Assembly: GCA_030018315.1 (NCBI GenBank)
Contig: JASEGA010000008.1
Location: 1 to 64,000 of the forward strand
DNA: 64,000 bases
Reading direction: 5' to 3'
Source: a bacterium
GTDB lineage: Bacteria; Hydrothermota; UBA3073; JACQXS01; JAGMCI01
Shown here: positions 1-64,000 of the stretch, one piece after another
Numbering within the stretch: position 1 is the stretch's first letter
How the letters are laid out: the number at the start of each line of letters is the position of its first letter
The notes under the pieces: generated by a model
The model's database searches: none
The model's input: the letters and a program-made list of their open reading frames with translations, nothing else
What the model was told of the DNA's origin: nothing
Program-made: the position numbers and the translations under genes

Positions 1-108
1 GGCAAGAGATATAGAGCATAATAGAGAATATGAGGACATTCTTGCTGAACAATAAAGAGGACATTCTACCTTAACAGTAACAGGAAAATAATTGGGACAA
101 ACGTGATT
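1..108. mobile_element. possible insertion-sequence end at window edge
   Basis: No gene is seen here. The 11-bp word gaggacattct occurs twice as a direct repeat, at 32-42 and 57-67 (25-bp period), followed by ttaacagtaaca and a gggacaa word. Paired subterminal repeats of this style are common at the ends of integrase-type insertion sequences, and the right edge of the window (63572-63611) has a similar pair beside a transposase remnant. The call is an inference, because the transposase, if any, lies outside the window. Confidence 0.35.
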
Positions 109-894
109 TCATAGCGGTGATTTGTATTTCTCTTTAATGTGTTTTATATATCGGTCTTTTAAATTCTTATTATATCCTCTAACTGCATTCCTTGCATTTT
201 CAATCCCACCAGAATAAAACCGATTCCAAAAGAATATGGTAATGAGTGTACCATCAAGATAACGGTGTTCCCTAACAGATTTAACTGCAAAACAGCCCGT
301 AATAGCATTAAGGGAAAAAGTAATAATTCCAGCTACAAATTTTTTAGCATAAATTTCACCCATCCCGGGCACAATTGTAGAGAATAAATGTGCTAACCTT
401 TCAGACTTATACGGAAGGGTTTTCCCTTGGAGGACTGCACTTTTCAAGTCATTCTTACCTATATTTTCAAAAACCTGTGCTCCTTCATCCCATCTACCTT
501 CCATAGTATAAAGCCAGGCTATTAGATTCTCGCCCCCATTCAAGTCTTCGGCTGCAAAACGAGCTAAAGAGTATCCACCTAATTCAATATAAGTATTTAT
601 GAGCTCCATAGAAGCAATGGCACCGAGTTCTCCAAATACAGCCGCTGCTTTATCTAAATTACCTAATTTCTGATAACAAACTCCTATACGATATTGGAAA
701 TGGGAATCAGGGTAGAAAAAATTTAGTCGCTCATATTCTACAATAGCACTTTTATATTTGCCTTCATCAAAAAGCTTATCTGCAAAGTAAGTTATACCAA
801 CCTGCGAATAGGAAGCGCTGCAAATACCAATACTAATAGAGATAACTAAAATCCTTTTTAAATTCCTCAAGTGTATCATAATAGACTTTTTCAT
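109..894 (-). CDS. TPR-type periplasmic/membrane protein, paralogue of next gene
   Basis: The function is unknown. The N-terminus reads as a signal peptide (hydrophobic stretch ending near SASYSQ). The next roughly 100 residues look like tetratricopeptide helices (YFADKLFDEGKYKSAIVEYE, then YRIGVCYQKLGNLDKAAAVF). The C-terminal part has the pattern LFSTIVPGMGEIYAKKFVAG followed by hydrophobic segments, which the upstream neighbour shares as FSSAIIPGTGRAYSGRLGDG. This resembles the short membrane domain of DUF5683-like proteins. The chosen start (ATG, 894) gives the complete signal peptide; 879 is also possible. The gene overlaps the 3' end of its upstream paralogue by about 60 bp and has no Shine-Dalgarno sequence, so translational coupling is likely. 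It is the last gene of the leftward envelope operon with LolA-like and YidD-like genes. Confidence 0.7.
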   Translation of the reverse strand: MKKSIMIHLRNLKRILVISISIGICSASYSQVGITYFADKLFDEGKYKSAIVEYERLNFFYPDSHFQYRIGVCYQKLGNLDKAAAVFGELGAIASMELINTYIELGGYSLARFAAEDLNGGENLIAWLYTMEGRWDEGAQVFENIGKNDLKSAVLQGKTLPYKSERLAHLFSTIVPGMGEIYAKKFVAGIITFSLNAITGCFAVKSVREHRYLDGTLITIFFWNRFYSGGIENARNAVRGYNKNLKDRYIKHIKEKYKSPL

Positions 895-1549
895 TGTATA
901 ATTCAGCCCCAACTACACTACCATAAATATCGCCTAAATAAAAAAGTGCCCCAATAAGTCCTAATGCCACTGATTGAGGATAATCCTTTGTTCTGTAGTA
1001 CTGACAGCTCAATGTAAAGCTCCCTATAGTAAATATGAACGAGAAAATCCCATCCCCTAATCGACCAGAATACGCTCGTCCAGTTCCAGGTATGATAGCA
1101 CTTGAAAACCCTGCAACTAATGGGCTCTTGTAAGGTAAGGTTAATAATTTTAAACACTCCTTGTCTAACTCACGACGCCAACTCTCATCCTTTATTTTAG
1201 TAAAAGAAGTCTCAGCCATTTTAATTTCCTTATTTTCAAGCCATGTAAACCCAATAATAGCTAATGCAGTATCATTGGCTACTCGTGCTAAACATTTACG
1301 TGCTTTTTCATAGTTACCAAGAAGTGAGTAAGCTCTTCCTATCTTAAGTAAAATTGCAGATGTGTCAGTTGCACCAAGAAAGATGGCACGCTCGTATTCA
1401 GTTATTGAGGCTTCGTAGTTTTTGGTAGTATAAAGGTGATTTGCAAATAAAACTACTTTTTCCGGGTCTATCATATAATTCAGCTCATTAGGTAGCTTCA
1501 ATGGCTCTACTGTATAGATTAATATTGTTGCAAATATGCTATAAATCAT
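833..1549 (-). CDS. TPR-type membrane protein, paralogue of downstream gene
   Basis: The function is unknown. It has a short hydrophobic N-terminus, TPR-like repeats (LFANHLYTTKNYEASITEYE, then LLKIGRAYSLLGNYEKARKC), and a C-terminal membrane part with the GxGxxYxGRxxDG pattern and a hydrophobic helix (IFSFIFTIGSFTLS). It is about the same length and layout as the next gene downstream, so the pair looks like a tandem duplication. Such proteins often sit next to YidD in Gram-negative-type bacteria, and here yidD is the next gene upstream, separated by a short array of ACTCAATAA-like words. A role in envelope biogenesis is inferred from context only. Confidence 0.7.
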   Translation of the reverse strand: MIYSIFATILIYTVEPLKLPNELNYMIDPEKVVLFANHLYTTKNYEASITEYERAIFLGATDTSAILLKIGRAYSLLGNYEKARKCLARVANDTALAIIGFTWLENKEIKMAETSFTKIKDESWRRELDKECLKLLTLPYKSPLVAGFSSAIIPGTGRAYSGRLGDGIFSFIFTIGSFTLSCQYYRTKDYPQSVALGLIGALFYLGDIYGSVVGAELYNEKVYYDTLEEFKKDFSYLY

Positions 1550-1561
1550 TAAAGAGCTTAA

Positions 1562-1599
1562 AACTCAATAACTCAATAAACTCAATAAACTCAAATAAC
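1562..1599. repeat. short 9-bp word array (ACTCAATAA-like)
   Basis: About four imperfect copies of a nine-base word (actcaataa) lie in the gap between the YidD-like gene and the next gene. The array ends at the yidD-like stop codon. It belongs with the other short-word arrays found at gene ends in this window (for example 36262-36275, 37557-37572, 38822-38850). Confidence 0.7.
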
Positions 1600-1974
1600 T
1601 CATTCAACAGGGTCGTAGAGTCTATCTCCTCTACCTTCGTCCCATTTTACTTCATAATATTTATCCTTATATTGCCAGGCAAAGTAGTTACAGCGTTCAA
1701 GTCTATCCATAGTCATAAGAACGCCACGCAACCCATATTTTTTAATTGCCTCATAAGCATAATTGGAACAGGACGGGGTAAAATTGCATACTTCTCCCTG
1801 ACGGTTAGAGAATACAAGCTGATACACTCGTATAAGTTTTGTAGCAATTAAGGAGAAAAAGCTGTTTTCTTTTCTTACTTGTTGGCAGACAGAAAGATCT
1901 ACCTGATTTAATACTAAAGTAGCGAGAAGTAATATCACCAACCGATGGGGGCAGGTAATAACACCTGCCCCCAT
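1600..1974 (-). CDS. YidD-like membrane protein insertion efficiency factor
   Basis: The C-terminal 75 residues match the YidD (haemolytic domain) family: LIRVYQLVFSNRQ, then CNFTPSCSNYAYEAIKKYG and the arginine/cysteine end MDRLERCN. In characterised relatives YidD helps YidC-dependent insertion of inner-membrane proteins. This version has an extra hydrophobic N-terminal segment (VILLLATLVLNQ), so it is longer than the usual 70-90 residues. The start is uncertain: the ATG at 1974 lies at the edge of a palindrome, a TTG is available at 1989 and a GTG at 1938, and none has a good ribosome-binding site. The palindromes at 1945-2007 appear to have replaced the original translation start region. 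It lies in a leftward operon with LolA-like and TPR proteins. Confidence 0.8.
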   Translation of the reverse strand: MGAGVITCPHRLVILLLATLVLNQVDLSVCQQVRKENSFFSLIATKLIRVYQLVFSNRQGEVCNFTPSCSNYAYEAIKKYGLRGVLMTMDRLERCNYFAWQYKDKYYEVKWDEGRGDRLYDPVE

Positions 1975-2007
1975 AAATTGTAGGGGCAATTCATGAATTA
2001 TCCCTAC
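1945..2007. repeat. two adjacent palindromic repeats over the yidD-like start
   Basis: The first palindrome (1945-1974) has arms ATGGGGGCAGGT and ACCTGCCCCCAT. The second (1980-2007) is GTAGGGGCAATTC with its near-complement GAATTATCCCTAC. The second spans the stop codon of the upstream gene (2004-2006). The first contains the candidate ATG of the yidD-like gene and would be translated as its first residues. Both resemble the dispersed GTAGGGG-type palindromes seen elsewhere in the window. Confidence 0.8.
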
Positions 2008-2423
2008 TTAGCCAAGTTCTCTTTTGCTTCAATCTCAGTCATCGTCTTACCCTGGTAAGCTTCAAATACCATAAGTGAATATGGAATTACAGGGATTAAG
2101 AGACCCAGAAGTTCCATAGTCCTAAACTTACGATGGTCATACTGCCTTCCAACTCTTGGGCCCAAGAAGTTCTCTAATAGACAGCCTACAGGCCCATTCT
2201 TCTGGAAAGCTTGGTAATCGTTAATCAGCACTCCTATGAGTATTAAACGTAGCCATTCTGTGGTCTCTACCGGCTTACCTTCATTAAGTTCAAGCCCCAC
2301 TCTTGGCCCAATTAAGCAGCCTACTAAGCCAGACATGCAACCACCCTTTGCTACTGCTACTTTAGGAACAACTAATGTCCCTAATAGGATTAGCAGCAAT
2401 ACAGCTGGTAAAGTGCGCCTCAT
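2004..2423 (-). CDS. small secreted/membrane protein with duplicated GPRVG motif
   Basis: The function is not recognised. An N-terminal signal peptide (LLLILLGTLVVPKVAVA) is followed by two copies of the same unit. The first is GCMSGLVGCLIGPRVG plus EWLRLILIGVLI, and the second is GPVGCLLENFLGPRVG plus MELLGLLIPVI. Each copy pairs a Gly/Cys-rich GPRVG loop with a hydrophobic helix, so the protein looks like an internally duplicated small membrane protein. The start is well supported by a long Shine-Dalgarno sequence (AAAGGAGGTGA) before the ATG. It sits 34 bp after the LolA-like gene and just before the YidD-like gene, which suggests an envelope role, but nothing in the sequence shows activity. 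Confidence 0.75.
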   Translation of the reverse strand: MRRTLPAVLLLILLGTLVVPKVAVAKGGCMSGLVGCLIGPRVGLELNEGKPVETTEWLRLILIGVLINDYQAFQKNGPVGCLLENFLGPRVGRQYDHRKFRTMELLGLLIPVIPYSLMVFEAYQGKTMTEIEAKENLAK

Positions 2424-2457
2424 CGGTCACCTCCTTTCATTTTTTACAATTTTATAT

Positions 2458-3171
2458 TTATCTTTTATCTACTAAGTCCAATTCTACAACCTCTATACTT
2501 TTAGGAGGTATAAAATTAAAACATTCTTCCCCAATTCTACTGTTGATACTTACTTTTTTGAAATTATTCTCTTCCTTAATTTCTTTCCTACTCAAATAAA
2601 TATTAGAAATTACCCTTTGTGGAAACCAAATCCCATCTAACTCTTTCCAATTCTCATATTTAGTTGAAGTTACCAATACCCCTTTAAGGTCAAAAATTTT
2701 AGCCCCTAAAATGACACTCATTTGTGGGTCTACATTAAGAACAATCTTGCTAATGACTTTAGCCCCATTTTTAGGCTTCGCTACTATAGTATATTCATCT
2801 TGGGACTCAAACTCAAATGCAGCCTCAAGCCCATGAATAGAGTTAAGACCAAGGAATGACCCAACCCCTATTAGATGCTTTTCTAACGGTGATAGTGTCG
2901 CATAGTCTACTTTTAACGCCTTTTTATCTGCTGGTAGATAAATCCAGAGCAGTGTATCGTTGAGCACAATAGTTTGTTCCGGTTTGGCATACTTAATGAA
3001 CAATTTATTTGGCTTTTTTAAGTAAAATTTACCTATGGTCGTCTGTGTCCGATTACCTGCTGATGTAAAATATCTTGTAATCTCACCTTGTAAAGTCTCA
3101 ATTTTATCGTAAGAGATATTTACTTTTTCAAGTAACGGAGACAAGGAAAACAGCCAAAATATAATCCACAT
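2458..3171 (-). CDS. LolA-like outer-membrane lipoprotein carrier
   Basis: The sequence fits the LolA fold: IETLQGEITRYFTSAGN, then GKFYLKKPNKLFIKYAKPEQ and DTLLWIYLPADKKALKVDY, matching the family pattern of a conserved start strand, a KxPxKxxxxY strand and a W-x-Y-x-P strand. LolA proteins carry lipoproteins across the periplasm to the outer membrane. The chosen ATG (3171) begins a signal-like stretch (MWIIFWLFSLSPL); an upstream in-frame ATG at 3258 would overlap the promoter. The gene has no ribosome-binding site: a -10 element ends 8 bases before this ATG, so the mRNA is probably leaderless. It leads the leftward operon that continues to the yidD-like and TPR genes. Confidence 0.75.
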   Translation of the reverse strand: MWIIFWLFSLSPLLEKVNISYDKIETLQGEITRYFTSAGNRTQTTIGKFYLKKPNKLFIKYAKPEQTIVLNDTLLWIYLPADKKALKVDYATLSPLEKHLIGVGSFLGLNSIHGLEAAFEFESQDEYTIVAKPKNGAKVISKIVLNVDPQMSVILGAKIFDLKGVLVTSTKYENWKELDGIWFPQRVISNIYLSRKEIKEENNFKKVSINSRIGEECFNFIPPKSIEVVELDLVDKR

Positions 3172-3179
3172 TTTTACTA

Positions 3180-3207
3180 AAGATACTGTGTTAGAAATCT
3201 TTGTCAA
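3180..3207 (-). promoter_or_regulatory. promoter of LolA-like operon (leaderless)
   Basis: On the minus strand TTGACA (3202-3207) is followed by a 16-base spacer and TATCTT (3180-3185). A T-rich tract and CTTGACA precede it, as at other promoters in the window. Only 8 bases separate the -10 box from the ATG at 3171, so transcription would start at or next to the start codon. Confidence 0.65.
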
Positions 3208-3223
3208 GAAAAAAGTAAAATTC

Positions 3224-3251
3224 TTGACTTCCATAAAAGATGTAGTATCAT
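3224..3251 (+). promoter_or_regulatory. promoter of cupin operon
   Basis: TTGACT (3224-3229), a 16-base spacer and TATCAT (3246-3251) read rightward. The leader is about 22 bases and contains AAGGAGG before the ATG at 3280. It is back-to-back with the LolA-like promoter. Confidence 0.55.
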
Positions 3252-3279
3252 TTAACAAACTTTAAAAAGGAGGGTAGAT

Positions 3280-3600
3280 ATGCCAAAAATTAATCTAATA
3301 GATTATAGTAAAACTATAAAACAACTATGGCAATCACATGAAATTGTGTTTATCAATGGTATTGCCCTACGACTTGCAAAAATCAAAGGTGCTTATAAGT
3401 GGCATGTCCATAAAAAAGAGGATGAATTTTTCTTAGTAATACAAGGTTCCGCATTCATAGACACTGAAAAAGAGACAGTTGAGTTACAAGAAGGAGAAGG
3501 TTACCTTGTTAAAATGGGTATAAAACATCGCTCAAGGGCAGACAATGAGGCAACTATTCTATTGATTGAACCAACTGCGACTAAGACAACGGGTGAATAA
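3280..3600 (+). CDS. single-domain cupin protein
   Basis: This small protein has the cupin_2 pattern. The metal-binding motif 1 is visible as KWHVHKKEDEFFLVIQG (two His and a Glu), and motif 2 as GEGYLVKMGIKHRSRA with a His. Cupins of this size may be sugar isomerase-like, dioxygenase-like or regulatory; the substrate cannot be read. A strong ribosome-binding site (AAGGAGG) fixes the start. The stop codon overlaps the ATG of the next gene (TAATG), so the two are translationally coupled. Confidence 0.8.
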   Translation: MPKINLIDYSKTIKQLWQSHEIVFINGIALRLAKIKGAYKWHVHKKEDEFFLVIQGSAFIDTEKETVELQEGEGYLVKMGIKHRSRADNEATILLIEPTATKTTGE

Positions 3601-3821
3601 TGAAAAGCGTTTATAGGGCCCCGGATGAGTTTATGGCTATAACAATAAGGTCGTTATTAGAAAATGAGGGTATAAAGGTTTTTGTAAAATCGTATCAGGT
3701 ATCAATGTTTGATAACATAGCTCAAATGATGACACCGTGTTGGGGAGAAATACTTGTTGCAAATAAAGATTATGAGTGTGCAAAGTCTATCGTAGATGAT
3801 TACCTAAATGTAAAGCATTAA
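3600..3821 (+). CDS. DUF2007-like small protein
   Basis: This 73-residue protein matches the DUF2007 (putative signal transducing protein) pattern: KSVYRAPDEFMAITIRSLLE followed by a strand-loop with GEILVANKDYECAKSIVDDY. Family members have a ferredoxin-like fold of unknown ligand. It overlaps the cupin stop by one base and precedes a TPR protein by three bases, which indicates a tight operon. Confidence 0.75.
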   Translation: MKSVYRAPDEFMAITIRSLLENEGIKVFVKSYQVSMFDNIAQMMTPCWGEILVANKDYECAKSIVDDYLNVKH

Positions 3822-3824
3822 TCT

Positions 3825-4775
3825 ATGCTTTTTATCACTACTTTACTCATATTTGTAATCTCTGACCCAATAAAGGACTATCACATACTTCAAGGAATTG
3901 ATTACATTTACAAAGAAAATTACGAATCGGCTCGCAAAGAGTTTAATACTCTTATATCTCTTTATCCCAACGACCCTGAGGGTTATTTTTATCTTTCTTC
4001 ACTTTTAGCCACATTGCTTTCATTTGAAAATAGTCGTAAAATGAAAACAGAGCTTGATTCAATTGCTACACTTGGAGTTAAATTTGCAGAAGAGAAGCTC
4101 AAGCTTGATAACAATGAGTATAACTTATTTTATGTTGGGTCAACTCGTGGTGAGAGGGCAGTCCAAAGAGCTTTAAAAGGCGACTGGATAGGCTGTTTTA
4201 TTGATGGAATTCGTGCAAGAAGAAGCCTTGAAAAAGCACTTAGGACGGATTCTACAATTTTTGATATATATATGGGATTTGGCTTATACGATTACTATTT
4301 TGGAAAATATATCCTATTTCTTAGGATGAGAAAAAATAAAGGAATGGAAGAATTAAAACTTGCATCCACTTACGGAAAATATGCTAAAATGCCGGCTGCT
4401 TTCTTTCTATTGAGAGTGTATCTTATGGAAGGAATGTATAAACAGGCAGATGAGATTATTGATAAACTGTTACAAATATATCCCGAAAATACTGCATTAC
4501 TTTACAATAAAGGTGAGGTTAACTTTTATAAGAAAAACTGGATAGAATCAATCAATGCTTGCAAACATTCACTTTTGCTTTCAGAGGCAAAAAAGCCAAG
4601 AAACAGGAGAGTAAGGAGTTCTTGTTACTTATTGCTTGCTCAGACTTATTATAAAATAAGAGACTTTGATAAAATGAGAGCATATTGCTCATTAGTGATG
4701 CAAGAACTTGAAGATATAAACGAAGATTGGGCACAGAAATTAAGAAATAAGACAAAAAGGTTAACAGAAATTTAG
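3825..4775 (+). CDS. TPR repeat protein, probably exported
   Basis: A short hydrophobic N-terminus (LFITTLLIFVISD) is followed by helical repeats typical of tetratricopeptides: GIDYIYKENYESARKEFNTL, YKQADEIIDKLLQIYPENTA and LLYNKGEVNFYKKNWIESIN. No catalytic motif is seen, so it is probably a scaffold for a protein complex at the envelope. The ATG follows the preceding stop by three bases without a clear ribosome-binding site, which suggests coupling with the DUF2007-like gene. Confidence 0.75.
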   Translation: MLFITTLLIFVISDPIKDYHILQGIDYIYKENYESARKEFNTLISLYPNDPEGYFYLSSLLATLLSFENSRKMKTELDSIATLGVKFAEEKLKLDNNEYNLFYVGSTRGERAVQRALKGDWIGCFIDGIRARRSLEKALRTDSTIFDIYMGFGLYDYYFGKYILFLRMRKNKGMEELKLASTYGKYAKMPAAFFLLRVYLMEGMYKQADEIIDKLLQIYPENTALLYNKGEVNFYKKNWIESINACKHSLLLSEAKKPRNRRVRSSCYLLLAQTYYKIRDFDKMRAYCSLVMQELEDINEDWAQKLRNKTKRLTEI

Positions 4776-4850
4776 CACAGGAGGGCTCTTTCCCGATACT
4801 GGGACGAGGTCAAGGGTATGGGGAAGGTAACCTTAGTATAGGAGGGGAAA

Positions 4851-5105
4851 ATGGAAGAAGAAATTGGGAAGGTTGAGGATTACTTTTCTCATGTAGGTGT
4901 TGTTGCTATACGTATCACCAATGGAATATTAAAGATTGGTGATACTATCCACATTAAAGGACATACAACTGACTTTACACAAACTGTGGAGTCAATGGAG
5001 ATAGAACACAATAAGGTAGAGGAAGCTAATGTTGGTGACTCTGTTGGTATAAAAGTAAAAGAAAGAGTAAGACGCCACGACCATGTATACAAAGTGACAG
5101 AGTAG
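4851..5105 (+). CDS. EF-Tu domain 2-like mini-protein
   Basis: The 84 residues resemble domain 2 (beta-barrel) of translation GTPases alone: GVVAIRITNGILKIGDTIHI, then VESMEIEHNKVEEANVGDSV and GIKVKERVRRHDHVYKV. There is no GTPase domain. Stand-alone proteins of this type are known in databases as translation-factor-like proteins but have no clear function. An AGGAGGGG ribosome-binding site precedes the ATG. It may belong to the operon from the cupin, since only 75 bp separate it from the TPR gene. Confidence 0.75.
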   Translation: MEEEIGKVEDYFSHVGVVAIRITNGILKIGDTIHIKGHTTDFTQTVESMEIEHNKVEEANVGDSVGIKVKERVRRHDHVYKVTE

Positions 5106-5146
5106 GAAATAAGGAGTAGATAAGCTTGGTAACCTTGCATGAGAAA

Positions 5147-5284
5147 AATCCTAAGCACGAAATTCTAAATCCTAAACAATATCAAAATTCAAATGTCCCA
5201 AACTCAAAACTTTTAGAGGGTTTGAGAATTTGGATTTTGGATTTGGAATTTGTTTAGGATTTAGTGCTTCGGATTTAGAATTTA
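5147..5284. repeat. large imperfect inverted repeat upstream of lipA
   Basis: The left arm (about 5147-5205) contains ATCCTAAGCACGAAATTC and further AATCCTAAAC words. The right arm (about 5219-5284) carries the complements, such as GTTTAGGATTTAGTGCTTC. The loop is about 13 bases. Reading through the right arm gives an open frame that joins lipA and would encode a 21-residue extension. The element looks like a non-autonomous mobile or REP-like sequence. Confidence 0.75.
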
Positions 5285-5292
5285 TATTTTAT

Positions 5293-6156
5293 ATGCCTAT
5301 TCCTAATTGGATAAGACACCATTTTCCGAAGCCAGAAACCCTCGTCCAAATGAAATCAATATTTCGCGGTTTGTCACTTCATACTGTCTGTGAAGAAGCT
5401 AAATGCCCAAATATTGGTGAATGCTTTGATAGAGGGACAGCTACATTTCTCATTCTTGGAGATATATGTACAAGAAATTGTGGCTTTTGTGGTGTAAAAA
5501 AGGGAAAACCATCCCAAGTTGACAAAGAAGAGCCTAAACATGTAGCACAAGCTACAAGACAACTCAGATTATCACATGTAGTGGTGACATCTGTAACAAG
5601 AGATGACCTAACAGATGGTGGTGCATCCCAATTTATTGCTACCACAAATGAAATACGAAAAATAAATCCAAGAACTACAGTTGAATTACTGCTACCAATT
5701 CTTGATTTACAGTCTATTAAAAGAGTTGCAGTTACTTACCCTGAAGTCATAAGTCACAACATAGAGACAGTGCCGAGCCTCTATCCACAGGTTAGACCAA
5801 GATACAATTACATGGATTCACTTAAACTACTAAACTATGTAAAGAAAATTACCCCATCCACCATTACTAAATCAGGCTTTATGCTTGGATTAGGTGAAAC
5901 AGTAGATGAAGTATTGAGTTTAATGGAAGATTTAAAAGAGCAAGGAGTTGATATTTTAACAATAGGTCAATATCTACGACCAACAGGCCGACAACTACCT
6001 GTAGTTGATTACATACACCCTGACCAATTTATGCAATACGAGGAAATAGGATATTCATTTGGATTTAGATATGTAGTAGCAGGTCCTTATGTGAGGAGTT
6101 CATACAAAGCAAGAGAAGCTATGTTAAAATGTAGTGCAAAGCCTTATGAAGCGTGA
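5293..6156 (+). CDS. lipA: lipoyl synthase
   Basis: Lipoyl synthase inserts two sulfurs into octanoyl-protein to make lipoyl groups. All family marks are present: the auxiliary cluster CEEAKCPNIGEC, the radical-SAM cluster CTRNCGFC, and the C-terminal RSSY motif. At 287 residues the length is normal. I chose the ATG at 5293 because the protein then starts as relatives do; a TTG at 5230 would add 21 residues encoded by the upstream repeat, and neither start has a strong ribosome-binding site. The stop overlaps the next gene by 11 bases. A possible substrate in the window is the GcvH-like protein at 26747-27178. No lipB is seen. Confidence 0.93.
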   Translation: MPIPNWIRHHFPKPETLVQMKSIFRGLSLHTVCEEAKCPNIGECFDRGTATFLILGDICTRNCGFCGVKKGKPSQVDKEEPKHVAQATRQLRLSHVVVTSVTRDDLTDGGASQFIATTNEIRKINPRTTVELLLPILDLQSIKRVAVTYPEVISHNIETVPSLYPQVRPRYNYMDSLKLLNYVKKITPSTITKSGFMLGLGETVDEVLSLMEDLKEQGVDILTIGQYLRPTGRQLPVVDYIHPDQFMQYEEIGYSFGFRYVVAGPYVRSSYKAREAMLKCSAKPYEA

Positions 6157-6688
6157 AGAAGCATTAAAGTTAGTCAATTCTAAAATAAAGAGTAAGAATC
6201 TTATCAAACATTCACTTGCAGTTGAGGCAGCGATGAGGGAAATAGCAAATTACTTAAAAGAAAATGAAGATGTCTGGGGAATTGCCGGCCTATTACACGA
6301 CCTTGATTATGAGGAGACAAAAGATGATCCCACAAGACATGGGATGAGAACTGCAGAATTGCTTACAGGAAAAGTAGATGATTGTGTCTTATATGCAATT
6401 AAAGCACACTCAGGAAAAGTGGAGCCGAAATCAAAATTAGATATTGCACTATATGCAATTGACCCACTCACCGGACTTATAGTGGCAGCTTGTTTAATGC
6501 ACCCGGATAAAAAGCTTGCTTCATTAGACAAGGAATTTATACTACGCAGATTTAATGAAAAGCGATTTGCAGCCAGCGTAAATCGTGACCAGATAAAGAG
6601 CTGCGATAAACTTGGTATTAAACTTGAGTTATTTGTTGATTTAGTGCTTAAAGGGATGCAACGTATTAATTATGAATTTGATAAGTAA
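6146..6688 (+). CDS. HD-domain metal-dependent phosphohydrolase-like protein
   Basis: The sequence shows the HD superfamily pattern: KHSLAVEAAMREIA, then GLLHDLDYEE, HGMRTAELL and IKAHSGK, which give the His/Asp metal ligands. Small HD proteins of this class may hydrolyse nucleotides or phosphate esters; the substrate is not visible. The ATG at 6146 overlaps lipA by 11 bases, and an upstream alternative (6134) is less likely. Its 3' end overlaps the next gene by 17 bases, so the three genes probably share a transcript. Confidence 0.8.
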   Translation: MKREEALKLVNSKIKSKNLIKHSLAVEAAMREIANYLKENEDVWGIAGLLHDLDYEETKDDPTRHGMRTAELLTGKVDDCVLYAIKAHSGKVEPKSKLDIALYAIDPLTGLIVAACLMHPDKKLASLDKEFILRRFNEKRFAASVNRDQIKSCDKLGIKLELFVDLVLKGMQRINYEFDK

Positions 6689-9425
6689 ACTGCATATATT
6701 AGCAATAACTTTGTTAGTCTCACTATCAACAGCAATGGGAAGGGATACACCAATAGAAGAAATTAAGAAAGCAATTAAAGATAAGGGCGCTAATTGGATA
6801 GCAGGTGAGACATCGGTCTCTAAACTTTCTAAAGAACAGAAAAAAGCACTGTGTGGCTGGACACCGTATGAAACCCTTAAAGGGTCAAAAAAGGAGATAA
6901 TGGTAAAAAGAGAACCACCACCCGAATTCGACTGGCGTAATCACAATAACCAGAACTGGATGACCCCTATCAGAAATCAGGGTAATTGTGGCAGTTGCTG
7001 GGCATTTGGGGCACTTGGGGCACTGGAGGCGTTAATAAACATCTGTACAAATACACCTGACTTATCCATGAATCTTTCTGAACAGTATCTACTATCTTGC
7101 AGTCCGGGTGGCTGTGGTGGCTGGACTATTGGGGCTGTGTGTGAATTTTTGAAGCAAAATGAAGTAGTAGATGAGGCTTGCTTCCAATATCAAGCTAATG
7201 ATGAAATTCCATGTGAAAATAAGTGCACTGATTGGGAATGGAGAAGGAGAAAGGTAATGGATTGGGGTTGGGTTACAAGTTCAGTAGATACGATAAAGGC
7301 TGAAATTATGAACGGTCCTGTCGAGGTTGGTTTTTTGGTCTATGAGGATTTCATGTACTATAATGGTGGTATATATGAACATGTTTGGGGTGATTTATTA
7401 GGTGCGCACGCGGTTGCGATGCTTGGCTGGAATGACAATGATAGTTGTTGGATTTGTAAGAATAGTTGGGGGCCTTACTGGGGTGAGAGTGGCTGGTTTC
7501 GTATAAAATGGGGACAGTGTGAGATTGAAACTGCTGTAGCTTGGATGGTTCCTATGGATAATAGGCTTCCATTGTTAACTTATGTTTATTACACTATTGA
7601 AGAGCTTGTAGGTGATGGTGACAGTGTTTTGAATCCGGGTGAGACAGCTTTAATGAAAGTAGCTTTATGCAATGAACCAAGCTGGTCAAAGGCTACAAAT
7701 GTGACTGCTATCTTATCCTCAAGTAACCATATGATTAATCTTATTGATAGCATAGGTGCATATGGTGATATTGAACCAGGTGATACAGTTACTAACAGTG
7801 ACGAGGGGTTTAAATTTAGTATTAGAGAGGAGAGTGGTGTTTGTAGTGTTCCTGTTTCACTATTTGTAACTGCTAATGAAGGCGCACTTCCTTATTTAAC
7901 TGAGTTAAAGTTTAATATAGAAGTGACATTGAATCAGGCTGGCTGGCCTGTAATTTTAGGATATAGTGTTAACTCTTCACCTGTTGTCATTGATATAGAC
8001 AACGATGGCATAAACGAAGTCATAGTGGGCTGCAATGATGGTAACCTCCATGTTATAAATGCCGACGGTTCAACACAGCACGGATTTCCTTTTTCAACTG
8101 GAGCTAAAATTGAGAGCTCCCCTGCAATTGGGGATGTAGACAAGGACGGCAGTCTTGATATTGTGGTAGGTTCATGGGACAATAAAATTTACATAATAAA
8201 AAAGGATGGCTCTCTACTTACTCCGCCAATAGTGACGGGAGGTCATGTAACGGCAACACCAGTTTTATCTGATTTAGATAACAATGGTGACATGGAAATA
8301 ATTATAGGCAGTTTTGACAAAAAGCTTTATGTGTTAAATCATGATGGGACAAGTTACAATGCTAACTTTCCATATTCTGTAAGTGGGATTATTTATGCTG
8401 GTGCTGCTGTGGCAGATTTAGATGAAGATGGGGTGAATGACATTATCTTTGGAACTCTAGATAATAAAATCTATGCTATCTCTGCTAACGGTACTTTACT
8501 TAGTGGCTGGCCATTTAGCACAGGTGGTAAGATAAGTTCGGCACCCTCTATCGCTAACTTGGATGGTAGTGGCTTAAAAGTTGTCGTAGGCTCATGGGAT
8601 AAGAATCTATATATCTTAAATCCTGACGCTACAGAGGCGTTGCATATTTCTACTAATGGCGCTATAAAGAGTTCGCCCTCATTTGTGGATTTTGATAATG
8701 ATAACGATTTGGAAGTAGTATTTGGCTCAAATGATGGCTATATTTACGCTTACCACCATGATGGCAATTTAGTAGAGGGATGGCATGTGCCGACTGGTAG
8801 TATGATTCAAGCTTCGGCTTGCTTTTCTGACATTGATAATGATGGAACACCTGAAGTTGTCATCGGCTCAAGTGATAATAACCTTTATGCCTGTCATATT
8901 GATGGGTCACTTGTTTTTGGGTTCCCTATTCCAACTGGTGGTAGCATTTTGTCTTCACCTGCAATTATTGATTTAGATAAAGATGGCGATTTTGAGCTTG
9001 TATTTGGAAATAACTATGGGATTCAGACGATAGATTACAAGTCCAAAGCTGGTAGTAGCAATTACTGGAATATGTATAGAGCCGTACCAGCACGTACTGG
9101 TAATTACTACAATATACCACAACCAGGAATAGTTGAGAGTGGAAATAAGCCTTCAATTCCTATCCAGTTTTCATTATCTCAAAGTTATCCTAATCCTTGT
9201 GGTCCAGTAACATATATCAAATACACTTTACCTAAAAGGGCTACGGTAAATATCAGTATCTATAATGTAAGTGGTAGATTAGTTGAGACTTTACTCAATA
9301 AGAGTATAGGACCTGGTTCTTACACTGTTAGCTTTGAATCTAAAAATCTACCATCTGGTGTCTATTTTGTGAGATTTCAAGTTGGTCATCGCATAGCAGC
9401 AAAGGAAATGATATTGATTAAATAA
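6672..9425 (+). CDS. secreted papain-like protease with beta-propeller and sorting domain
   Basis: Residues 1-22 form a signal peptide. A C1A peptidase domain follows (about 85-300) with the catalytic Cys in NQGNCGSCWAFG, His in GAHAVAMLGW and Asn in CKNSWGPYWGESGW. A beta-sandwich-like part (300-420) precedes eight FG-GAP-type blades (425-805), each with a D-x-D-x-D/N-G calcium loop and an IVVGSWD-like strand, suggesting an eight-bladed propeller. The end (830-917) is a Por/T9SS-type sorting domain, with YPNP and the pattern SGVYFVRFQ...KEMILIK. It is likely a cell-surface or extracellular protease acting on proteins or peptides. Its 5' end overlaps the HD gene. Confidence 0.9.
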   Translation: MNLISKLHILAITLLVSLSTAMGRDTPIEEIKKAIKDKGANWIAGETSVSKLSKEQKKALCGWTPYETLKGSKKEIMVKREPPPEFDWRNHNNQNWMTPIRNQGNCGSCWAFGALGALEALINICTNTPDLSMNLSEQYLLSCSPGGCGGWTIGAVCEFLKQNEVVDEACFQYQANDEIPCENKCTDWEWRRRKVMDWGWVTSSVDTIKAEIMNGPVEVGFLVYEDFMYYNGGIYEHVWGDLLGAHAVAMLGWNDNDSCWICKNSWGPYWGESGWFRIKWGQCEIETAVAWMVPMDNRLPLLTYVYYTIEELVGDGDSVLNPGETALMKVALCNEPSWSKATNVTAILSSSNHMINLIDSIGAYGDIEPGDTVTNSDEGFKFSIREESGVCSVPVSLFVTANEGALPYLTELKFNIEVTLNQAGWPVILGYSVNSSPVVIDIDNDGINEVIVGCNDGNLHVINADGSTQHGFPFSTGAKIESSPAIGDVDKDGSLDIVVGSWDNKIYIIKKDGSLLTPPIVTGGHVTATPVLSDLDNNGDMEIIIGSFDKKLYVLNHDGTSYNANFPYSVSGIIYAGAAVADLDEDGVNDIIFGTLDNKIYAISANGTLLSGWPFSTGGKISSAPSIANLDGSGLKVVVGSWDKNLYILNPDATEALHISTNGAIKSSPSFVDFDNDNDLEVVFGSNDGYIYAYHHDGNLVEGWHVPTGSMIQASACFSDIDNDGTPEVVIGSSDNNLYACHIDGSLVFGFPIPTGGSILSSPAIIDLDKDGDFELVFGNNYGIQTIDYKSKAGSSNYWNMYRAVPARTGNYYNIPQPGIVESGNKPSIPIQFSLSQSYPNPCGPVTYIKYTLPKRATVNISIYNVSGRLVETLLNKSIGPGSYTVSFESKNLPSGVYFVRFQVGHRIAAKEMILIK

Positions 9426-10164
9426 TGAGAATTAAAAAGCCCATTACCCAGCAATAAATAGAAAATAGATAAAAGTTTCTACCTTTAACAACCTTTAAAA
9501 GGTACTTGATTGATAAATAGCTTGCAAAAAATGATACAAAAATACCTATAATAACAGAGAGGTAGGGGCAAGGTAACCTCGCTCCTACAGAACGACAGAT
9601 TATTTCAAACATAGATGCTCCAATAATTGAAATAATTGCAAGCAGGAGAGAAAACTTTACTGCCTGCACCCGGTTAAGCCCTAAATAAATACCTGTTGAA
9701 ATAGTAATACCTGACCTTGATATTCCCGGAATAATCCCAATCCCTTGTGCTATACCAATCAGAATTGCATCTAATAGTGTAACTTTTACCCTTTTCTCTT
9801 CTAATCCACTTGTTAACCATAGAATTATTCCCATTACTACAAGAGCTAATCCAATTAAAATCAGCCTGTTAAAAACGAGCTCTATTTTATCTCTTAAAAA
9901 AAAGCCTAAAATACCTGCTGGTATAGAGCCAATAATGAGAACTAAAATAAGTTGTAAATCTTTTGTAACAATTTCCTTTATATCTTTACAAAGAACCGCA
10001 ATAATGGCAAGTGCTGAGCCAAAATGTAGAAAAACAGTAAGTGTAAGCTTATCTTTAATCCCAAATACTGCCTCTAACAATGCAAGATGGGCAGACGAAG
10101 ATATTGGAAAAAATTCTGTTACCCCCTGAACGATGCTAAGAATTAGAGAATAGAGTATACACAT
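9418..10164 (-). CDS. uppP: undecaprenyl-diphosphatase (BacA/UppP type)
   Basis: This polytopic membrane enzyme recycles undecaprenyl diphosphate to the monophosphate carrier used for peptidoglycan and exopolysaccharide. The two family motifs are present: QGVTEFFPISSSAH and PGISRSGITIS. The protein is 248 residues with many hydrophobic helices. A GTAGGGG-type palindrome (9562-9588) lies inside the gene and is read in frame as part of a loop (RSVGARLPCPYLSV) between two helices near the C-terminus, without breaking the frame. The gene converges on the protease gene with an 8-bp overlap. There is no clear ribosome-binding site. Confidence 0.93.
   Translation of the reverse strand: MCILYSLILSIVQGVTEFFPISSSAHLALLEAVFGIKDKLTLTVFLHFGSALAIIAVLCKDIKEIVTKDLQLILVLIIGSIPAGILGFFLRDKIELVFNRLILIGLALVVMGIILWLTSGLEEKRVKVTLLDAILIGIAQGIGIIPGISRSGITISTGIYLGLNRVQAVKFSLLLAIISIIGASMFEIICRSVGARLPCPYLSVIIGIFVSFFASYLSIKYLLKVVKGRNFYLFSIYCWVMGFLILII
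9562..9588. repeat. in-frame GTAGGGG-type palindrome within uppP
   Basis: This 27-bp near-palindrome starts GTAGGGGCAAGGT and ends ACCTCGCTCCTAC. It matches the 14574-14600 and 23968-23994 copies at all but a few bases. Here it encodes VGARLPCPY of the uppP product. Confidence 0.85.
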
Positions 10165-10225
10165 TAAATCAAAGATTAATTTGATATTTGATTTTTAATA
10201 TTTGATATTATTCTGGAGTCACCTG

Positions 10226-12274
10226 TTATTTTAAAATTACCATTTTCTTATTAAAAGTAAGTCCGCCAATCTCCAGTCTGTAGAAATATACACCGAATTG
10301 CACTTTTTCACCCTTTGCATCCTTCATATCCCAGACTGCAACTTTGTAACCCGATTCCTCAACACCATCTTTGATAGTTGTTACAATCTTTCCTGTAATA
10401 TCGTAGACTTTAATCTTTACCCTACTTTTTTCTGGTATAGCATAATGAATTCTTACAGCCCCAGTAGCCGGATTTGGAACACTTTGTAATAGCAAATAAG
10501 TAGTAGGTATAGAGTATCCTACTTCTTCTACTCTATAGCTTTGGACAAATATCTTTTTCGATGTGGTATCATTTGATGCTGCTACATCGCTTACAAGTAG
10601 TGTTTTCACATCCATGGTAAAAGTGGTGCCACCTGCAGCAGAAGGAACGCACCAGCTTCTAAAGGATACCTTTACAGTATCACCTGGACTAAGGTCTACT
10701 ACTCCCTGTGTATCTGCGTAAACTGACTGGTATATAGTGTGAATATCACAGTAGACATTAAAACTCACTCCTGTATTGCCGAAGTTTGCAACTTTAGCTA
10801 CAACATTGACTGTAGAATCTGTGTAAACTGTATCAGGTGGTGCTACTATTGCAACTGCACCTACATCCTTCAGTATACGAGTGAGTGTTAAGTTTATTGC
10901 TGTGTTACTGGAAATCACAACAGTCGTATCTTTAGAATAATAGTCTGTATGTGTCACATTTATCTTATAGGTACCACCTTTTACATTTAAACTGTATGCA
11001 CCGTGTCTATCAGTAATGTCCAGTGCAGTATCAGCACCTGTTGCTACCACTATGCTACCACTTGAATCTGATGGATTGTTTGATAACCCTACTTTGCCAC
11101 TCACAGTATATTGGGTAGATGTGAGTCTATATCTAATGTATAATGTCTGATTCCCTATATACATAGCTACACTATCAGTCCGCATATTAAGTTTAAGTGT
11201 TGTAGTATCAAATGTAAAAGTGCCCTCTGTGGGCAAATTTGATGGGCTCCACTTTATAGAATCAGTCTTCCCTATAGCATTAGTAGTGACTAATGTCCAA
11301 ATAATAAGTGTATCTGATACTGACCTCATATCTTTAGTCAAACAAGGGAAGTCAGGATGCACAATGTAAAAATATGAATCAAATGCACCTGGTGGCCCTG
11401 GTGGATGTGGCTCATCTATACCACTATCGTAACTATTAGTAGCATTGGGGTCAGTCCCAAAATAAAGTGTATAAGAGGTGCCATCGCCTTTTACTACTAT
11501 AGGGATAGACGCACTATGTTGGTCTGTGTTTTTTGACTCGTTACTACTTAAATCTACACTCCTTAATGTATACCAGTAGGTAACTCCACTTGTAAGTCCT
11601 GTATCAGTTTTTGTAGTCCCTGTCACGTTATCATGCACAAGACTACCAAGCTGACCTAAAGTTGTTGACCTGTAGATACGAATATGAGCAAAATCAAGCT
11701 GTGCCGGATTTGTCCAAGTAAGGATTGATTGGGTACCACCCCCTGTTCGGCTGACACTGATATTTGTAGGTGCAGATGGTGGTGTAGTGTCAGTATATGT
11801 TATAGTTTTGGTTATATTGCCTTCATATACTGCTACACTCTCTACACTCATATTGATACCATTTAATGTAAAAGTACCTTCATTAGATATATTTGCTAAG
11901 CTCCATGTTATAGAATCAGTCTTCCCAATTGCATTAGCTGTTACAAGTGTCCATGAGTTAGAAGCTGGTGCTCTTGCATCTTTAGTTAGACAAGGGAAGT
12001 CAGGATGCACAATGTAAAAATATGCATCAAATGCACCCGGTGGGCCTGGTGGATGCGGCTCATCTTTACCAGAATTATAGCCATCAGTAGCACCAGTATC
12101 AACAGCAAAGTAAAGAGTATATGAAGTACCATCTCCTTTAACAGTAATTGGGATTGACCAAGTAGGCGCTGATTCTACATTTACATATAAGAGCAAGGAA
12201 ACTATGAAAATAGCTACAAGAATTACTCTGTTACCACTGCTTCGCACATTTTTTCTATTTATTTTCTTAAACAT
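10226..12274 (-). CDS. secreted Fn3-containing protein with sorting domain (paralogue 1)
   Basis: The function is unknown. A basic N-terminus and hydrophobic helix (VILVAIFIVSLLLYV) form a signal. Two copies of a module with KGDGTSYTLYF and EPHPPGPPGAFDAYFY, then HPDFPCLTKDxR, flank a fibronectin type III-like domain (APTNISVSRTGGG to VTYWYTLRSVD). A carboxypeptidase regulatory-like domain (SGKVGLSNNPSD) and a CARDB-like region follow. The end has the sorting-domain pattern VPNPATGAVRIHYAIP and FYRLEIGG. ATG 12274 follows an AAGAGGGA ribosome-binding site; a longer frame to 12328 runs into a repeat. It is about the same length as its upstream paralogue (12520-14541). Confidence 0.85.
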   Translation of the reverse strand: MFKKINRKNVRSSGNRVILVAIFIVSLLLYVNVESAPTWSIPITVKGDGTSYTLYFAVDTGATDGYNSGKDEPHPPGPPGAFDAYFYIVHPDFPCLTKDARAPASNSWTLVTANAIGKTDSITWSLANISNEGTFTLNGINMSVESVAVYEGNITKTITYTDTTPPSAPTNISVSRTGGGTQSILTWTNPAQLDFAHIRIYRSTTLGQLGSLVHDNVTGTTKTDTGLTSGVTYWYTLRSVDLSSNESKNTDQHSASIPIVVKGDGTSYTLYFGTDPNATNSYDSGIDEPHPPGPPGAFDSYFYIVHPDFPCLTKDMRSVSDTLIIWTLVTTNAIGKTDSIKWSPSNLPTEGTFTFDTTTLKLNMRTDSVAMYIGNQTLYIRYRLTSTQYTVSGKVGLSNNPSDSSGSIVVATGADTALDITDRHGAYSLNVKGGTYKINVTHTDYYSKDTTVVISSNTAINLTLTRILKDVGAVAIVAPPDTVYTDSTVNVVAKVANFGNTGVSFNVYCDIHTIYQSVYADTQGVVDLSPGDTVKVSFRSWCVPSAAGGTTFTMDVKTLLVSDVAASNDTTSKKIFVQSYRVEEVGYSIPTTYLLLQSVPNPATGAVRIHYAIPEKSRVKIKVYDITGKIVTTIKDGVEESGYKVAVWDMKDAKGEKVQFGVYFYRLEIGGLTFNKKMVILK

Positions 12275-12341
12275 ATCCCTCTTTTTTCTATGCGGCACTG
12301 GTAAATTTTGTGCCATAATCTCGCGCATATCCCAGGGTAGC

Positions 12342-12402
12342 TTTGGGTCTCCTGACCCAAAATCCCTATTTTCTTAGGCAGGTCGGGAGACCTGCCCCCT
12401 AC
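12342..12402. repeat. two adjacent hairpin repeats
   Basis: The first hairpin is TTTGGGTC-tcct-GACCCAAA (12342-12361). The second is GGCAGGTC-ggga-GACCTGCC (12377-12396), followed by CCCTAC as in the GTAGGGG family. They lie in the 245-bp gap between the two paralogous genes, within the 5' leader of the downstream gene. Confidence 0.8.
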
Positions 12403-12439
12403 TCATATTTCCATTTTCTCGTCTCATTTACCAGCTCCA

Positions 12440-12468
12440 ACTTTAATTGAATAATTGCATTTTGTCAA
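12440..12468 (-). promoter_or_regulatory. promoter of the 10226-12274 gene
   Basis: On the minus strand TTGACA (12463-12468) is followed by a 17-base spacer and TAAAGT (12440-12445). It starts right after the terminator of the upstream gene. The leader of about 160 bases contains the two hairpin repeats. Confidence 0.65.
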
Positions 12469-12469
12469 T

Positions 12470-12500
12470 AAAAAAGGGGAGCTTTCACTCCCCCTTTAAA
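12470..12500 (-). terminator. intrinsic terminator after the 12520-14541 gene
   Basis: On the minus strand AAAGGGGGAG and CTCCCCTTT form a stem around a short loop (GTGAAAG), followed by a T-run. It lies 20 bases after the stop of the leftward gene. Confidence 0.8.
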
Positions 12501-12519
12501 TTTCTAATTTATCCCTAAG

Positions 12520-14541
12520 TTATCTTATCACAAGCATCTTCCTTGTAGATGAGAATCCAGCCGCTTCCAATCTGTAGAAGTAAACACCGGATTGCACTTT
12601 TTTACCGTTCGCATCACTCATATCCCACAGTGCAACTTTATAACCGGGCTCTTCAATACCGTCTTTAACAGTTGCAACAAGCTTACCTACGATATCATAG
12701 ACCGTAATCTTTACCTTGCCCTTTTCCGGTATAGCGTACGAGATTTTCACAACCCCAGTAGCCGGGTTTGGCACGCCTGGTGAAAGTGAATATGTAGTTG
12801 GTATAGAGGCTGCTACCTCTTCTATTCCAACTTTAAGTACAAATATCGTCTTTGACAATGTATCATTAGATGGATTTTCGTCAACTGCAAGTAAAGAAAT
12901 CGCAGTTATTACATATGTAGTGTCAGTAGTATGATGGGGAACAGTCCAATTCTTAAATATCACATCATCTGTCCCATCTACAGGTAATATTGCATTTCCG
13001 GAATCTGCATAAATACCGTCAATGATACATTTGACTTTAGGAGTTTCAGCTACTTTTCCAAAGTTCTTAAATCTTACATTAACAGAATATGTAGAGTCTG
13101 ATTTTACTGTATCAGGTGGTGAAAGAATAACAAATGGGCCAACATCTCTCTGTATTATATAGGTGAGGGTGTAATTTATCGTTGTATCCTTAGAAATTAC
13201 CACATCCATGCTTGAATCAGGATAATAACCATCATGAGTTACATGTATATCATAAGTGCCACTCATAAGCCCTGTAATCGCATAGAAACCCAGGCTATCA
13301 GTTGTATCTGCTTTACTATCTATTGTCACTATGCTACCACTTAAATTTGGTGGGTTATCTGATAGACCAACTGTACCCGAAACTGTATATGTAGTAGGTG
13401 GAAGCAGATATTTAATATATAGTGTCAGATTCCCTGTGTATACAGCTACACTATCAGTTCTCATATTAATGTTAAGGCCCGCAGTATCAAGTGTGAACAC
13501 ACCTTGAGCTGGTAGGTCTGCAGGGCTCCACTTTATAGAGTCAGTCTTCCCAATTGCATTAGCTGTTACCAATGTCCATATAATATGTATATCTGCAGCT
13601 GCTCTCATATCTTTAGTTAAACAAGGAAAGTCAGGATGCTCAATATAGAAATACGCATCAAATGCACCCGGTGGACCCGGTGGATGTGGCTCATCTATAC
13701 CTACATCGTAGCCGTCAGTAGCGTCAGGATGAGTTCCAAAATAAAGTGTATAAGAGGTGCCATTCCCTTTTACTATTATAGGTATAGCAGGGATAGAGGC
13801 AATAGGTGTACCAGAATACTGGTCTGTATTTTTAGACTCGTTACCACTCAAATCTACTGCCCTTAATGTATAGTAGTAGGTAGTCCCAATTGTTAGCCCA
13901 ATATCAGTCTTAGTTGTACCCACTACATTGTCATATACGAGACTGCCAAGTTGGCCCTGTACTACTGACCTATAGATACGAATATACGAAAAATCAGCCT
14001 GTGTCGGGTTTGTCCATGTAAGTTTAAGCTCCCCACTTACCCATGTATTAGCTACACTTACCCCTGTAGGTGCAGATGGTGGTGTAGTGTCAGTATATGT
14101 TATAGTTTTGGTTATATTGCCTTCATATACTGCTACACTCTCTACACTCATATTGATACCATTTAATGTAAAAGTACCTTCATTAGGTATATTTGCTAAG
14201 CTCCATGTTATAGAATCAGTCTTCCCAATTGCATTAGCAGTTACAAGTGTCCATGTGTTAGAAGCTGGTGTCCTTGCATCTTTAGTCAGACAAGAGAAGT
14301 CAGGATGCTCAATGTAAAAATATGCATCAAATGCACCCGGTGGACCCGGTGGATGTGGCTCATCTACATCTACATCGTAGCCATCAGTAGCACCAACAGC
14401 AGTAGCAAAGTATAATGTATACAAAGTACCGTCTCCTTTTACATTAATTGGAATTGACCAAACTGGGTCTGCTTTCACTTCTGACCACAAGAATAAAGAA
14501 GCCAAACAAGCAGCTATTGTAAAAAACTTTACCCTTTCCAT
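12520..14541 (-). CDS. secreted Fn3-containing protein with sorting domain (paralogue 2)
   Basis: This is a close paralogue of the next gene downstream, with the same order: signal peptide (FFTIAACLASLFLWSEVKA), first KGDGTxYTLYF/EPHPPGPPGAFDAYFY module, fibronectin type III-like domain (APTGVSVANTWVSG), second copy of the module, carboxypeptidase regulatory-like domain (SGTVGLSDNPPN), a CARDB-like domain and the C-terminal sorting domain (VPNPATGVVKISYAIP to FYRLEAAG). The long identical stretches at DNA level (for example around 11785-12030 and 14085-14330) point to recent duplication or gene conversion. The ATG at 14541 follows AAAGGAGGT. The function is unknown; a surface or S-layer-associated role is inferred. 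Confidence 0.85.
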   Translation of the reverse strand: MERVKFFTIAACLASLFLWSEVKADPVWSIPINVKGDGTLYTLYFATAVGATDGYDVDVDEPHPPGPPGAFDAYFYIEHPDFSCLTKDARTPASNTWTLVTANAIGKTDSITWSLANIPNEGTFTLNGINMSVESVAVYEGNITKTITYTDTTPPSAPTGVSVANTWVSGELKLTWTNPTQADFSYIRIYRSVVQGQLGSLVYDNVVGTTKTDIGLTIGTTYYYTLRAVDLSGNESKNTDQYSGTPIASIPAIPIIVKGNGTSYTLYFGTHPDATDGYDVGIDEPHPPGPPGAFDAYFYIEHPDFPCLTKDMRAAADIHIIWTLVTANAIGKTDSIKWSPADLPAQGVFTLDTAGLNINMRTDSVAVYTGNLTLYIKYLLPPTTYTVSGTVGLSDNPPNLSGSIVTIDSKADTTDSLGFYAITGLMSGTYDIHVTHDGYYPDSSMDVVISKDTTINYTLTYIIQRDVGPFVILSPPDTVKSDSTYSVNVRFKNFGKVAETPKVKCIIDGIYADSGNAILPVDGTDDVIFKNWTVPHHTTDTTYVITAISLLAVDENPSNDTLSKTIFVLKVGIEEVAASIPTTYSLSPGVPNPATGVVKISYAIPEKGKVKITVYDIVGKLVATVKDGIEEPGYKVALWDMSDANGKKVQSGVYFYRLEAAGFSSTRKMLVIR

Positions 14542-14573
14542 CCTACCTCCTTTTTTCACTGGTTAACACAAAG

Positions 14574-14600
14574 GTAGGGGCGAGGTTACCTCGCCCCTAC
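14574..14600. repeat. intergenic GTAGGGGCGAGGT palindrome
   Basis: This 27-bp palindrome has arms GTAGGGGCGAGGT and ACCTCGCCCCTAC. It is identical to the copy inside the glcD-like gene at 23968-23994. It lies between the giant gene and the paralogue pair and could also act as a weak terminator. Confidence 0.9.
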
Positions 14601-14606
14601 TCCTTG

Positions 14607-17600
14607 TTATCTAAGTATTGTTAGTTTCTTAATTGAACTGAATCCGTCCGTCTGTAACTTGTAGAAGTAGACACCACCACTAAGCTTTGTCCCAAAATTA
14701 TCTGTGCCATCCCAGTATAAGGTGTAGTAGCCGGGCTCCATCTCTTTATCAACAAGTGTCCTAACTAACTGTCCACCTAAGTTATAGATAGTAACAGTAG
14801 TATGTAAACGAGTAGGAATTGCAAGCTTAATCTCTGTCCCACTTACAAATGGGTTTGGTGTATTCTGTGACAGAGCAAATACAGTTGGGATAGTAGATAT
14901 TCCAGTTTCGTTGGCAAGAATTCTTACTGAGGAAGCTCCCTTAACAGACACTTTTGCTTGCTCTCTCATATCAACACTCTCATTGCCAACAAGTAGAGTC
15001 AATGTCAGGTTCTCCGGTATAGCTGATGGATTCCAGCTAATAGTATACTCTGGGACATTCACTGCTAATTTCCACTCGTTATTACCGGGCTTTCTAATAT
15101 CAGTTACACAGCCCGGAATCTCACTATGGAAGTATGCATTAAGAACAGGCTTCGTTCCTATTTCAGCAAAGTGAGCTCCTGGTGGTGAAGGTGGGACTAT
15201 CTTATCAATATAGGTATCAAAGCCAGTTGTTGCAGTACGGGCAGCTCCAAATCTAAGTATCTTCTCTACGCCTGCACTCTCAAGTCTAAGGTCTACACCC
15301 CACAGTATTTCGGGTTTCTCTGCTGCACCAATAACTGGTAGAACTTTTCCAGTCTTCCTAACAGTGATTGTGCAGCTACACCTTGCAGCTATCCAGTATC
15401 CAAGTGGAGGTACGAGAGCATCCTTAAGCTCATATGTCCTTGTTACTGGGTTATACCAGTATAGAGTATTAGGTACAAGTCCAGTATCAGGGTTAACTAC
15501 TACCTGAGATAATGGCACAATATCACTTGTAGTTCCAATCATATTCCAGCCTTTACGTAAGACTTTGGTGTAGAGAGTGCATGGAGTTACTGTGATTGTA
15601 TCTACCCTATCTGCAGCTTGTGCTACCCAGTAGCCGACACCAATCTCAGCATCGGTTGGAGTAGTATAAGCTCCGGCAACATATGTGTATACTTCAGTGT
15701 TACCCTTGAATATAGAGTCTAACTCCATTGATGGCTGAGCAGTTCCGGGTACTGAGTGCATATTCCAGCCCGTCTTCACTGATGCATAGAATGGCTTTGT
15801 CCCGGGCTGTGTCTTAGCACTGTCTACATTAGAGAACCCTGTCACTCCATAGATGTTATATGCCCTCACTTTATACCAATACCAGTGCTCAGGAAGTAGT
15901 CCTCTATTAGCATAGAACTGGACATTGGCGCCGACACTATCTATCTTTACATAGCTACCAGTAGCTGAATCCTTACGCCATATCTGGAACCCTTCTTCAT
16001 TTGCAGAGTTATCAACCCATGTCAAATTAATCTGGCTTGAAGAGACCTCTGCAGCATCAAGTGATGTAGGTGCACCTGTAGCAGGGGTACCCGCCTTAGC
16101 ATAGACTGTCGCCGCAGCCACAAAGCATGGTGGTGTAGCATAATCGCGTAAGTTGCCACCACCCGGTGAGCCTAGATATTGGACACAGGTGCTATCGGTA
16201 GCAAGCTTGCAGCCCCACAGCACCCTACGGGTAGTAGAGTCTATACCAGTCATACTCCTTGGGGCTACAGCTTCTGTCCTCCATGTACCGGGAGTATTGC
16301 TTCCTTGTATTGGCTCAGTAAAGGTCACCACTACAATACTTTCTGGCGGTGTCAAGTCAGTACGCACTGCTGTTGAGCAAACAAATCTTGGTGGAATCTT
16401 ATCTACTGCAGTTGCTGAATATGTACCCAAATAGTTCTTAGAAGAGTCAGCATAACCAGTAGTAGCGACATACTCTACTAATGGAGTATAACCGGTCCCA
16501 AATCTTGGTACATACAGTATCTTTGTTGTATCACCAATTGCACCTACAACTGAATCCGGCTGACTACCTGCTACTCTCCAATATGCATTCGCAGCTACAC
16601 CAGTAGCACCAAAGCCAAACCCTTCTGAGAATGCTACCCTTATCTTGTTATCCATTGTATCTGTTACGCTGCTACGATAAGTCTCTATACTCCTAAAGAT
16701 TGGACTTACTGTCTCAAGTAGTGGTCTAAGAGTTGACTCGTCTGCATTACCACTTGGCTTGTGTCTATCTACAACACTGTTGGTTGGGTTAACACTGTCT
16801 CCACCAGTTACCATGTTGCTGACTACAGTAAAGGTAGCTTTAGCAACTGTTACTGTACAACTTCTGAAGTCAGGACGACTCCAAACAAAACCGCCTACTG
16901 TATCACAACCGAAAATATGAGAGTTTGTAACACCAAGTCTGGTACTTGCATTTGAAGAGTCAATACAAGTCGAATCTAATGGCTCACTGAAGTTGAATAT
17001 AAACTTGTCACCCTGTGTCAGCCTGGTATCAGTAGGTCCATCACTGTTAACAAAAGTAATACTGCGAAGCTTCGGTCCTAGATTATCACGTATTAAGCAA
17101 TTAGTAAAAGTCAGAGTTGAATCCTTCTCACCACCCAAATCTTTGACATCATCTGATGGATTAACTGTATCGGGGCTCTGTAAATTGAACCCACTACCAA
17201 GCAATAGCGTGAATGTATCACCAGCCGCATTCCACCAACAAGTCGGTGAATAGCCGTAACTGCCACCTGTACGGTTAATCTTTAACCTGGTATCCACATT
17301 TGTGGATGTTATAGTTGACTTATCCATATGCTCACTGAATACGAACCGAATAGTATCACCTACTTCAAACCCTGTATAGAAAGTATCAGCTCTTGTCCAG
17401 GCTACACTTATAAGAGTCGGATTAATAGTGTCAGGATACCAGTTAGCAAGTGAATCAAGCTCTGCCAAGTTATAATTAGATGCCATATCTTGGAATGCAG
17501 CAGAATCTGCTCTTACAAATAACTTGGTCGCACCTGCAGCACGCCAAGTTGAGATTGTATCCCTGTGTGCGCCAGTTAGCCTAAATACAACACTGTCTGT

Positions 17601-20600
17601 ATTAGAAGGACTCTGATGTTCGGCCTGAGCTAATGTAATAGACGCCTTGGTGCGTGTATCTGACAAATGCACCTTACTCGCTACTACATTAGTCCAAGGA
17701 ACAGAGTGGATTACTTCATTGAACTTAAGGACTAATAGCGAGTCACTATGACGATACCAACCTGTAGATAGCATATACGGCTTAATAGTATCAGGTCCAA
17801 GTGTTGTCGTAATACCGGATATTGCAGCATTGGGGTTATTAGCTAAGTCTCTAACTGCACCTGCATTAAGCCTGAGCAGTGGTATAGTACCAAAGCCAGC
17901 AATCCTATCATACTGTTCAGTTGTTAGCGTATCTACAACTACTGTAGAATCCTTTGTAGTATCTATCTTAGAGCCTGTCAACTGCACTGAATCTGTATGA
18001 TCGTAATCAGTGACCCACCACTTACTCACATCTGTAGAGTCTACTGCTATCCATTCATTAAATGTCACTTTTAACACACGGTCTGCAGTAATACTTGGCT
18101 TCACTACTGAAGTGTCAACAGTCGGTCCTGTAGCATCAGCAGTATAGGTTATTGTTGCATTTAGAGAATCAACTTCTGTAAAGTAGCCATTTACATCTCT
18201 TGCTACATTAGTCAGAATATCAAGCCGTAACATAGTATCAGTAGGAGATGGGTCTGCTAATGCAATTGTCTGTACTCCTTTATCTTGTGCTGGAGTTAGG
18301 TAGAAGTATGCAGTGTCTACATCGGTCTGTATTATAGTGTCAATAGCATCTGTAAAGTATGTATAATCAGTTTGACCCTTTGTGTGGACGCGTAGTTTAG
18401 ACACATCAAGGTTATAGTTTGGAGTATGGTCTATATACTCGTCAAACCTAATTGTAAACTTCTTCGTCCCTGCATTATAAGCAGCAGAGACAAATTTTGG
18501 CCCAGTAATATCATCAACGAATACAAGAGAAGAGTCAAGAGATGCAAGAGCTTTCCCTGTAATATCACATAAAGAGTCAGCTGCAGCATATGTAATTATT
18601 ACATGCCTTGTCCCTGTCAGCTTGTTCACAACAGAGTCGTGCTTTGCAGGTGTTAGCTTGATTTCCATAGTATCACGATTGTATGTGTCACGATGCGTGT
18701 AAGAAGTATCAAGCAGTGTACTACCTGCAAGATTTACTGTATCAACTGCAAGTGTCTTTGCAAGAGTACCCCATATCTTAATCCTACTATGCCTGAGGAC
18801 TGAGTCAACTGATGAGTACTTCACATACTCATTAAATATAAGGCTCAACCTCTTTGTATTACCATCATATTTCTGAGCTATAAGCTTTGGGACACTATCA
18901 TCAGCTATATGGTCAAGGTTATAGCGCCTACCTTCTACAGGTAAGCCAGCTAAGTTATTAATTCCACCCAATAACCACAGAGAATCATTATCCGTAACTG
19001 CCCAGCCATCTATCTCACTTGCCTGCCTATTAGTTAGCCTTATCACTAGTGTATCTGAATCTGCAGGTGTGATTGTAGCACCTGTTAAGAAGACAGTATC
19101 TGGAGTTGTGTAATTACGTAGACGGACAAGACTAAGATTTACATTAGAAGCGGGGTCAGCATCTACTGGCTCATCAAACCCTATTTTTAGTTTCTTATTC
19201 CCACCATAATATGTAACTGCTCCCACTGCAGGCGGTGTCCCGTCCTCTATATATGTAATTGAGAGATTAGAAGCAGCAGTTACTAAGTTATTAGCGTAGT
19301 CTTTAAATGCACCTTTTAGTATATCAAGCTTTGGTGCACCTGCTGCCAAGTACATATTCTGTATATGTGCCTTCTGTCGATTTGTAAGATTAAGAGTACG
19401 GACTGGGTCATTCCCAGTCGGTGCTGTTACACCACCTAATCTGACACTGTCAGAGGTTACACCAGCCCTGTGAATTATTAAACTATCAGTTATAAAGTCA
19501 GTCGTCCTAACCACCTCATTGCAATACAATGTAAGGACATTTGTCTCTGCGTTGTATTTGATAGAGTCCACAACTGGTGCAGTCTGGTCAGCTATGTTTA
19601 AGATAGAAAATACACCTGCAGCTAAATTGTTACCACTTATATCCTTAATTGTTGTATCGGTCCCAGTGCTATATTTAAATCCAAGTGAGTCCTTATCAGT
19701 TGGACTTGATAATGCCTGGATTAGTGTATCCTCGTATGCGCTCAATTTAATAGTTACTTCATCAAGTGAGTCTGTAGGAGTAATATTCAAAGTATCAGCG
19801 ATTGATAGTTTCTGTCGTATAGTACCAGAGATTATCTGTAGACTATCGCCCCCTGCTTGAAGCAGTGGCTTAATCGATGAACCCCTAACATACTCATCAA
19901 ATGTGATAGCTAATATCTTAGTCCCAGCATTATATTTAACAAGAGAAATAGTTGGGGCTACAGAATCAGAGAGGAATGTGATATCAACACTATCTGTATC
20001 TGCTATTGCATTACCCGGTGCTGGCCAGGCAGTGTCACGAACTGCACAAGAATCAATATTTAACGAATCTGTTGCTCCACTCGCAAAAGTATGAATTGCA
20101 GCATCTACAGCCTTGGTTACCTTCATCGTCACTGTTGAGTTATCACCTGAAGTGACAGTTGCACCTGTAAGCTTTACAGAACCAAGTCTGGTCCAGTATG
20201 TAAACTTAGACGGGTCTACATAAGTTGAATCTACGCCTTCGTCAAAGACTGCTGTTAGTATTTTTGTGCCCGCACGATAGCTTGACCCACTCACTACATA
20301 TCTTGGCTTCTGTACATCAATAGTCTGTGTCATAGTATTTGTGATGTCGGCTGATGGACCATCTTCTGGATTTGATACAAATATACCCACTTCCATGAGG
20401 TCAAAAGAGCCAGTTGTACCACCTGCACTTGTATCCTGTAATTGTGGTATTTGCATTATGATAGTCCTACCATTTTGTGGAACTGCCTTTAAATCAACTG
20501 TGACATAAACTCGAACTGAATCAGAACCACCCGGTATCCTCGGTGCACTGATACCAGTCAAGTACCAGTTTAGACCACCAAGTGTATCATAATAACTTGC

Positions 20601-20924
20601 AGTCCCGACTAAGTTGTCAGTTGCACTATTAAAGCCTGTATCAGCACCACTCTCATACCAGAACTTAACTACTTGTATATCACCTGTATCCCGAGCAGTA
20701 GCAGTCCCAGTATTCCTAAATGTTATCGCATTAACAGTGCATGGGTCTGCTGTCTTCAAGAAGAAATCCATAACCAATAGATTTGTAGCCCCACCCTTTA
20801 CTGTCCGCGCCTTTGCAATACTATTTGTGTTACTCATCGCCCTACTCTTCTCAACATATGCCCTGCCAGTGAGCCCTAAAACAAGACCTATTAAGGCTAC
20901 ACCTATACCAAACTTCCTACTCAT
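14607..20924 (-). CDS. giant secreted Ig-like repeat protein with sorting domain
   Basis: This 2105-residue protein is the largest in the window. After a signal peptide (IGVALIGLVLGLTGRAY) come about twelve repeats of roughly 110-120 residues, each with a core such as YNAGTKKFTIRFDEYID or YNAGTKILAITFDEYVR. This fits bacterial Ig-like domains of the SbsA/Big_5 type. A fibronectin type III domain follows at about 1620-1710 (SSQINLTWVDNSANEEGFQI), then a GWNMHSVP/GWNMIGTT pair, one copy of the PPSPPGAHFAEI module related to EPHPPGPPGAFDAYFY, and the T9SS-type sorting domain (NTPNPFVSGTEIKLAIP to FYKLQTDG). It is probably a surface fibre or S-layer-like adhesin. The ATG follows GGGGGT. Confidence 0.88.
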   Translation of the reverse strand: MSRKFGIGVALIGLVLGLTGRAYVEKSRAMSNTNSIAKARTVKGGATNLLVMDFFLKTADPCTVNAITFRNTGTATARDTGDIQVVKFWYESGADTGFNSATDNLVGTASYYDTLGGLNWYLTGISAPRIPGGSDSVRVYVTVDLKAVPQNGRTIIMQIPQLQDTSAGGTTGSFDLMEVGIFVSNPEDGPSADITNTMTQTIDVQKPRYVVSGSSYRAGTKILTAVFDEGVDSTYVDPSKFTYWTRLGSVKLTGATVTSGDNSTVTMKVTKAVDAAIHTFASGATDSLNIDSCAVRDTAWPAPGNAIADTDSVDITFLSDSVAPTISLVKYNAGTKILAITFDEYVRGSSIKPLLQAGGDSLQIISGTIRQKLSIADTLNITPTDSLDEVTIKLSAYEDTLIQALSSPTDKDSLGFKYSTGTDTTIKDISGNNLAAGVFSILNIADQTAPVVDSIKYNAETNVLTLYCNEVVRTTDFITDSLIIHRAGVTSDSVRLGGVTAPTGNDPVRTLNLTNRQKAHIQNMYLAAGAPKLDILKGAFKDYANNLVTAASNLSITYIEDGTPPAVGAVTYYGGNKKLKIGFDEPVDADPASNVNLSLVRLRNYTTPDTVFLTGATITPADSDTLVIRLTNRQASEIDGWAVTDNDSLWLLGGINNLAGLPVEGRRYNLDHIADDSVPKLIAQKYDGNTKRLSLIFNEYVKYSSVDSVLRHSRIKIWGTLAKTLAVDTVNLAGSTLLDTSYTHRDTYNRDTMEIKLTPAKHDSVVNKLTGTRHVIITYAAADSLCDITGKALASLDSSLVFVDDITGPKFVSAAYNAGTKKFTIRFDEYIDHTPNYNLDVSKLRVHTKGQTDYTYFTDAIDTIIQTDVDTAYFYLTPAQDKGVQTIALADPSPTDTMLRLDILTNVARDVNGYFTEVDSLNATITYTADATGPTVDTSVVKPSITADRVLKVTFNEWIAVDSTDVSKWWVTDYDHTDSVQLTGSKIDTTKDSTVVVDTLTTEQYDRIAGFGTIPLLRLNAGAVRDLANNPNAAISGITTTLGPDTIKPYMLSTGWYRHSDSLLVLKFNEVIHSVPWTNVVASKVHLSDTRTKASITLAQAEHQSPSNTDSVVFRLTGAHRDTISTWRAAGATKLFVRADSAAFQDMASNYNLAELDSLANWYPDTINPTLISVAWTRADTFYTGFEVGDTIRFVFSEHMDKSTITSTNVDTRLKINRTGGSYGYSPTCWWNAAGDTFTLLLGSGFNLQSPDTVNPSDDVKDLGGEKDSTLTFTNCLIRDNLGPKLRSITFVNSDGPTDTRLTQGDKFIFNFSEPLDSTCIDSSNASTRLGVTNSHIFGCDTVGGFVWSRPDFRSCTVTVAKATFTVVSNMVTGGDSVNPTNSVVDRHKPSGNADESTLRPLLETVSPIFRSIETYRSSVTDTMDNKIRVAFSEGFGFGATGVAANAYWRVAGSQPDSVVGAIGDTTKILYVPRFGTGYTPLVEYVATTGYADSSKNYLGTYSATAVDKIPPRFVCSTAVRTDLTPPESIVVVTFTEPIQGSNTPGTWRTEAVAPRSMTGIDSTTRRVLWGCKLATDSTCVQYLGSPGGGNLRDYATPPCFVAAATVYAKAGTPATGAPTSLDAAEVSSSQINLTWVDNSANEEGFQIWRKDSATGSYVKIDSVGANVQFYANRGLLPEHWYWYKVRAYNIYGVTGFSNVDSAKTQPGTKPFYASVKTGWNMHSVPGTAQPSMELDSIFKGNTEVYTYVAGAYTTPTDAEIGVGYWVAQAADRVDTITVTPCTLYTKVLRKGWNMIGTTSDIVPLSQVVVNPDTGLVPNTLYWYNPVTRTYELKDALVPPLGYWIAARCSCTITVRKTGKVLPVIGAAEKPEILWGVDLRLESAGVEKILRFGAARTATTGFDTYIDKIVPPSPPGAHFAEIGTKPVLNAYFHSEIPGCVTDIRKPGNNEWKLAVNVPEYTISWNPSAIPENLTLTLLVGNESVDMREQAKVSVKGASSVRILANETGISTIPTVFALSQNTPNPFVSGTEIKLAIPTRLHTTVTIYNLGGQLVRTLVDKEMEPGYYTLYWDGTDNFGTKLSGGVYFYKLQTDGFSSIKKLTILR

Positions 20925-20937
20925 TTTACCCCCTTCT

Positions 20938-20977
20938 TAGGGGAAACATCCCCTACTTTATCCCGATTTATCGGGAT
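20938..20977 (-). promoter_or_regulatory. two hairpins in the leader of the giant gene
   Basis: TAGGGG-aaacat-CCCCTA (20938-20955) and ATCCCGAT-tt-ATCGGGAT (20960-20977) lie 14-53 bases before the ATG. The first resembles the dispersed GTAGGGG palindromes. Their position could affect mRNA stability or translation. Confidence 0.6.
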
Positions 20978-21118
20978 TATTCTTAAACCGTTTATACTTC
21001 CTACCCAACCCACTATTTTTGCTACATACATACCTCCTATATTCATATATAATACTTCTCTCTTTTTTATCTCCACCATCTTCATTACCAAATTCTTAAT
21101 CTCAATATAAGTTTGCTA

Positions 21119-21147
21119 ACTTTATGATATCTTAAAAAGTTTGTCAA
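21119..21147 (-). promoter_or_regulatory. promoter P1 of the giant gene
   Basis: On the minus strand a T-rich tract and CTTGACA (TTGACA at 21142-21147) are followed by a 17-base spacer and TAAAGT (21119-21124). The same -10 box occurs at 12440-12445 and 63502-63507. Confidence 0.7.
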
Positions 21148-21239
21148 GAAAAAAATAAAAAAAAATGTGTTTTTGTTCAACTCTTATCAATACTTACAAT
21201 ATCCAAATTCTATAAATCCGTGTCATTACAGTGCTTAAC

Positions 21240-21267
21240 ACTATAATCAATTTTTTATTTTTGTCAA
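21240..21267 (-). promoter_or_regulatory. promoter P2 of the giant gene
   Basis: On the minus strand CTTGACA (TTGACA at 21262-21267) is followed by a 16-base spacer and TATAGT (21240-21245), about 120 bp upstream of P1. Confidence 0.65.
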
Positions 21268-21297
21268 GAGAAAAAAATTACTTTTTAAAAAATAACT

Positions 21298-21675
21298 CTA
21301 AATTAGCCTCAATCTCACTGCTCTCTCATCAATTACTACCTTATCATTTTCCATATCCAACTTTATTCGCCATTTCTGCATAGTACCAGCCCCTATGATT
21401 AAGCTCTCAGAAAGGTTGTCTACAACAATGATATCATCGGATACAGTAAATCCATTTAATGTAATATCTAAACTTATACGCTCCTTAGCCTCTAATTTCC
21501 TACCCTTTTCAGCTAATTCAAATACCTTTGGATGCGGAAGCAATAGAACAGTAGCCACCTTTTTTGCTATAGACTTGGAAATGAAAGAATAAGTCGTACC
21601 TGTGTCAAATAAGGCGTCTACCTCCTCACCCCCCTTGTCACCATCAATCCTAACAAGCTTAATTAAGATACTCAT
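21298..21675 (-). CDS. retropepsin-like aspartic protease domain protein
   Basis: This 125-residue single-domain protein shows the clan AA pattern: the catalytic Asp in ALFDTGTTYSFISKSIAKK and the C-terminal hydrophobic-hydrophobic-Gly motif in LIIGAGTMQKWRIKLD. Bacterial proteins of this kind are thought to act as homodimers; the substrates are mostly unknown. An aligned GAGGGT ribosome-binding site precedes the ATG. The 160-bp upstream gap is very AT-rich, with TATAAT-like words but no -35 box I can defend. Confidence 0.8.
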   Translation of the reverse strand: MSILIKLVRIDGDKGGEEVDALFDTGTTYSFISKSIAKKVATVLLLPHPKVFELAEKGRKLEAKERISLDITLNGFTVSDDIIVVDNLSESLIIGAGTMQKWRIKLDMENDKVVIDERAVRLRLI

Positions 21676-21835
21676 TTTTTACCCTCAAAAATACTTTTGT
21701 AATTGTATTGTGATAATTTATCTTATTATATATTTTATCTAAATCCTATTTTATATCACGAATATAATTTAACTCCTTCTCATTCCGTATAATTAGAAAA
21801 ACTTACCTATTATAATTATTATTATTTGACCGTCA

Positions 21836-23284
21836 TTAGTAATAAGGACCAACTTCCTTTTTAAACGCCTCACATAACTTAGCACCCCAATTATCTAATG
21901 GAGCCATTTTCCCTATGAAGAATCTTAATACCGGGGGCTCATACACCCATTTCATTCCTTTTACCAAATTTCTGTGTTCATACAACCATTTTATTCTATC
22001 AATCACATATTCAATATGACCTATACTATACACCATACGAGGTAATGCAATCCTTGTTAATTCAAGTTCTGTATATGCTTCAGTGCCATCTTTATTCCTT
22101 TCCATAGACATAGTACCCCTTTCCATTGCCCTCACTCCTGAAACAATATAAAGAGCAGGAGTTAAAGCAGCCGCTAAATATTCTTCTTTAGGAATATGAG
22201 GAAGAAATCTTTTTGCATCCAAATGACAAGCCAATCCGCCTGGTGGTGTAACAACTGGGATTTTTTCTTCTACAACTCTGTCTACAAAATATTTTATTTG
22301 CTCAATTGCACAGCCAGCAATAGCAGGGTTGGTCATTTGTCTTATTCCGACCGCCATTGCCCCTACTTCATGTTGGGACATACCTCCATAAGTGAAAAAA
22401 CCTTCATAGACAGGTAATAAATCGCGCATTTTTTCAAATAACTCTTTATTATTTGTAGCAATAAGACCGCCCCTGACACAAGTGTTTTTTCTACCGCTCA
22501 TATAAAATATATCACTATAACTGCACATCTCTTTTACTATTTCGGCAACAGTCTTGTTTTCATACCCCTTTTCTCTTTTCCATATAAGATAAGCATTCTC
22601 ACAAATTAAACTGCCATCCAGTACGGTAAGTAAGCCGTTCTCCTTAGAAATCTTTATAATCTCTTTTAAATTTGACATAGAAAATGGCTGACCACCCATC
22701 AAGTTCGCTGTCGCCTCCATCCGCACATATGAAATTTTATCTCTACCGTATTTTTTAATTGTATCCAATAATTTTTGTGGGTCCATATTGCCCTTAAATG
22801 GATAGGTGCTTGCTGTATTCATTGCTTCATCAATAAAAATTTCAAGACAGGTAGCTCCACCTGTGAATTCAATATGCACTTTTGTAGTAGTAAAATGATA
22901 ATTTGTAGGAACAACATCACCAGGTTTAATAAATACTTTCGCCAATAAATGCTCTGCTGCCCTACCTTGGTGTACTGGCAATACATAATTATAGCCTAAA
23001 ACTTCTTTTACACTATCAGCAAGTTCATAAAATGTCATACTGCCAGCATAAGCATCATCTGTTGTTATCCAGCGTGCCCATTGTTCCAATGTCATTGCAT
23101 TTACTCCACTATCGGTAAGCATATCTAAAAATAAATCTTTTGTTTTTAATTGAAATGTGTTATAACCTGCTTCCTCAATTGCTTTTAATCTTTGGGTAGC
23201 AGGTGGCAATTTTAACAATTCAATTGCCCTCCCACGATACATTTCAACAGGTACCTCTTTACCAGCAGATGTTTTTACCAACAT
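21836..23284 (-). CDS. tryptophanase/tyrosine phenol-lyase family enzyme
   Basis: This PLP-dependent beta-eliminating lyase would split tryptophan to indole, or tyrosine to phenol, plus pyruvate and ammonia. Family marks are PVHQGRAAEHLL near the N-terminus, RMEATANLMGGQP, the lysine motif MSGRKNT, which holds the likely PLP lysine, and VYEGFFTYGGMS. The length (482) is normal. Which amino acid is used cannot be decided from the motifs. An AGGAGGTAAA site precedes the ATG. The gene has its own promoter and is preceded by a glcD-like gene. Pyruvate from this reaction could feed the hydroxyacid and TCA genes upstream. Confidence 0.88.
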   Translation of the reverse strand: MLVKTSAGKEVPVEMYRGRAIELLKLPPATQRLKAIEEAGYNTFQLKTKDLFLDMLTDSGVNAMTLEQWARWITTDDAYAGSMTFYELADSVKEVLGYNYVLPVHQGRAAEHLLAKVFIKPGDVVPTNYHFTTTKVHIEFTGGATCLEIFIDEAMNTASTYPFKGNMDPQKLLDTIKKYGRDKISYVRMEATANLMGGQPFSMSNLKEIIKISKENGLLTVLDGSLICENAYLIWKREKGYENKTVAEIVKEMCSYSDIFYMSGRKNTCVRGGLIATNNKELFEKMRDLLPVYEGFFTYGGMSQHEVGAMAVGIRQMTNPAIAGCAIEQIKYFVDRVVEEKIPVVTPPGGLACHLDAKRFLPHIPKEEYLAAALTPALYIVSGVRAMERGTMSMERNKDGTEAYTELELTRIALPRMVYSIGHIEYVIDRIKWLYEHRNLVKGMKWVYEPPVLRFFIGKMAPLDNWGAKLCEAFKKEVGPYY

Positions 23285-23314
23285 TTTACCTCCTCTCTTA
23301 ACAAATTGGAATTC

Positions 23315-23343
23315 AGTCTATCTCAATGATCTATTAATGTCAA
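23315..23343 (-). promoter_or_regulatory. promoter of the tryptophanase-like gene
   Basis: On the minus strand a T-run and CTTGACA-like box (TTGACA at 23338-23343) are followed by a 17-base spacer and TAGACT (23315-23320). The leader is about 24 bases. Confidence 0.6.
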
Positions 23344-23356
23344 GAAAAAAACTCTT

Positions 23357-24781
23357 TTATACATCAAATATTTTACCCGGGTTTAGTATATTATTTGGGT
23401 CAAATACTTTCTTTATTTGCTTCATAATTTCAATTTGCTCCCTATCAACTGCCATTGATAAGTATGGCTTCTTTGTTAGCCCTATTCCATGCTCACCTGA
23501 AATCATACCACCTAAAGATATAACAACCTTAAATAACTCATGTATCAATTTGGGTATCCTCTGCTCCCACTCTCTATCAGCATCGAGATTATTCGCTTCG
23601 CTCAGAATGACAGGGGTGTCTCTTAGTATATTTACATGCACATTACCATCACCTACATGACCAAAGCTGACAATCCTAAACTTGTATTTGTTCTCCAATA
23701 TTTTCATATTTTTAAGCAATATAGGTATTTTGTTTCTCGGGACCACTACATCTTCACTTATAACCTTACCTTCTGATTTTAACGCATCTGATATACATCT
23801 CCTGCCTTCCCATAACTTATCTTGTCTTCCTTTGTCTTCAGCTACTAATACATCTATTGCACCATTCTTAAGTGCAATCTCTCCTATCTCTTCGTAATCT
23901 TTTTCAACTTCTTCTTTTCGGTTACCATCTATCTCTATAAGTAATTGAGCAGAGGCTTCACTAAACGGTAGGGGCGAGGTTACCTCGCCCCTACACAAAA
24001 ACTGTTCAGCCGCCTTAATTGCTTCTTTTTCCATAAATTCAATAGCTGTAGGTACAATTTTATGCCTGATTATCTCAGTTGCTGTATTTGTAGCGTATTC
24101 TATGTCATTGTATGGGATAAGTAAATCTACCTTCACTTTTGGCATTGGCAATAATCTAAGCGTAGCCTCAGTCACAAGTGCAAGTGTCCCCTCTGACCCA
24201 ATCAGTATACCTATTAAATCGTACCCTGTGACATTTTTAACTAATTTACCACCCAATTTTATAATTTCACCTTGTGGTAGCACTGCTTCTAATCCAACCA
24301 CATAATTTTTAGTTGTTCCATATTTAACTGCACGCGCCCCTCCCGCACATTCTGCTATATTACCACCAATTGTACACGAATCAAGTGATGCAGGGTCAGG
24401 TGGATACAACAGCCCAGATTTTTCAACTTCTTTGCTAAGTTCTCCAGTTATTACTCCGGGCTCAACAACTGCCATCAAATTCTCAGTATCTATCTCCTTT
24501 ATCTTATTCATCCTTTCAAATGATATAACTATTCCATTACTGGAAGGGACTGCCCCACCTGATAGCCCTGTCCCACCACCTCTTGGGATAACGGGTATTT
24601 TTTCAAAGTTTGCCAGTCTCATTATTTCACTTATCTCTTCTCTATTAGCTGGTTTTACTACCACCTTAGGCATAACTTTAATTCTTGGTGTCTCATCATG
24701 TGAATATGGCTCAATGCTTTCTTCAGATACAAGAATGTTATCTTTACCTACAATCTTTTCTAATTCTTCTATTATTTCCAT
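23357..24781 (-). CDS. GlcD-like FAD-linked 2-hydroxyacid dehydrogenase (copy 1)
   Basis: This belongs to the FAD-binding (PCMH-type) oxidase family of glycolate oxidase subunit GlcD and D-lactate dehydrogenase. It shows VIPRGGGTGLSGGA, the PPDPAS and GGNIAECAGGARAVKYG loops, and the C-terminal GHVGDGNVHVN and SGEHGIGLTKKP. It would oxidise a 2-hydroxyacid such as lactate or glycolate and pass electrons on. Compared with its paralogue at 28256-29695 it carries two extra peptides. RGEVTSPLP comes from the palindrome at 23968-23994, and PVILSEANNLDAD comes from another repeat at 23585-23613. The frame stays open, so the gene is probably functional. No ribosome-binding site is seen before the ATG. 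Confidence 0.88.
   Translation of the reverse strand: MEIIEELEKIVGKDNILVSEESIEPYSHDETPRIKVMPKVVVKPANREEISEIMRLANFEKIPVIPRGGGTGLSGGAVPSSNGIVISFERMNKIKEIDTENLMAVVEPGVITGELSKEVEKSGLLYPPDPASLDSCTIGGNIAECAGGARAVKYGTTKNYVVGLEAVLPQGEIIKLGGKLVKNVTGYDLIGILIGSEGTLALVTEATLRLLPMPKVKVDLLIPYNDIEYATNTATEIIRHKIVPTAIEFMEKEAIKAAEQFLCRGEVTSPLPFSEASAQLLIEIDGNRKEEVEKDYEEIGEIALKNGAIDVLVAEDKGRQDKLWEGRRCISDALKSEGKVISEDVVVPRNKIPILLKNMKILENKYKFRIVSFGHVGDGNVHVNILRDTPVILSEANNLDADREWEQRIPKLIHELFKVVISLGGMISGEHGIGLTKKPYLSMAVDREQIEIMKQIKKVFDPNNILNPGKIFDV
23585..23613. repeat. in-frame dispersed repeat (CATTCTGAGCGAAGCGAA type)
   Basis: Read on the coding strand this is CTGTCATTCTGAGCG followed by AAGCGAATAATCTC. It resembles a widely dispersed bacterial repeat and encodes VILSEANNL of the glcD-like product. 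The paralogue has nothing at this point. Confidence 0.75.
23968..23994. repeat. in-frame GTAGGGGCGAGGT palindrome in the glcD-like gene
   Basis: This copy is identical over 27 bp to the intergenic palindrome at 14574-14600. Here it is translated as CRGEVTSPL within the glcD-like protein. Confidence 0.9.
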
Positions 24782-24840
24782 TAATAAAAAACTATTTCCA
24801 GGAATTCACTTATAATAGTTTAGCTTTTCTAAAACCTTTT

Positions 24841-24923
24841 GGAGTGCAAAATCGATGATTTTGCATCAAATTAGAAATCATCTTTCACTTTTATAATTTG
24901 CAACAACACCGTTGTTGCACTCC
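24841..24923. repeat. 83-bp composite inverted-repeat element
   Basis: The ends are GGAGTGCAA (24841-24849) and TTGCACTCC (24915-24923). Within each end lies another hairpin: GCAAAATC-gat-GATTTTGC on the left and TGCAACAAC-acc-GTTGTTGCA on the right. The element fills most of the 213-bp gap between the isocitrate dehydrogenase and glcD-like genes. It could fold as a cruciform and looks like a small non-autonomous mobile element. Confidence 0.8.
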
Positions 24924-24994
24924 ATATTCTCTCTCTACTTTAATTATAGAAATACTTACTTAATTAGGTTTACAATTAGAAATTCAGACTACCC

Positions 24995-26194
24995 CTATTG
25001 GCAGGCAGTAAAGCTACTCCACCTATTTTTGAGCTCTTTATCTTTTAGTGTCTCCATCAAGTAGTTAGCAAATTCTCTACCAGTAGCACCATCATTTCGG
25101 CCTGTAACAACGAGCTTCTTCTCGTACTGGCCACAAATGTCAAGTGCCATCTCTAACTTTTCAGCCTTATTTATGTATCCAATATGTCTAATTAACATAG
25201 CACCAGCTCGTATTATACTACTTGGGTCTGCATAATCTGCCCTACCTTCCTGAACCATTCTGGGTGCAGTCCCATGGATTGCCTCAAACATTGCATACCT
25301 TTTACCTATATTAGCACTGCCAGCAGTACCGACGCCACCCTGGAACTCGGCTGCCTCATCTGTAAGTATATCACCATAAAGATTAGGTAACACAACAACA
25401 CGAAACTGTGTCCTACGCTTAGGGTCAATTAGCTTGGCGGTCATTATATCAATAAACCAGTCATCTACTTCAATACCAGGATATTCCTTAGCAATTTTAT
25501 AAAATGTGTCCAAAAATAAGCCATCACAAGTCTTAACTACATTTGCCTTTGTTACACAAGTAACACGATTTATATTGTTCTTTTGAGCGTAATCAAATGC
25601 TAAACGAATAATTCGCTCAGCACCAGGTACTGTAATAACTTTAAAATCAAATGCCGCATCACCTACCATAACACCAAAAGGGCCTAAAGCATAAACATCT
25701 TCAGTGTTTTCCCTAAAAAATATCCAATCTATCCCTTCCTTGGGCACTCGCACAGGTCTCACATTAGCAAATAAATCTAACTCTTTCCTCATCGCTACAT
25801 TAGCACTCTCAATATTAGGCCACGGGTCTCCTTTTTTTGGTGTTGTAGTAGGTCCTTTCAGAATCACATGACACTGTTTAAGTTCTTCCAAGACATCATC
25901 CGGGATAGGCTTCATTTTGGCTACACGATTCTCAATAGTAAGTCCCTCAATAACTTTAAACTCTACCTTATTTACTTTTACTTCATCCTCTAATAAAAAC
26001 TCAAGTATCCGCTGTGCCTCCTTTGTAATGTATGGGCCGATGCCATCACCACCCACAACACCAATCCTTATTGGGTGAAGAGTACCATAGTCAAGCCAGT
26101 CAACAGCCTCTTTCATTCGCTCTACACGTGTTAATTGTGCTTCAATTATTTTACCAAAGTGCTCCTTTGCCACTTGAATAGCTTTTGTACCCAT
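24995..26194 (-). CDS. icd: isocitrate dehydrogenase (isopropylmalate dehydrogenase superfamily)
   Basis: The enzyme oxidises isocitrate to 2-oxoglutarate or, in reductive cycles, runs backwards. Visible marks are VVGGDGIGPYITKEA, the substrate-binding ESANVAMRKELDLFANVRPV, FFRENTEDVYALG, the metal-binding NLYGDILTDEAAEFQGGVG and EAIHGTAPRM. Isopropylmalate dehydrogenase is a less likely alternative, given the citrate synthase and aconitase-like genes in the same run. The cofactor preference (NAD or NADP) cannot be read safely. The start is supported by AGGAGGTGAACA before the ATG. It follows the aconitase-like small subunit by 10 bases. Confidence 0.88.
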   Translation of the reverse strand: MGTKAIQVAKEHFGKIIEAQLTRVERMKEAVDWLDYGTLHPIRIGVVGGDGIGPYITKEAQRILEFLLEDEVKVNKVEFKVIEGLTIENRVAKMKPIPDDVLEELKQCHVILKGPTTTPKKGDPWPNIESANVAMRKELDLFANVRPVRVPKEGIDWIFFRENTEDVYALGPFGVMVGDAAFDFKVITVPGAERIIRLAFDYAQKNNINRVTCVTKANVVKTCDGLFLDTFYKIAKEYPGIEVDDWFIDIMTAKLIDPKRRTQFRVVVLPNLYGDILTDEAAEFQGGVGTAGSANIGKRYAMFEAIHGTAPRMVQEGRADYADPSSIIRAGAMLIRHIGYINKAEKLEMALDICGQYEKKLVVTGRNDGATGREFANYLMETLKDKELKNRWSSFTACQ

Positions 26195-26204
26195 TGTTCA
26201 CCTC

Positions 26205-26705
26205 CTAATCTAACTTAAAGTCACCATGCTTTGTGATATGGGCAACGAGACCACCATCATTTAAAATATTAATCATCGCTTTAGGGAGAGCAGGTGCTTT
26301 GAGTTCAATCCCCTTTGTTTTATCCTTAATCATACCTGTAGATAGGTCTACTTCAAGTTCATCACCTTCATCAATATTTCCAGTATCACATTCAAGAACT
26401 GGTAGTCCTACATTTATTGCATTTCTATAAAATATCCTTGCAAACGACTTTGCAAGCACAGCACTAACCCCGCACAGCTTAATTATAGTAGGCGCATGCT
26501 CCCTTGATGAACCGAGTCCAAAATTTACACCCCCAACAACAAAGTCCCCTTTTTGCATCTTCTTAGTAAACTCTGGGTCTGCATCTTCAAGTGTATGCTT
26601 AGCAAGTTCTATAAGGTCTGAACGTAAGTGAAAATACCTGCCAGGACATATAAGGTCTGTTGATATATTATCACCAAACTTCCAAACCCTACCTTTAAGA
26701 ACCAT
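26205..26705 (-). CDS. aconitase/isopropylmalate isomerase-type small subunit
   Basis: The small (swivel) subunit of the LeuD/HacB type: WKFGDNISTDLICPGRY, VVGGVNFGLGSSREHAP and ARIFYRNAINVGLPVLEC. It pairs with a large subunit, here most likely the product of 37564-38817. In this context (next to isocitrate dehydrogenase, with citrate synthase upstream) the pair probably works as an aconitase-like enzyme rather than in leucine synthesis; no leuA or leuB neighbour is seen. It lies between the GcvH-like gene and icd, 11 kb from its partner. Confidence 0.85.
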   Translation of the reverse strand: MVLKGRVWKFGDNISTDLICPGRYFHLRSDLIELAKHTLEDADPEFTKKMQKGDFVVGGVNFGLGSSREHAPTIIKLCGVSAVLAKSFARIFYRNAINVGLPVLECDTGNIDEGDELEVDLSTGMIKDKTKGIELKAPALPKAMINILNDGGLVAHITKHGDFKLD

Positions 26706-26710
26706 AATCC

Positions 26711-26746
26711 CCTATTTCTTTTTCGTCATTGGGGTTTCGTCATTTA
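26711..26746. repeat. CGTCATT word array
   Basis: Words of the form TTTCGTCATTGGGG and TTTCGTCATTTATC occur twice between the GcvH-like gene and the aconitase-like small subunit. A related array (cgttattcgtcatt, cgtcattcgtcatt) is at 39533-39572. Confidence 0.6.
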
Positions 26747-27178
26747 TCATTTTTTCTTTTCTACTTCCTCTATTTTCTTTTTAAGCCATGACTCAACTGC
26801 ATCGCCATGATATAGGGTTTTTAGTTCATCATCAAGCTTAGATGGCTTTACAATCATTATCCAGCCATTCCCATAAGGGTCTTTGTTGATAAGAGTACAA
26901 TCATCCTCAAACGCAGAGTTTACTTTAACAATCTCACCCGATATTGGACTAACAAGCTTACCTACCCATTTTGCAGATTGAATTTTGCCACAAGTCTCAC
27001 CCTGAGTTACATTATCACCCTCAAATGGTAAGTCAACATATGTGGTATCACCAGCTAACTTCTGATAGAAATCCGTCATCCCTACTTTTACATTTCTGTC
27101 TGGCTCTACTTTTACCCAAGCATCTCCTTCGTGATAATAAAGCTCATCCGGCATATTGTATCCCTCTATTACCGCCAT
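26747..27178 (-). CDS. GcvH-like lipoyl carrier protein
   Basis: The 143-residue protein fits the glycine cleavage H-protein/lipoyl carrier fold: WVKVEPDRNVKVGMTDFYQK, then GETCGKIQSAKWVGKLVSP with the likely lipoylated Lys70, then SGEIVKVN and the GNGWIMIVKPS end. No gcvT or gcvP is nearby. It lies between a GlcF/HdrD-like gene and aconitase/icd genes. Comparable GcvH-like proteins (LbpA) occur with sulfur-oxidation Hdr clusters, so a carrier role in an Hdr-type complex is possible but unproven. An AGGAGGAATT site precedes the ATG. LipA at 5293-6156 could make the lipoyl group. Confidence 0.88.
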   Translation of the reverse strand: MAVIEGYNMPDELYYHEGDAWVKVEPDRNVKVGMTDFYQKLAGDTTYVDLPFEGDNVTQGETCGKIQSAKWVGKLVSPISGEIVKVNSAFEDDCTLINKDPYGNGWIMIVKPSKLDDELKTLYHGDAVESWLKKKIEEVEKKK

Positions 27179-27194
27179 AATTCCTCCTATTTAA

Positions 27195-28238
27195 TCAACT
27201 TAATGCTTTCCAGATAATATCGCTTATGTTTCTTACTACAATATTACCTTCTAATGCAGCGGCCTTCTTTAGCACCTGCTCACAAGTTGGACATGGTGTA
27301 ATAACCATAGGTGCACCTGTATCTATTGCTTGCCTGATTCTTACTTTTCCTATTCTGTCTGACAGTTCTACATTTGACATCAATATTCCACCACCGCCAC
27401 CACAACAGTAAGATGTCTTTTTACTTCTTTCTATCTCTACAAGTTTAACCCCTATCTTTTTCAAAATCTCTCTCGGTTCCTCAATTATATTAAGGACACG
27501 AGAAAGGTCGCATGGGTCATGGTATGTAGCTTTTATACCAAGATTTGCTTCAGGAATATGCTCTAAGATAATCTGGGTTACGTGTTTGATTTCTTTTCCA
27601 TACTCTTCATGTAGGAATGCGGCACAAGTTGGACATAGTGCTATCATCTCTTTATATGGGAAAAGCTCAATGAACTTTGTCTTCCATTTCTTGAATTCTT
27701 CTCTAAATCCAAGTGCATAAAGTGGAAAACCGCAACATATTTCATTTTTAATCAGTGGCTTTACTCCAATCTTCTCAAGTATTCTTATGTATAGTTTTGC
27801 CTGATTAGGTCTTGCTAAGTATTGGCATCCAATATAAACTGGAATTTCACCTTCTTGCACTGGTGTTGTCACTTCCTCGTCTCCAAAGATATTGCCAGTC
27901 CTTTTGACATTTTCAACCATCCCCTTATGTGTCTCATACACAAAACCAGCATCTACAAGGTCCGCCCTTGCAGCACAGAGAATTTCAGGAATTTTCACAC
28001 TCGGTGAACACCTCTCAAGACAATCTCTGCAGTAAGTACACTGAAATATCTTATCAGCAATATATTTAGAGGGCTTAAGTTCACCAGTAAGTAATCCGTA
28101 TGCAAGGATAGCTTTACCCCTTGCACCATCAGATTCCCAGCCAAGTTCCTTAAATACTGGACAGCCCTCAAAACAATATGCACACCTTATGCATATATTC
28201 AATTCATTTTCATATTCTTTTAGGTATTTAGCTATCAT
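27195..28238 (-). CDS. GlcF/HdrD-like Fe-S oxidoreductase (two CCG domains)
   Basis: The N-terminus has two [4Fe-4S] ferredoxin-type motifs (CIRCAYCFEGCPVF and CTYCRDCLERCSP). The C-terminal part has two cysteine-rich CCG domains (ICCGFPLYALGF with YHDPCDLSR; SYCCGGGGG with CPTCEQVL). This is the layout of GlcF and HdrD, that is HdrC plus HdrB fused. Such proteins carry electrons from FAD dehydrogenases such as GlcD to a quinone, disulfide or HdrA partner. The downstream GcvH-like and upstream GlcD genes are within 20 bp, so they most likely form one complex. An AGGAGG site lies 7 bases before the ATG. Confidence 0.9.
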   Translation of the reverse strand: MIAKYLKEYENELNICIRCAYCFEGCPVFKELGWESDGARGKAILAYGLLTGELKPSKYIADKIFQCTYCRDCLERCSPSVKIPEILCAARADLVDAGFVYETHKGMVENVKRTGNIFGDEEVTTPVQEGEIPVYIGCQYLARPNQAKLYIRILEKIGVKPLIKNEICCGFPLYALGFREEFKKWKTKFIELFPYKEMIALCPTCAAFLHEEYGKEIKHVTQIILEHIPEANLGIKATYHDPCDLSRVLNIIEEPREILKKIGVKLVEIERSKKTSYCCGGGGGILMSNVELSDRIGKVRIRQAIDTGAPMVITPCPTCEQVLKKAAALEGNIVVRNISDIIWKALS

Positions 28239-28255
28239 AATTGTGCCTCCTTACT

Positions 28256-29695
28256 TCATGTTCTTACAGGGTATCTAAGATTAGTTGCTGTTACCCAGTC
28301 ATCAGGTGCATCCATCAATTTATGCGGGTTTAAGATATTATTAGGGTCGAGTGCCTTCTTTACTGCTCCCATCATACCAAGTGAATCAGCCTTCTCTTTT
28401 TTCCATGAGGGTGCTTTTGATATTGCTATACCATGTTCACCAGAAGTTGTGCCACCCACACTCTTTACATAATCATATAGCTCATCAACTGCACACTTTG
28501 CATCTTCCCATTGTTCCTTTTTTGTAGGGTCCATTAATATCTTTGTATGTAAAATACCAGCCCCACAATGCCCATAAGCATTCATTATTACATTGTGACG
28601 TTCTCCAATTTCGTGAATCTTTCGTGCACATTCAGCTACTTTTGAGTTTGGTACAGCCATATCATCGGCTAACGAGGTGCAAGCAAAGCCTTCTTTATAT
28701 CTTGATAACGCAGCAAATAATTTCTTTCTACCAGTATAAATTCGGGTCATCTCTTTTGGGTCAGTACTAACCTCAATCCCAAACGCATTATGGTGCTCAC
28801 ATATTTGTTTAAGCACCTCTATATCCGAATTTACTATCTCCTTTGTCCTGCCATCACACTCAAATATTACAATTGCTTCAACCTCCGGCAGTTTCATATT
28901 AAGTGTCTTATTCAGAGCAATAATTCCTATATCATCTATAAGTTCAAGTGTAGAAGGAGTAACTTCAGAACTAACCATCCCTGATATCGCTTCACCAGCA
29001 TCTTCTAATTTATTAAACTTAGCTATTCCCATAGCTGCAAATTTAGGTATTCGCCGTAGAGACATTGTTACTTCTACAATTATACCAAGAGTACCTTCAG
29101 ACCCAACCATAAGCCTATGTAATTGGTAGCCTGATGCCTCACCTTTAGAAGCACTGCCAAGTGTTACCAAATCTCCATTTGCTAAGACGACTTTCATTCC
29201 CATAACATAATCACGAGCTGCACCATACTTTACTGCCTTTACTCCCGACCCATTATTAGCGATAGTACCACCAACAGTTGCGACCCTACCAGATTCTGGT
29301 GGCGTAGGATACCAGAGGTCGTAAGGTTCAAGAGCACGGTTAAGGTCGTCCATAGTTACGCCGGGTTCAACTTTACATAGTAAATCTTGCGGCTTTATCT
29401 CAATGATTCGATTCATTTGCTTTAAATCCATTATAATTCCACCGTCTATTGGGACTGCATGCCCTGATGTTCCTGAGCCGCCTCCCCTCGGAATAACTGG
29501 TATTAGCTCGGTATTAGCACAGCGCATAATTTCCTGCACCTCTTTGATAGTTCTTGGTCGTACAATAACCCAAGGCATAGCCTGATGAACTGATGCATCA
29601 GACCCATAGATATAAAGCTCAGCTGGGTCAGTTGAGATATCATCATCACCTACAATGCTCTCGAGCTTCTTCAATATTTTAGGCTTTAGCTTCAT
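28256..29695 (-). CDS. GlcD-like FAD-linked 2-hydroxyacid dehydrogenase (copy 2)
   Basis: This 479-residue flavoprotein of the GlcD/D-lactate dehydrogenase family has VIPRGGGSGTSGHAVP, PESGRVATVGGTIANNGSG, the C-terminal AYGHCGAGILHTK and SGEHGIAISKAP. It would take electrons from lactate, glycolate or a related 2-hydroxyacid. It is only 17 bp from the GlcF/HdrD-like gene and overlaps the hydrogenase maturation protease by ATGA, which places it in the hydrogenase transcription unit. Unlike copy 1 (23357-24781) it has no repeat insertions. A GGAGG site within the upstream gene supports the start. Confidence 0.9.
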   Translation of the reverse strand: MKLKPKILKKLESIVGDDDISTDPAELYIYGSDASVHQAMPWVIVRPRTIKEVQEIMRCANTELIPVIPRGGGSGTSGHAVPIDGGIIMDLKQMNRIIEIKPQDLLCKVEPGVTMDDLNRALEPYDLWYPTPPESGRVATVGGTIANNGSGVKAVKYGAARDYVMGMKVVLANGDLVTLGSASKGEASGYQLHRLMVGSEGTLGIIVEVTMSLRRIPKFAAMGIAKFNKLEDAGEAISGMVSSEVTPSTLELIDDIGIIALNKTLNMKLPEVEAIVIFECDGRTKEIVNSDIEVLKQICEHHNAFGIEVSTDPKEMTRIYTGRKKLFAALSRYKEGFACTSLADDMAVPNSKVAECARKIHEIGERHNVIMNAYGHCGAGILHTKILMDPTKKEQWEDAKCAVDELYDYVKSVGGTTSGEHGIAISKAPSWKKEKADSLGMMGAVKKALDPNNILNPHKLMDAPDDWVTATNLRYPVRT

Positions 29696-30189
29696 AATTC
29701 CTCCATTATTTTTTTAACAACTTTAGGAATACTTGTTTTTACTTTTTTTGTACAATTCTCACTAAATGTGGTATTATTCTCTATTTCTATACCATAAATA
29801 TCTATAACTTTTGGTAACTTATAGCCCAATTTCTCACCTAATTTAATCACAGTTGCAAAATCTACACCATGCGAATATGATAGATGAGGTAGGGACGTAT
29901 TGCAATACGCCCCTACTAAATCTTCTATCTTCAATTTATACACATCCCCAGGTTTACCTTTACCTGTTTTTATTGAATCAATAACCATGAGTCTATCATA
30001 CCCTGCAATTTCATCTAAGATAGAAATACCAGCAACATTACCTTCTTTAATTTCGATTTTTATGTCATTGCGAGCGTCGGCGAAGCAATCTCTTTGAGTT
30101 TTGACTTTTTTAAGCTCCTGCACAATCTTTACCCCCACTCCATCGTCAGAGAGTATAGGATTGCCAAGTCCTAAGATAAGAGTCTTCAT
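29692..30189 (-). CDS. [NiFe] hydrogenase maturation protease (HycI/HybD family)
   Basis: This family cuts the C-terminal tail from the hydrogenase large subunit after nickel insertion. It shows ILGLGNPILSDDGVGVKIV, with the conserved Asp, and MVIDSIKTG with a second acidic ligand, then YSHGVDF, which supplies the His. Two repeats are inserted in frame: TQRDCFADARND (30064-30093) and VGAYCNTSLP (29889-29916). The protein has no missing key residue. The start at 30189 (KTLILGLGN) fits relatives; an earlier TTG at 30201 is possible. It follows the hydrogenase large subunit with a repeat-containing gap and overlaps glcD copy 2. Confidence 0.88.
   Translation of the reverse strand: MKTLILGLGNPILSDDGVGVKIVQELKKVKTQRDCFADARNDIKIEIKEGNVAGISILDEIAGYDRLMVIDSIKTGKGKPGDVYKLKIEDLVGAYCNTSLPHLSYSHGVDFATVIKLGEKLGYKLPKVIDIYGIEIENNTTFSENCTKKVKTSIPKVVKKIMEEL
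29889..29916. repeat. in-frame GTAGGG-type palindrome in hydrogenase protease
   Basis: The 28-bp palindrome has arms GTAGGGACGTATTG and CAATACGCCCCTAC. It encodes VGAYCNTSL. Confidence 0.88.
30064..30093. repeat. in-frame GTCATTGCGAG/CGAAGCAATCTC repeat
   Basis: The sequence gtcattgcgagcgtc followed by ggcgaagcaatctct matches the outer parts of the intergenic element at 34252-34293. Here it encodes RDCFADARND in the maturation protease. Confidence 0.85.
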
Positions 30190-30226
30190 ATAAAATATCA
30201 AAAATTAAAAATCAAATATTAAAATT

Positions 30227-30305
30227 ACAGATTAACACCAGATTGATTCTTTTTCTCTTGTGAAAATCTGCGTAATCTATGGTTTCTTTTTAAATTTTGA
30301 TTTAT
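30227..30305. repeat. 79-bp dispersed repeat, copy 1
   Basis: It contains acagattaacaccag, a central ctttttctcttgtgaaaatc, then gtaatctatggtttc. The flanks carry complementary words (GATTAACAC against GCGTAATCT). The same unit with small differences is at 32889-32983. It lies between the hydrogenase large subunit and the maturation protease, which also has ATC/GAT-rich arms around it. Confidence 0.75.
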
Positions 30306-30357
30306 CATTTTGCATTTTGATTTTTGATATTTGATATTAATTATTGAGTCCATTCCA

Positions 30358-31818
30358 TTACCTTTTAAGAGTCCTAATAATATTACCATTTGCATCCCGT
30401 ATATTTACTACAAGTGGCATCTGCCCCGGTAATGTATGAGTAGCACACGCAAGACAAGGGTCATAAGCCCTAAATGCCATCTCTACCATATTTAGTAACC
30501 CGTCAGAGACTTTACCGTTCTTTATAAGCGAGCGAGCCGCACGTTCAATTGACATACACATAGCGGCGGCATTATTTACGGTAGCTACAATTAGATTAAC
30601 TTCAGTGACAATACCTTTTTCGTCAGTTTTATAATGATGATATAGCGTACCCCTTGGTGCCTCTACAACTCCAATCCCTTCAGTTGGTATCTGGGTAGGT
30701 ATATTTCTTATATTTGAGCTCGTAATTTCAGCATCTTCTGCAAGTTCAAGCATCCTCTCAGCTGAATAAAGTAATTCAATCAACCTCGCCCAATGAAATG
30801 CTAAAGTATTATGGGCAGGCTTACCACCTAAAACATTGTACATCTTTTCATACTCAGCTTGTGCAAGTGGTGTTGCCATACCATCAGATGCATTTAATCT
30901 TGCAAGTGGTGCCACTCTGTAAACTCCACTATCCTCACCATCTACAAATCCTTTCCAGCCTATTTTTTTAAGATATGGAAACTTTATATAACTCCAAGAC
31001 TCTACATGTTCTACTATATGGTCCAAATATTCACTTGGCTTAAATTTAACAAACTCTTTCCCATTAGGGTCAACTACCCTTATATCACCATCGTAAAAAT
31101 TTACTTTATTATTTACATCTACCATTCCCATATAATAAGTTCTATGTTTGTATATATCACCAACAACGAGGTCTACATATTTCTTATTCTTAAGCACAAT
31201 GTCATCAAATGCTTTAAGCGCAAACTTAGCAAACTCAACCCCATCTTTAGCAGTCTGGACAACATTTTTTCTATCATCTTCAGTTAGTCCCTTAGATACT
31301 CCACCAGGTAAGCCGCAAACTGGATGGATAGCCTTACCAACAAGTAAAGATAATACATCACGCATCCTTCTTCTTATATCTATCACCTTTTTACCTGCCT
31401 CTAACCCAACTTTGCTTATCACTCCTAATATATTCCGCTCGCCTGCTGGTGCATCCGGTCCTACAATGAAATCGGGACCGCCAAGAAAGAAGAAATGCAG
31501 TGTATGGTCCTCAAACATAAAAGCGGAATAGAATAGCTCCCTAAGCTTCTTTGCAGTTGATGTAGGCTCAACCTTAAATAAGTCATCCAACGCCTTCGTC
31601 GATGCCATATGATGGGCACTTGGACATACACCACATATCCTTGGTGTTATTCTTGGCATCTCTTCAGCAAGCCTATCTTCACAAAACTTCTCAAACCCAC
31701 GTAGCTCAGGCACTTGGAAATATGCGTTACTTACATTACCTTTGGCATCTAAAAAAATCTCTATCTTACCATGACCCTCTAACCTCGTTATAGGCTCTAT
31801 AGCTATCCTCTTAGCCAT
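30358..31818 (-). CDS. [NiFe] hydrogenase large subunit (MvhA-type)
   Basis: Both nickel-binding ends are present: RICGVCPSAHH (L1) and DPCLACATH (L2, 453-461). The 25-residue tail after the last His would be removed by the maturation protease. Length (486) and sequence fit group 3 cytosolic hydrogenases of the MvhA/HdrA-linked kind. It works with the small subunit just upstream (31879-32859) and with MvhD (40419-40862), which links the hydrogenase to HdrA. The GGGGG ribosome-binding site precedes the ATG. Together they would oxidise or make H2 and exchange electrons with an Hdr complex. Confidence 0.92.
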   Translation of the reverse strand: MAKRIAIEPITRLEGHGKIEIFLDAKGNVSNAYFQVPELRGFEKFCEDRLAEEMPRITPRICGVCPSAHHMASTKALDDLFKVEPTSTAKKLRELFYSAFMFEDHTLHFFFLGGPDFIVGPDAPAGERNILGVISKVGLEAGKKVIDIRRRMRDVLSLLVGKAIHPVCGLPGGVSKGLTEDDRKNVVQTAKDGVEFAKFALKAFDDIVLKNKKYVDLVVGDIYKHRTYYMGMVDVNNKVNFYDGDIRVVDPNGKEFVKFKPSEYLDHIVEHVESWSYIKFPYLKKIGWKGFVDGEDSGVYRVAPLARLNASDGMATPLAQAEYEKMYNVLGGKPAHNTLAFHWARLIELLYSAERMLELAEDAEITSSNIRNIPTQIPTEGIGVVEAPRGTLYHHYKTDEKGIVTEVNLIVATVNNAAAMCMSIERAARSLIKNGKVSDGLLNMVEMAFRAYDPCLACATHTLPGQMPLVVNIRDANGNIIRTLKR

Positions 31819-31878
31819 TTAAACCCCCACTATTTCAAATTAAAAATTAATTTGATTTGTATTTTTGATATTTAATTT

Positions 31879-32859
31879 TTATTTTATTCTACGTCTTTTA
31901 AGTAATGATGTAGGTAAACTAAATCTATAAAAGGTGCCTGCCGGGTCTAATATTTGAGCCATTAACTTCTCTACTTCCTCATCTGTCATCTTCTCTTCAC
32001 CCTCTACCCCCAGTATAGATGCAATAGCACTCAAAATCTTGCTACCTTGGTCAATCACTTCTTTTGTAGGTCCAAAGCAGCCCCTACATGGCATATTAGC
32101 CCTTATACAACGCTCACCACAACCAGACCTTGTTGCAGGTCCTATGCAAATAATACCTTCATCAAGAAAACATTTCTCAGGGTCATGCATAATTTCGTGT
32201 ACCCTTTTAATTTCCTTCATAACAAGCTTCTCAGGCTTCTTTTCTGCAAGTGGACAGGTGTCACAAAGTGCTTTGTCAGGGGCAAGGACTGCCCCTTTCC
32301 CGGGCAACTTACCTTCAAAAATAGCACTTACTGCATTCATAATTAAGTCGGGTGGCGGTGCACAACCGGGAAGATAGTAATCAACATCTATAACTTGATT
32401 AAGTGCATTCACTGTATCGTAGAATTCGGGTAGAGTCAACTCACCTTCTTTAACCTTTGTTTTCACTTGTGGATAAGTGCTATCTGGATTGTTGACTGAT
32501 GGCACTTCTTTATACACCCTTTTAAAGATAAACTCCTTATTCCAAAAATTTGCAAGTCCCGGTATACCGCCAAGGTGAGCACAACTACCAAAAGCTACTA
32601 CGAGGCCAGATTTTTTACGTAACAATTTAACCATCTCCTCCTGCTCTTCAGTCCTTACAGCACCATTGATGAAGCTAACCGCTATCTCATTATCTTTCAT
32701 AGCTTCTACATCTTTCTTCTTAAAGTCAAGTGCTACCGGCCAAAACACAATGTCAACTGCACCTACAACTTTTAATATGTCTTCAGCAAGGTCTATCACT
32801 GCCTCCTCACAACCACCACAGGAGGCACACCAATAAAATGCTACCTTTGGTTTAGCCAT
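31879..32859 (-). CDS. [NiFe] hydrogenase small subunit (MvhG-type)
   Basis: The proximal-cluster motif CASCGGCEEAV lies at residues 11-17 and is followed by further Fe-S cysteines: GSCAHLGG, LPGCAPPPDLI, CDTCPLA, and the GCGERCIRANMPCRGCFGP region. This fits the three-cluster small subunit of MvhG-type hydrogenases. ATG 32859 gives the standard N-terminus, while a longer frame reaches 32895. It precedes the large subunit by 60 bp and would relay electrons from the active site towards MvhD. Confidence 0.9.
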   Translation of the reverse strand: MAKPKVAFYWCASCGGCEEAVIDLAEDILKVVGAVDIVFWPVALDFKKKDVEAMKDNEIAVSFINGAVRTEEQEEMVKLLRKKSGLVVAFGSCAHLGGIPGLANFWNKEFIFKRVYKEVPSVNNPDSTYPQVKTKVKEGELTLPEFYDTVNALNQVIDVDYYLPGCAPPPDLIMNAVSAIFEGKLPGKGAVLAPDKALCDTCPLAEKKPEKLVMKEIKRVHEIMHDPEKCFLDEGIICIGPATRSGCGERCIRANMPCRGCFGPTKEVIDQGSKILSAIASILGVEGEEKMTDEEVEKLMAQILDPAGTFYRFSLPTSLLKRRRIK

Positions 32860-32888
32860 ATAAACTTCCGGTAAAAGTGCAAAATTAT

Positions 32889-32983
32889 AAACCACAAGAT
32901 TAACACGAGATCAACACAAGATTGATTCTTTTTCTCTTGTGAAAATCTGTGTAATCTGTGGTTTCTTTTTGAATTTTGATTTT
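32889..32983. repeat. dispersed repeat, copy 2
   Basis: It has the same core as the 30227-30305 element (agattgattctttttctc, then ttgtgaaaatctgtg and taatctgtggtttc). It starts with aaccacaagattaacac, whose near-complement gtgtaatctgtggtt lies near its end, so the unit is an inverted repeat. It separates the larA-like gene from the hydrogenase small subunit. Confidence 0.78.
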
Positions 32984-32986
32984 TCA

Positions 32987-34231
32987 TTAATCCTTCTCAA
33001 TGATTGGTACTGTAATACTGCCATCCATCAAGAACAAAACTTTAGCCTCTTTTCCCTTTTTCTCTATTGCTTTATTTATTGCATCTTGGATTGAATGAAG
33101 CGGTCTCATAAATACACTCTCTATATCCTTATCCTGCAAATCAGACACTGCCCACATCTCTGCCCATAGTCCAATCTCAGCAAGCTTAGCCGCCTTGTGA
33201 TAGCCAAGTTTATACCCTTTTTTAATTTTGTCAAGTGTTTCCTGTGGACTCTTACAACTTGCCATAAGGTCAAAGAAATCCTTTGGTCCAATACCAGTCC
33301 TACATGCCGCTACCATTATAAGGATACCACCCTCTTTTAACGCAAGTTTACCGTTATCAATTGCCTTCTGCGCCTGATACAAATCTACATCCATAGGATA
33401 TGGTGCTACAGTTACTACAATATCTGCCTTCTCTGGTACTTTAACACAAAATACTTCATTTGCCTTATCAATAGCAGCATCAAATGAAGCATAAATATTG
33501 CCTGCAGTAGCGGCATAAATTCGACGCTCCCCATCAAGCACTGTTTGAATTGAGAATATCTCCTTATCTTTTATAGTCTTAAGCGCATCTATCATATCCT
33601 CATGGACTGGATTTCCTTTAAGTCTCAAAGTATCAGCCTCAGGCCGCAGTGCATACTTATGATTTTGCTCTATTGTCTTATAAGAAGCAATTCCGGGTAG
33701 GAATGACTTCCTCCCCCCTGTGTAGCCACCAAAATAATGTGGCTCCACTGACCCAATTGGGACAAGTTTATGTGCCTCAACACCAAGCTTATTTACCCAC
33801 ATCTCAGTCCCATTCACAGACTTACCTAAGTAGACCATATCTTCATCTTTCTTTGAATCATGTACATATATTCTATCTTTGAACTCATCATAATATTTAC
33901 CAAATATAAACTCAAACTCATCCGGAGCCGGCCCACGATGTACCCCAGTAGCTACAATAAACTTTACTGGCTTATCTTTTATTCTATCATAAATAATATC
34001 AATCACCTTCTTTGTAGGAGTAGGTCTAGTCTGGTCATTAACTATAAATAATACATCACGCGCATCAGCTAAAAATTCATTAAATGGCTTTGAGTTTATC
34101 GGATTTTCTATGGCGTTGTTGAGAGTATCGCTTTCATCCTTCATTTCTACTTCATTAGGATAAAACATACCAAGTACATTCTTGTCCGATACATCAACGC
34201 TAATTTTTTTCTTGTCTATAAGGTATATCAA
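32987..34231 (-). CDS. LarA-like nickel-dependent lactate racemase family protein
   Basis: LarA enzymes interconvert D- and L-2-hydroxyacids with a nickel-pincer cofactor. Family marks are NDQTRPTPT, VATGVHRGP, GGYTGGRKSFLPGIASYKTIEQNH with the cofactor Lys and a following His, and AACRTGIGP. The substrate (lactate, malate or another acid) is not decided by sequence. Its place between the hydrogenase and PEPCK genes in a run with two GlcD-like genes fits a role in feeding the correct stereoisomer to the dehydrogenases. The start is a TTG (34231) giving the usual N-terminus. The maturation genes larB, larC and larE are not in the window. Confidence 0.85.
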   Translation of the reverse strand: MIYLIDKKKISVDVSDKNVLGMFYPNEVEMKDESDTLNNAIENPINSKPFNEFLADARDVLFIVNDQTRPTPTKKVIDIIYDRIKDKPVKFIVATGVHRGPAPDEFEFIFGKYYDEFKDRIYVHDSKKDEDMVYLGKSVNGTEMWVNKLGVEAHKLVPIGSVEPHYFGGYTGGRKSFLPGIASYKTIEQNHKYALRPEADTLRLKGNPVHEDMIDALKTIKDKEIFSIQTVLDGERRIYAATAGNIYASFDAAIDKANEVFCVKVPEKADIVVTVAPYPMDVDLYQAQKAIDNGKLALKEGGILIMVAACRTGIGPKDFFDLMASCKSPQETLDKIKKGYKLGYHKAAKLAEIGLWAEMWAVSDLQDKDIESVFMRPLHSIQDAINKAIEKKGKEAKVLFLMDGSITVPIIEKD

Positions 34232-34251
34232 TCTTCATCTATGTTCCTCTA

Positions 34252-34293
34252 CTGTCATTGCGAGTCCTGATTTATCGGGACGAAGCAATCTCA
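34252..34293. repeat. GTCATTGCGAG...CGAAGCAATCTC repeat
   Basis: ctgtcattgcgag and cgaagcaatctc enclose an inner palindrome tcctgatttatcggga. The outer parts match the in-frame copy at 30064-30093, and the inner hairpin resembles the one at 20960-20977. It lies in the 89-bp gap between larA-like and PEPCK, followed by a TTGACTA word array (34310-34330). Confidence 0.85.
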
Positions 34294-34320
34294 TATTTAG
34301 TTTTCACTTTTGACCGTTGA

Positions 34321-36213
34321 CTATTGACTAATGAATTTCTCCGGTATTATGTAATCACCGTGTTTTTCTCTTGCCTTGTTTAATCTCTGTCTCTGCTCTT
34401 CCAATACTTCAAACACTATTTGTGGTGTATCGGTAACTTTAGTTTTATAAATCTCTGTTATCCGATTAATCTTAGCCAAATTTTCTGGCACCCTTATCAT
34501 AAATTGCTTGTTATAATCCTCCTTAGTATAGTCTTTCTTAAGTACTTCATTAAACAGCCGTTTTAGGTCATCATACTTTGGAATACGACCAGTAGGTGTA
34601 TTTATAGCATCTACTTCTTTATGCACACGTAGCTCCATCCACTTATACCAGACCTTTTTATCTGTCTTCTCATTTAAAAACTTGCCGTCTTTGTCTTTTA
34701 AAAAGTAATTCACTGAGAAAATAAGGGGCGGATTTCCGCCTGAGGCGGACAAGTCTTTACCAAAATCCAAATTATTTTGTATGTATCTACCTACTGGGAT
34801 TGATAAAAAATCTAAGTTAGACATTGGATTGAATTCCCTAACTCCTTCTTTACCAAGCGTAGCTGCTGTAGTCTCAGACTCAAGCGATGCCCCTTTGGTA
34901 ATTATACCATGCGACCAATCAAACGACTCTTCTACTGGCACCCATGTATCTGAATCTCTACCTCCATAAACTATTCCGCCAATCACAACACCCTCGGGGT
35001 CATTGAGCTTTTTATCTACATTTTCTAAAATACTCAAATCAAGTGTAAATCTCGCATTTGGGTGTGAGCAAGGTATTTCTTTACCTTTAGCATCCTTTTT
35101 GCCAATCTGCCACTCACCTGAATGATTATACCCATTAACCGGGACTGCACCATCCTTTCCAATCCAATGTACATGCTTATCTTCAGTAACTAACACATTT
35201 GAAAATATAATCTCAGCCTCGCTGTGAAGCGCATTCCATTGGCTTGGGTCATCTACAGAATTTACTCCCTGTATTATACCAAACATACCTTTCTCTACAT
35301 TCACTGCACGTGCCACACCGTCCTTCTTTTTAATATAAGCTATGTCATCACCTACTATAGTTTCACCATCTAACATTGCAGTTGAAGTCTTACCACAAAG
35401 TGACGGGAATGCACCCGTAAAATAAGTTACCCTATTTTTAGGCCCATGAATACTCATTATGAGCATATGCTCAGTTAACCAGCCTTCTTTTGAGCTACGA
35501 GTTATTGCAAGTCGCATTGCCAACTTCTTAAGTCCAATGGTATTACCACCGTATTGAGTATTTGTGCTATATACAATATCGTCTTCAGTATCTATATATA
35601 TTCTGCGTTTGTCAAGATTTTTACAAGTCTTACGCTCATCAAGTTCACCCTGTGAATGTACAAACTTAAAGAAGTGCGCCAAAGGTCCCTGTTTTATAAA
35701 CTCTTCATAACCGGGTCTATAAAGAATAGTTTCACTGTGAGCTACATAGCTTGAATCTGTCAGCTGGACAGCAGGGATAGAGAACTCAGAATTAGTAGGT
35801 CCTAAACAGAAGAAGCAGATGTAAAGCTCTTTCCCTTTCATTATATTTTTCAAAATCTCGTGTATCTCTTTTAACCCTTCATCCCTATCTTTAGTCTCTA
35901 TTGTAGGACCGAGGTCTACTCCTTTTGGGACAAGAATACCAGTATGCTCCTTATCTCTTCCTTGGTCAAAATAATTATCAAAGTGAATAGTATGACCAGG
36001 GATAGCAAGTTTAGCCTCCTCTCCATTATTTATTGCTGATTCCCTTATGTATCTGATATCATCAGGCGAATCATTGCAAACAAACACCCTGTCTGGAGTA
36101 CAAAGCTCTACATACTTAGCGATAAATTGATGGAGTTTTGTATTATTTATCCTCATAAGCTTACGGTAACTCTCTTCTCCTAACTTAGTTTTAAGCAATT
36201 CTAACTCAGCCAT
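34321..36213 (-). CDS. pckG: phosphoenolpyruvate carboxykinase (GTP type)
   Basis: This enzyme interconverts oxaloacetate and phosphoenolpyruvate. The P-loop FPSLCGKTSTAM, the GIVYGGRDSDTWVP stretch, and PPLIFSVNYFLKDKDG are typical of GTP-dependent PEPCK, and the length (630) is normal. A double palindrome at 34727-34750 is read in frame as SASGGNPP just before PPLIFSV, which adds a few residues in a surface-loop region. The ribosome-binding site is AGAGGGGG. It is placed between citrate synthase and larA-like, so it links the TCA segment with sugar and pyruvate metabolism. Confidence 0.92.
   Translation of the reverse strand: MAELELLKTKLGEESYRKLMRINNTKLHQFIAKYVELCTPDRVFVCNDSPDDIRYIRESAINNGEEAKLAIPGHTIHFDNYFDQGRDKEHTGILVPKGVDLGPTIETKDRDEGLKEIHEILKNIMKGKELYICFFCLGPTNSEFSIPAVQLTDSSYVAHSETILYRPGYEEFIKQGPLAHFFKFVHSQGELDERKTCKNLDKRRIYIDTEDDIVYSTNTQYGGNTIGLKKLAMRLAITRSSKEGWLTEHMLIMSIHGPKNRVTYFTGAFPSLCGKTSTAMLDGETIVGDDIAYIKKKDGVARAVNVEKGMFGIIQGVNSVDDPSQWNALHSEAEIIFSNVLVTEDKHVHWIGKDGAVPVNGYNHSGEWQIGKKDAKGKEIPCSHPNARFTLDLSILENVDKKLNDPEGVVIGGIVYGGRDSDTWVPVEESFDWSHGIITKGASLESETTAATLGKEGVREFNPMSNLDFLSIPVGRYIQNNLDFGKDLSASGGNPPLIFSVNYFLKDKDGKFLNEKTDKKVWYKWMELRVHKEVDAINTPTGRIPKYDDLKRLFNEVLKKDYTKEDYNKQFMIRVPENLAKINRITEIYKTKVTDTPQIVFEVLEEQRQRLNKAREKHGDYIIPEKFISQ
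34727..34750. repeat. in-frame TCCGCCTGAGGCGGA repeat in PEPCK
   Basis: Two overlapping palindromes, GGCGGATTTCCGCC (34727-34740) and TCCGCCTGAGGCGGA (34735-34749), are translated inside pckG as SASGGNPP. The GC-rich word stands out from the AT-rich gene. Confidence 0.82.
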
Positions 36214-36233
36214 AATCCCCCTCTCTTTTACTT

Positions 36234-36260
36234 GTAGAGGCGGGGTGACCCCGTCCCTAC
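36234..36260. repeat. GTAGAGGCGGGGT palindrome
   Basis: A 27-bp near-palindrome with arms GTAGAGGCGGGGT and ACCCCGTCCCTAC, of the same size and ends as the GTAGGGGCGAGGT copies. It sits between PEPCK and citrate synthase, just before the citrate synthase stop codon on the + strand, followed by the TTAGACT word array. Confidence 0.85.
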
Positions 36261-36262
36261 TC

Positions 36263-37540
36263 TTAGACTTTTAGACTCTCCTTTATCCACTTTGTAGTCA
36301 CTGATTTAGGTCGTTCAATTGGCTCACCCCATGCCCGACTTAGAATTAGTTGAGCACACATCCCCATAGCACGAGAAATACCAAATAAAACAGTATAATA
36401 TTCAAATTCAGTTAGCCCAAAATGATAAAGTAAGCACCCTGATGCTCCATCAACATTGGGCCAGGGGTCTTTAACCTTACCTTGCTCCTGTAAAACCTTA
36501 GGAACCACCTCAAAAGTCTTAGCTACAATCTGATATAATGCATCGTCAGGACAGACACGGGCACCAAACTTGTGGAAAGCATCAAACCGTGGGTCAGTGA
36601 TACGCAGTACCGCATGCCCATATCCTGGAATTACCTGCCCCGAATTTAATGTATCCCAAGCAAATTTACGTAGCTCGTCATTAGTTGGAACACCATTAAA
36701 TTTATCTTTAACCATGATTACCCACCTCAGACACTCTTGATTAGCTAATCCATGTAGTGGACCGGCTAACCCATTTAAGCCAGCTGATACTGCATAATAA
36801 GGGTCAGATAGAGCTGACCCTACACAATGGCAAGCGTGTGCACTTACATTACCACTCTCATGGTCAGAATGCAAAACCATATAGAGACGCATTAAGTTCG
36901 CAAACTCACCCGTTTTATCCGGAATCCCAGTCATATGAGCGTAGTTACCAGCCCAGTCTAATTTTGGATTTGACCGAATCAGTCTACCTTTCTTAAACCG
37001 TATCCGATAAATACCAGCCGCAATAGCAGGTAATTTTGCAAGTAAATTCAATGAATCTTCAAGTGTCGGAATCCAATATTCTGCTTTCTTTAGCCCCTCA
37101 GTATACTGCCTTCTAAACACAGACTCTTTTTCCATATTTAGTATTGCCATACTTAGCATCACCATAGGATGAGAATCAGCAGGCATTGTCTTAAGAAGTT
37201 TCCAAACATACTCTGGAACGGTAGAACGACTGGTCAAATCAGCCTGTAAGTCAGCTAAAGCTTCTTTGTCAGGCAATTCACCTGTACAAAGGAGATAGAA
37301 AACCTCTTCCGGCAACTTATCAGCTAATTGTGCTATAGGTATACCACGAATCACTAACCCCTTATCAGGCGGTACATCTGATGTATCACACACCAAATTC
37401 TTAACACCACGCATCCCACCATACACTTGAGCCACTGTCACTTGAGAAATAACTTTTTCACTGTGTTCCTTAACCAGTCTCTTAATCTCTTCAACCATTT
37501 CAGGTATTTTTTGAGCTAACTTCTCTTTTAATTTACCCAT
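36263..37540 (-). CDS. gltA: citrate synthase (eukaryote-like type I)
   Basis: The enzyme joins oxaloacetate and acetyl-CoA. Active-site His are seen in GPLHGLANQECLRW and PGYGHAVLR, and the Asp in NVDGASGCLLYHFG. The long N-terminus (LVCDTSDVPPDKGLVIRGIPI) and overall length (425) place it with the eukaryote-like type found in some bacteria, where members have been reported to run in reverse and allow an oxidative TCA cycle to work reductively. Whether this one is reversible cannot be read. It starts after GGGGGT and is part of the aconitase-citrate synthase-PEPCK series. Its last codons and stop lie in a TTAGACT word array. Confidence 0.9.
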   Translation of the reverse strand: MGKLKEKLAQKIPEMVEEIKRLVKEHSEKVISQVTVAQVYGGMRGVKNLVCDTSDVPPDKGLVIRGIPIAQLADKLPEEVFYLLCTGELPDKEALADLQADLTSRSTVPEYVWKLLKTMPADSHPMVMLSMAILNMEKESVFRRQYTEGLKKAEYWIPTLEDSLNLLAKLPAIAAGIYRIRFKKGRLIRSNPKLDWAGNYAHMTGIPDKTGEFANLMRLYMVLHSDHESGNVSAHACHCVGSALSDPYYAVSAGLNGLAGPLHGLANQECLRWVIMVKDKFNGVPTNDELRKFAWDTLNSGQVIPGYGHAVLRITDPRFDAFHKFGARVCPDDALYQIVAKTFEVVPKVLQEQGKVKDPWPNVDGASGCLLYHFGLTEFEYYTVLFGISRAMGMCAQLILSRAWGEPIERPKSVTTKWIKESLKV

Positions 37541-37556
37541 TTTACCCCCTATTTCT

Positions 37557-37572
37557 TAGACTTTTAGACTAT
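37557..37572. repeat. TTAGACT word array at the aconitase-like stop
   Basis: Words ttagacttttagacta overlap the stop codon of the aconitase-like gene. Like arrays lie at 36262-36275 and 38822-38850, so three successive genes end in the same words. Confidence 0.65.
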
Positions 37573-38817
37573 TACCTCCCTCGGGTCACTTATTTCACCT
37601 TTTATTGCTGAATACGCAGCAGTTGCAGGTGAAGCTAAATAAATGAACCCTTCAGGATTGCCCATCCTACCCTTAAAATTACGATTTGCAGTTGATAAAC
37701 AAACTTCACCATCAGCAAGTACACCTTCATGAACTCCAACACAAGGACCACAACCGGGCCCCATTATTGATGCACCTGCCTTAACAAATATCTCTAATAA
37801 TCCCTCTTTTAGAGCTCGCAGATAAACATCACGAGAGGCAGGGCAGACTATAAGTCTTGTATCAGAATGTCTTTGCTTACCATCAAGTATTTTAGCGAGT
37901 ATCCTTAAATCTTCCATCCTACCATTTGTACAAGTCCCTATATAAACTTGGTCAACTTTTATCCCTTTTGCTTCGCTTACTGGTTTCGTATTATCAACTG
38001 TATGTGGAAATGCTACCTGTGGCTCTATTTTGCTTGCATCTATCTCAATTACACGCTCATATTTAGCATCAGGGTCTGGTCTTATTTCACGGTAATCTTT
38101 ACCCCTACCATAACTTTTAAGCCACTCCAGCGTATATTTATCCGTCCCACAAACACCTGCCTTAGCACCAGTCTCTACTGCCATATTTGACAGAACAAAT
38201 CTTGACTCCATCGTCATATTGGATATTGTATCACCACCAAACTCCAGTGCCTTATATGTAGCACCATCTGCACCTATCATACCAATAAGATAGAGTACAA
38301 GGTCTTTTGAATACACACCTTTCTGAAATCTGCCCTTCACTTCTATCCTAAATGTCTCCGGCACCTTAAACCATGTCCTGCCAAGTGCCATCCCTACAGC
38401 TACATCTGTAGACCCCATCCCAGTCGCAAATGCACCAAGAGCACCAGGAGTACATGAGTGCGAGTCTGCACCTATCACTACATCACCAGGGTTTACAAAT
38501 GACTCAATAAGACGCTGATGGATGACACCGTCACCTACATCTGATAATATAGCACCAGTCTTTTTACAAAATTCTCTCAATAACTTATGGTCATTAGAGA
38601 GTTCCTTCCGCGGTGATGGTGCTGCATGGTCTATGAACACAATTGAACGCTTAGGTGTTATCTTTTCAAGCCCCATCTTTTGGAGTTGTTTAACTCCAAG
38701 AGGCCCTGTCCCATCCTGAAAAGCAGCAACATCAACTTTAGAAATAACTATATGACCAGCCTTCGCATCCTGACCACTCTTCTCTGAGAGTATCTTCTCT
38801 ACTATCGTCTTACCCAT
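37564..38817 (-). CDS. aconitase/isopropylmalate isomerase-type large subunit
   Basis: The [4Fe-4S] hydro-lyase large subunit of the LeuC/HacA family: VIGADSHSCTPGALGAFATG, the cluster cysteines in YIGTCTNGRMEDL and GPGCGPCVGVHEG, and LSTANRNFKGRMGN. With the small subunit at 26205-26705 it most likely catalyses citrate-isocitrate conversion, because it follows fumarase and precedes citrate synthase. Isopropylmalate or homoaconitate use cannot be excluded. There is no visible ribosome-binding site; the TTAGACT word array (38822-38850) has taken the space upstream of the ATG. Confidence 0.85.
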   Translation of the reverse strand: MGKTIVEKILSEKSGQDAKAGHIVISKVDVAAFQDGTGPLGVKQLQKMGLEKITPKRSIVFIDHAAPSPRKELSNDHKLLREFCKKTGAILSDVGDGVIHQRLIESFVNPGDVVIGADSHSCTPGALGAFATGMGSTDVAVGMALGRTWFKVPETFRIEVKGRFQKGVYSKDLVLYLIGMIGADGATYKALEFGGDTISNMTMESRFVLSNMAVETGAKAGVCGTDKYTLEWLKSYGRGKDYREIRPDPDAKYERVIEIDASKIEPQVAFPHTVDNTKPVSEAKGIKVDQVYIGTCTNGRMEDLRILAKILDGKQRHSDTRLIVCPASRDVYLRALKEGLLEIFVKAGASIMGPGCGPCVGVHEGVLADGEVCLSTANRNFKGRMGNPEGFIYLASPATAAYSAIKGEISDPREVIV

Positions 38818-38821
38818 TTTT

Positions 38822-38850
38822 AACTTTTAGACTATTAGACTCTTAGACTG
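38822..38850. repeat. TTAGACT word array
   Basis: Four imperfect copies (ttttagacta, ttagactc, ttagactg) lie between fumarase beta and the aconitase-like gene and reach into the fumarase stop. Confidence 0.7.
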
Positions 38851-39400
38851 TTTTATATTTCTTCACCCCTTCCTCGTATAAATCGCCACCATAGCAATCA
38901 TTTGCTACTATACATGTAAAATCAGTAACATCAAGTTCTGTTATAGCTTCAGGTCCTAAATCCTCGTATGCGACAATCTTACTTGACTTAACTGACTTTG
39001 CAACCAAAGCAGCTGCTCCACCAGTAGCAGCTAAGTAGACAGCTTTATGTTTTTTTAATGCATCACGTACCTCTCTACTTCGATTACCTTTACCAATGGT
39101 AGCTTTAAGTCCATACTGATGCATAAGTGGAGTGTAAGAATCCATTCTATATGAAGTTGTAGGACCCGCCGACCCTATTGCATACCCGGGTTTAGCAGGC
39201 GCCGGTCCTACATAATAGATAACAGCACCTTTTAAATTAATAGGTAACTTCTCGCCTTTCTTTAATAACTCAAATAACCTTTTATGAGCTGCATCTCTGC
39301 CAGTATAGATTATGCCTGAAAGCAAAACTTTATCACCAATCCTTAATTTTTCTATATCACTATCAGATAACGGTGTCTTAAGTCTTACCTCTTTCACCAT
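38843..39400 (-). CDS. fumarate hydratase class I, beta subunit
   Basis: This is the C-terminal-type subunit of the two-subunit iron-sulfur fumarase: LSGIIYTGRDAAHKRLFELL, YYVGPAPAKPGYAIGSAGPTTSYRMD, and the end region FTCIVANDCYGGDLYEEG. It forms the enzyme with the alpha subunit encoded 156 bp upstream. It interconverts fumarate and malate. I chose the ATG at 39400 behind a G-rich site; an ATG at 39418 is possible. The gap to the alpha gene is filled with AT-rich sequence and CGTCATT words. Confidence 0.9.
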   Translation of the reverse strand: MVKEVRLKTPLSDSDIEKLRIGDKVLLSGIIYTGRDAAHKRLFELLKKGEKLPINLKGAVIYYVGPAPAKPGYAIGSAGPTTSYRMDSYTPLMHQYGLKATIGKGNRSREVRDALKKHKAVYLAATGGAAALVAKSVKSSKIVAYEDLGPEAITELDVTDFTCIVANDCYGGDLYEEGVKKYKTV

Positions 39401-39532
39401 ACTACCCCCATTACCCATTATATTGTAGTAATCTAAATAATTCTAATCACAATTCTAATCACATATATTTATAATAACACTAAAAATGCCATAATACACA
39501 AAATTATGAGTATGAAATTAAAACCGCTCACT

Positions 39533-39572
39533 TTTTCGTTATTCGTCATTTCCTTCTTCGTCATTCGTCATT
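39533..39572. repeat. CGTCATT word array upstream of fumarase beta
   Basis: Words cgttattcgtcatt, ccttcttcgtcatt and cgtcattttt are arranged head to tail just after the alpha subunit stop. They match the array at 26711-26746. Confidence 0.6.
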
Positions 39573-39573
39573 T

Positions 39574-40422
39574 TTATATTACTGCACTCTTATGTCTTGC
39601 TGCGTGGCAGTTTATATTTACTGCACATGGCATAGTCGCTATATGACATGGATGTGTCTCTATGTGCACAGCAAGTGCAGTTATCCTACCACCAAGCCCC
39701 ATAGGCCCTATACCAAGTTTATTTATCTTCTCTAATAATTCTTTCTCCACTTCTGCAAATCTTTGGTCCGGATTTGGTGCTCCTAAAGGCTCTCTTAACA
39801 ATGCCTTCTTTGCTAACATCGCACATTTCTCAAAAGTGCCACCTATACCTATACCCACTACTATTGGAGGACAGGGGTTACCACCTGATTTTTCTACCCT
39901 CTCTATAACAAACTTCTTAACCCCTTCTATCCCATCGGCTGCAGTTAACATACGGACTTCTGACATGTTTTCAGCCCCACCACCTTTGGGACAAATAATA
40001 ATTTTTAGCTTATCACCCGGCACAATATCAGTATAAATAATAGCAGGTGTGTTATCCTTTGTGTTCACACGTGATAGGACTGGGTCGTCTACAATTGACT
40101 TGCGAAGGTACCCATCTTTATATCCTTTTCTTACTCCATCATTTATTGCATCTGTAAAATTGCCGCCAGTAATATGAACTTCTTGACCAAGTTCAACAAA
40201 TAATACTGCAAACCCTGTATCCTGACATATAGGAAGCTTTTCCTCTCTTGCAATACAATTGTTCTCAATAATCTCATCCAGTATCGCCTTACCAGTGGGT
40301 GATTCTTCCTTTTCACGTGCAATTTTTAAAGCGTTTAAAACATCGTCTGGTAGGTTATAATTTGCATCCATACACAAACTACTCACAACCTCGACTATCT
40401 TATTAACATTTACTTCTCTCAT
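39574..40422 (-). CDS. fumarate hydratase class I, alpha subunit
   Basis: The N-terminal-type subunit holds the Fe-S cluster: CIAREEKLPICQDTGFAVLF, then GGNFTDAINDGVRKGYKDG, CPKGGGAENMSEVRML and GIGIGGTFEKCAMLAKKALLRE. The length (282) is standard for the split fumarase. The ATG is 8 bases after GAAGGG and overlaps mvhD by 4 bases (ATGA). Together with the beta subunit it links malate and fumarate in the TCA segment of this gene run. Confidence 0.92.
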   Translation of the reverse strand: MREVNVNKIVEVVSSLCMDANYNLPDDVLNALKIAREKEESPTGKAILDEIIENNCIAREEKLPICQDTGFAVLFVELGQEVHITGGNFTDAINDGVRKGYKDGYLRKSIVDDPVLSRVNTKDNTPAIIYTDIVPGDKLKIIICPKGGGAENMSEVRMLTAADGIEGVKKFVIERVEKSGGNPCPPIVVGIGIGGTFEKCAMLAKKALLREPLGAPNPDQRFAEVEKELLEKINKLGIGPMGLGGRITALAVHIETHPCHIATMPCAVNINCHAARHKSAVI

Positions 40423-40862
40423 TTACCCTTCTCGCTACCCGCTTCCCAATTCTCACTTCTTATTTCTAGCGGTCCAAGGCTACGTATTTGTTCAATAAAT
40501 TCGTTCATCACCCGCGCAAATCGCCTACCCTCACTTGCTGATACCCACTCAAGTCTAAGACGAGCTGGCTCAATTCCAAAATCTTTTAGCATCCGCTTAA
40601 GAAGGGAGATTCTTCTCATCGTTTTATAATTACCATTCTGATAATGGCAGTCCCCGGAATGACAGCCACCTACAAAAACACCATCCGCACCCTGCTTAAA
40701 TGCCCAAAGAATGTGCTCAGGGTCAACTCTTGACGAACACATAGTCCTGAGTAACACACAATTTGGCAAATATTCTATCCTTGATGTCCCAGCTAAGTCT
40801 GCACCTGCATAGGTGCACCACTTACATACAAGTCCAACTATCTTTGGCTCAAACTTTTCCAT
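40419..40862 (-). CDS. mvhD: MvhD-type hydrogenase/Hdr electron-transfer subunit
   Basis: MvhD carries a [2Fe-2S] cluster and links the hydrogenase to HdrA. The family pattern is present: GLVCKWCTYAGADLAGTS, PNCVLLRTMCSSRVDPEHIL and GVFVGGCHSGDCHYQNGN. It lies next to hdrA, while its hydrogenase partners are 8-10 kb downstream in the same direction. The last ten or so residues (ENWEAGSEKGK) come from a GAAGTGAG-like word array and look like a repeat-derived tail. The ribosome-binding site GGAGAACAG follows a palindrome (40869-40887). Confidence 0.9.
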   Translation of the reverse strand: MEKFEPKIVGLVCKWCTYAGADLAGTSRIEYLPNCVLLRTMCSSRVDPEHILWAFKQGADGVFVGGCHSGDCHYQNGNYKTMRRISLLKRMLKDFGIEPARLRLEWVSASEGRRFARVMNEFIEQIRSLGPLEIRSENWEAGSEKGK

Positions 40863-40868
40863 CTGTTC

Positions 40869-40887
40869 TCCGTAGTACTACGAAGGA
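40869..40887. repeat. CGTAGTACTACG palindrome
   Basis: The word tccgtagtactacgaagga is centred on a perfect 12-bp palindrome. On the coding strand its end supplies the GGAG of the mvhD ribosome-binding site. Confidence 0.65.
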
Positions 40888-40939
40888 CGAATTTCCTAAT
40901 CTCCATTTTCTAATTCCTATTTCCTAATTTCTAATATTA

Positions 40940-43900
40940 TCATTCCAGCACTACCTCAACCATTTTAAACAATTGGTTATCTTTCAAGTTCCTAAGCTGT
41001 GATGCTCCTGATGGACAAGCTGATACACAACTGCCACAACCTTCACATAATACCTCGGTAATCTTGGCTATACGTTTTTCATCTTTTGGCTCAATCTTCC
41101 TTGCCTCATAGGGACATAGGGGAATACAAACTGCACACCCACTACACAAATCCTCATCCACAGTAGCCACTATTGGTTCATGCTTAAGTTCAGGCTGTGA
41201 AAATAACTCAAGCACCTTTGACGCAGCACCACTTGCCTGTGCCACTGTATCTGGTATGTCTCTGGGCGACTGGGCTGCACCCGCTAAATAAAAGCCTGCT
41301 GCCAGTGTCTCTACAGGCCTTAATTTTGGATGGGCTTCAGATAAGAAGCCATGCTCATCAGCGTGAATCTTTAACTTACGGATGAGCTCCTCTATACCAT
41401 TACTCGGCACTATAGCCATAGATAGAACTACCATATCGCATTTGATCTCAAGCTGCTTACCAGTAAGTGTATCTGCACCCATTATAATAAGACTACCATT
41501 AACTTCAAATATCTTTGATACCTTACCTCTAATATATAAAACCCTATCCTCTTCCTGCGCCCTTGTGACAAACTCCTCATACCCTTTACCATCAGAACGA
41601 ATATCAATATAAAATACAATTGCCTCACCATCTGGGACATGGTGCTTATATAGCATAGCGTGTTTTGCAGTATACATACAACATATCTTTGAACAATATG
41701 GAAAATGATTCTCGGGGTCCCTTGAACCTACACAACTAACAAATACTACTCGTTTTGGTATTTTTCCATCCGATGGCCTCCTAATTTCACCTTCTGTTGG
41801 CCCTGATGCCGAGAGCAACCGCTCAAATTGCAGTCCATTTAATACATCCTTATATTTACCAGCCCCATACTCACCTATTTTATCAATTGGATATAGCTCA
41901 TACCCGGTAGCGACCACAATTGCACCTACCTCCTCTTCAACAATCTTGTCAGCCATATCATGAACAATTGCTTCGGGTTCACATACCTTTTCACATTCAC
42001 CACATTCTGAACAGCCACCACAAGCAAGACAACGAATGGCCTCAAGTTTTGCCTGCTCCTCTGTAAACCCAATATTAACCTCCTTGAAATTGTGTCTACG
42101 CTCCTCTATCGGTAATGAAGGCATCCTTTCACGATGTCTACGCTCTAACCATTTTGGTATCTCTATTTCCTCAACCCGCTTAAGTTCAAGCTTCCTCCCT
42201 TCCTTTAGGTCTATTCCTCTTATGAACCTATCTATTGAGATTGCCGCCTCCTTACCACCGGCTATTGCTTCAATCACAGTCGCCGGTCCACTAACAGCAT
42301 CACCGCCTGCAAAAACGCCAGGAATAGAGGTCTCTAATGTATCGGGGTCTACTTCAAATGTAGACCATTTTGTAGTGCGAAGCTTGCTATCTTTTGGAAG
42401 CCAAGAAATATCTGGAGATTGACCAATTGCTGTTATTATAGTATCGAAAGTGTCTGTAAACTCTGAGCCCTCTATAGGAATTGGACGACGCCTGCCAGAG
42501 GCATCCGGGGGACCGAGTCGCATCCTTATACATTCCATACCTATTACTTTTCCAGTCTGAGGTTGAACCTCCTCACCAAGTATCCGAATTGGGGCAGTCA
42601 GATATTCTATGTTTACACCTTCTCTTTCTGCCTCAATTATCTCTTCCTCATTTGCTGGCATTTCTGCCCTTGACCTACGATAAACTATAACTACATCTTT
42701 AGCTCCTAATCTTAGAGATGCCCTTGCTGCATCTACAGCAGCGTTACCACCACCAATTACTGCTACCCTTTTACCAATGCTTACTTTATTGCCCATATTT
42801 ACAGCACGTAAAAACTCTATACAGGAGAATACACCTGATAAATCCTCACCCTCCACTCCAAGTTTACTCTCTTTATGTGCTCCTATAGCTAAGAACACTG
42901 CTCTATAGCCTTGCTTAAATAAATCATCAACTGTCAACTCTTTACCTATTTTTGTATTCGTTTTTATTTCTACACCAAAATTAGTTATATATTCTATATC
43001 TTTGTTTAACACATCACGAGGTAACCTGAACTCAGGAATTCCTACACGAAGCATGCCACCAGGAAAAGGAAGTGCCTCAAAGACCGCTACTTTGTAGCCC
43101 CACTGAGCTAACTTCCAGGCGCAACTTAAACCAGCAGGTCCTGAACCCACTATAGCTACTTTTTCCTTCTTCTTTTCAGGAAGTTTTTTAGGCTTTTCTA
43201 ATTTAGTTTCATAATCTGCTATAAAACGCTTAAGCGACCGTATAGAAATAGGTTCATCTATATCACCTCGCTTACATTCAGTCTCACATGGATGATTACA
43301 CACACGACCACAAACCATTGGAAATGGATTCTCGTCACGCTCTAATGCTAATGCCTCTTTATATTTACCTTGAGATATAAGTGCTACATAACCTTGAACA
43401 TTTACACCAGCTGGGCAACTATACTTACAAGGAGAGACACCACGCTTATCAATAACAAACCTGTTTGGAACTGCCTGCGGAAAAGGTCTATATATTGCCT
43501 TACGAGTAGAAAGCTCTACATCAAACTCACTACTAATTTTGACAGGACAAACCTCAGAACATTCACCACAGCCATTGCATTTATCCCAATCAATATAAGG
43601 AGATTTCCTTTTTATCTTAACTTTAAAATTGCCCACATAGCCTGAAATGCTATCAATCTCAGAATAAGTATAAAGTTTAATATTTTTATGCTGGCCTACC
43701 TCTACCATCCTTGGGGTAAGAATACATTGAGAACAATCAAGAGTAGGGAATGTTTCTGATAGCTGTGCCATATGACCACCAATGGAAGGCTCTTTTTCTA
43801 CTAAAATAACTTCATAACCTGAATTGGCAATATCAAGTGATGCCTGAATACCTGCTATGCCACCACCAATCACTAATGCACGACGAGTTACAGGTATGCC

Positions 43901-44305
43901 TATAGGCACAAGTGAGTCATTTTGCTTAACTTTTTCAACTAACGATTTTATAATCTTTACTGCTTTCGGAGTAGCAACTTCCATATCCTTATGAACCCAG
44001 CTACAATGCTCACGAATGTTAGCGCTCTCATACCGATAAGGATTTAAGCCCACTGATTCTACTGTCCTACGAAATGTAGTCTCATGTAAGGTAGGTGAAC
44101 AGGCAGCCACTACTACACCATTGAGCTTTTTTGACTTTACTGCATCCCGAATAAGTTGTTGCCCAGGCTCTGAGCACATATATTTATAGTGCTCACAATG
44201 AGAGACACCGGGATAGCTCTTAATCTCATCTACTACCTTATCAACATCTACAGTACCCGCAATATTTCTACCACAATGACAGACAAATACACCTATTTTA
44301 TCCAT
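40940..44305 (-). CDS. hdrA: HdrA with inserted GltD-like NAD(P)H oxidoreductase module
   Basis: HdrA binds the FAD that splits electron pairs in heterodisulfide reductase complexes. The order is: N-terminal Cys-rich start (VCHCGRNIAGTVDVD), FAD site (IGGGIAGIQASLD at about 142), ferredoxin site CNGCGECSEVCP, then a full GltD-like part of about 450 residues. This part shows CKYSCPAGVN and CGRVCNHPCETECKRG, a second FAD site IVGSGPAGLSCAWKL and an NAD(P)H site IGGGNAAVDAARASL with YRRSRAEMPA. Next come CLACGGCSECGECEKVCEP, the HdrA C-terminal half (FVSCVGSRDPENHFPYCS) and two C-terminal ferredoxin sites. At 1121 residues it is far longer than a simple HdrA. No ribosome-binding site is visible; hairpins lie before the ATG. 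Confidence 0.93.
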   Translation of the reverse strand: MDKIGVFVCHCGRNIAGTVDVDKVVDEIKSYPGVSHCEHYKYMCSEPGQQLIRDAVKSKKLNGVVVAACSPTLHETTFRRTVESVGLNPYRYESANIREHCSWVHKDMEVATPKAVKIIKSLVEKVKQNDSLVPIGIPVTRRALVIGGGIAGIQASLDIANSGYEVILVEKEPSIGGHMAQLSETFPTLDCSQCILTPRMVEVGQHKNIKLYTYSEIDSISGYVGNFKVKIKRKSPYIDWDKCNGCGECSEVCPVKISSEFDVELSTRKAIYRPFPQAVPNRFVIDKRGVSPCKYSCPAGVNVQGYVALISQGKYKEALALERDENPFPMVCGRVCNHPCETECKRGDIDEPISIRSLKRFIADYETKLEKPKKLPEKKKEKVAIVGSGPAGLSCAWKLAQWGYKVAVFEALPFPGGMLRVGIPEFRLPRDVLNKDIEYITNFGVEIKTNTKIGKELTVDDLFKQGYRAVFLAIGAHKESKLGVEGEDLSGVFSCIEFLRAVNMGNKVSIGKRVAVIGGGNAAVDAARASLRLGAKDVVIVYRRSRAEMPANEEEIIEAEREGVNIEYLTAPIRILGEEVQPQTGKVIGMECIRMRLGPPDASGRRRPIPIEGSEFTDTFDTIITAIGQSPDISWLPKDSKLRTTKWSTFEVDPDTLETSIPGVFAGGDAVSGPATVIEAIAGGKEAAISIDRFIRGIDLKEGRKLELKRVEEIEIPKWLERRHRERMPSLPIEERRHNFKEVNIGFTEEQAKLEAIRCLACGGCSECGECEKVCEPEAIVHDMADKIVEEEVGAIVVATGYELYPIDKIGEYGAGKYKDVLNGLQFERLLSASGPTEGEIRRPSDGKIPKRVVFVSCVGSRDPENHFPYCSKICCMYTAKHAMLYKHHVPDGEAIVFYIDIRSDGKGYEEFVTRAQEEDRVLYIRGKVSKIFEVNGSLIIMGADTLTGKQLEIKCDMVVLSMAIVPSNGIEELIRKLKIHADEHGFLSEAHPKLRPVETLAAGFYLAGAAQSPRDIPDTVAQASGAASKVLELFSQPELKHEPIVATVDEDLCSGCAVCIPLCPYEARKIEPKDEKRIAKITEVLCEGCGSCVSACPSGASQLRNLKDNQLFKMVEVVLE

Positions 44306-44313
44306 ATATTAAA

Positions 44314-44369
44314 AAAGATGCCCACATGGACATCTTTGTCACTCTACTCAATACACCATTATATTGAGT
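44314..44369 (-). promoter_or_regulatory. hairpins in the hdrA leader (possible attenuator)
   Basis: Reading leftward from the promoter, a first stem ACTCAATA/TATTGAGT (44346-44369) is followed by AAAGATG/CATCTTT (44314-44337) with inner CC/GG pairs. The second is followed by six Ts and then the ATG region, which has the look of an intrinsic terminator 5 bases before the hdrA start. No gene lies between promoter and hairpin, so conditional read-through is suggested. Confidence 0.5.
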
Positions 44370-44374
44370 ATTTA

Positions 44375-44403
44375 TATATATGAGAAAATTATCTGATTGT
44401 CAA
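44375..44403 (-). promoter_or_regulatory. promoter of the hdrA gene run
   Basis: On the minus strand a T-run plus CTTGACA (TTGACA at 44398-44403) is followed by a 17-base spacer and TATATA (44375-44380). It may drive the long leftward run of metabolic genes. Confidence 0.7.
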
Positions 44404-44427
44404 GAAAAAAATATATAAGTTTTTTAG

Positions 44428-44458
44428 TTGACAAAAGTACTTAATAGTAGTATATAAT
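44428..44458 (+). promoter_or_regulatory. promoter of the exopolysaccharide operon
   Basis: TTGACA (44428-44433) is followed by TATATAAT (44451-44458), that is a 17-base spacer to TATATA or 19 to TATAAT. It is the strongest-looking promoter in the window and sits back-to-back with the hdrA promoter. AAGGGGGT before the ATG at 44477 is the ribosome-binding site. Confidence 0.72.
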
Positions 44459-44476
44459 TAAAACTAAGGGGGTAAT

Positions 44477-46480
44477 ATGAGGCAATTTATTATTTTTATC
44501 GTTTTTATCTTATTTAGTTTCTTATCATATAGCCAGGAAGCAGAAGAAACTACAGAATCCACTATAGAAAAGCTTGAAAGAGCAGGAGCAATAATAGAGA
44601 AGGCTAAAGAAAAGATTAAAGAGACAAAGACAGAAAAGGAGGTACCTACTACAAAAAAATTTGCTATCCCAAAAGAAGAGGAAGAAGAGGCAGTGATTAA
44701 AAAGAGGAAGCCCAAACCTTTAGTAGAGGGATTAAAGCCATTTGGGTACGATATATTCAATCTTATGCCTACTACTTTTGAGCCATTAGATATGGGACCT
44801 GTAGACCCTGATTATCCTATCGGACCCGGGGATGAAATCATCTTGTATATGTGGGGAGAGGTAAAGCTTTATCACACCCTTACTGTGGATAGGGAGGGTA
44901 AAGTATTCATACCAGATGTAGGCCGTGTTATTGTTAATGGCATGACTTTGGAAGGACTTATGAATAGATTAAAAGTGGTACTATCAAAATATTATTCAGG
45001 TATAAAAAATAAGACAGTATTTATTGATGTATCACTTGGAAAGCTCAAGAAGATAAGGGTGTTTGTAATAGGTGAAGTGATGGCACCAGGTATGTATAAT
45101 ATATCAAGTGCATCAACATTACTTAATGCGCTGTATTACGCAGGAGGCCCGACACTAAAAGGCTCATTGCGAAATATTAAATTGATAAGACATAATGAAA
45201 CAATTACGGAAGCTGATATTTACAGGTATTTGTTATACGGTGAAGAAATTGGACCACGGTTAAATAATGGGGATGTGATATTAGTGCCACCTGTAGGAAA
45301 AAGGGTAGCACTTGCAGGAGAAATTAAAAGACCAGGAATATACGAACTAAAGGAAGGTGAAAATTTAAAAAAAATAATTGAAATAGCAGGCGGACTTGAG
45401 CCCTGTGCGTATACAGAAAGGGTGCAAATAACGAGGATAGTAGAGAATAAAATGAAAGAGCTTGTAGATGCTAACTTAAGAGAAATATTAGAAGCAGATT
45501 CAGATTTAGTCATCAAAGACGGTGACTCAATCTCTGTGCCACGTATACTTGAACGGATAGAAAACTATGTGGATATTTACGGTAATGTTTTAAGACCGGG
45601 AAAGTATGAGTTCAAGCCCGGTATGACTCTTAATAACTTAATATCTGATGCAGGTGGTTTAGATAAATCAGCATATAAATTTGAGGCAGAAGTCTCACGG
45701 AGAAAGTTAGCATTAGATTCATCCACGCCTATCATAGATAGGCAGGATTCAATTAAAGTATTAAGTGTTAAATTAGACAAAGAAATAACTGAAAACTTTG
45801 AGCTAAAAGAGAATGACATTGTATTTATAAGACAAGACCCAAACTGGATTTTTCAGCGTAATGTTACAATAGATGGTGAGGTGTTATTTCCCGGTACATA
45901 TTCTCTCGTAACAAGTGACGATAGGCTATCAAGCCTAATAGAGAGGGCAGGTGGCTTAAAGGAGACCGCCTATCCAGAAGGAATAGTATTTAATAGAGAA
46001 GGAATAGGAAGGATAGATGTTGACCTTAAGAGTGCACTTAAGAAAAAAGGGAGTAAGGAGGATATAATATTAGAGGCTGGCGACCATATAAATATTCCAA
46101 AAAGACCAGCAACAGTGAGTGTAAAAGGGGCAGTTAGGTTTCCAATTTTTAGTGAAACAGAAATAGAGCTGGCAAAAGAGACCAATATCCTTTATATACC
46201 TGGTAAAAGTGTAAATTATTATATTGAGAAGGCAGGCGGCTTCAGTGAGGATGCAGATAGAAAAGGAGTTCAATTAACTCTTCCAAACGGTCGTAATATA
46301 AAGCCAAGCAAATTCTTGTGGTCTGAGACAAAGGTGCCACCAGGTGCTACAATTGTAGTACCTGCTTTGAAAGAAGCAAAAAAAGGCATTGATTGGGGTG
46401 ATGTCATTAAAAGCGCCGCCACCGTGGCTTCAAGCTTTGTCACTACTATCGTTGCAATACAAACACTGCGAAGATACTAA
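44477..46480 (+). CDS. Wza-like polysaccharide export protein with five SLBB-type domains
   Basis: The protein would form the outer-membrane or periplasmic export channel for a polysaccharide. After a signal peptide (FIIFIVFILFSFLSYSQ) comes a charged coiled-coil segment, then the Poly_export start DYPIGPGDEIILYMWGE. Five SLBB-like units follow, each with a G-x-V/I-x-x-P-G-x-Y and AGG pattern (for example GEVMAPGMYN, GEIKRPGIYE, GNVLRPGKYE, GEVLFPGTYS). The C-terminus has a hydrophobic segment (VIKSAATVASSFVTTIVAI). At 667 residues it is longer than Wza. It begins the rightward operon and is followed after 5 bases by the chain-length regulator. Confidence 0.88.
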   Translation: MRQFIIFIVFILFSFLSYSQEAEETTESTIEKLERAGAIIEKAKEKIKETKTEKEVPTTKKFAIPKEEEEEAVIKKRKPKPLVEGLKPFGYDIFNLMPTTFEPLDMGPVDPDYPIGPGDEIILYMWGEVKLYHTLTVDREGKVFIPDVGRVIVNGMTLEGLMNRLKVVLSKYYSGIKNKTVFIDVSLGKLKKIRVFVIGEVMAPGMYNISSASTLLNALYYAGGPTLKGSLRNIKLIRHNETITEADIYRYLLYGEEIGPRLNNGDVILVPPVGKRVALAGEIKRPGIYELKEGENLKKIIEIAGGLEPCAYTERVQITRIVENKMKELVDANLREILEADSDLVIKDGDSISVPRILERIENYVDIYGNVLRPGKYEFKPGMTLNNLISDAGGLDKSAYKFEAEVSRRKLALDSSTPIIDRQDSIKVLSVKLDKEITENFELKENDIVFIRQDPNWIFQRNVTIDGEVLFPGTYSLVTSDDRLSSLIERAGGLKETAYPEGIVFNREGIGRIDVDLKSALKKKGSKEDIILEAGDHINIPKRPATVSVKGAVRFPIFSETEIELAKETNILYIPGKSVNYYIEKAGGFSEDADRKGVQLTLPNGRNIKPSKFLWSETKVPPGATIVVPALKEAKKGIDWGDVIKSAATVASSFVTTIVAIQTLRRY

Positions 46481-46485
46481 AAACG

Positions 46486-47532
46486 ATGGAATTAATTGAA
46501 TTTTTGGACATCCTGTTTAAGCGATGGAAGACGATAGCATCTCTATTTGGGGTAACTGTATTTTTTACAATTATCTTCTCATTACGGGCAAAAAATACCT
46601 ATATAGCAACAGCAAATATACTGCCATCACCTGAAGCCAGCGATGAAATACTTGGAGAAGGAATTACCAGTTCAGTACTTAGCCGATACCGGATACCCGG
46701 CTATTTCTATATGCAATCGTCGGACTTTTACAAATCAATATTATTGAGCAGGACATTGCTTGAAAGAGTAGTGCAGATGAAGTTTTACTCAAACCAATCC
46801 ACAGGATCCTATGGACTTAAAGGAGAGAATACACTAATAGAAATCTATGGAATAAAAGGGAGTGATGAGAGTAAGAGACTTTATAAAGCATGTAAAAAAC
46901 TCGCTTCAACTATGAAAGTAAGGGTAAATGATGAGAATCAGATAATTACAATTAGTGTAAAAGCATACGAGCCAAAGCTTGCTGCCGATATCACAAATGC
47001 AATAGTTGATGAGTTAAACAAATACAATAGAGAATTGAGGTCAAAAAAGGTAAGTGCAAACAAAGCATTCATTGAAGGTAGGTTAAATGAGACCCAAAAA
47101 TCACTTAGGAACGCAGAAGAGGTATTAAAAAACTTCCAAGAAAAAAACAGACGAATCCAAGATTCACCTGAACTATACTTACAATTTAATAGGCTTAAAA
47201 GGGAGGTGAAGTTACAAGAAGAGTTATTTATCACATTAACCAAACAGTATGAACTAGCAAAGATAAGTGAAGTGAGGGATACACCTATGCTACTTGTATT
47301 AGACAAGGCAATCCCACCTATTCATAAAAGTGCACCAAAAAGGAAGCAAAATGTACTCCTTGCTGGCATATTAGCACTTATACTTGGAATCTCACTTGCC
47401 TTAGTTAGTGAATATAGCAACCAAAAAGGCTTGAATATAGGGAAAATAGCAAACCTGAATAGCTTCAAGAGACTAAAGAATGACTTCACATCTTTCTTTG
47501 GAAAGTTAATAAAACCAAGACATCATTCTTAA
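46486..47532 (+). CDS. Wzz/chain-length determinant-like membrane protein
   Basis: It has the chain-length regulator layout: an N-terminal transmembrane helix (TIASLFGVTVFFTIIFSL), a long periplasmic helical part (SRTLLERVVQMKFYS ... NETQKSLRNAEEVLKNFQEK) and a C-terminal helix after a proline-rich end (KRKQNVLLAGILALILGISLALV). There is no tyrosine-kinase domain. Such proteins control polymer length in Wzy-dependent synthesis. It starts 5 bases after the exporter gene, which suggests translational coupling. Confidence 0.85.
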   Translation: MELIEFLDILFKRWKTIASLFGVTVFFTIIFSLRAKNTYIATANILPSPEASDEILGEGITSSVLSRYRIPGYFYMQSSDFYKSILLSRTLLERVVQMKFYSNQSTGSYGLKGENTLIEIYGIKGSDESKRLYKACKKLASTMKVRVNDENQIITISVKAYEPKLAADITNAIVDELNKYNRELRSKKVSANKAFIEGRLNETQKSLRNAEEVLKNFQEKNRRIQDSPELYLQFNRLKREVKLQEELFITLTKQYELAKISEVRDTPMLLVLDKAIPPIHKSAPKRKQNVLLAGILALILGISLALVSEYSNQKGLNIGKIANLNSFKRLKNDFTSFFGKLIKPRHHS

Positions 47533-47568
47533 ATGTCATTATTAATCTGCAGCAAATTTTCTAAAAAT

Positions 47569-47804
47569 GAAGTTTATTAAAACTCTTTTTTTGTTTTTCT
47601 TGCTCTATCTATTTCCATTATAACGCGTATTTCTATGGGAATTATCACAGCAAGAGTGTTGGATCCAGAGGGAAAAGGAGTTTTTGGACTTTTAGTTTTA
47701 CTTCCCTCAACAATTGCTCTTATCGGTTCTTTAGGGATTAGGATTTCAAATGTATTTTTCATTGGAAAGAGAAAAGAAAGAAAGAAAGAAAGTTTTTCTT
47801 TATA
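47569..47804 (+). pseudogene. flippase (Wzx/MATE-type) N-terminal remnant, frameshifted
   Basis: The start MKFIKTLF is out of frame with the following GIITARVLDPEGKGVFGLL and TIALIGSLGIRISNVFFIGK, which is the typical start of polysaccharide flippases. The two frames would join if the T-run at 47586-47592 had one more T. Even then the reading frame ends after about 78 residues at a run of AAAG repeats, so most of the usual 450-500 residues is missing. A complete MurJ-like flippase is at 48898-50457 and may have replaced it. Confidence 0.75.
47771..47792. repeat. (GAAA)n tetranucleotide repeat
   Basis: About five units of GAAA lie where the flippase remnant loses similarity to its family. Tetranucleotide repeats in coding regions are a known site for slippage and phase variation. 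Confidence 0.8.
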
Positions 47805-47919
47805 GCCTACGCAATCACTCATTTCACTCTCCTTATAAGATACAGGAATTCAATACTTTTGAGACTCCAAAGGATAAAGGAACAGGCTATATTAGATATA
47901 ATACGCTCTTCCTTTTAGT

Positions 47920-48873
47920 ATGAGATATTTGGTTACAGGAGGTGCAGGATTTATAGGCTCTCATATTGTCGAGGAATTGTTAAGGAGAAATAAAAAAGCC
48001 AGAATACTTGATAACTTCTCTACTGGGAGGAGAGAAAACATTGCTTGCTTCCTTGAGAATTTAGCCAATCACCAATTACCAGTTACCAATAATCTGGAGG
48101 TAATTGAGGGCGATATAAGAAACTTTGATATTGTGAGAAAAGCAATGAAAGGAATAGATTATGTACTCCACCAGGCAGCTCTCGTTTCTGTCGCTCGTTC
48201 CATTAAAGACCCTATTACTGTCAACGAGGTAAATGTAGGTGGAACTTTAAATATCTTGAAGGCTGCTAGAGATGCAAAGGTAAAAAGAGTCGTTTATGCC
48301 TCATCATCATCAATTTACGGGAATTCTGAAATTCTGCCTAAAAAAGAGGATATGAATCCAGAACCTATTTCACCTTATGCAGTTAGTAAATTAAGTGGAG
48401 AAAAATACTGCCAAGTCTTTCATAAAGTTTATGGTTTGGAGACAGTGATTTTAAGGTATTTCAATGTATTTGGTCCAAGACAGGACCCAAATTCTCAATA
48501 TTCAGCAGCAATCCCTAAATTTATCAGTGCAATAAAGAAAGGGAAGTCACCCATAATTTATGGCGATGGTCTTCAGACGAGGGACTTTACCTATGTTTCT
48601 AATGTAGTTGAGGCAAATATACTTGCTATTGAGACAGAAGACACAGGGAGCGAGATATTCAATATAGCTTGCGGTAAGAGGTACAGCTTACTTAGTATCA
48701 TAGATAGGCTAAATGAAATTTTAGGCACCAGTGTTAAGCCAACTTTTAAAAAACCTAAACCTGGAGATGTAAAGCACTCAATGGCAGACATTTCAAAGAG
48801 CATGAGTAAACTAAAATATTCTCCAAGGGTTGAGTTATTGGATGGATTGGTAAAAACAGTGAAGTGGTTTTAA
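47920..48873 (+). CDS. NAD-dependent sugar epimerase/dehydratase (UDP-sugar 4-epimerase-like)
   Basis: A short-chain dehydrogenase/reductase of the extended type: nucleotide-binding VTGGAGFIGSHIVEEL, the Ser/Tyr/Lys site in YASSSSIYGNSE and SPYAVSKLSGEKY, and RYFNVFGPRQDPNSQYSAAI typical of UDP-GlcNAc/Gal 4-epimerases. It would make sugar precursors in the cytosol. A 28-bp array of a CCAATTA-like word (48065-48092) sits in frame and encodes NHQLPVTNN in a loop before VIEGDIRN. The gene has no clear ribosome-binding site. Confidence 0.88.
   Translation: MRYLVTGGAGFIGSHIVEELLRRNKKARILDNFSTGRRENIACFLENLANHQLPVTNNLEVIEGDIRNFDIVRKAMKGIDYVLHQAALVSVARSIKDPITVNEVNVGGTLNILKAARDAKVKRVVYASSSSIYGNSEILPKKEDMNPEPISPYAVSKLSGEKYCQVFHKVYGLETVILRYFNVFGPRQDPNSQYSAAIPKFISAIKKGKSPIIYGDGLQTRDFTYVSNVVEANILAIETEDTGSEIFNIACGKRYSLLSIIDRLNEILGTSVKPTFKKPKPGDVKHSMADISKSMSKLKYSPRVELLDGLVKTVKWF
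48065..48092. repeat. heptamer array in the epimerase gene
   Basis: Four consecutive 7-bp words (ccaatca, ccaatta, ccagtta, ccaataa) are inserted near the start of the epimerase gene and read through in frame. The total of 28 bases is not a multiple of three, so the rest of the frame depends on this copy number. Confidence 0.8.
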
Positions 48874-48897
48874 GATTGAAAACAATTATACTACTTT

Positions 48898-50457
48898 ATG
48901 AAAGAATATGAAATTGACTTTCTAAATCAAAGAGATTTATTAAAACCAACTTTACTTATAACTTTTTTCTCTATCCTAAGTATTATAATAAGTTTTTTCA
49001 CCCAAGTCATTTTGGCTGCCAAATTTGGTGCTAAAATAGAAATGGATTCTTATTTAGTGGCTATTGTTATTCCGGAGTTTATAACTGCTGTTCTTATCAC
49101 TGCTTTGAATGTAACTTTTATTCCAATATTTATTGAATACGAAACTCAAAAGAATAAAGATGAGGCATGGAAAGTAGCAAGCATTACCATTAATTTTATA
49201 TTTGTGACCCTTTTTTTGATTTCCTTTCTTGGTTGTATTTTTGCCCCTAAATTGGTCTCTGTGGCAGCTCCGGGTTTTAATGGTAAGTCATTTTTATTGA
49301 CAGTTAGTCTAATAAGAATTGTTTTGCCATCCATTATATTTAGTGGACTGGGTAACTTATTATCAAGTCTCTATTATGCGCGTCATCAGTTTTTTAAACC
49401 AGCAATAGCACCAATTATAAATGGAATTACTATTCTTTTACTTGTTATCACTCTTCACCCATTATGGGGAATAAGAAGTGTTGCTTTTGGGAATTTAGTT
49501 GGCTCTATTGTGTCCTTTCTTATTTTGACTCCAATACTTCTAAAAAGATATATATTCAATTTTGATTTTTTAAATAAGGGTATGCTTAAGGTAGTAAGAG
49601 TAATGTCCCCTTTAGTATTTGCTGGTTTATTTTCTCGTGCTACCACACTTATTGAAAGGATAATTGCTTCCAATCTTGCCGAAGGCAGTATCTCCTATTT
49701 AGGATACTCAAGTAAGATTATTAACATCCTGGGTACTATAGCCACAAGTGGAATTGCAATTACTATTTTCCCTTTAATGGCAAGGAGTTGGGCAGAAAAT
49801 GATTTAGCAAGGGTGAGAGAACACTTTGCTAAAGGGGTCCGGATTATAATGTTGACTACTTTCCCAATAGCAGCTATTTTCGCTGTGCTTAGAGTTCCAA
49901 TAATTCAGTTGCTTTTGGAAAGAGGTAAATTTGACTATACTGCAACTGTAGCAGTTACTAATGTGCTATTAATACATTTAATAGCTTTTATAACTGCTGG
50001 TCTTGGTAATGTGGTTGGGAAAGGGTTTTACATTTCACAAAAAACTAAGTTAGCCGCATTTTTGGCTGTTATTGAGACCTCAATTTATCTATGTATTAGT
50101 TATATCTTATCAAAATATCTTTCTTATATTGGACTTGCTATAGCTACTTCAATATATTATACACTTGGGTTGATAATATCTATGTTTGTTATGGAAAAAA
50201 TATATGAGGGTATTAATGGAAAGCAAGTCTTTAATGGATTTATAAAAATATTAGCAGCCTCTTTATTTAGTGCTATTGGTATGCATTATTGCTCTAACCT
50301 TGTATTGTTGAAAAATGCTCTAATTTTACGAAGCAGTATAAGTGGAATTTTAGGTATAATGTTGTATGTAACTTTTGTCATCTATATTTTTAAGATAGAA
50401 GAAGCATTTACTTTGAAAGAGAAAATAATTGGAAGATTTAAGAAGGTGTTTAGCTAA
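48898..50457 (+). CDS. MurJ-like lipid flippase
   Basis: This 519-residue protein of about 14 transmembrane helices belongs to the MurJ/MviN branch of the MOP superfamily: an N-terminal SFFTQVILAAKFGAKIEMDS, the VTFIPIFIEYE pattern, and a LERGKFDYTATVAV loop. In a sugar locus a member like this may flip undecaprenyl-linked oligosaccharides; the cell-wall lipid II flippase is the other choice. It is probably the working replacement for the degraded flippase at 47569-47804. It starts without a clear ribosome-binding site, 24 bases after the epimerase. Confidence 0.87.
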   Translation: MKEYEIDFLNQRDLLKPTLLITFFSILSIIISFFTQVILAAKFGAKIEMDSYLVAIVIPEFITAVLITALNVTFIPIFIEYETQKNKDEAWKVASITINFIFVTLFLISFLGCIFAPKLVSVAAPGFNGKSFLLTVSLIRIVLPSIIFSGLGNLLSSLYYARHQFFKPAIAPIINGITILLLVITLHPLWGIRSVAFGNLVGSIVSFLILTPILLKRYIFNFDFLNKGMLKVVRVMSPLVFAGLFSRATTLIERIIASNLAEGSISYLGYSSKIINILGTIATSGIAITIFPLMARSWAENDLARVREHFAKGVRIIMLTTFPIAAIFAVLRVPIIQLLLERGKFDYTATVAVTNVLLIHLIAFITAGLGNVVGKGFYISQKTKLAAFLAVIETSIYLCISYILSKYLSYIGLAIATSIYYTLGLIISMFVMEKIYEGINGKQVFNGFIKILAASLFSAIGMHYCSNLVLLKNALILRSSISGILGIMLYVTFVIYIFKIEEAFTLKEKIIGRFKKVFS

Positions 50458-50479
50458 AGAGAGAAGATTAAGTTAAAGA

Positions 50480-51022
50480 ATGGTTAGACGAGAACATAAT
50501 CTACCAAATGATTTAATTTGTATCGATTTAGGTTGTGGCATCCGAAAACAGAAGGGATATATAGGAGTTGATGGTATAAAATTAGAAGGAGTTGATGTTG
50601 TTTGTGATATTGAAAAAAGCCTACCCTTTAAAGATAGTACAATTGATAGAATATATGCCAACTTCTTGTTTGAACATATAACCAATTTTATTCCTTTTAT
50701 GCAAGAGCTTTATCGTATCTGTAAAAATGGAGCAACAATCTTAGCTAGTTTTCCTTATTGGTCATCAGTTACACAATGGAAAGACCCTACACATAAGCAA
50801 GTTATTACTGTTGAAACTTTCAAGTATTTTTCTACGGATAAGTGGTATGGTTCAGATTATAGAATTAACACAAATTTTAAAGTTAATAGCGTTAAATATA
50901 ATTATCTTCCACCTTTTAATAATTGGCGTTGTTTCTTCTTATTTCCTTTCAGAAAATTTTTAAGTAGGCATCTTATTAACATAGTCCATTCGGTATGGAT
51001 AGAATTGGATGTGATTAAATAG
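50480..51022 (+). CDS. SAM-dependent methyltransferase-like protein (type 11)
   Basis: Motif I is present as CIDLGCGIRKQKGYIGVDG, followed by VDVVCDIEKSLPFKDSTIDRIYANFLFEH. This is the class I methyltransferase pattern in its short form (180 residues) that is common in polysaccharide loci. It would methylate a sugar or lipid-linked glycan, but the acceptor is unknown. It follows the flippase by 22 bases. Confidence 0.8.
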   Translation: MVRREHNLPNDLICIDLGCGIRKQKGYIGVDGIKLEGVDVVCDIEKSLPFKDSTIDRIYANFLFEHITNFIPFMQELYRICKNGATILASFPYWSSVTQWKDPTHKQVITVETFKYFSTDKWYGSDYRINTNFKVNSVKYNYLPPFNNWRCFFLFPFRKFLSRHLINIVHSVWIELDVIK

Positions 51023-51047
51023 ATAATCGTAAGGAGAATGAGCAAGA

Positions 51048-51939
51048 ATGATAAACATTGAGAAAGAAAAAGAAGGGTAAGAACTTGGTATAATTTGATA
51101 AGCGATAGTTTTGATAAGCGATATGTATGTATAGAAGGATTTTATTGGGAGAATTTTGAAAGCAAAATAGTAGATGAATTGATAGAGGTTAAAAATAAGG
51201 TTGTTTTAGACCTTGGTTGTGGGGGAGGAAGATACGCATTGTCGGTGTATCAAAGAGCTAAAAAAGTGATAGGTATTGACATTTCCGAAAAAATGATTAA
51301 GATTGCTAAAAGAAACTTACTTCAGATATGTCTATAGAATTTCTTGTAGGAGATGCTACAAATGTTCCTTTTAAGAACGAATATTTTGATACAATTGTAT
51401 CGTTAGGGATGTTTGAATATTTGAAAGGGCCAACTCCATTTTTGTCTGAGATAAATAGAATATTAAAACCGAGTGGAACACTTTTATTCAGCTGCCATAA
51501 TAGGAATCTCATTGGAAATTCGAAAAAGTTTCAATTTGTATTGAGACCCACATTAATATTGAAATCAATATATAATTTATATAATTTCTTTCGTCCAGAA
51601 ACTAAGAATGTCGATGAAAAAGACTATTATGGTTTTTCTCTTCAAGAGAGAGAAAGACTTTGGCATGTAGTAGCTCATGATTTAAAGGAAATAAATAAAT
51701 TTTTAGAACTAAATGGATTAAAGCTTGTGGGGTTTAGAACATTCGGCTTCTTTATTTCTGATAAGCTTTTTAGATTAGCAACGAAAATACAAAAATTGAA
51801 ATTACGAGACAAATTATTTGCATCCTCAGTATTTATAAATAGATTTTTAGGAAAATTTACTTTAACTAAAGTTTATGGAGGGGTTTTTATAATCAAATCG
51901 GAGAAAATAGGGGGAATAAAAAATGATTCCAGTATTTAG
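51048..51939 (+). pseudogene. SAM-dependent methyltransferase, two single-base frameshifts
   Basis: Three reading frames together form one class I methyltransferase. The N-terminal piece (51048-51080) ends after EKEKEG; the second (to 51337) holds the SAM site VVLDLGCGGGRYALSVYQ; the third holds FLVGDATNVPFKNEYFDTIV and the rest. One extra A in the A5 run at 51067-51071 would give EKEKRRVRTWYNLISDSFDK, and one extra A in the A4 run at 51308-51311 would give KIAKKKLTSDMSIEFLVGDA, restoring the full protein of about 298 residues. This is a decayed gene or two homopolymer errors. A two-gene split is less likely. Confidence 0.8.
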
Positions 51940-53047
51940 ACCTAAAATGAACAAGGAAGAAATTTTGCCAGAATTAGAAAAAATATTTGATGCGGGCTGG
52001 ATTGGACTAGGTCCTAAAACAGCGGAGTTTGAAGAAAAATTTGCTGATTATATTGGCGTAAAATACGCTATTGGTGTAAATTCTGCTACATCAGCTCTGC
52101 ATTTAGCAAACTATGTTTTAGGAATTAAGCAGGGCGATGAAGTTGTTGTCCCTTCAATGACTTTTGTCTCTACCGCATTAGCTTGTTTATATTGTGGTGC
52201 TACACCAGTTTTTGCAGATGTTGAGGAGGATACTCTGTGTATTGACCCTGAAAATATAAAAGAAAAGATAACGCCAAAAACAAAGGCAATAATTCCAGTT
52301 CATTACGGTGGGCACGCTTGTAAAATGGACGAAATAATGGAAATAGCGAATAAACATAATCTTTGGGTTATAGAAGACAATTCCCATGGTTGTGGTGGCA
52401 AATATAAGGGGGTTATGTTGGGCTCTATTGGAATTATGGGATGTTTTAGCTTTCATGCTGTGAAAAATTTGCCAACCGGTGACGGCGGTATGATAACAAC
52501 TAATGATAAGAGGCTATACAACGAGCTCAAAAAATTGAGATGGCTTGGCATTGATAAAGGAACTTGGGAACGGTCTTCTAAAGAGAGCTATTCCTGGGAG
52601 TATAAAGTGGATAGATTAGGTTTTAAGTATCATATGAATGATATCACTGCAGTCATCGGATTGGCACAACTTAAGGTCGTTGATGAACATAATCTAATTC
52701 GTCGGAAATATGCTAAAAAGTATGACGAAGCGTTTAAGGATGTGAAGTGGGTTGTACCCCTGGTTGAGAAAGATTATGCTTACAGCAGTCGTCACATTTA
52801 TGCAGTGAAAATCCTTATGAGAGACGAATTAAATAGATATTTGTATTTAAAGGGAATTTCTACTGGGGTTCATTACAAGCCAATCCATCATTTTAAAATT
52901 TTTGGTAATGTTAAGGTAAATCTCCCAATTACTGAAAAAGTATGGCACAAATTACTAACTCTTCCACTTTACCCTGATATGAGTGATGAGGAGTTCGAAA
53001 AGATTGTTAATGAGATAATCAAATTTGGCAAAGAGAAAGAATGGTAA
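51923..53047 (+). CDS. DegT/DnrJ/EryC1-family sugar aminotransferase
   Basis: PLP-dependent enzymes of this family add an amino group to 4-keto or 3-keto sugar nucleotides. Visible marks are GVNSATSALHLA, VVPSMTFVSTALACLY, VIEDNSHGCGGKYKG, and the PLP lysine in CFSFHAVKNLPTGDGGMI, then SRHIYAVK. At 374 residues the length is normal. It would make an amino sugar unit for the polymer. The ATG follows AGGGGGAATAAAAA and overlaps the end of the frameshifted methyltransferase. Confidence 0.9.
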   Translation: MIPVFRPKMNKEEILPELEKIFDAGWIGLGPKTAEFEEKFADYIGVKYAIGVNSATSALHLANYVLGIKQGDEVVVPSMTFVSTALACLYCGATPVFADVEEDTLCIDPENIKEKITPKTKAIIPVHYGGHACKMDEIMEIANKHNLWVIEDNSHGCGGKYKGVMLGSIGIMGCFSFHAVKNLPTGDGGMITTNDKRLYNELKKLRWLGIDKGTWERSSKESYSWEYKVDRLGFKYHMNDITAVIGLAQLKVVDEHNLIRRKYAKKYDEAFKDVKWVVPLVEKDYAYSSRHIYAVKILMRDELNRYLYLKGISTGVHYKPIHHFKIFGNVKVNLPITEKVWHKLLTLPLYPDMSDEEFEKIVNEIIKFGKEKEW

Positions 53048-53063
53048 GGTATTTATAATTTAT

Positions 53064-54152
53064 ATGAAAATATTATTCCTTACCTTTGGTCCCACAGTGG
53101 TGGCAAGCAGCAGGACAAGAGTTTTTCAATATTTACCATTTTTTATAAAAGATAAAATAAAATTTAAAGTGATCACTTACAACCCAAGTTATGGGTATAC
53201 TATACCAACTGTATTCCTAAGGAGAGAATTAGTTTTTAAAATTGCAAAAAGTTTATATAAGAGGATTAATAACAAGTACAACTTTTTCTATTCCTTTTTT
53301 CAGACGGTTCGATTCTTAAGCTATATCAACCGGTATGACATAATTTTTATTCAGAAAGTGTTACTTCCTACCTCAATAATAGAAAGAATAAAGAATATTT
53401 ACAAAAAACCAATCATTTTTGACTTCGACGATGCTATATATGCTGGTAAGCCTTACGACAAACAAAAATTTGACCAACAGATACCTTTGTATGATTTAAT
53501 CATTCTGGAGAATTCATTTACAAAACAATATGTTAATGAATTTGGAAATGATAATATTATAATGATAACAGGTCCTATAGATTGCAATCGGTATTATTCT
53601 AAAGTTTGGACTAAAAAAGATAAAATTATTATTGGGTGGATTGGTAGTCTCTCTACACAGAAGTATCTCACTATGTTAAAAAATACATTCAAGAGATTAA
53701 ATACCACCTATAAGAATTTGATTTTCGAACTAATTGGTGCCCAAAATATAGATTTTGATGGAGTGCCTATTAGACTGAAAAGATGGAGTTTGGATAATGA
53801 GGTAAAGGATTTACAGAATTTTGATATAGGAATTGCACCTTTGCCAGATAACGAGTGGACACGGGGAAAAGGTGGCTATAAATTGTTACAATATATGGCA
53901 ATAGGAATTCCATGTGTAGCATCACCTGTAGGTATTAATAGGGAATTGGTTAAAGATGGAGAAAATGGCTTCTTAGCTGAGACTGAAGATGAGTGGTTTA
54001 AGAAACTTTCTATTTTAATTGAAAGCCCTGAATTAAGGAGAGATATGGGAATAAGGGGAAGAGATTTAGTTGTCAAGAATTATTCGCTCGAAGTAGCAGC
54101 CCCAAAGTTAATATCTGGTCTAAAGCAACTAGTGTGGAAGTCGTATAACTGA
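53064..54152 (+). CDS. glycosyltransferase (GT4-like)
   Basis: The N-terminal domain (MKILFLTFGPTVVASSRTRV) and the C-terminal domain (IIGWIGSLSTQKYLTMLKNT, then IGIAPLPDNEWTRGKGGYKLLQYMAIGIP and EDEWFKKLSILIESPELRRD) give a GT-B fold of the retaining type 4-like group. The pattern ARTRV/SRTRV with a Gly-rich GGYKLLQYMA end marks the family. It would add a sugar to the lipid-linked repeat unit. The start at 53064 is chosen because it gives the standard beta-strand; a longer frame begins at 53025. Confidence 0.82.
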   Translation: MKILFLTFGPTVVASSRTRVFQYLPFFIKDKIKFKVITYNPSYGYTIPTVFLRRELVFKIAKSLYKRINNKYNFFYSFFQTVRFLSYINRYDIIFIQKVLLPTSIIERIKNIYKKPIIFDFDDAIYAGKPYDKQKFDQQIPLYDLIILENSFTKQYVNEFGNDNIIMITGPIDCNRYYSKVWTKKDKIIIGWIGSLSTQKYLTMLKNTFKRLNTTYKNLIFELIGAQNIDFDGVPIRLKRWSLDNEVKDLQNFDIGIAPLPDNEWTRGKGGYKLLQYMAIGIPCVASPVGINRELVKDGENGFLAETEDEWFKKLSILIESPELRRDMGIRGRDLVVKNYSLEVAAPKLISGLKQLVWKSYN

Positions 54153-54241
54153 ATCTATATATGATTATTATGATTATAATTATAATAATTAATAACGATG
54201 TATACCCGAGATATTCCTGACTCATTGTCAGAAGGGCCATT

Positions 54242-55318
54242 ATGAATTACAAGATCTCAGATATGATTAGTTTTGTACGAAAGCATAACTTTTCGCAACT
54301 CATTAATAGAGTCAAAAAAGAACTATATTTGAGAACTACTTACTTGAATTATACACCATTTCATATAGGAATTTACGCCACAGACAGATGCAATCTTAAT
54401 TGTCGAATGTGTCTTCGTACTGCCACCAATAAAGAATTTGATTATTGTCATCAAATAAGCGATGATATGACTCTCAATACCTTTCAAAGGATTATAGATC
54501 GATTTCCTAGAGCTACAAGTGTGAATATCGCCGGATTAGGTGAGCCATTTTTAAACCCAAATATTTTTGATATGATTAAATATGCAAACCAAAATAATAT
54601 GGGAGTGAGCATTATTACTAATGGTATTCTCATAGGCGATAAGATTAAGGATATCATTGATTCATCATTGGACTCAATTTCTATTAGCATAAATGCAAAC
54701 GATTCTTATAAATATAAAAAAGTTACTGGAAGTCACTTTTTTGATATAGTTTTAGAAAATGTCAGAAAATTAGTTGAAATGAGAAATAAGAAGAATACAA
54801 AGCTTTCTATTCGTATTTCATATGTTTGTACAAAGTCAAATTATAAGCATATACCAGAGATGATTAAATTAGCAGAACAACTCAGAGTAGACTATCTTGA
54901 TTTTCAGAATCTTATTCCCACACGCAGGGAAGGGTTCACAGAAAACCAGTGCTTATTTGATGACGACTACGAAATTGTAGAGTTATTATCGAATTTACCT
55001 AAACCTAATTCTAATTTAATTATCGCCCTTCCTAAACTTCTCCAACGGAAGATAAAAAAGAGATTATGCACTTCATATTTTACTTCTATACGTGTCGATG
55101 CTAATGGAAATGTTAGTGGTTGTGGAAGGGTGATTACACCAAATCAAGAATACGGTAATATCTTTACTGACAAGGATGTATGGAACCTGCCTCACTTCCA
55201 AGAAATGCGAAGGATGTTTATTAATCATTCAATCCCATTACTTGATTGTTGCAGAACTTGCGTTGAAAATAGTAGCCATATAGCAAAGATTTTATGTAAT
55301 AACACTCTACGTTGGTGA
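54242..55318 (+). CDS. radical SAM protein with SPASM-like C-terminus
   Basis: It has the radical-SAM cluster motif CNLNCRMC, GLGEPFLNPNIFDMI, and a C-terminal Cys-rich part (GCGRVITPNQEYGN ... DCCRTCVENSS) that could bind an extra cluster, as in SPASM enzymes. Such proteins modify peptides or sugars; in this locus a sugar or a lipid carrier is the more likely substrate. The ATG at 54242 follows GAAGGGC. An AT-rich stretch of about 90 bp precedes it. Confidence 0.82.
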   Translation: MNYKISDMISFVRKHNFSQLINRVKKELYLRTTYLNYTPFHIGIYATDRCNLNCRMCLRTATNKEFDYCHQISDDMTLNTFQRIIDRFPRATSVNIAGLGEPFLNPNIFDMIKYANQNNMGVSIITNGILIGDKIKDIIDSSLDSISISINANDSYKYKKVTGSHFFDIVLENVRKLVEMRNKKNTKLSIRISYVCTKSNYKHIPEMIKLAEQLRVDYLDFQNLIPTRREGFTENQCLFDDDYEIVELLSNLPKPNSNLIIALPKLLQRKIKKRLCTSYFTSIRVDANGNVSGCGRVITPNQEYGNIFTDKDVWNLPHFQEMRRMFINHSIPLLDCCRTCVENSSHIAKILCNNTLRW

Positions 55319-55363
55319 AAAAGAAGTTTAAAAGTCGATGAAGATATTTCAAAGTTTAAATGG

Positions 55364-56521
55364 ATGAAAATAATCTGGATAAACTATAAACGACTCAATG
55401 AAGACTTAAGCAAAACGAGTAGAATAGAGATGGCAAACGCACTGTTAAAGATTGGACATTGCGTGAGTTTAGTAGTACCACACACAGGAAAGAAACTGGA
55501 TTTTGGGCTTGGTCAAAATATGATTTATTTGCCAGCCTTGCCATGGAAGATAGCTTGTAGCTTTAGCTTTTCTATTTCACTGTTTTTCTATCTTATATTT
55601 AGTGTTTTTTATCGTAATCCACATATTGTCCTTATGGACAGCTTTGCTTTCTTGCCTTCACTTCCTTTTTTAATTCTATCAAAATTGAGATGGATTAAGA
55701 CTAAATTCGTTTTAGATGTGAGAACTCTACCTGTTGAAACTCATACTTTGCGAGGGTGGGTAAAAGAACAAATTCATATAATAGTCCTCTATGGAGCAAA
55801 ATTTCTTGCAGATGGCGTAACAGTGATTTCTGCTTTTATGAAAAAGTATATCTCTAATAAATACCATATTCCTAAGAATAAGATGGGAATCTGGAGTTCT
55901 GGTGTATCGTTGGCTTTATTTAACCCAAGTAATACAAAACTTGTAGATGAAGTCAATTTCCTACAAGATAAGTTTATAATAATGTATCATGGTGCATTCC
56001 AATCCAGTAGAGGTCTTCAATCAACTATTAGGGCGATAAAGCTTTTAGAGGACAGATATCCTGACATCTTGCTCTTTTTAATAGGAAAAGGCAATGCAAC
56101 CGATAGATTATGTTCTTTAACAAAAGAGCTTGATTTGAAGAACAAAGTTCTTATACATGACTCAGTTCCCTATGAAAAGATGCCCTCTTACATTTCAATT
56201 TGCAATGTTGGTATTTTACCTCTCCCTGATTTAATAGAGTGGAGAGTCAGTGTTCCGTTGAAGTTAATGGAATATCTTGCAATGGAGAAACCTATTATTG
56301 CCACAGATATTGAGGCACATAGAGGGATACTCAATAGCTCAGCTTGTGGAATATTTATACACTCAAGCTCTCCCGAGTGTATAGCTGATGGAATTATAAA
56401 AGCTTATAAAATGAAAGATAAACTTAAAGAGATAGGTAAAGAAGGTAGAAAGATAGTCAAACGGAATTATACTTGGGATAGGCAGGCAGAAGCTCTAACC
56501 TTATTCCTAGATTCATTATAA
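55364..56521 (+). CDS. glycosyltransferase family 4-like
   Basis: This GT-B protein has IIWINYKRLNEDLSKTSR at the start, hydrophobic segments that may touch the membrane (FSFSISLFFYLIFSVFY), and the family 4 patterns LVDEVNFLQDKFIIMYHGAF, VLIHDSVPYEKMPSYISICN and ILPLPDLIEWRVSVPLKLMEYLAMEKPII. The acceptor sugar is not evident. It is the second of five glycosyltransferases in the locus. Confidence 0.85.
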   Translation: MKIIWINYKRLNEDLSKTSRIEMANALLKIGHCVSLVVPHTGKKLDFGLGQNMIYLPALPWKIACSFSFSISLFFYLIFSVFYRNPHIVLMDSFAFLPSLPFLILSKLRWIKTKFVLDVRTLPVETHTLRGWVKEQIHIIVLYGAKFLADGVTVISAFMKKYISNKYHIPKNKMGIWSSGVSLALFNPSNTKLVDEVNFLQDKFIIMYHGAFQSSRGLQSTIRAIKLLEDRYPDILLFLIGKGNATDRLCSLTKELDLKNKVLIHDSVPYEKMPSYISICNVGILPLPDLIEWRVSVPLKLMEYLAMEKPIIATDIEAHRGILNSSACGIFIHSSSPECIADGIIKAYKMKDKLKEIGKEGRKIVKRNYTWDRQAEALTLFLDSL

Positions 56522-56613
56522 TTAATTTCTTTAAGAATAGAAACATTTTGCAATTGCATATAATTTTTTGTGCATACTTACTGCTATAGTCATGGATAGA
56601 GGAATAATAGAGA

Positions 56614-57972
56614 ATGGTTAACATTATTATAATTTTGTTACTTTCTGTTCTTGGCATTATTTTTGTGGCTATTGTTATTAAGCACTGGGATTGGATGCCA
56701 GTAATATTGCTACCAATTTTGTGGTATATACCACGGCAGACAGCTACAGGTGGGTTATTGGAAAATTATTTACTACTTAGGTGGATTAGCGTTTTTATTA
56801 TACCTTTAATTATCTACATTCAATTTGTAAAAATATGCATAAGGGCACAACCTATTGAACTAAGTAATATTGCATTGCCGTTAGGAGTATTCATAGGTTT
56901 CTCTGTTTTTTCAGGGATTGTCAATAACGCTAAACCTTTTGATATGTTAGTAAGTTTAGTGTTGCATATCAGGTATCCTTTGTTGTTCATCGTCCTTATT
57001 AATATGGATATACGAGAAGATGTTGTAAAAGTTTTTTATAGGTGCTTCATATTCCTTCTTGCTATACAAATTCCTGAATGTGTTTACCGGTATACCGTCT
57101 TAGGTATTTCTGGAGATTACCTTTCTTTCACATTGGGGCCATGGGGTCACTTTGACCTCGGTGTTTACGCAATCTATGCAATAGCCTTGCTTACTGCATC
57201 TGATGTTGTAAATGGAATTAAGATTAGCCATCTGATATTTTACGCTTTCTTATCTATACCACTATTATTTGGCGAAATCAAGGCGATGATTTACTCAGTC
57301 CCAATTGTTGTTATAATTACTATTTATGCTGCACTAAAGGCGAAAGCTGTCCAAAAGAGGTCAGATGCTATATTATTAATAGTATTTTTCTTAATTTTAT
57401 TCTGCTTTATTTATGGGATATGGGATAGAATTTATTCAGATGGTGGTATGAACTTAATTGCACCGCTACGTTATTTTATAAAGATTTTAAGAAATCCAGC
57501 ACTATTTCTTCAGACTAAGCGACTCCCATGGACTGTGTCGAGAATCTATGGCGGCGTATTTGTAATTCGTTATTTTTTGAAAGAGGGCTGGTCTTCACTA
57601 TTATTTGGGACAGGTCCAGGAAGTATGCTTGCTGGTAGCTTTACAGGGACACCGGGGAAACTAGTATCTATACCATTGTATCTGAACCAAATATCTGCAA
57701 TTTTGGGAGAAGTTGGTATAATTGGGCTAATTATTTACTACTGGATGTTATTAAGAGTATTACTTACGATAAAAAGGGTGAGTAGTTCTGTTGCAGATAC
57801 TAATCTAAACATTTTTTCTTTAGGTTTAGTCGGTATGTGGATTTTCTATGCCGTTCTCGGTCCTTTCTATGATTTAGTTTGGCGACATGATTCGCCTAAC
57901 TATATATTTTATTTTTTAACTGCAGTAGTATATAAACATTATATGTCAAAAATAAGCAGGAGTGAGCACTGA
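56614..57972 (+). CDS. O-antigen polymerase/ligase-like membrane protein
   Basis: The protein is hydrophobic along almost its whole length (about 10-12 helices, such as IIILLLSVLGIIFVAIVI and AILLIVFFLILFCFIYGI). A larger external loop before a conserved GTGPGSMLAGSFTG stretch near the C-terminus fits Wzy/WaaL polymerases or ligases. It would join repeat units or attach the polymer to a carrier. Sequence similarity in this class is weak, so the call is based on topology and place in the locus. Its stop overlaps the next ATG (TGATG). Confidence 0.75.
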   Translation: MVNIIIILLLSVLGIIFVAIVIKHWDWMPVILLPILWYIPRQTATGGLLENYLLLRWISVFIIPLIIYIQFVKICIRAQPIELSNIALPLGVFIGFSVFSGIVNNAKPFDMLVSLVLHIRYPLLFIVLINMDIREDVVKVFYRCFIFLLAIQIPECVYRYTVLGISGDYLSFTLGPWGHFDLGVYAIYAIALLTASDVVNGIKISHLIFYAFLSIPLLFGEIKAMIYSVPIVVIITIYAALKAKAVQKRSDAILLIVFFLILFCFIYGIWDRIYSDGGMNLIAPLRYFIKILRNPALFLQTKRLPWTVSRIYGGVFVIRYFLKEGWSSLLFGTGPGSMLAGSFTGTPGKLVSIPLYLNQISAILGEVGIIGLIIYYWMLLRVLLTIKRVSSSVADTNLNIFSLGLVGMWIFYAVLGPFYDLVWRHDSPNYIFYFLTAVVYKHYMSKISRSEH

Positions 57973-59279
57973 TGAATATTTTAATTGTAAATACTTTCCA
58001 TTATAATCGGGGTGGTGATTGTGTTTACACTTTTGAACTTTCACACTTGCTTCAAAAAATGGGTAGTCACAAGGTTATAGATTTTGCTATGCGTCACCCT
58101 CTAAATGTTTCAAGTGAATACTCTAAATTCTTTGTACCTGAGATTGATTTACCTGAAGAACTTGCAAAGGGAGGATTACGGGCTGGGACTCGTGTTTTTA
58201 AAAGAACAATTTATTCAAATGTAGCAAAACAGAAGCTCAGCCAATTACTCAATAAATATCCTGTAGATATTGCTCACATCCAAAATATTCATAGGCATAT
58301 TACACCTTCAATCTTTCATACACTTAAAGCAAGAAATATACCAATTGTATGGACACTGCATGATTATTTTCTTCTCTGCCCTAATAGTACCTTCTTTTCA
58401 AAAGATGGGATATGCGAAGTTTGCAAAGGAGGGAGGTTTTATAATGTTGTATTTAAGAAGTGTAGAAAAGATTCCTATGCTGCCAGTTTTATGGTAATGT
58501 TAGAAGAATATGTTCATAGGGTTTTGGGGCTTTTGAAACTTGTAGATTTTTTTATTGCGCCAAGTAAATTTTTAAAGAATAAGATGGTAGAATATGGATT
58601 CCCTTCAGATAAAGTTATTCATATTCCTAATTTTATTGACACAAGAGAGGTAGAGAAGTGGAGAAGTGGAGAAGTGGAGAACAAAAATTCTACTTCCTAC
58701 GTCTTATATTCTGGGCGTCTTTCTTATGAAAAAGGGTTAAAAACTTTGATAAGAGCAGTCTCATTGTGTGATTCTGTAAATTTATGGATTGCTGGAGACG
58801 GCCCTCTTAAGGTAGAGTTAGAGGAATTGGTAAAAAGAAAGGTTAAAGATAGGATAAAATTTCTTGGTCATGTTGATAGGGACAAAATACAAAAATTTAT
58901 ATCTAATGCATTATTTATAGTCCTGCCTTCCGAATGGTATGAGAACTCTCCTTATTCAGTCTTAGAAGCTTTTGCTATGGGTAAGCCTGTTGTTGGCTCA
59001 AGAATTGGTGGGATACCAGAATTGGTTAAAGATGGAGAGACAGGACTATTGTTTGAGCTAGGTAATGCTGATGACCTTGCAGAAAAAATAGAGTGGATGA
59101 TTGCGCATGCAAAAGAACGACAAAAAATGGGACAAAGGGCGAGAGCGATGGTTGAAAAGGAATATAATCCTGAGGTGCATTATGAACGGCTGATGGAAAT
59201 GTACGGGAAGGTAATTACTAAACATGGCAAAACCATTTTTAAAAACCAAACAGGCTTTTATAAGAAAATGATCCATTGA
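57972..59279 (+). CDS. glycosyltransferase family 4
   Basis: A GT-B glycosyltransferase with the group 4 patterns VLYSGRLSYEKGLKTLIRAV, FLGHVDRDKIQKFISNALFIVLPSEWYE and SPYSVLEAFAMGKPVVGSRIGGIPELV, which include the nucleotide-sugar-binding Glu region. The substrate sugar is unknown. The octamer GAGAAGTG is repeated 3.6 times at 58653-58680 and read in frame as EVEKWRSGEVEN in the linker between the two domains; a change in copy number would shift the frame. The gene is translationally coupled to the membrane protein upstream. Confidence 0.87.
   Translation: MNILIVNTFHYNRGGDCVYTFELSHLLQKMGSHKVIDFAMRHPLNVSSEYSKFFVPEIDLPEELAKGGLRAGTRVFKRTIYSNVAKQKLSQLLNKYPVDIAHIQNIHRHITPSIFHTLKARNIPIVWTLHDYFLLCPNSTFFSKDGICEVCKGGRFYNVVFKKCRKDSYAASFMVMLEEYVHRVLGLLKLVDFFIAPSKFLKNKMVEYGFPSDKVIHIPNFIDTREVEKWRSGEVENKNSTSYVLYSGRLSYEKGLKTLIRAVSLCDSVNLWIAGDGPLKVELEELVKRKVKDRIKFLGHVDRDKIQKFISNALFIVLPSEWYENSPYSVLEAFAMGKPVVGSRIGGIPELVKDGETGLLFELGNADDLAEKIEWMIAHAKERQKMGQRARAMVEKEYNPEVHYERLMEMYGKVITKHGKTIFKNQTGFYKKMIH
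58653..58680. repeat. octamer (GAGAAGTG) repeat in a glycosyltransferase gene
   Basis: Three complete and one partial copy lie in tandem. A unit of eight bases means that loss or gain of one copy puts the rest of the gene out of frame, which is the design seen in phase-variable surface-sugar genes of other bacteria. Confidence 0.82.
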
Positions 59280-59285
59280 TTTAAA

Positions 59286-60347
59286 ATGAGCCCCAAAAAA
59301 GAAATATTTCTTTGTGTAGATTGGAAACAATCTAAAAAAGTTAAATTTTGGCTACAAAGCGAACTTGAAAAAATCGAATACAAAGTCACGCTGTTGGACA
59401 TTCCCAATTACAGTATGAAAAATATAACAGTGCGATGGAGAAAAATCATTCTTTGGTTGCAATACTTCCAACTGGCGTTTCGGGTGTTTTTTCTATCTTC
59501 CAGAAAACATCCGGAATGGATAATTGCATGGAATGCAGTAAATGGAGTATTTGTTTGTCTAATCTTTAAGTTGTTTCGAAGAATAGATACAAAAATAGGT
59601 GTGCTAAATCTCATTGTACACGATAAATCGCTATTACTTATGTTTTTAAGAAAATTAATTTATACTTATTCTTTAAAAAGAGCGACGTTTATCTCTGTAA
59701 ATCACACTATCTATGCAACCGGTTTTTCTAAAAAATTTAAGGTTCCTTTAAATAAATTTAAGATACTACAAGATGCGGTAAAATCGGATGAGTTTAATTA
59801 CACTGGAATAAACAATAGTAATAATTATGATGTTTTTTCAGGGGGTGAAGCTAAGCGAGATTGGGAAACCTTATTTAATGCTGCAGTGTTAAATCCAGAG
59901 ATATCATTCTGTGTAGTGGCAAGAAGAAAGACATTTAATATAGCTAAAGTACCACCGAATGTAGATTTGCATTTTGACCTTAATTCTGAAGAATTTTATG
60001 AGAAAATGAAGAAATCGAAAATTGTAGTATTGCCTTTAAAAGGATCCATGACTGCGGGGCTACTTGTACTCACTAAAGCTATGCTGATGGGAAAAGCAGT
60101 TATTGCTACGAAAACTGTAACAACTGAAAATTATATAGTTTCAGGCAAAAATGGTCTATTTGTTGAAGAAGGAGATTATGAAGATCTTGCTCAAAAGATT
60201 CATAATTTACTATATAACGAGGGATATCTTATTAATCTAGGACTTGAGGCCAGAAGATCTATCCTTAAAAATCATACTGAGCATAACTATTCTGAAAGCC
60301 TTACTTCAATTCTAAAATCGAATGAAAGGCATTGGCATTGTAAGTGA
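59286..60347 (+). CDS. glycosyltransferase (GT4-like)
   Basis: A GT-B-type protein of about 353 residues: YDVFSGGEAKRDWETLFNAA and KIVVLPLKGSMTAGLLVLTKAMLMGKAVIAT, then NYIVSGKNGLFVEEGDYEDL, typical of the nucleotide-binding domain of group 4 enzymes. The N-terminal half is less conserved. Its end overlaps the GTG start of the next gene by four bases, so translation is coupled. Confidence 0.75.
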   Translation: MSPKKEIFLCVDWKQSKKVKFWLQSELEKIEYKVTLLDIPNYSMKNITVRWRKIILWLQYFQLAFRVFFLSSRKHPEWIIAWNAVNGVFVCLIFKLFRRIDTKIGVLNLIVHDKSLLLMFLRKLIYTYSLKRATFISVNHTIYATGFSKKFKVPLNKFKILQDAVKSDEFNYTGINNSNNYDVFSGGEAKRDWETLFNAAVLNPEISFCVVARRKTFNIAKVPPNVDLHFDLNSEEFYEKMKKSKIVVLPLKGSMTAGLLVLTKAMLMGKAVIATKTVTTENYIVSGKNGLFVEEGDYEDLAQKIHNLLYNEGYLINLGLEARRSILKNHTEHNYSESLTSILKSNERHWHCK

Positions 60348-61384
60348 GTTTACCTCTCAAAAAAAATTTTAGAGGATTAACATGGGATAAAATGGAATGT
60401 GCTGTGATAACAACTTATCGCTGTAATGCACATTGTCAAATGTGCTATTCATGGAAGCATCCTACCAGGCCCGAGGATGAAATTACACCTGAGATCCTCG
60501 ATAAAATACCATGTGGTATGAAACGATTAAACATTACAGGTGGAGAGCCAATGCTACGCAACGATATCGAAGCCATTATTGAAGTTCTCAATAAGAAAAC
60601 AAAGCGCCTCGAGATAAGTACAAATGGATATTTCACTCAAAGAATTATCCAAGTTGCCAAGAAATATCCTAACATCACCATACGTGTAAGTATTGAAGGA
60701 TTACCAAAACTTAATGATAGATTGATGGGTTTAAAAGATGGCTTTGATCACGGGCTAAGGACAGTTTTGAGACTGAAAGAAATGGGGATAAAAGATGTTG
60801 GGTTCAGTATGGTAATCTCAGATAAAAATGTGAAAGATTTACTTGATTTATATCACTTGATGGTATTTATGGATTTAGAATTTGCTACCGCTACTATACA
60901 TAATTCTTTTTACTTTTTTAAACACGACAACAAGATTGAAGATATAAGTGCTGTTACAGAGGAAATGCAAAAGTTTGTTCGAGCCTTGTTGAGTTCCAAA
61001 AGAGAGAGTTTGAGGATGAGGATAAAGGATTGGTTAAGAGCATATTTTAATTTTGGGCTTTTGAACTATATCTATGGAAATGTTCGTCCTTTACCTTGTG
61101 TAGCAGGAATCGATTCGTTTTTCTTAGATCCGTATGGTAATGTCTTGGCTTGCAATGGTTCTGATACATCTTGGATCATGGGAAATTTAAAAGAAAAAGA
61201 CTTTGATGAAATATGGCACAGTGAACAGGCAAGGAGAGTCAGAGAGAAGGTCAAAAATTGTACTAAAAATTGTTGGATGACTGGGACTGCAGTTCCTGCA
61301 ATGAGAAAACAAATTTGGAAACCCACATTATGGGTTCTTAAAAACAAAATAAGAGACCAGTTAAGAAGAGATGCTGTTTCTTAG
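60344..61384 (+). CDS. radical SAM/SPASM-type protein
   Basis: The cluster motif CNAHCQMCYSW, the glycine-rich NITGGEPMLRNDIEAI and the C-terminal CVAGIDSFFLDPYGNVLACNG ... CTKNCWM mark a radical SAM enzyme with SPASM-like extra cysteines. It starts at a GTG overlapping the previous gene. It is the second such gene in the locus. The two are not close copies. Its role (sugar or peptide modification) cannot be read from sequence. Confidence 0.83.
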   Translation: MSLPLKKNFRGLTWDKMECAVITTYRCNAHCQMCYSWKHPTRPEDEITPEILDKIPCGMKRLNITGGEPMLRNDIEAIIEVLNKKTKRLEISTNGYFTQRIIQVAKKYPNITIRVSIEGLPKLNDRLMGLKDGFDHGLRTVLRLKEMGIKDVGFSMVISDKNVKDLLDLYHLMVFMDLEFATATIHNSFYFFKHDNKIEDISAVTEEMQKFVRALLSSKRESLRMRIKDWLRAYFNFGLLNYIYGNVRPLPCVAGIDSFFLDPYGNVLACNGSDTSWIMGNLKEKDFDEIWHSEQARRVREKVKNCTKNCWMTGTAVPAMRKQIWKPTLWVLKNKIRDQLRRDAVS

Positions 61385-61390
61385 CTTATT

Positions 61391-62509
61391 ATGAGAATCG
61401 CATTTGTTGGCCAAAAGGGGATACCCGCTACCTTTGGGGGGGTTGAAAAACATGTGGAGGAACTTGCTACGAGGCTGTCTAAAAGAGGACATGAAGTAAC
61501 TGTGTATTCCCAGTCCCATTATACTAAGGTAAGCGGCTCTTATAAGGGGGTCAGGGTCGTGAGAGTGCCTACCTTGAAGCAAAAGAACTTGGAAATGATA
61601 ACTTACACCTTTCTTTCTTTAGTACATCTTCTCTTCTCTCACAGGAAAGCAGACATAGTGCATTTCCAGAGTGTTGACCCTGCTATTCTTATGGGACTGG
61701 CAAAGCTAAAAGCTAAGGTAGTGGTCACTTCTCATGGGCAAGCGTATCAACGGTCTGGGAAATGGGGAAAACTCGCAAAGGCTTTCTCTAAACTTGCAGA
61801 GAGAATTTTTATCCATTTTCCTGATAAAAGAATTGCTGTTTCAAAAATACTGAAGAACTATTATGAGAGTAAATATCACCGGGAAGTAGTTTATATCCCA
61901 AATGGTGTAAATATTCCTGCGATAAACAGCTCAAAAGAGATAGAGAAATTTAATCTTATGAGGGATGGATATATATTATATGTGGGAAGACTTATTCCTA
62001 CCAAGGGTTGCCATTTACTCATTGATGCATATAAAAGTATTAACACCAATAAGAAACTTGTAATTGTTGGTGGTTCCAGTTATTCTAATAAGTACATTAA
62101 AAAGCTAAAGGAAAGCGTTGCAGGAAATAGCAATATTTATTTTTTAGGTTATCAATACGGTAAAGTTCTACAAGAATTGTTTGCTAACTGCTCTTTATTC
62201 GTATTACCCTCTGAGTACGAAGGATTACCAGTTACCCTGCTTGAAGCGATGAGTTTTGCTAAACCTGTCATCTTTAGCAACATTCCAGAGAATTTGGGGA
62301 TAGCGGAAGGTTGTGGAGTTTCTTTCATAAATAAAAACAAGGAAGACCTAGCAACCAAGATATTATTTTTACTTAAAAACCAAAAGATTAGTAAAGATTT
62401 GGGCAAGAGAGCTATAGAACGCGTTGTACGAGATTATAATTGGGATACAGTAGTGGCTCAGACAGAAAATGTTTACCAGTCTCTTATAGCTATCCGAAAA
62501 TATAATTAG
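61391..62509 (+). CDS. glycosyltransferase family 4 with DUF1972-like N-terminus
   Basis: It begins MRIAFVGQKGIPATFGG and VEKHVEELATRLSKRGHEVTVY, the pattern of rhamnosyltransferase-like group 4 enzymes with a DUF1972 start. It also has VVTSHGQAYQRSGKWGKLAK, LYVGRLIPTKGCHLLIDAYK and SLFVLPSEYEGLPVTLLEAMSFAKPV. It is the last gene of the rightward locus; no strong terminator follows it. Confidence 0.86.
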   Translation: MRIAFVGQKGIPATFGGVEKHVEELATRLSKRGHEVTVYSQSHYTKVSGSYKGVRVVRVPTLKQKNLEMITYTFLSLVHLLFSHRKADIVHFQSVDPAILMGLAKLKAKVVVTSHGQAYQRSGKWGKLAKAFSKLAERIFIHFPDKRIAVSKILKNYYESKYHREVVYIPNGVNIPAINSSKEIEKFNLMRDGYILYVGRLIPTKGCHLLIDAYKSINTNKKLVIVGGSSYSNKYIKKLKESVAGNSNIYFLGYQYGKVLQELFANCSLFVLPSEYEGLPVTLLEAMSFAKPVIFSNIPENLGIAEGCGVSFINKNKEDLATKILFLLKNQKISKDLGKRAIERVVRDYNWDTVVAQTENVYQSLIAIRKYN

Positions 62510-62580
62510 GAGAGCGAGAAACAAAAGTATTAGCGTGTAATTGACGAATTATTAACTTAATACAGTATTTTGTTAAAAAC

Positions 62581-62685
62581 TATCACGAAAACCCGAAAGA
62601 ATGAAAACACGAAAAGGATTTAAGCATAAAAATTTTTATTTTTTAAGATTTCGCGTCTTTCTTTTATTTTTGTGATTTCGTGATA
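62581..62685. repeat. imperfect inverted repeat (TATCACGAAA)
   Basis: The left arm (62581-62614) starts tatcacgaaaacccg and the right arm (62649-62685) ends gatttcgtgata, its near-complement. The loop holds a run of A/T. It fills much of the 262-bp gap after the sugar locus, where no gene is seen, and resembles a small non-autonomous repeat. Confidence 0.75.
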
Positions 62686-62771
62686 TTCTGTGTTTAAAAT
62701 AAGTCTACATAAGGAATAAGAAAGTAAAAACATTAAAATTTTAACAAAGCATTGTTAATAAATAAAGTATT

Positions 62772-62957
62772 CTATATTTCGCCACGACGAAATTTTTCAC
62801 AAATCTTGCGGTTCTCAAGGGGCATCGCCTTGTAAAGAAACCTGTTAATTTCCTCTAACCACTCAAGTTTCTGTTCTGGCGGAAGTGCCATGTATTCTTT
62901 AAGCTGTTCTTTGGAACGATAGAAATAATACCCACCCCGATTTTCTCGTTTTTTCAT
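62772..62957 (-). CDS. small protein downstream of nucleotidyltransferase (possible antitoxin partner)
   Basis: A 61-residue, charged, helical protein: YFYRSKEQLKEYMALPPEQK then LEWLEEINRFLYKAM. The family is not recognised with certainty. Small helical proteins of this type often accompany nucleotidyltransferases in toxin-antitoxin-like pairs. It lies 36 bp after the nucleotidyltransferase stop in the same direction. No ribosome-binding site is visible. Confidence 0.6.
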   Translation of the reverse strand: MKKRENRGGYYFYRSKEQLKEYMALPPEQKLEWLEEINRFLYKAMPLENRKICEKFRRGEI

Positions 62958-62993
62958 TGATGTAAACAGATAATCATAATCAATAATTTATGT

Positions 62994-63494
62994 TCAGTCT
63001 ACCTCAATGAGAAGTTTTTTAATTTCCTGTAAATGTTCAATGTCAGATAAGTCCTGTTTTCTTCCTGAGACCTTTTTTAACTCAATCAGATGATTAATAG
63101 ATATTAAAGGAATTTTTATCTCCCCAGCAGTAACTATTTTTTTATTTTGTTCGGCGATTTCAAATCTTATAGGATTATCTACGAAAATATCTATTGACTC
63201 GAACGGTTTAGCAGGATGAAAAAAATTAAAGACAACCATCCCCTTTTCGGCTTGCCACTTTTTTCGTTTTACAGGGTCGGCAAAATCTAATGCTTTTACT
63301 GGGACTTTTGGTCTATAGCCCAATTGTTCAATGGCGGTGATTAACTTTTTAAGGTTTTCTGAAGTCATCTCAACCATTAAGTCCAAATCTGCTGTTGCTC
63401 GTGGGATACCGTAAAGATTGACTGCAATACCACCAATAACGAGGTAACGTACCTTGTGCTTGTTTAATTCACGGAATACAGCTTCGTAATACAT
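62994..63494 (-). CDS. nucleotidyltransferase (MNT/DUF6036-like)
   Basis: This 166-residue protein shows the polymerase-beta-type nucleotidyltransferase core: VRYLVIGGIAVNLYGIPRAT then ADLDLMVEMT, with the G-G and D-x-D metal site, then IDIFVDNPIRFEIA. Relatives act as toxins, antitoxins or antibiotic-resistance enzymes, depending on the branch. Its product probably works with the small protein that follows it. A promoter ends only 7 bases before the ATG, so the mRNA is likely leaderless. Confidence 0.8.
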   Translation of the reverse strand: MYYEAVFRELNKHKVRYLVIGGIAVNLYGIPRATADLDLMVEMTSENLKKLITAIEQLGYRPKVPVKALDFADPVKRKKWQAEKGMVVFNFFHPAKPFESIDIFVDNPIRFEIAEQNKKIVTAGEIKIPLISINHLIELKKVSGRKQDLSDIEHLQEIKKLLIEVD

Positions 63495-63501
63495 TAAAAT
63501 A

Positions 63502-63530
63502 ACTTTATCATAGAAAATGCTTTATGTCAA
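63502..63530 (-). promoter_or_regulatory. leaderless promoter of the nucleotidyltransferase pair
   Basis: On the minus strand TTGACA (63525-63530) is followed by a 17-base spacer and TAAAGT (63502-63507). There are 7 bases between the -10 box and the ATG at 63494. Confidence 0.7.
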
Positions 63531-63571
63531 CTTTTAAGAATTATGGATAAAAAAAACTGTTATTAATTCGT

Positions 63572-63611
63572 CAAGATGTTAAATTTTTATTACATCAAAA
63601 TGTTAAAATTT
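63572..63611. repeat. subterminal direct repeats of IS end
   Basis: Two copies of a 15-17-bp word (caagatgttaaattttt and caaaatgttaaaatttt), spaced 24 bp, lie just after the transposase remnant. The left edge of the window has a pair of different words with a 25-bp spacing. Confidence 0.55.
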
Positions 63612-64000
63612 TACTCCGTATGGCACATATCCTCTTTTGCTCAAAAATTCCTCTATTTCCTTATGTGACTTGTTTTTAGACATTTTTGTAATATGGATTA
63701 CTTTGTTTTGATAAAGGATATATATCCTATCATCCTCAAGTAGGCACACTTCTACTTTACATTTAGCGTACGAAATCTTATATTTAGACGGTGGGAGCTG
63801 TATAATTTCTCCATTAAACCGGATAGTATTATCGTTATTAACTTCTCGCTCATATTTCTTACAAAAATTGAGCTCTTTTAATGCCCTATCTATATGAGTT
63901 CCTTCTTGCTCCACTGCTACATTTACATGCAATCCTCCATATCTTGTAGTCTTAAATTGAGAAGCTTTGTCCACATATAAGGCATAAAAAGTCCTTTCTT
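63603..64000 (-). pseudogene. transposase/integrase C-terminal remnant with internal deletion (partial)
   Basis: The open frame runs off the right edge. The start (YALYVDKASQFKTTRYGG and EGTHIDRALKEL) matches the catalytic core of ISNCY-like DDE transposases, which normally continue with SPQAKGRVER and about 90 more residues. Here the frame goes straight on to NDNTIRFNGEIIQLPPSKYK and VEVCLLEDDRIYILY, the C-terminal beta-barrel part. So a large in-frame deletion has removed the last catalytic residue. It is probably inactive. Confidence 0.75.

Follow-up and report, generated by a model that had tools for sequence, protein, structure and literature searches.

A 27-nt palindrome carried in frame by a glcD-like gene is probably a member of a mobile, REP-like family of hairpins with GTAG ends, whose spread seems most likely to have been driven by a subgroup of RAYT transposases and whose genic copies have replaced host sequence. 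The family, the in-frame placement of its members, the replacement relative to close relatives, the reuse of sites and the association with a transposase gene all emerge from sequence comparisons within and among genomes. The window (the whole 64,000-nt stretch analysed) lies on contig C8 of a genome of ~1.95 Mb in 74 contigs, and contains the following features.

1980-2007 (no strand assigned): degenerate 28-nt palindrome GTAGGGGCAATTCATGAATTATCCCTAC, probably extragenic
9562-9588 (no strand assigned): diverged palindrome copy with 2-3 mismatches, in frame in the UppP (undecaprenyl-diphosphatase) gene and read VGARLPCPY
14574-14600 (no strand assigned): palindrome GTAGGGGCGAGGTTACCTCGCCCCTAC, an exact match to the glcD-like copy, free between genes
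23357-24781 (minus strand): glcD-like FAD-linked oxidase / D-lactate dehydrogenase (LctD-type) gene, host of the palindrome, assigned by family and PDB comparison
23585-23611 (minus strand): second, unrelated repeat GTCATTCTGAGCGAAGCGAATAATCTC, part of TPVILSEANNLD, in frame in the glcD-like gene with a net gain of 10 residues
23968-23994 (no strand assigned): palindrome GTAGGGGCGAGGTTACCTCGCCCCTAC in the glcD-like gene, 27 nt, GTAG...CTAC, the minus strand encoding (C)RGEVTSPL(P), residues 263-271
29889-29916 (no strand assigned): 28-nt palindrome with core GTATTGCAATAC, read VGAYCNTSLP in the frame of the hydrogenase maturation protease gene at 29692-30201 (minus strand)
36234-36260 (no strand assigned): 27-nt palindrome with core GGGGTGACCCC, counted as extragenic, immediately upstream of where the ORF that ends at 34324 (minus strand) probably starts

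The glcD-like gene and the palindrome family

The exact 27-mer is present twice in the window, at 14574-14600 and at 23968-23994, and in the second position it encodes CRGEVTSPL within a minus-strand ORF (23357-24781) that is continuous across it (...AAEQFL-CRGEVTSPL-PFSEASAQ...). No sequence within three mismatches of GTAGGGGCGAGGTTACCTCGCCCCTAC arose in 100 dinucleotide shuffles. The host protein is itself an FAD-linked oxidase, nearest to LctD/GlcD, and the paralogue at 28256-29695 (33% identity) lacks the peptide and shows a 7-residue gap at the site, in agreement with the preliminary description. RGEVTSPL is absent from all homologues among 30 genomes, and also from LctD 7qh2 and glycolate oxidase 9qgz; homologues carrying the same peptide in repeat-free genomes, named beforehand as the case that would speak against a spreading palindrome, were sought and none was found.

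The homologous motif FLxxKLPF corresponds to FLCRGEVTSPLPF in the glcD-like protein, a net difference of 5 residues and not 9, and alignment to LctD places a 5-residue gap opposite the palindrome peptide. The palindrome was therefore not simply added to the gene but took the place of about 12 nt of it. The original proposal of a spreading palindrome that left the conserved enzyme gene it had entered intact is supported, with the correction that the element is not a clean insertion. For this gene the relatives searched include no second species of the genus, and the one relative from the same family lacks the gene. In an AlphaFold model residues 263-271 lie in a poorly predicted stretch between a helix (252-264) and a strand (278-286) and are mostly loop, with a block pLDDT of 66; no function is expected of the peptide CRGEVTSPL itself.

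The repeat at 23585-23611 of the same gene was absent from the preliminary description. The genome has 13 matches (L388-L400) to the 18-nt core pattern of this repeat, and residues 390-394 at this place are modelled as a loop with pLDDT <50 between a helix and a strand. Open-frame copies of this second family (GTCATTCTGAGCGAAGCGAAGAATCT) are found in glcD, in a 250-aa methyltransferase-like ORF, and in ORFs of 729 and 585 aa. HycI (29692-30201) also contains TQRDCFADARND, which resembles a translated repeat of the GTCATTGCG type, and the hycI gene may hold two unrelated in-frame repeats. The interval that follows glcD has an inverted repeat, GGAGTGCAAAATCGATGATTTTGCA ... TGCAACAACACCGTTGTTGCACTCC, at 24841-24924, before the next gene, and this may be a further hairpin family. 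Two tandem repeat segments of ~2.3 kb, at 10225-14454, lie within genes of T9SS-type (sorting-domain) appearance and adjoin the free palindrome copy.

Palindromes of 27–29 nt matching GTAGRGRC...GYCYCTAC are present 27 times in the genome, a lower bound, as are the other copy numbers of this family, because a pattern with two exact ends skips diverged copies. Within this genome the analysis covered the places matched by searches and the stretches retrieved around them. The reversed pattern gave no match in this genome and at most one in a few others, and together with the shuffles this rules out chance palindromes. Nineteen of the 27 copies lie in open frames of at least 150 aa, one of them at a doubtful N-terminus. 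NCBIfam assignments of the host genes include dxr, serS, leuS, purL/purQ, coaBC, murI, plsY, a gcvH-like gene and dprA, with uppP holding the diverged copy, and glcD and hycI being those inside the window. One 548-aa gene (L041) carries two palindromes with different cores (10636-10663 and 10816-10843), both in frame. The cores vary but remain self-complementary (GAGGTTACCTC, GGGGTTACCCC and AGGGTTACCCT at 27 nt; GTATTGCAATAC, ACGCCATGGCGT and AATTCATGAATT at 28 nt). The palindrome is symmetric: each strand begins with GTAG, which pairs with CTAC. On each strand one of the three frames is closed by TAG; the other two are open, and both occur in genes (VGARLPRPY and RGEVTSPL).

The family is patchily distributed, occurring in 29 of 100 genomes of the phylum, and the amplified cores are genome-specific; G005, for example, has at least 10 exact copies of GTAGGGACAGATTATAATCTGTCCCTAC. 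The preliminary description needs amending here, in that the 27-mer represents one core of a multi-core family common to many phyla. Among the matches listed, the exact glcD 27-mer occurs in Poribacteria, Chloroflexi, Zixibacteria, Planctomycetes, Acetothermia, Nitrospiria, Cyanobacteria, CPR lineages and others, and 18 of 75 such copies are in frame in ORFs, compared with 84% of random positions. The in-frame share is higher in the window's genome (~18-19 of 27) than among these 75 cross-phylum copies listed (Fisher p about 1e-4).

Replacement of host sequence and reuse of sites

We compared orthologous alleles among G007, G008 (the same genus, ~92% DNA identity at the compared loci) and G002. 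The element is absent from the sister at five genic sites (L111, L113, L118, L119, which is murA-like, and L158) and at one intergenic site (L162); the comparison at L112 is ambiguous. Read by eye from the alignments, the net gains at the five genic sites are 18, 15, 12, 12 and 12 nt for elements of 27–29 nt, all multiples of three, and 46 nt at the intergenic site. Alignments with PDB homologues give net differences of ~+5 residues for Dxr, +5 for PurQ, +1 to +2 for SerS, +1 for LeuS and +5 for GlcD. The 27–29 nt elements in genes thus overwrite host sequence, and the net change is no more than +1 to +6 codons. A fixed target duplication with clean insertion was considered as well, and was rejected on account of the net gains of 12–18 nt. 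(The names ligA, murA and glycosyltransferase used for genes of relatives come from reading of the protein sequences and not from a family search.)

One account of the entry step, which we regard as possible though not favoured, and which is compatible with mobilisation by RAYT, is an ordinary insertion followed by deletions that restore frame and loop length. Elements of 28 and 29 nt would break the frame as pure insertions, such that some adjustment is needed. Elements of 27 nt need none, yet their gains are also reduced (+15 nt in glcD, +12 nt at L158), and the adjustments are already visible between species at ~92% DNA identity.

The same palindrome is retained between sisters at L126/L205, L125/L160 and L123/L208. 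Often, however, sister species have different palindromes at a shared site: in the DNA ligase gene ligA of three species (L128/L206/L220), with intact palindromes GTAGAGGCAGGCTTCAACCCTGTCCCTAC and GTAGGGACTCCGCCTCTGGCGGAGTCCCTAC and a decayed third, at L129/L207, and at two glycosyltransferase sites (L127/L164). At L115/L157 the outer ends GTAGGGGC..GTCCCTAC, including their mismatch, are preserved, and the core is swapped. L117 and L130 are further cases of reuse in decayed form. The inverted-repeat score test is too strict for decayed palindromes and an end-match test was added, the p values of which are upper bounds, its null including true sites.

The linker of a methyltransferase/MTHFR-like protein has two tandem palindromes in G007 and G008 (L125:1960-2030 and L160), and palindrome remnants lie at the same place in G000 (L023, C18:14022). 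A methyltransferase gene carries a family palindrome at the same position in two families of the order (L057, C12:41638, and L158, G008 C23), and G002 has no palindrome at that site.

A RAYT-type transposase gene and the spread of palindromes

The window's genome has two IS200-like matches above cut-off, and the one on C1 contains a palindrome within its own frame. The transposase scores above cut-off for PF01797; L372 falls below the cut-off of NCBIfam NF047646 REP_Tyr_transpos (66.3 bits versus 80), which is still its nearest family. A PDB profile search returned 4er8 as the sole match, and a fold search with the transposase model placed 4ER8, the structure of a RAYT in complex with a REP hairpin, at the top; the internal palindrome segment is disordered in the model (pLDDT <50 at 88-99).

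When the C1 transposase was used as a query with the peptide omitted, matches in many relatives were split directly behind the HuH motif. A palindrome lies 30–75 nt behind the HuH codons in G000, G002, G005, G011, G013, G015, G043, G047 and G059; in G018 it coincides with a break in the frame at this position. Some of the RAYT genes also have a copy with the same core near the start, the stop or both, so that G043 C154 has three copies and G043 C116, G047 C212 and G002 C74 two each; flanking copies stand at both ends of some genes (L380, L375), at one end of others, and are missing from the rest. The orientation of flanking copies is undefined, as the palindrome is symmetric. A description of the locus as a REPtron with flanking copies only was rejected as incomplete, the internal copy being a regular feature. 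Literature text searches, in which many journals fall outside coverage, returned no report of a palindrome within a RAYT gene, and a search for the palindrome sequence gave only unrelated sequence matches.

The internal RAYT cores match copies in their own genome more than those in other genomes (permutation p=0.0005, its certainty overstated because the relatives are not independent), although for two of nine (G002 C74 and G043 C116) no matching copy lies outside the locus itself. Palindromes are present in 12 of 16 genomes with the RAYT subgroup but in only 17 of 84 others (Fisher p=4e-5, with certainty again overstated as kinship is ignored). On the strength of these sequence associations we infer that RAYT proteins mobilise the palindromes.

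A plausible course of events is that RAYT would nick single-stranded DNA at the GTAG/CTAC ends of the hairpin, by comparison with TnpAREP, which cleaves single-stranded REP hairpins and for which GTAG is important for cleavage (PMC8266576). The hairpin would then enter another site, by joining or by being copied over a short piece of the sequence there, with a preference for places where such a hairpin exists already or could arise. Purifying selection would remove those events that disrupt the frame or a fold the protein needs, and the survivors would lie in frame in loops; in glcD the palindrome has replaced ~12 nt and added 5 residues between the helix and the strand. We suggest, as a tentative extension, that the gene of this HuH transposase subgroup carries the master copy, with which it overwrites or exchanges hairpins elsewhere, and that host genes keep a docking site whose content is swapped with the frame intact. 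Some observations count against RAYT as the agent: palindrome-rich G050, G007 and G029 have no RAYT of the subgroup, for which incomplete assemblies or later loss could account, and the core in the G000 C1 RAYT is a one-step relative of the glcD core and not identical to it (GGGGTTACCCC versus GAGGTTACCTC). Insertion of the IS608 type, moreover, is precise and would not remove 10–17 nt of target.

For replacement and exchange, the chief competing account is spread and turnover with no dedicated enzyme, through template switching in replication or repair and through short tracts of gene conversion from one hairpin to another (quasi-palindrome correction), with the RAYT loop merely tolerating a copy. 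Copying over between hairpins fits the 10–17 nt replacements better than does classical transposition, fits the L115/L157 core exchange with its outer arms kept, and has no difficulty with the several palindrome-rich genomes that lack the RAYT subgroup. It does not explain why palindromes take a regular position in RAYT genes, with same-core copies at both ends of some, why the cores within these genes match copies in their own genome, or why RAYT and palindromes co-occur, and we judge it rather unlikely as a full account.

Much less probable is that the palindromes in genes have a function for which selection keeps them, such as that of a hairpin in the transcript or a tag on the protein. The transcript hairpin is very stable (-32.3 kcal/mol, z -5.4) and at some sites a palindrome is kept across species. 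The peptides, however, vary with frame, strand and core (VGARLPRPY, RGEVTSPL, VGTRHGVSL, RDTPWRVPT and others), the host genes are unrelated, homologues manage without the peptides, and the cross-phylum 27-mer is depleted in genes, as given above for the matches listed. Conservation of a peptide for its function was therefore rejected as the main reading. An artefact of metagenome assembly is very improbable, for although the assemblies are drafts, the elements are shorter than one read, lie in frame in many genes, and belong to a family found in independent assemblies from many phyla.

Comparison with known systems

Elements of this kind are already known. GTAG REPs, their RAYTs and in-frame genic copies in O. 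terrae and others have been described, as have different REPs at about the same site in Xanthomonas recB (Di Nocera et al. 2013, PMC3733652). Like the present family, GTAG-tagged REPs are palindromes of 20–40 nt with a GTAG end and several cores per genome, are associated with a RAYT gene, and have some in-frame genic copies (PMC3733652; Nunvar et al. 2010, PMC2817692). They differ in that their GTAG is unpaired and at one end only, whereas here it is paired with CTAC in a symmetric palindrome, and in that they are predominantly extragenic, mostly downstream of genes, whereas most copies in the present genome are intragenic. REPs are usually thought of as extragenic, and in-frame REPs in genes have been published for R. 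conorii as well as O. terrae. The present palindromes are further set apart in being nearly all single copies, in replacing host sequence, and in having a copy inside the transposase gene; the text of PMC3733652, Figure 1 aside, makes no mention of GTAGGGG.

The likeness to Rickettsia palindromic elements drawn in the preliminary description is apt for behaviour, in that both are palindromes translated in frame in many unrelated genes with the proteins kept, and the sequence is indeed a different one, but the nearest known kind is the GTAG-tagged REP/RAYT group. RPE-4 and RPE-6 are classed as CGTC repeats (PMC3733652), which have no associated transposase gene, whereas the present palindromes do; these have GTAG ends and no CGTC tag, and membership among the Rickettsia elements was rejected on this sequence tag. 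RPE-1 elements are also longer. REPINs are pairs of inverted REPs that form a larger hairpin and are mostly extragenic. The present family shares with REPIN/RAYT systems short palindromes and a RAYT-type transposase, but nearly all of its copies are single and often in genes, tandem pairs such as L125/L160 and L010 being exceptional. With IS200/IS605 elements and TnpAREP (PMC8266576, 4ER8) the transposase shares the HuH/Tyr fold, and recognition of single-stranded hairpins and a role for GTAG in cleavage are features of TnpAREP. The precise insertion of IS608 offers no explanation for the replacement of target seen here.

The window's genome and its relatives thus present a REP-like family that lies mostly inside genes, many of an essential type, and is rewritten between sister species, together with a transposase that can be traced, because a matching palindrome in its own gene names its likely substrate. 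The RAYT-internal palindrome and the before-and-after alleles of sister species make REP movement directly testable, and there is a caution for annotation, in that short peptides of predicted proteins, such as VGAGLKPAPT, RGEVTSPL and VGAIHELPL, can be loops of transposon origin. As far as we could check, what is new is a mostly intragenic population of symmetric GTAG..CTAC palindromes, the replacement of host sequence, the recurrent exchange of palindromes at fixed positions, and the presence of a cognate copy within the gene of the transposase.
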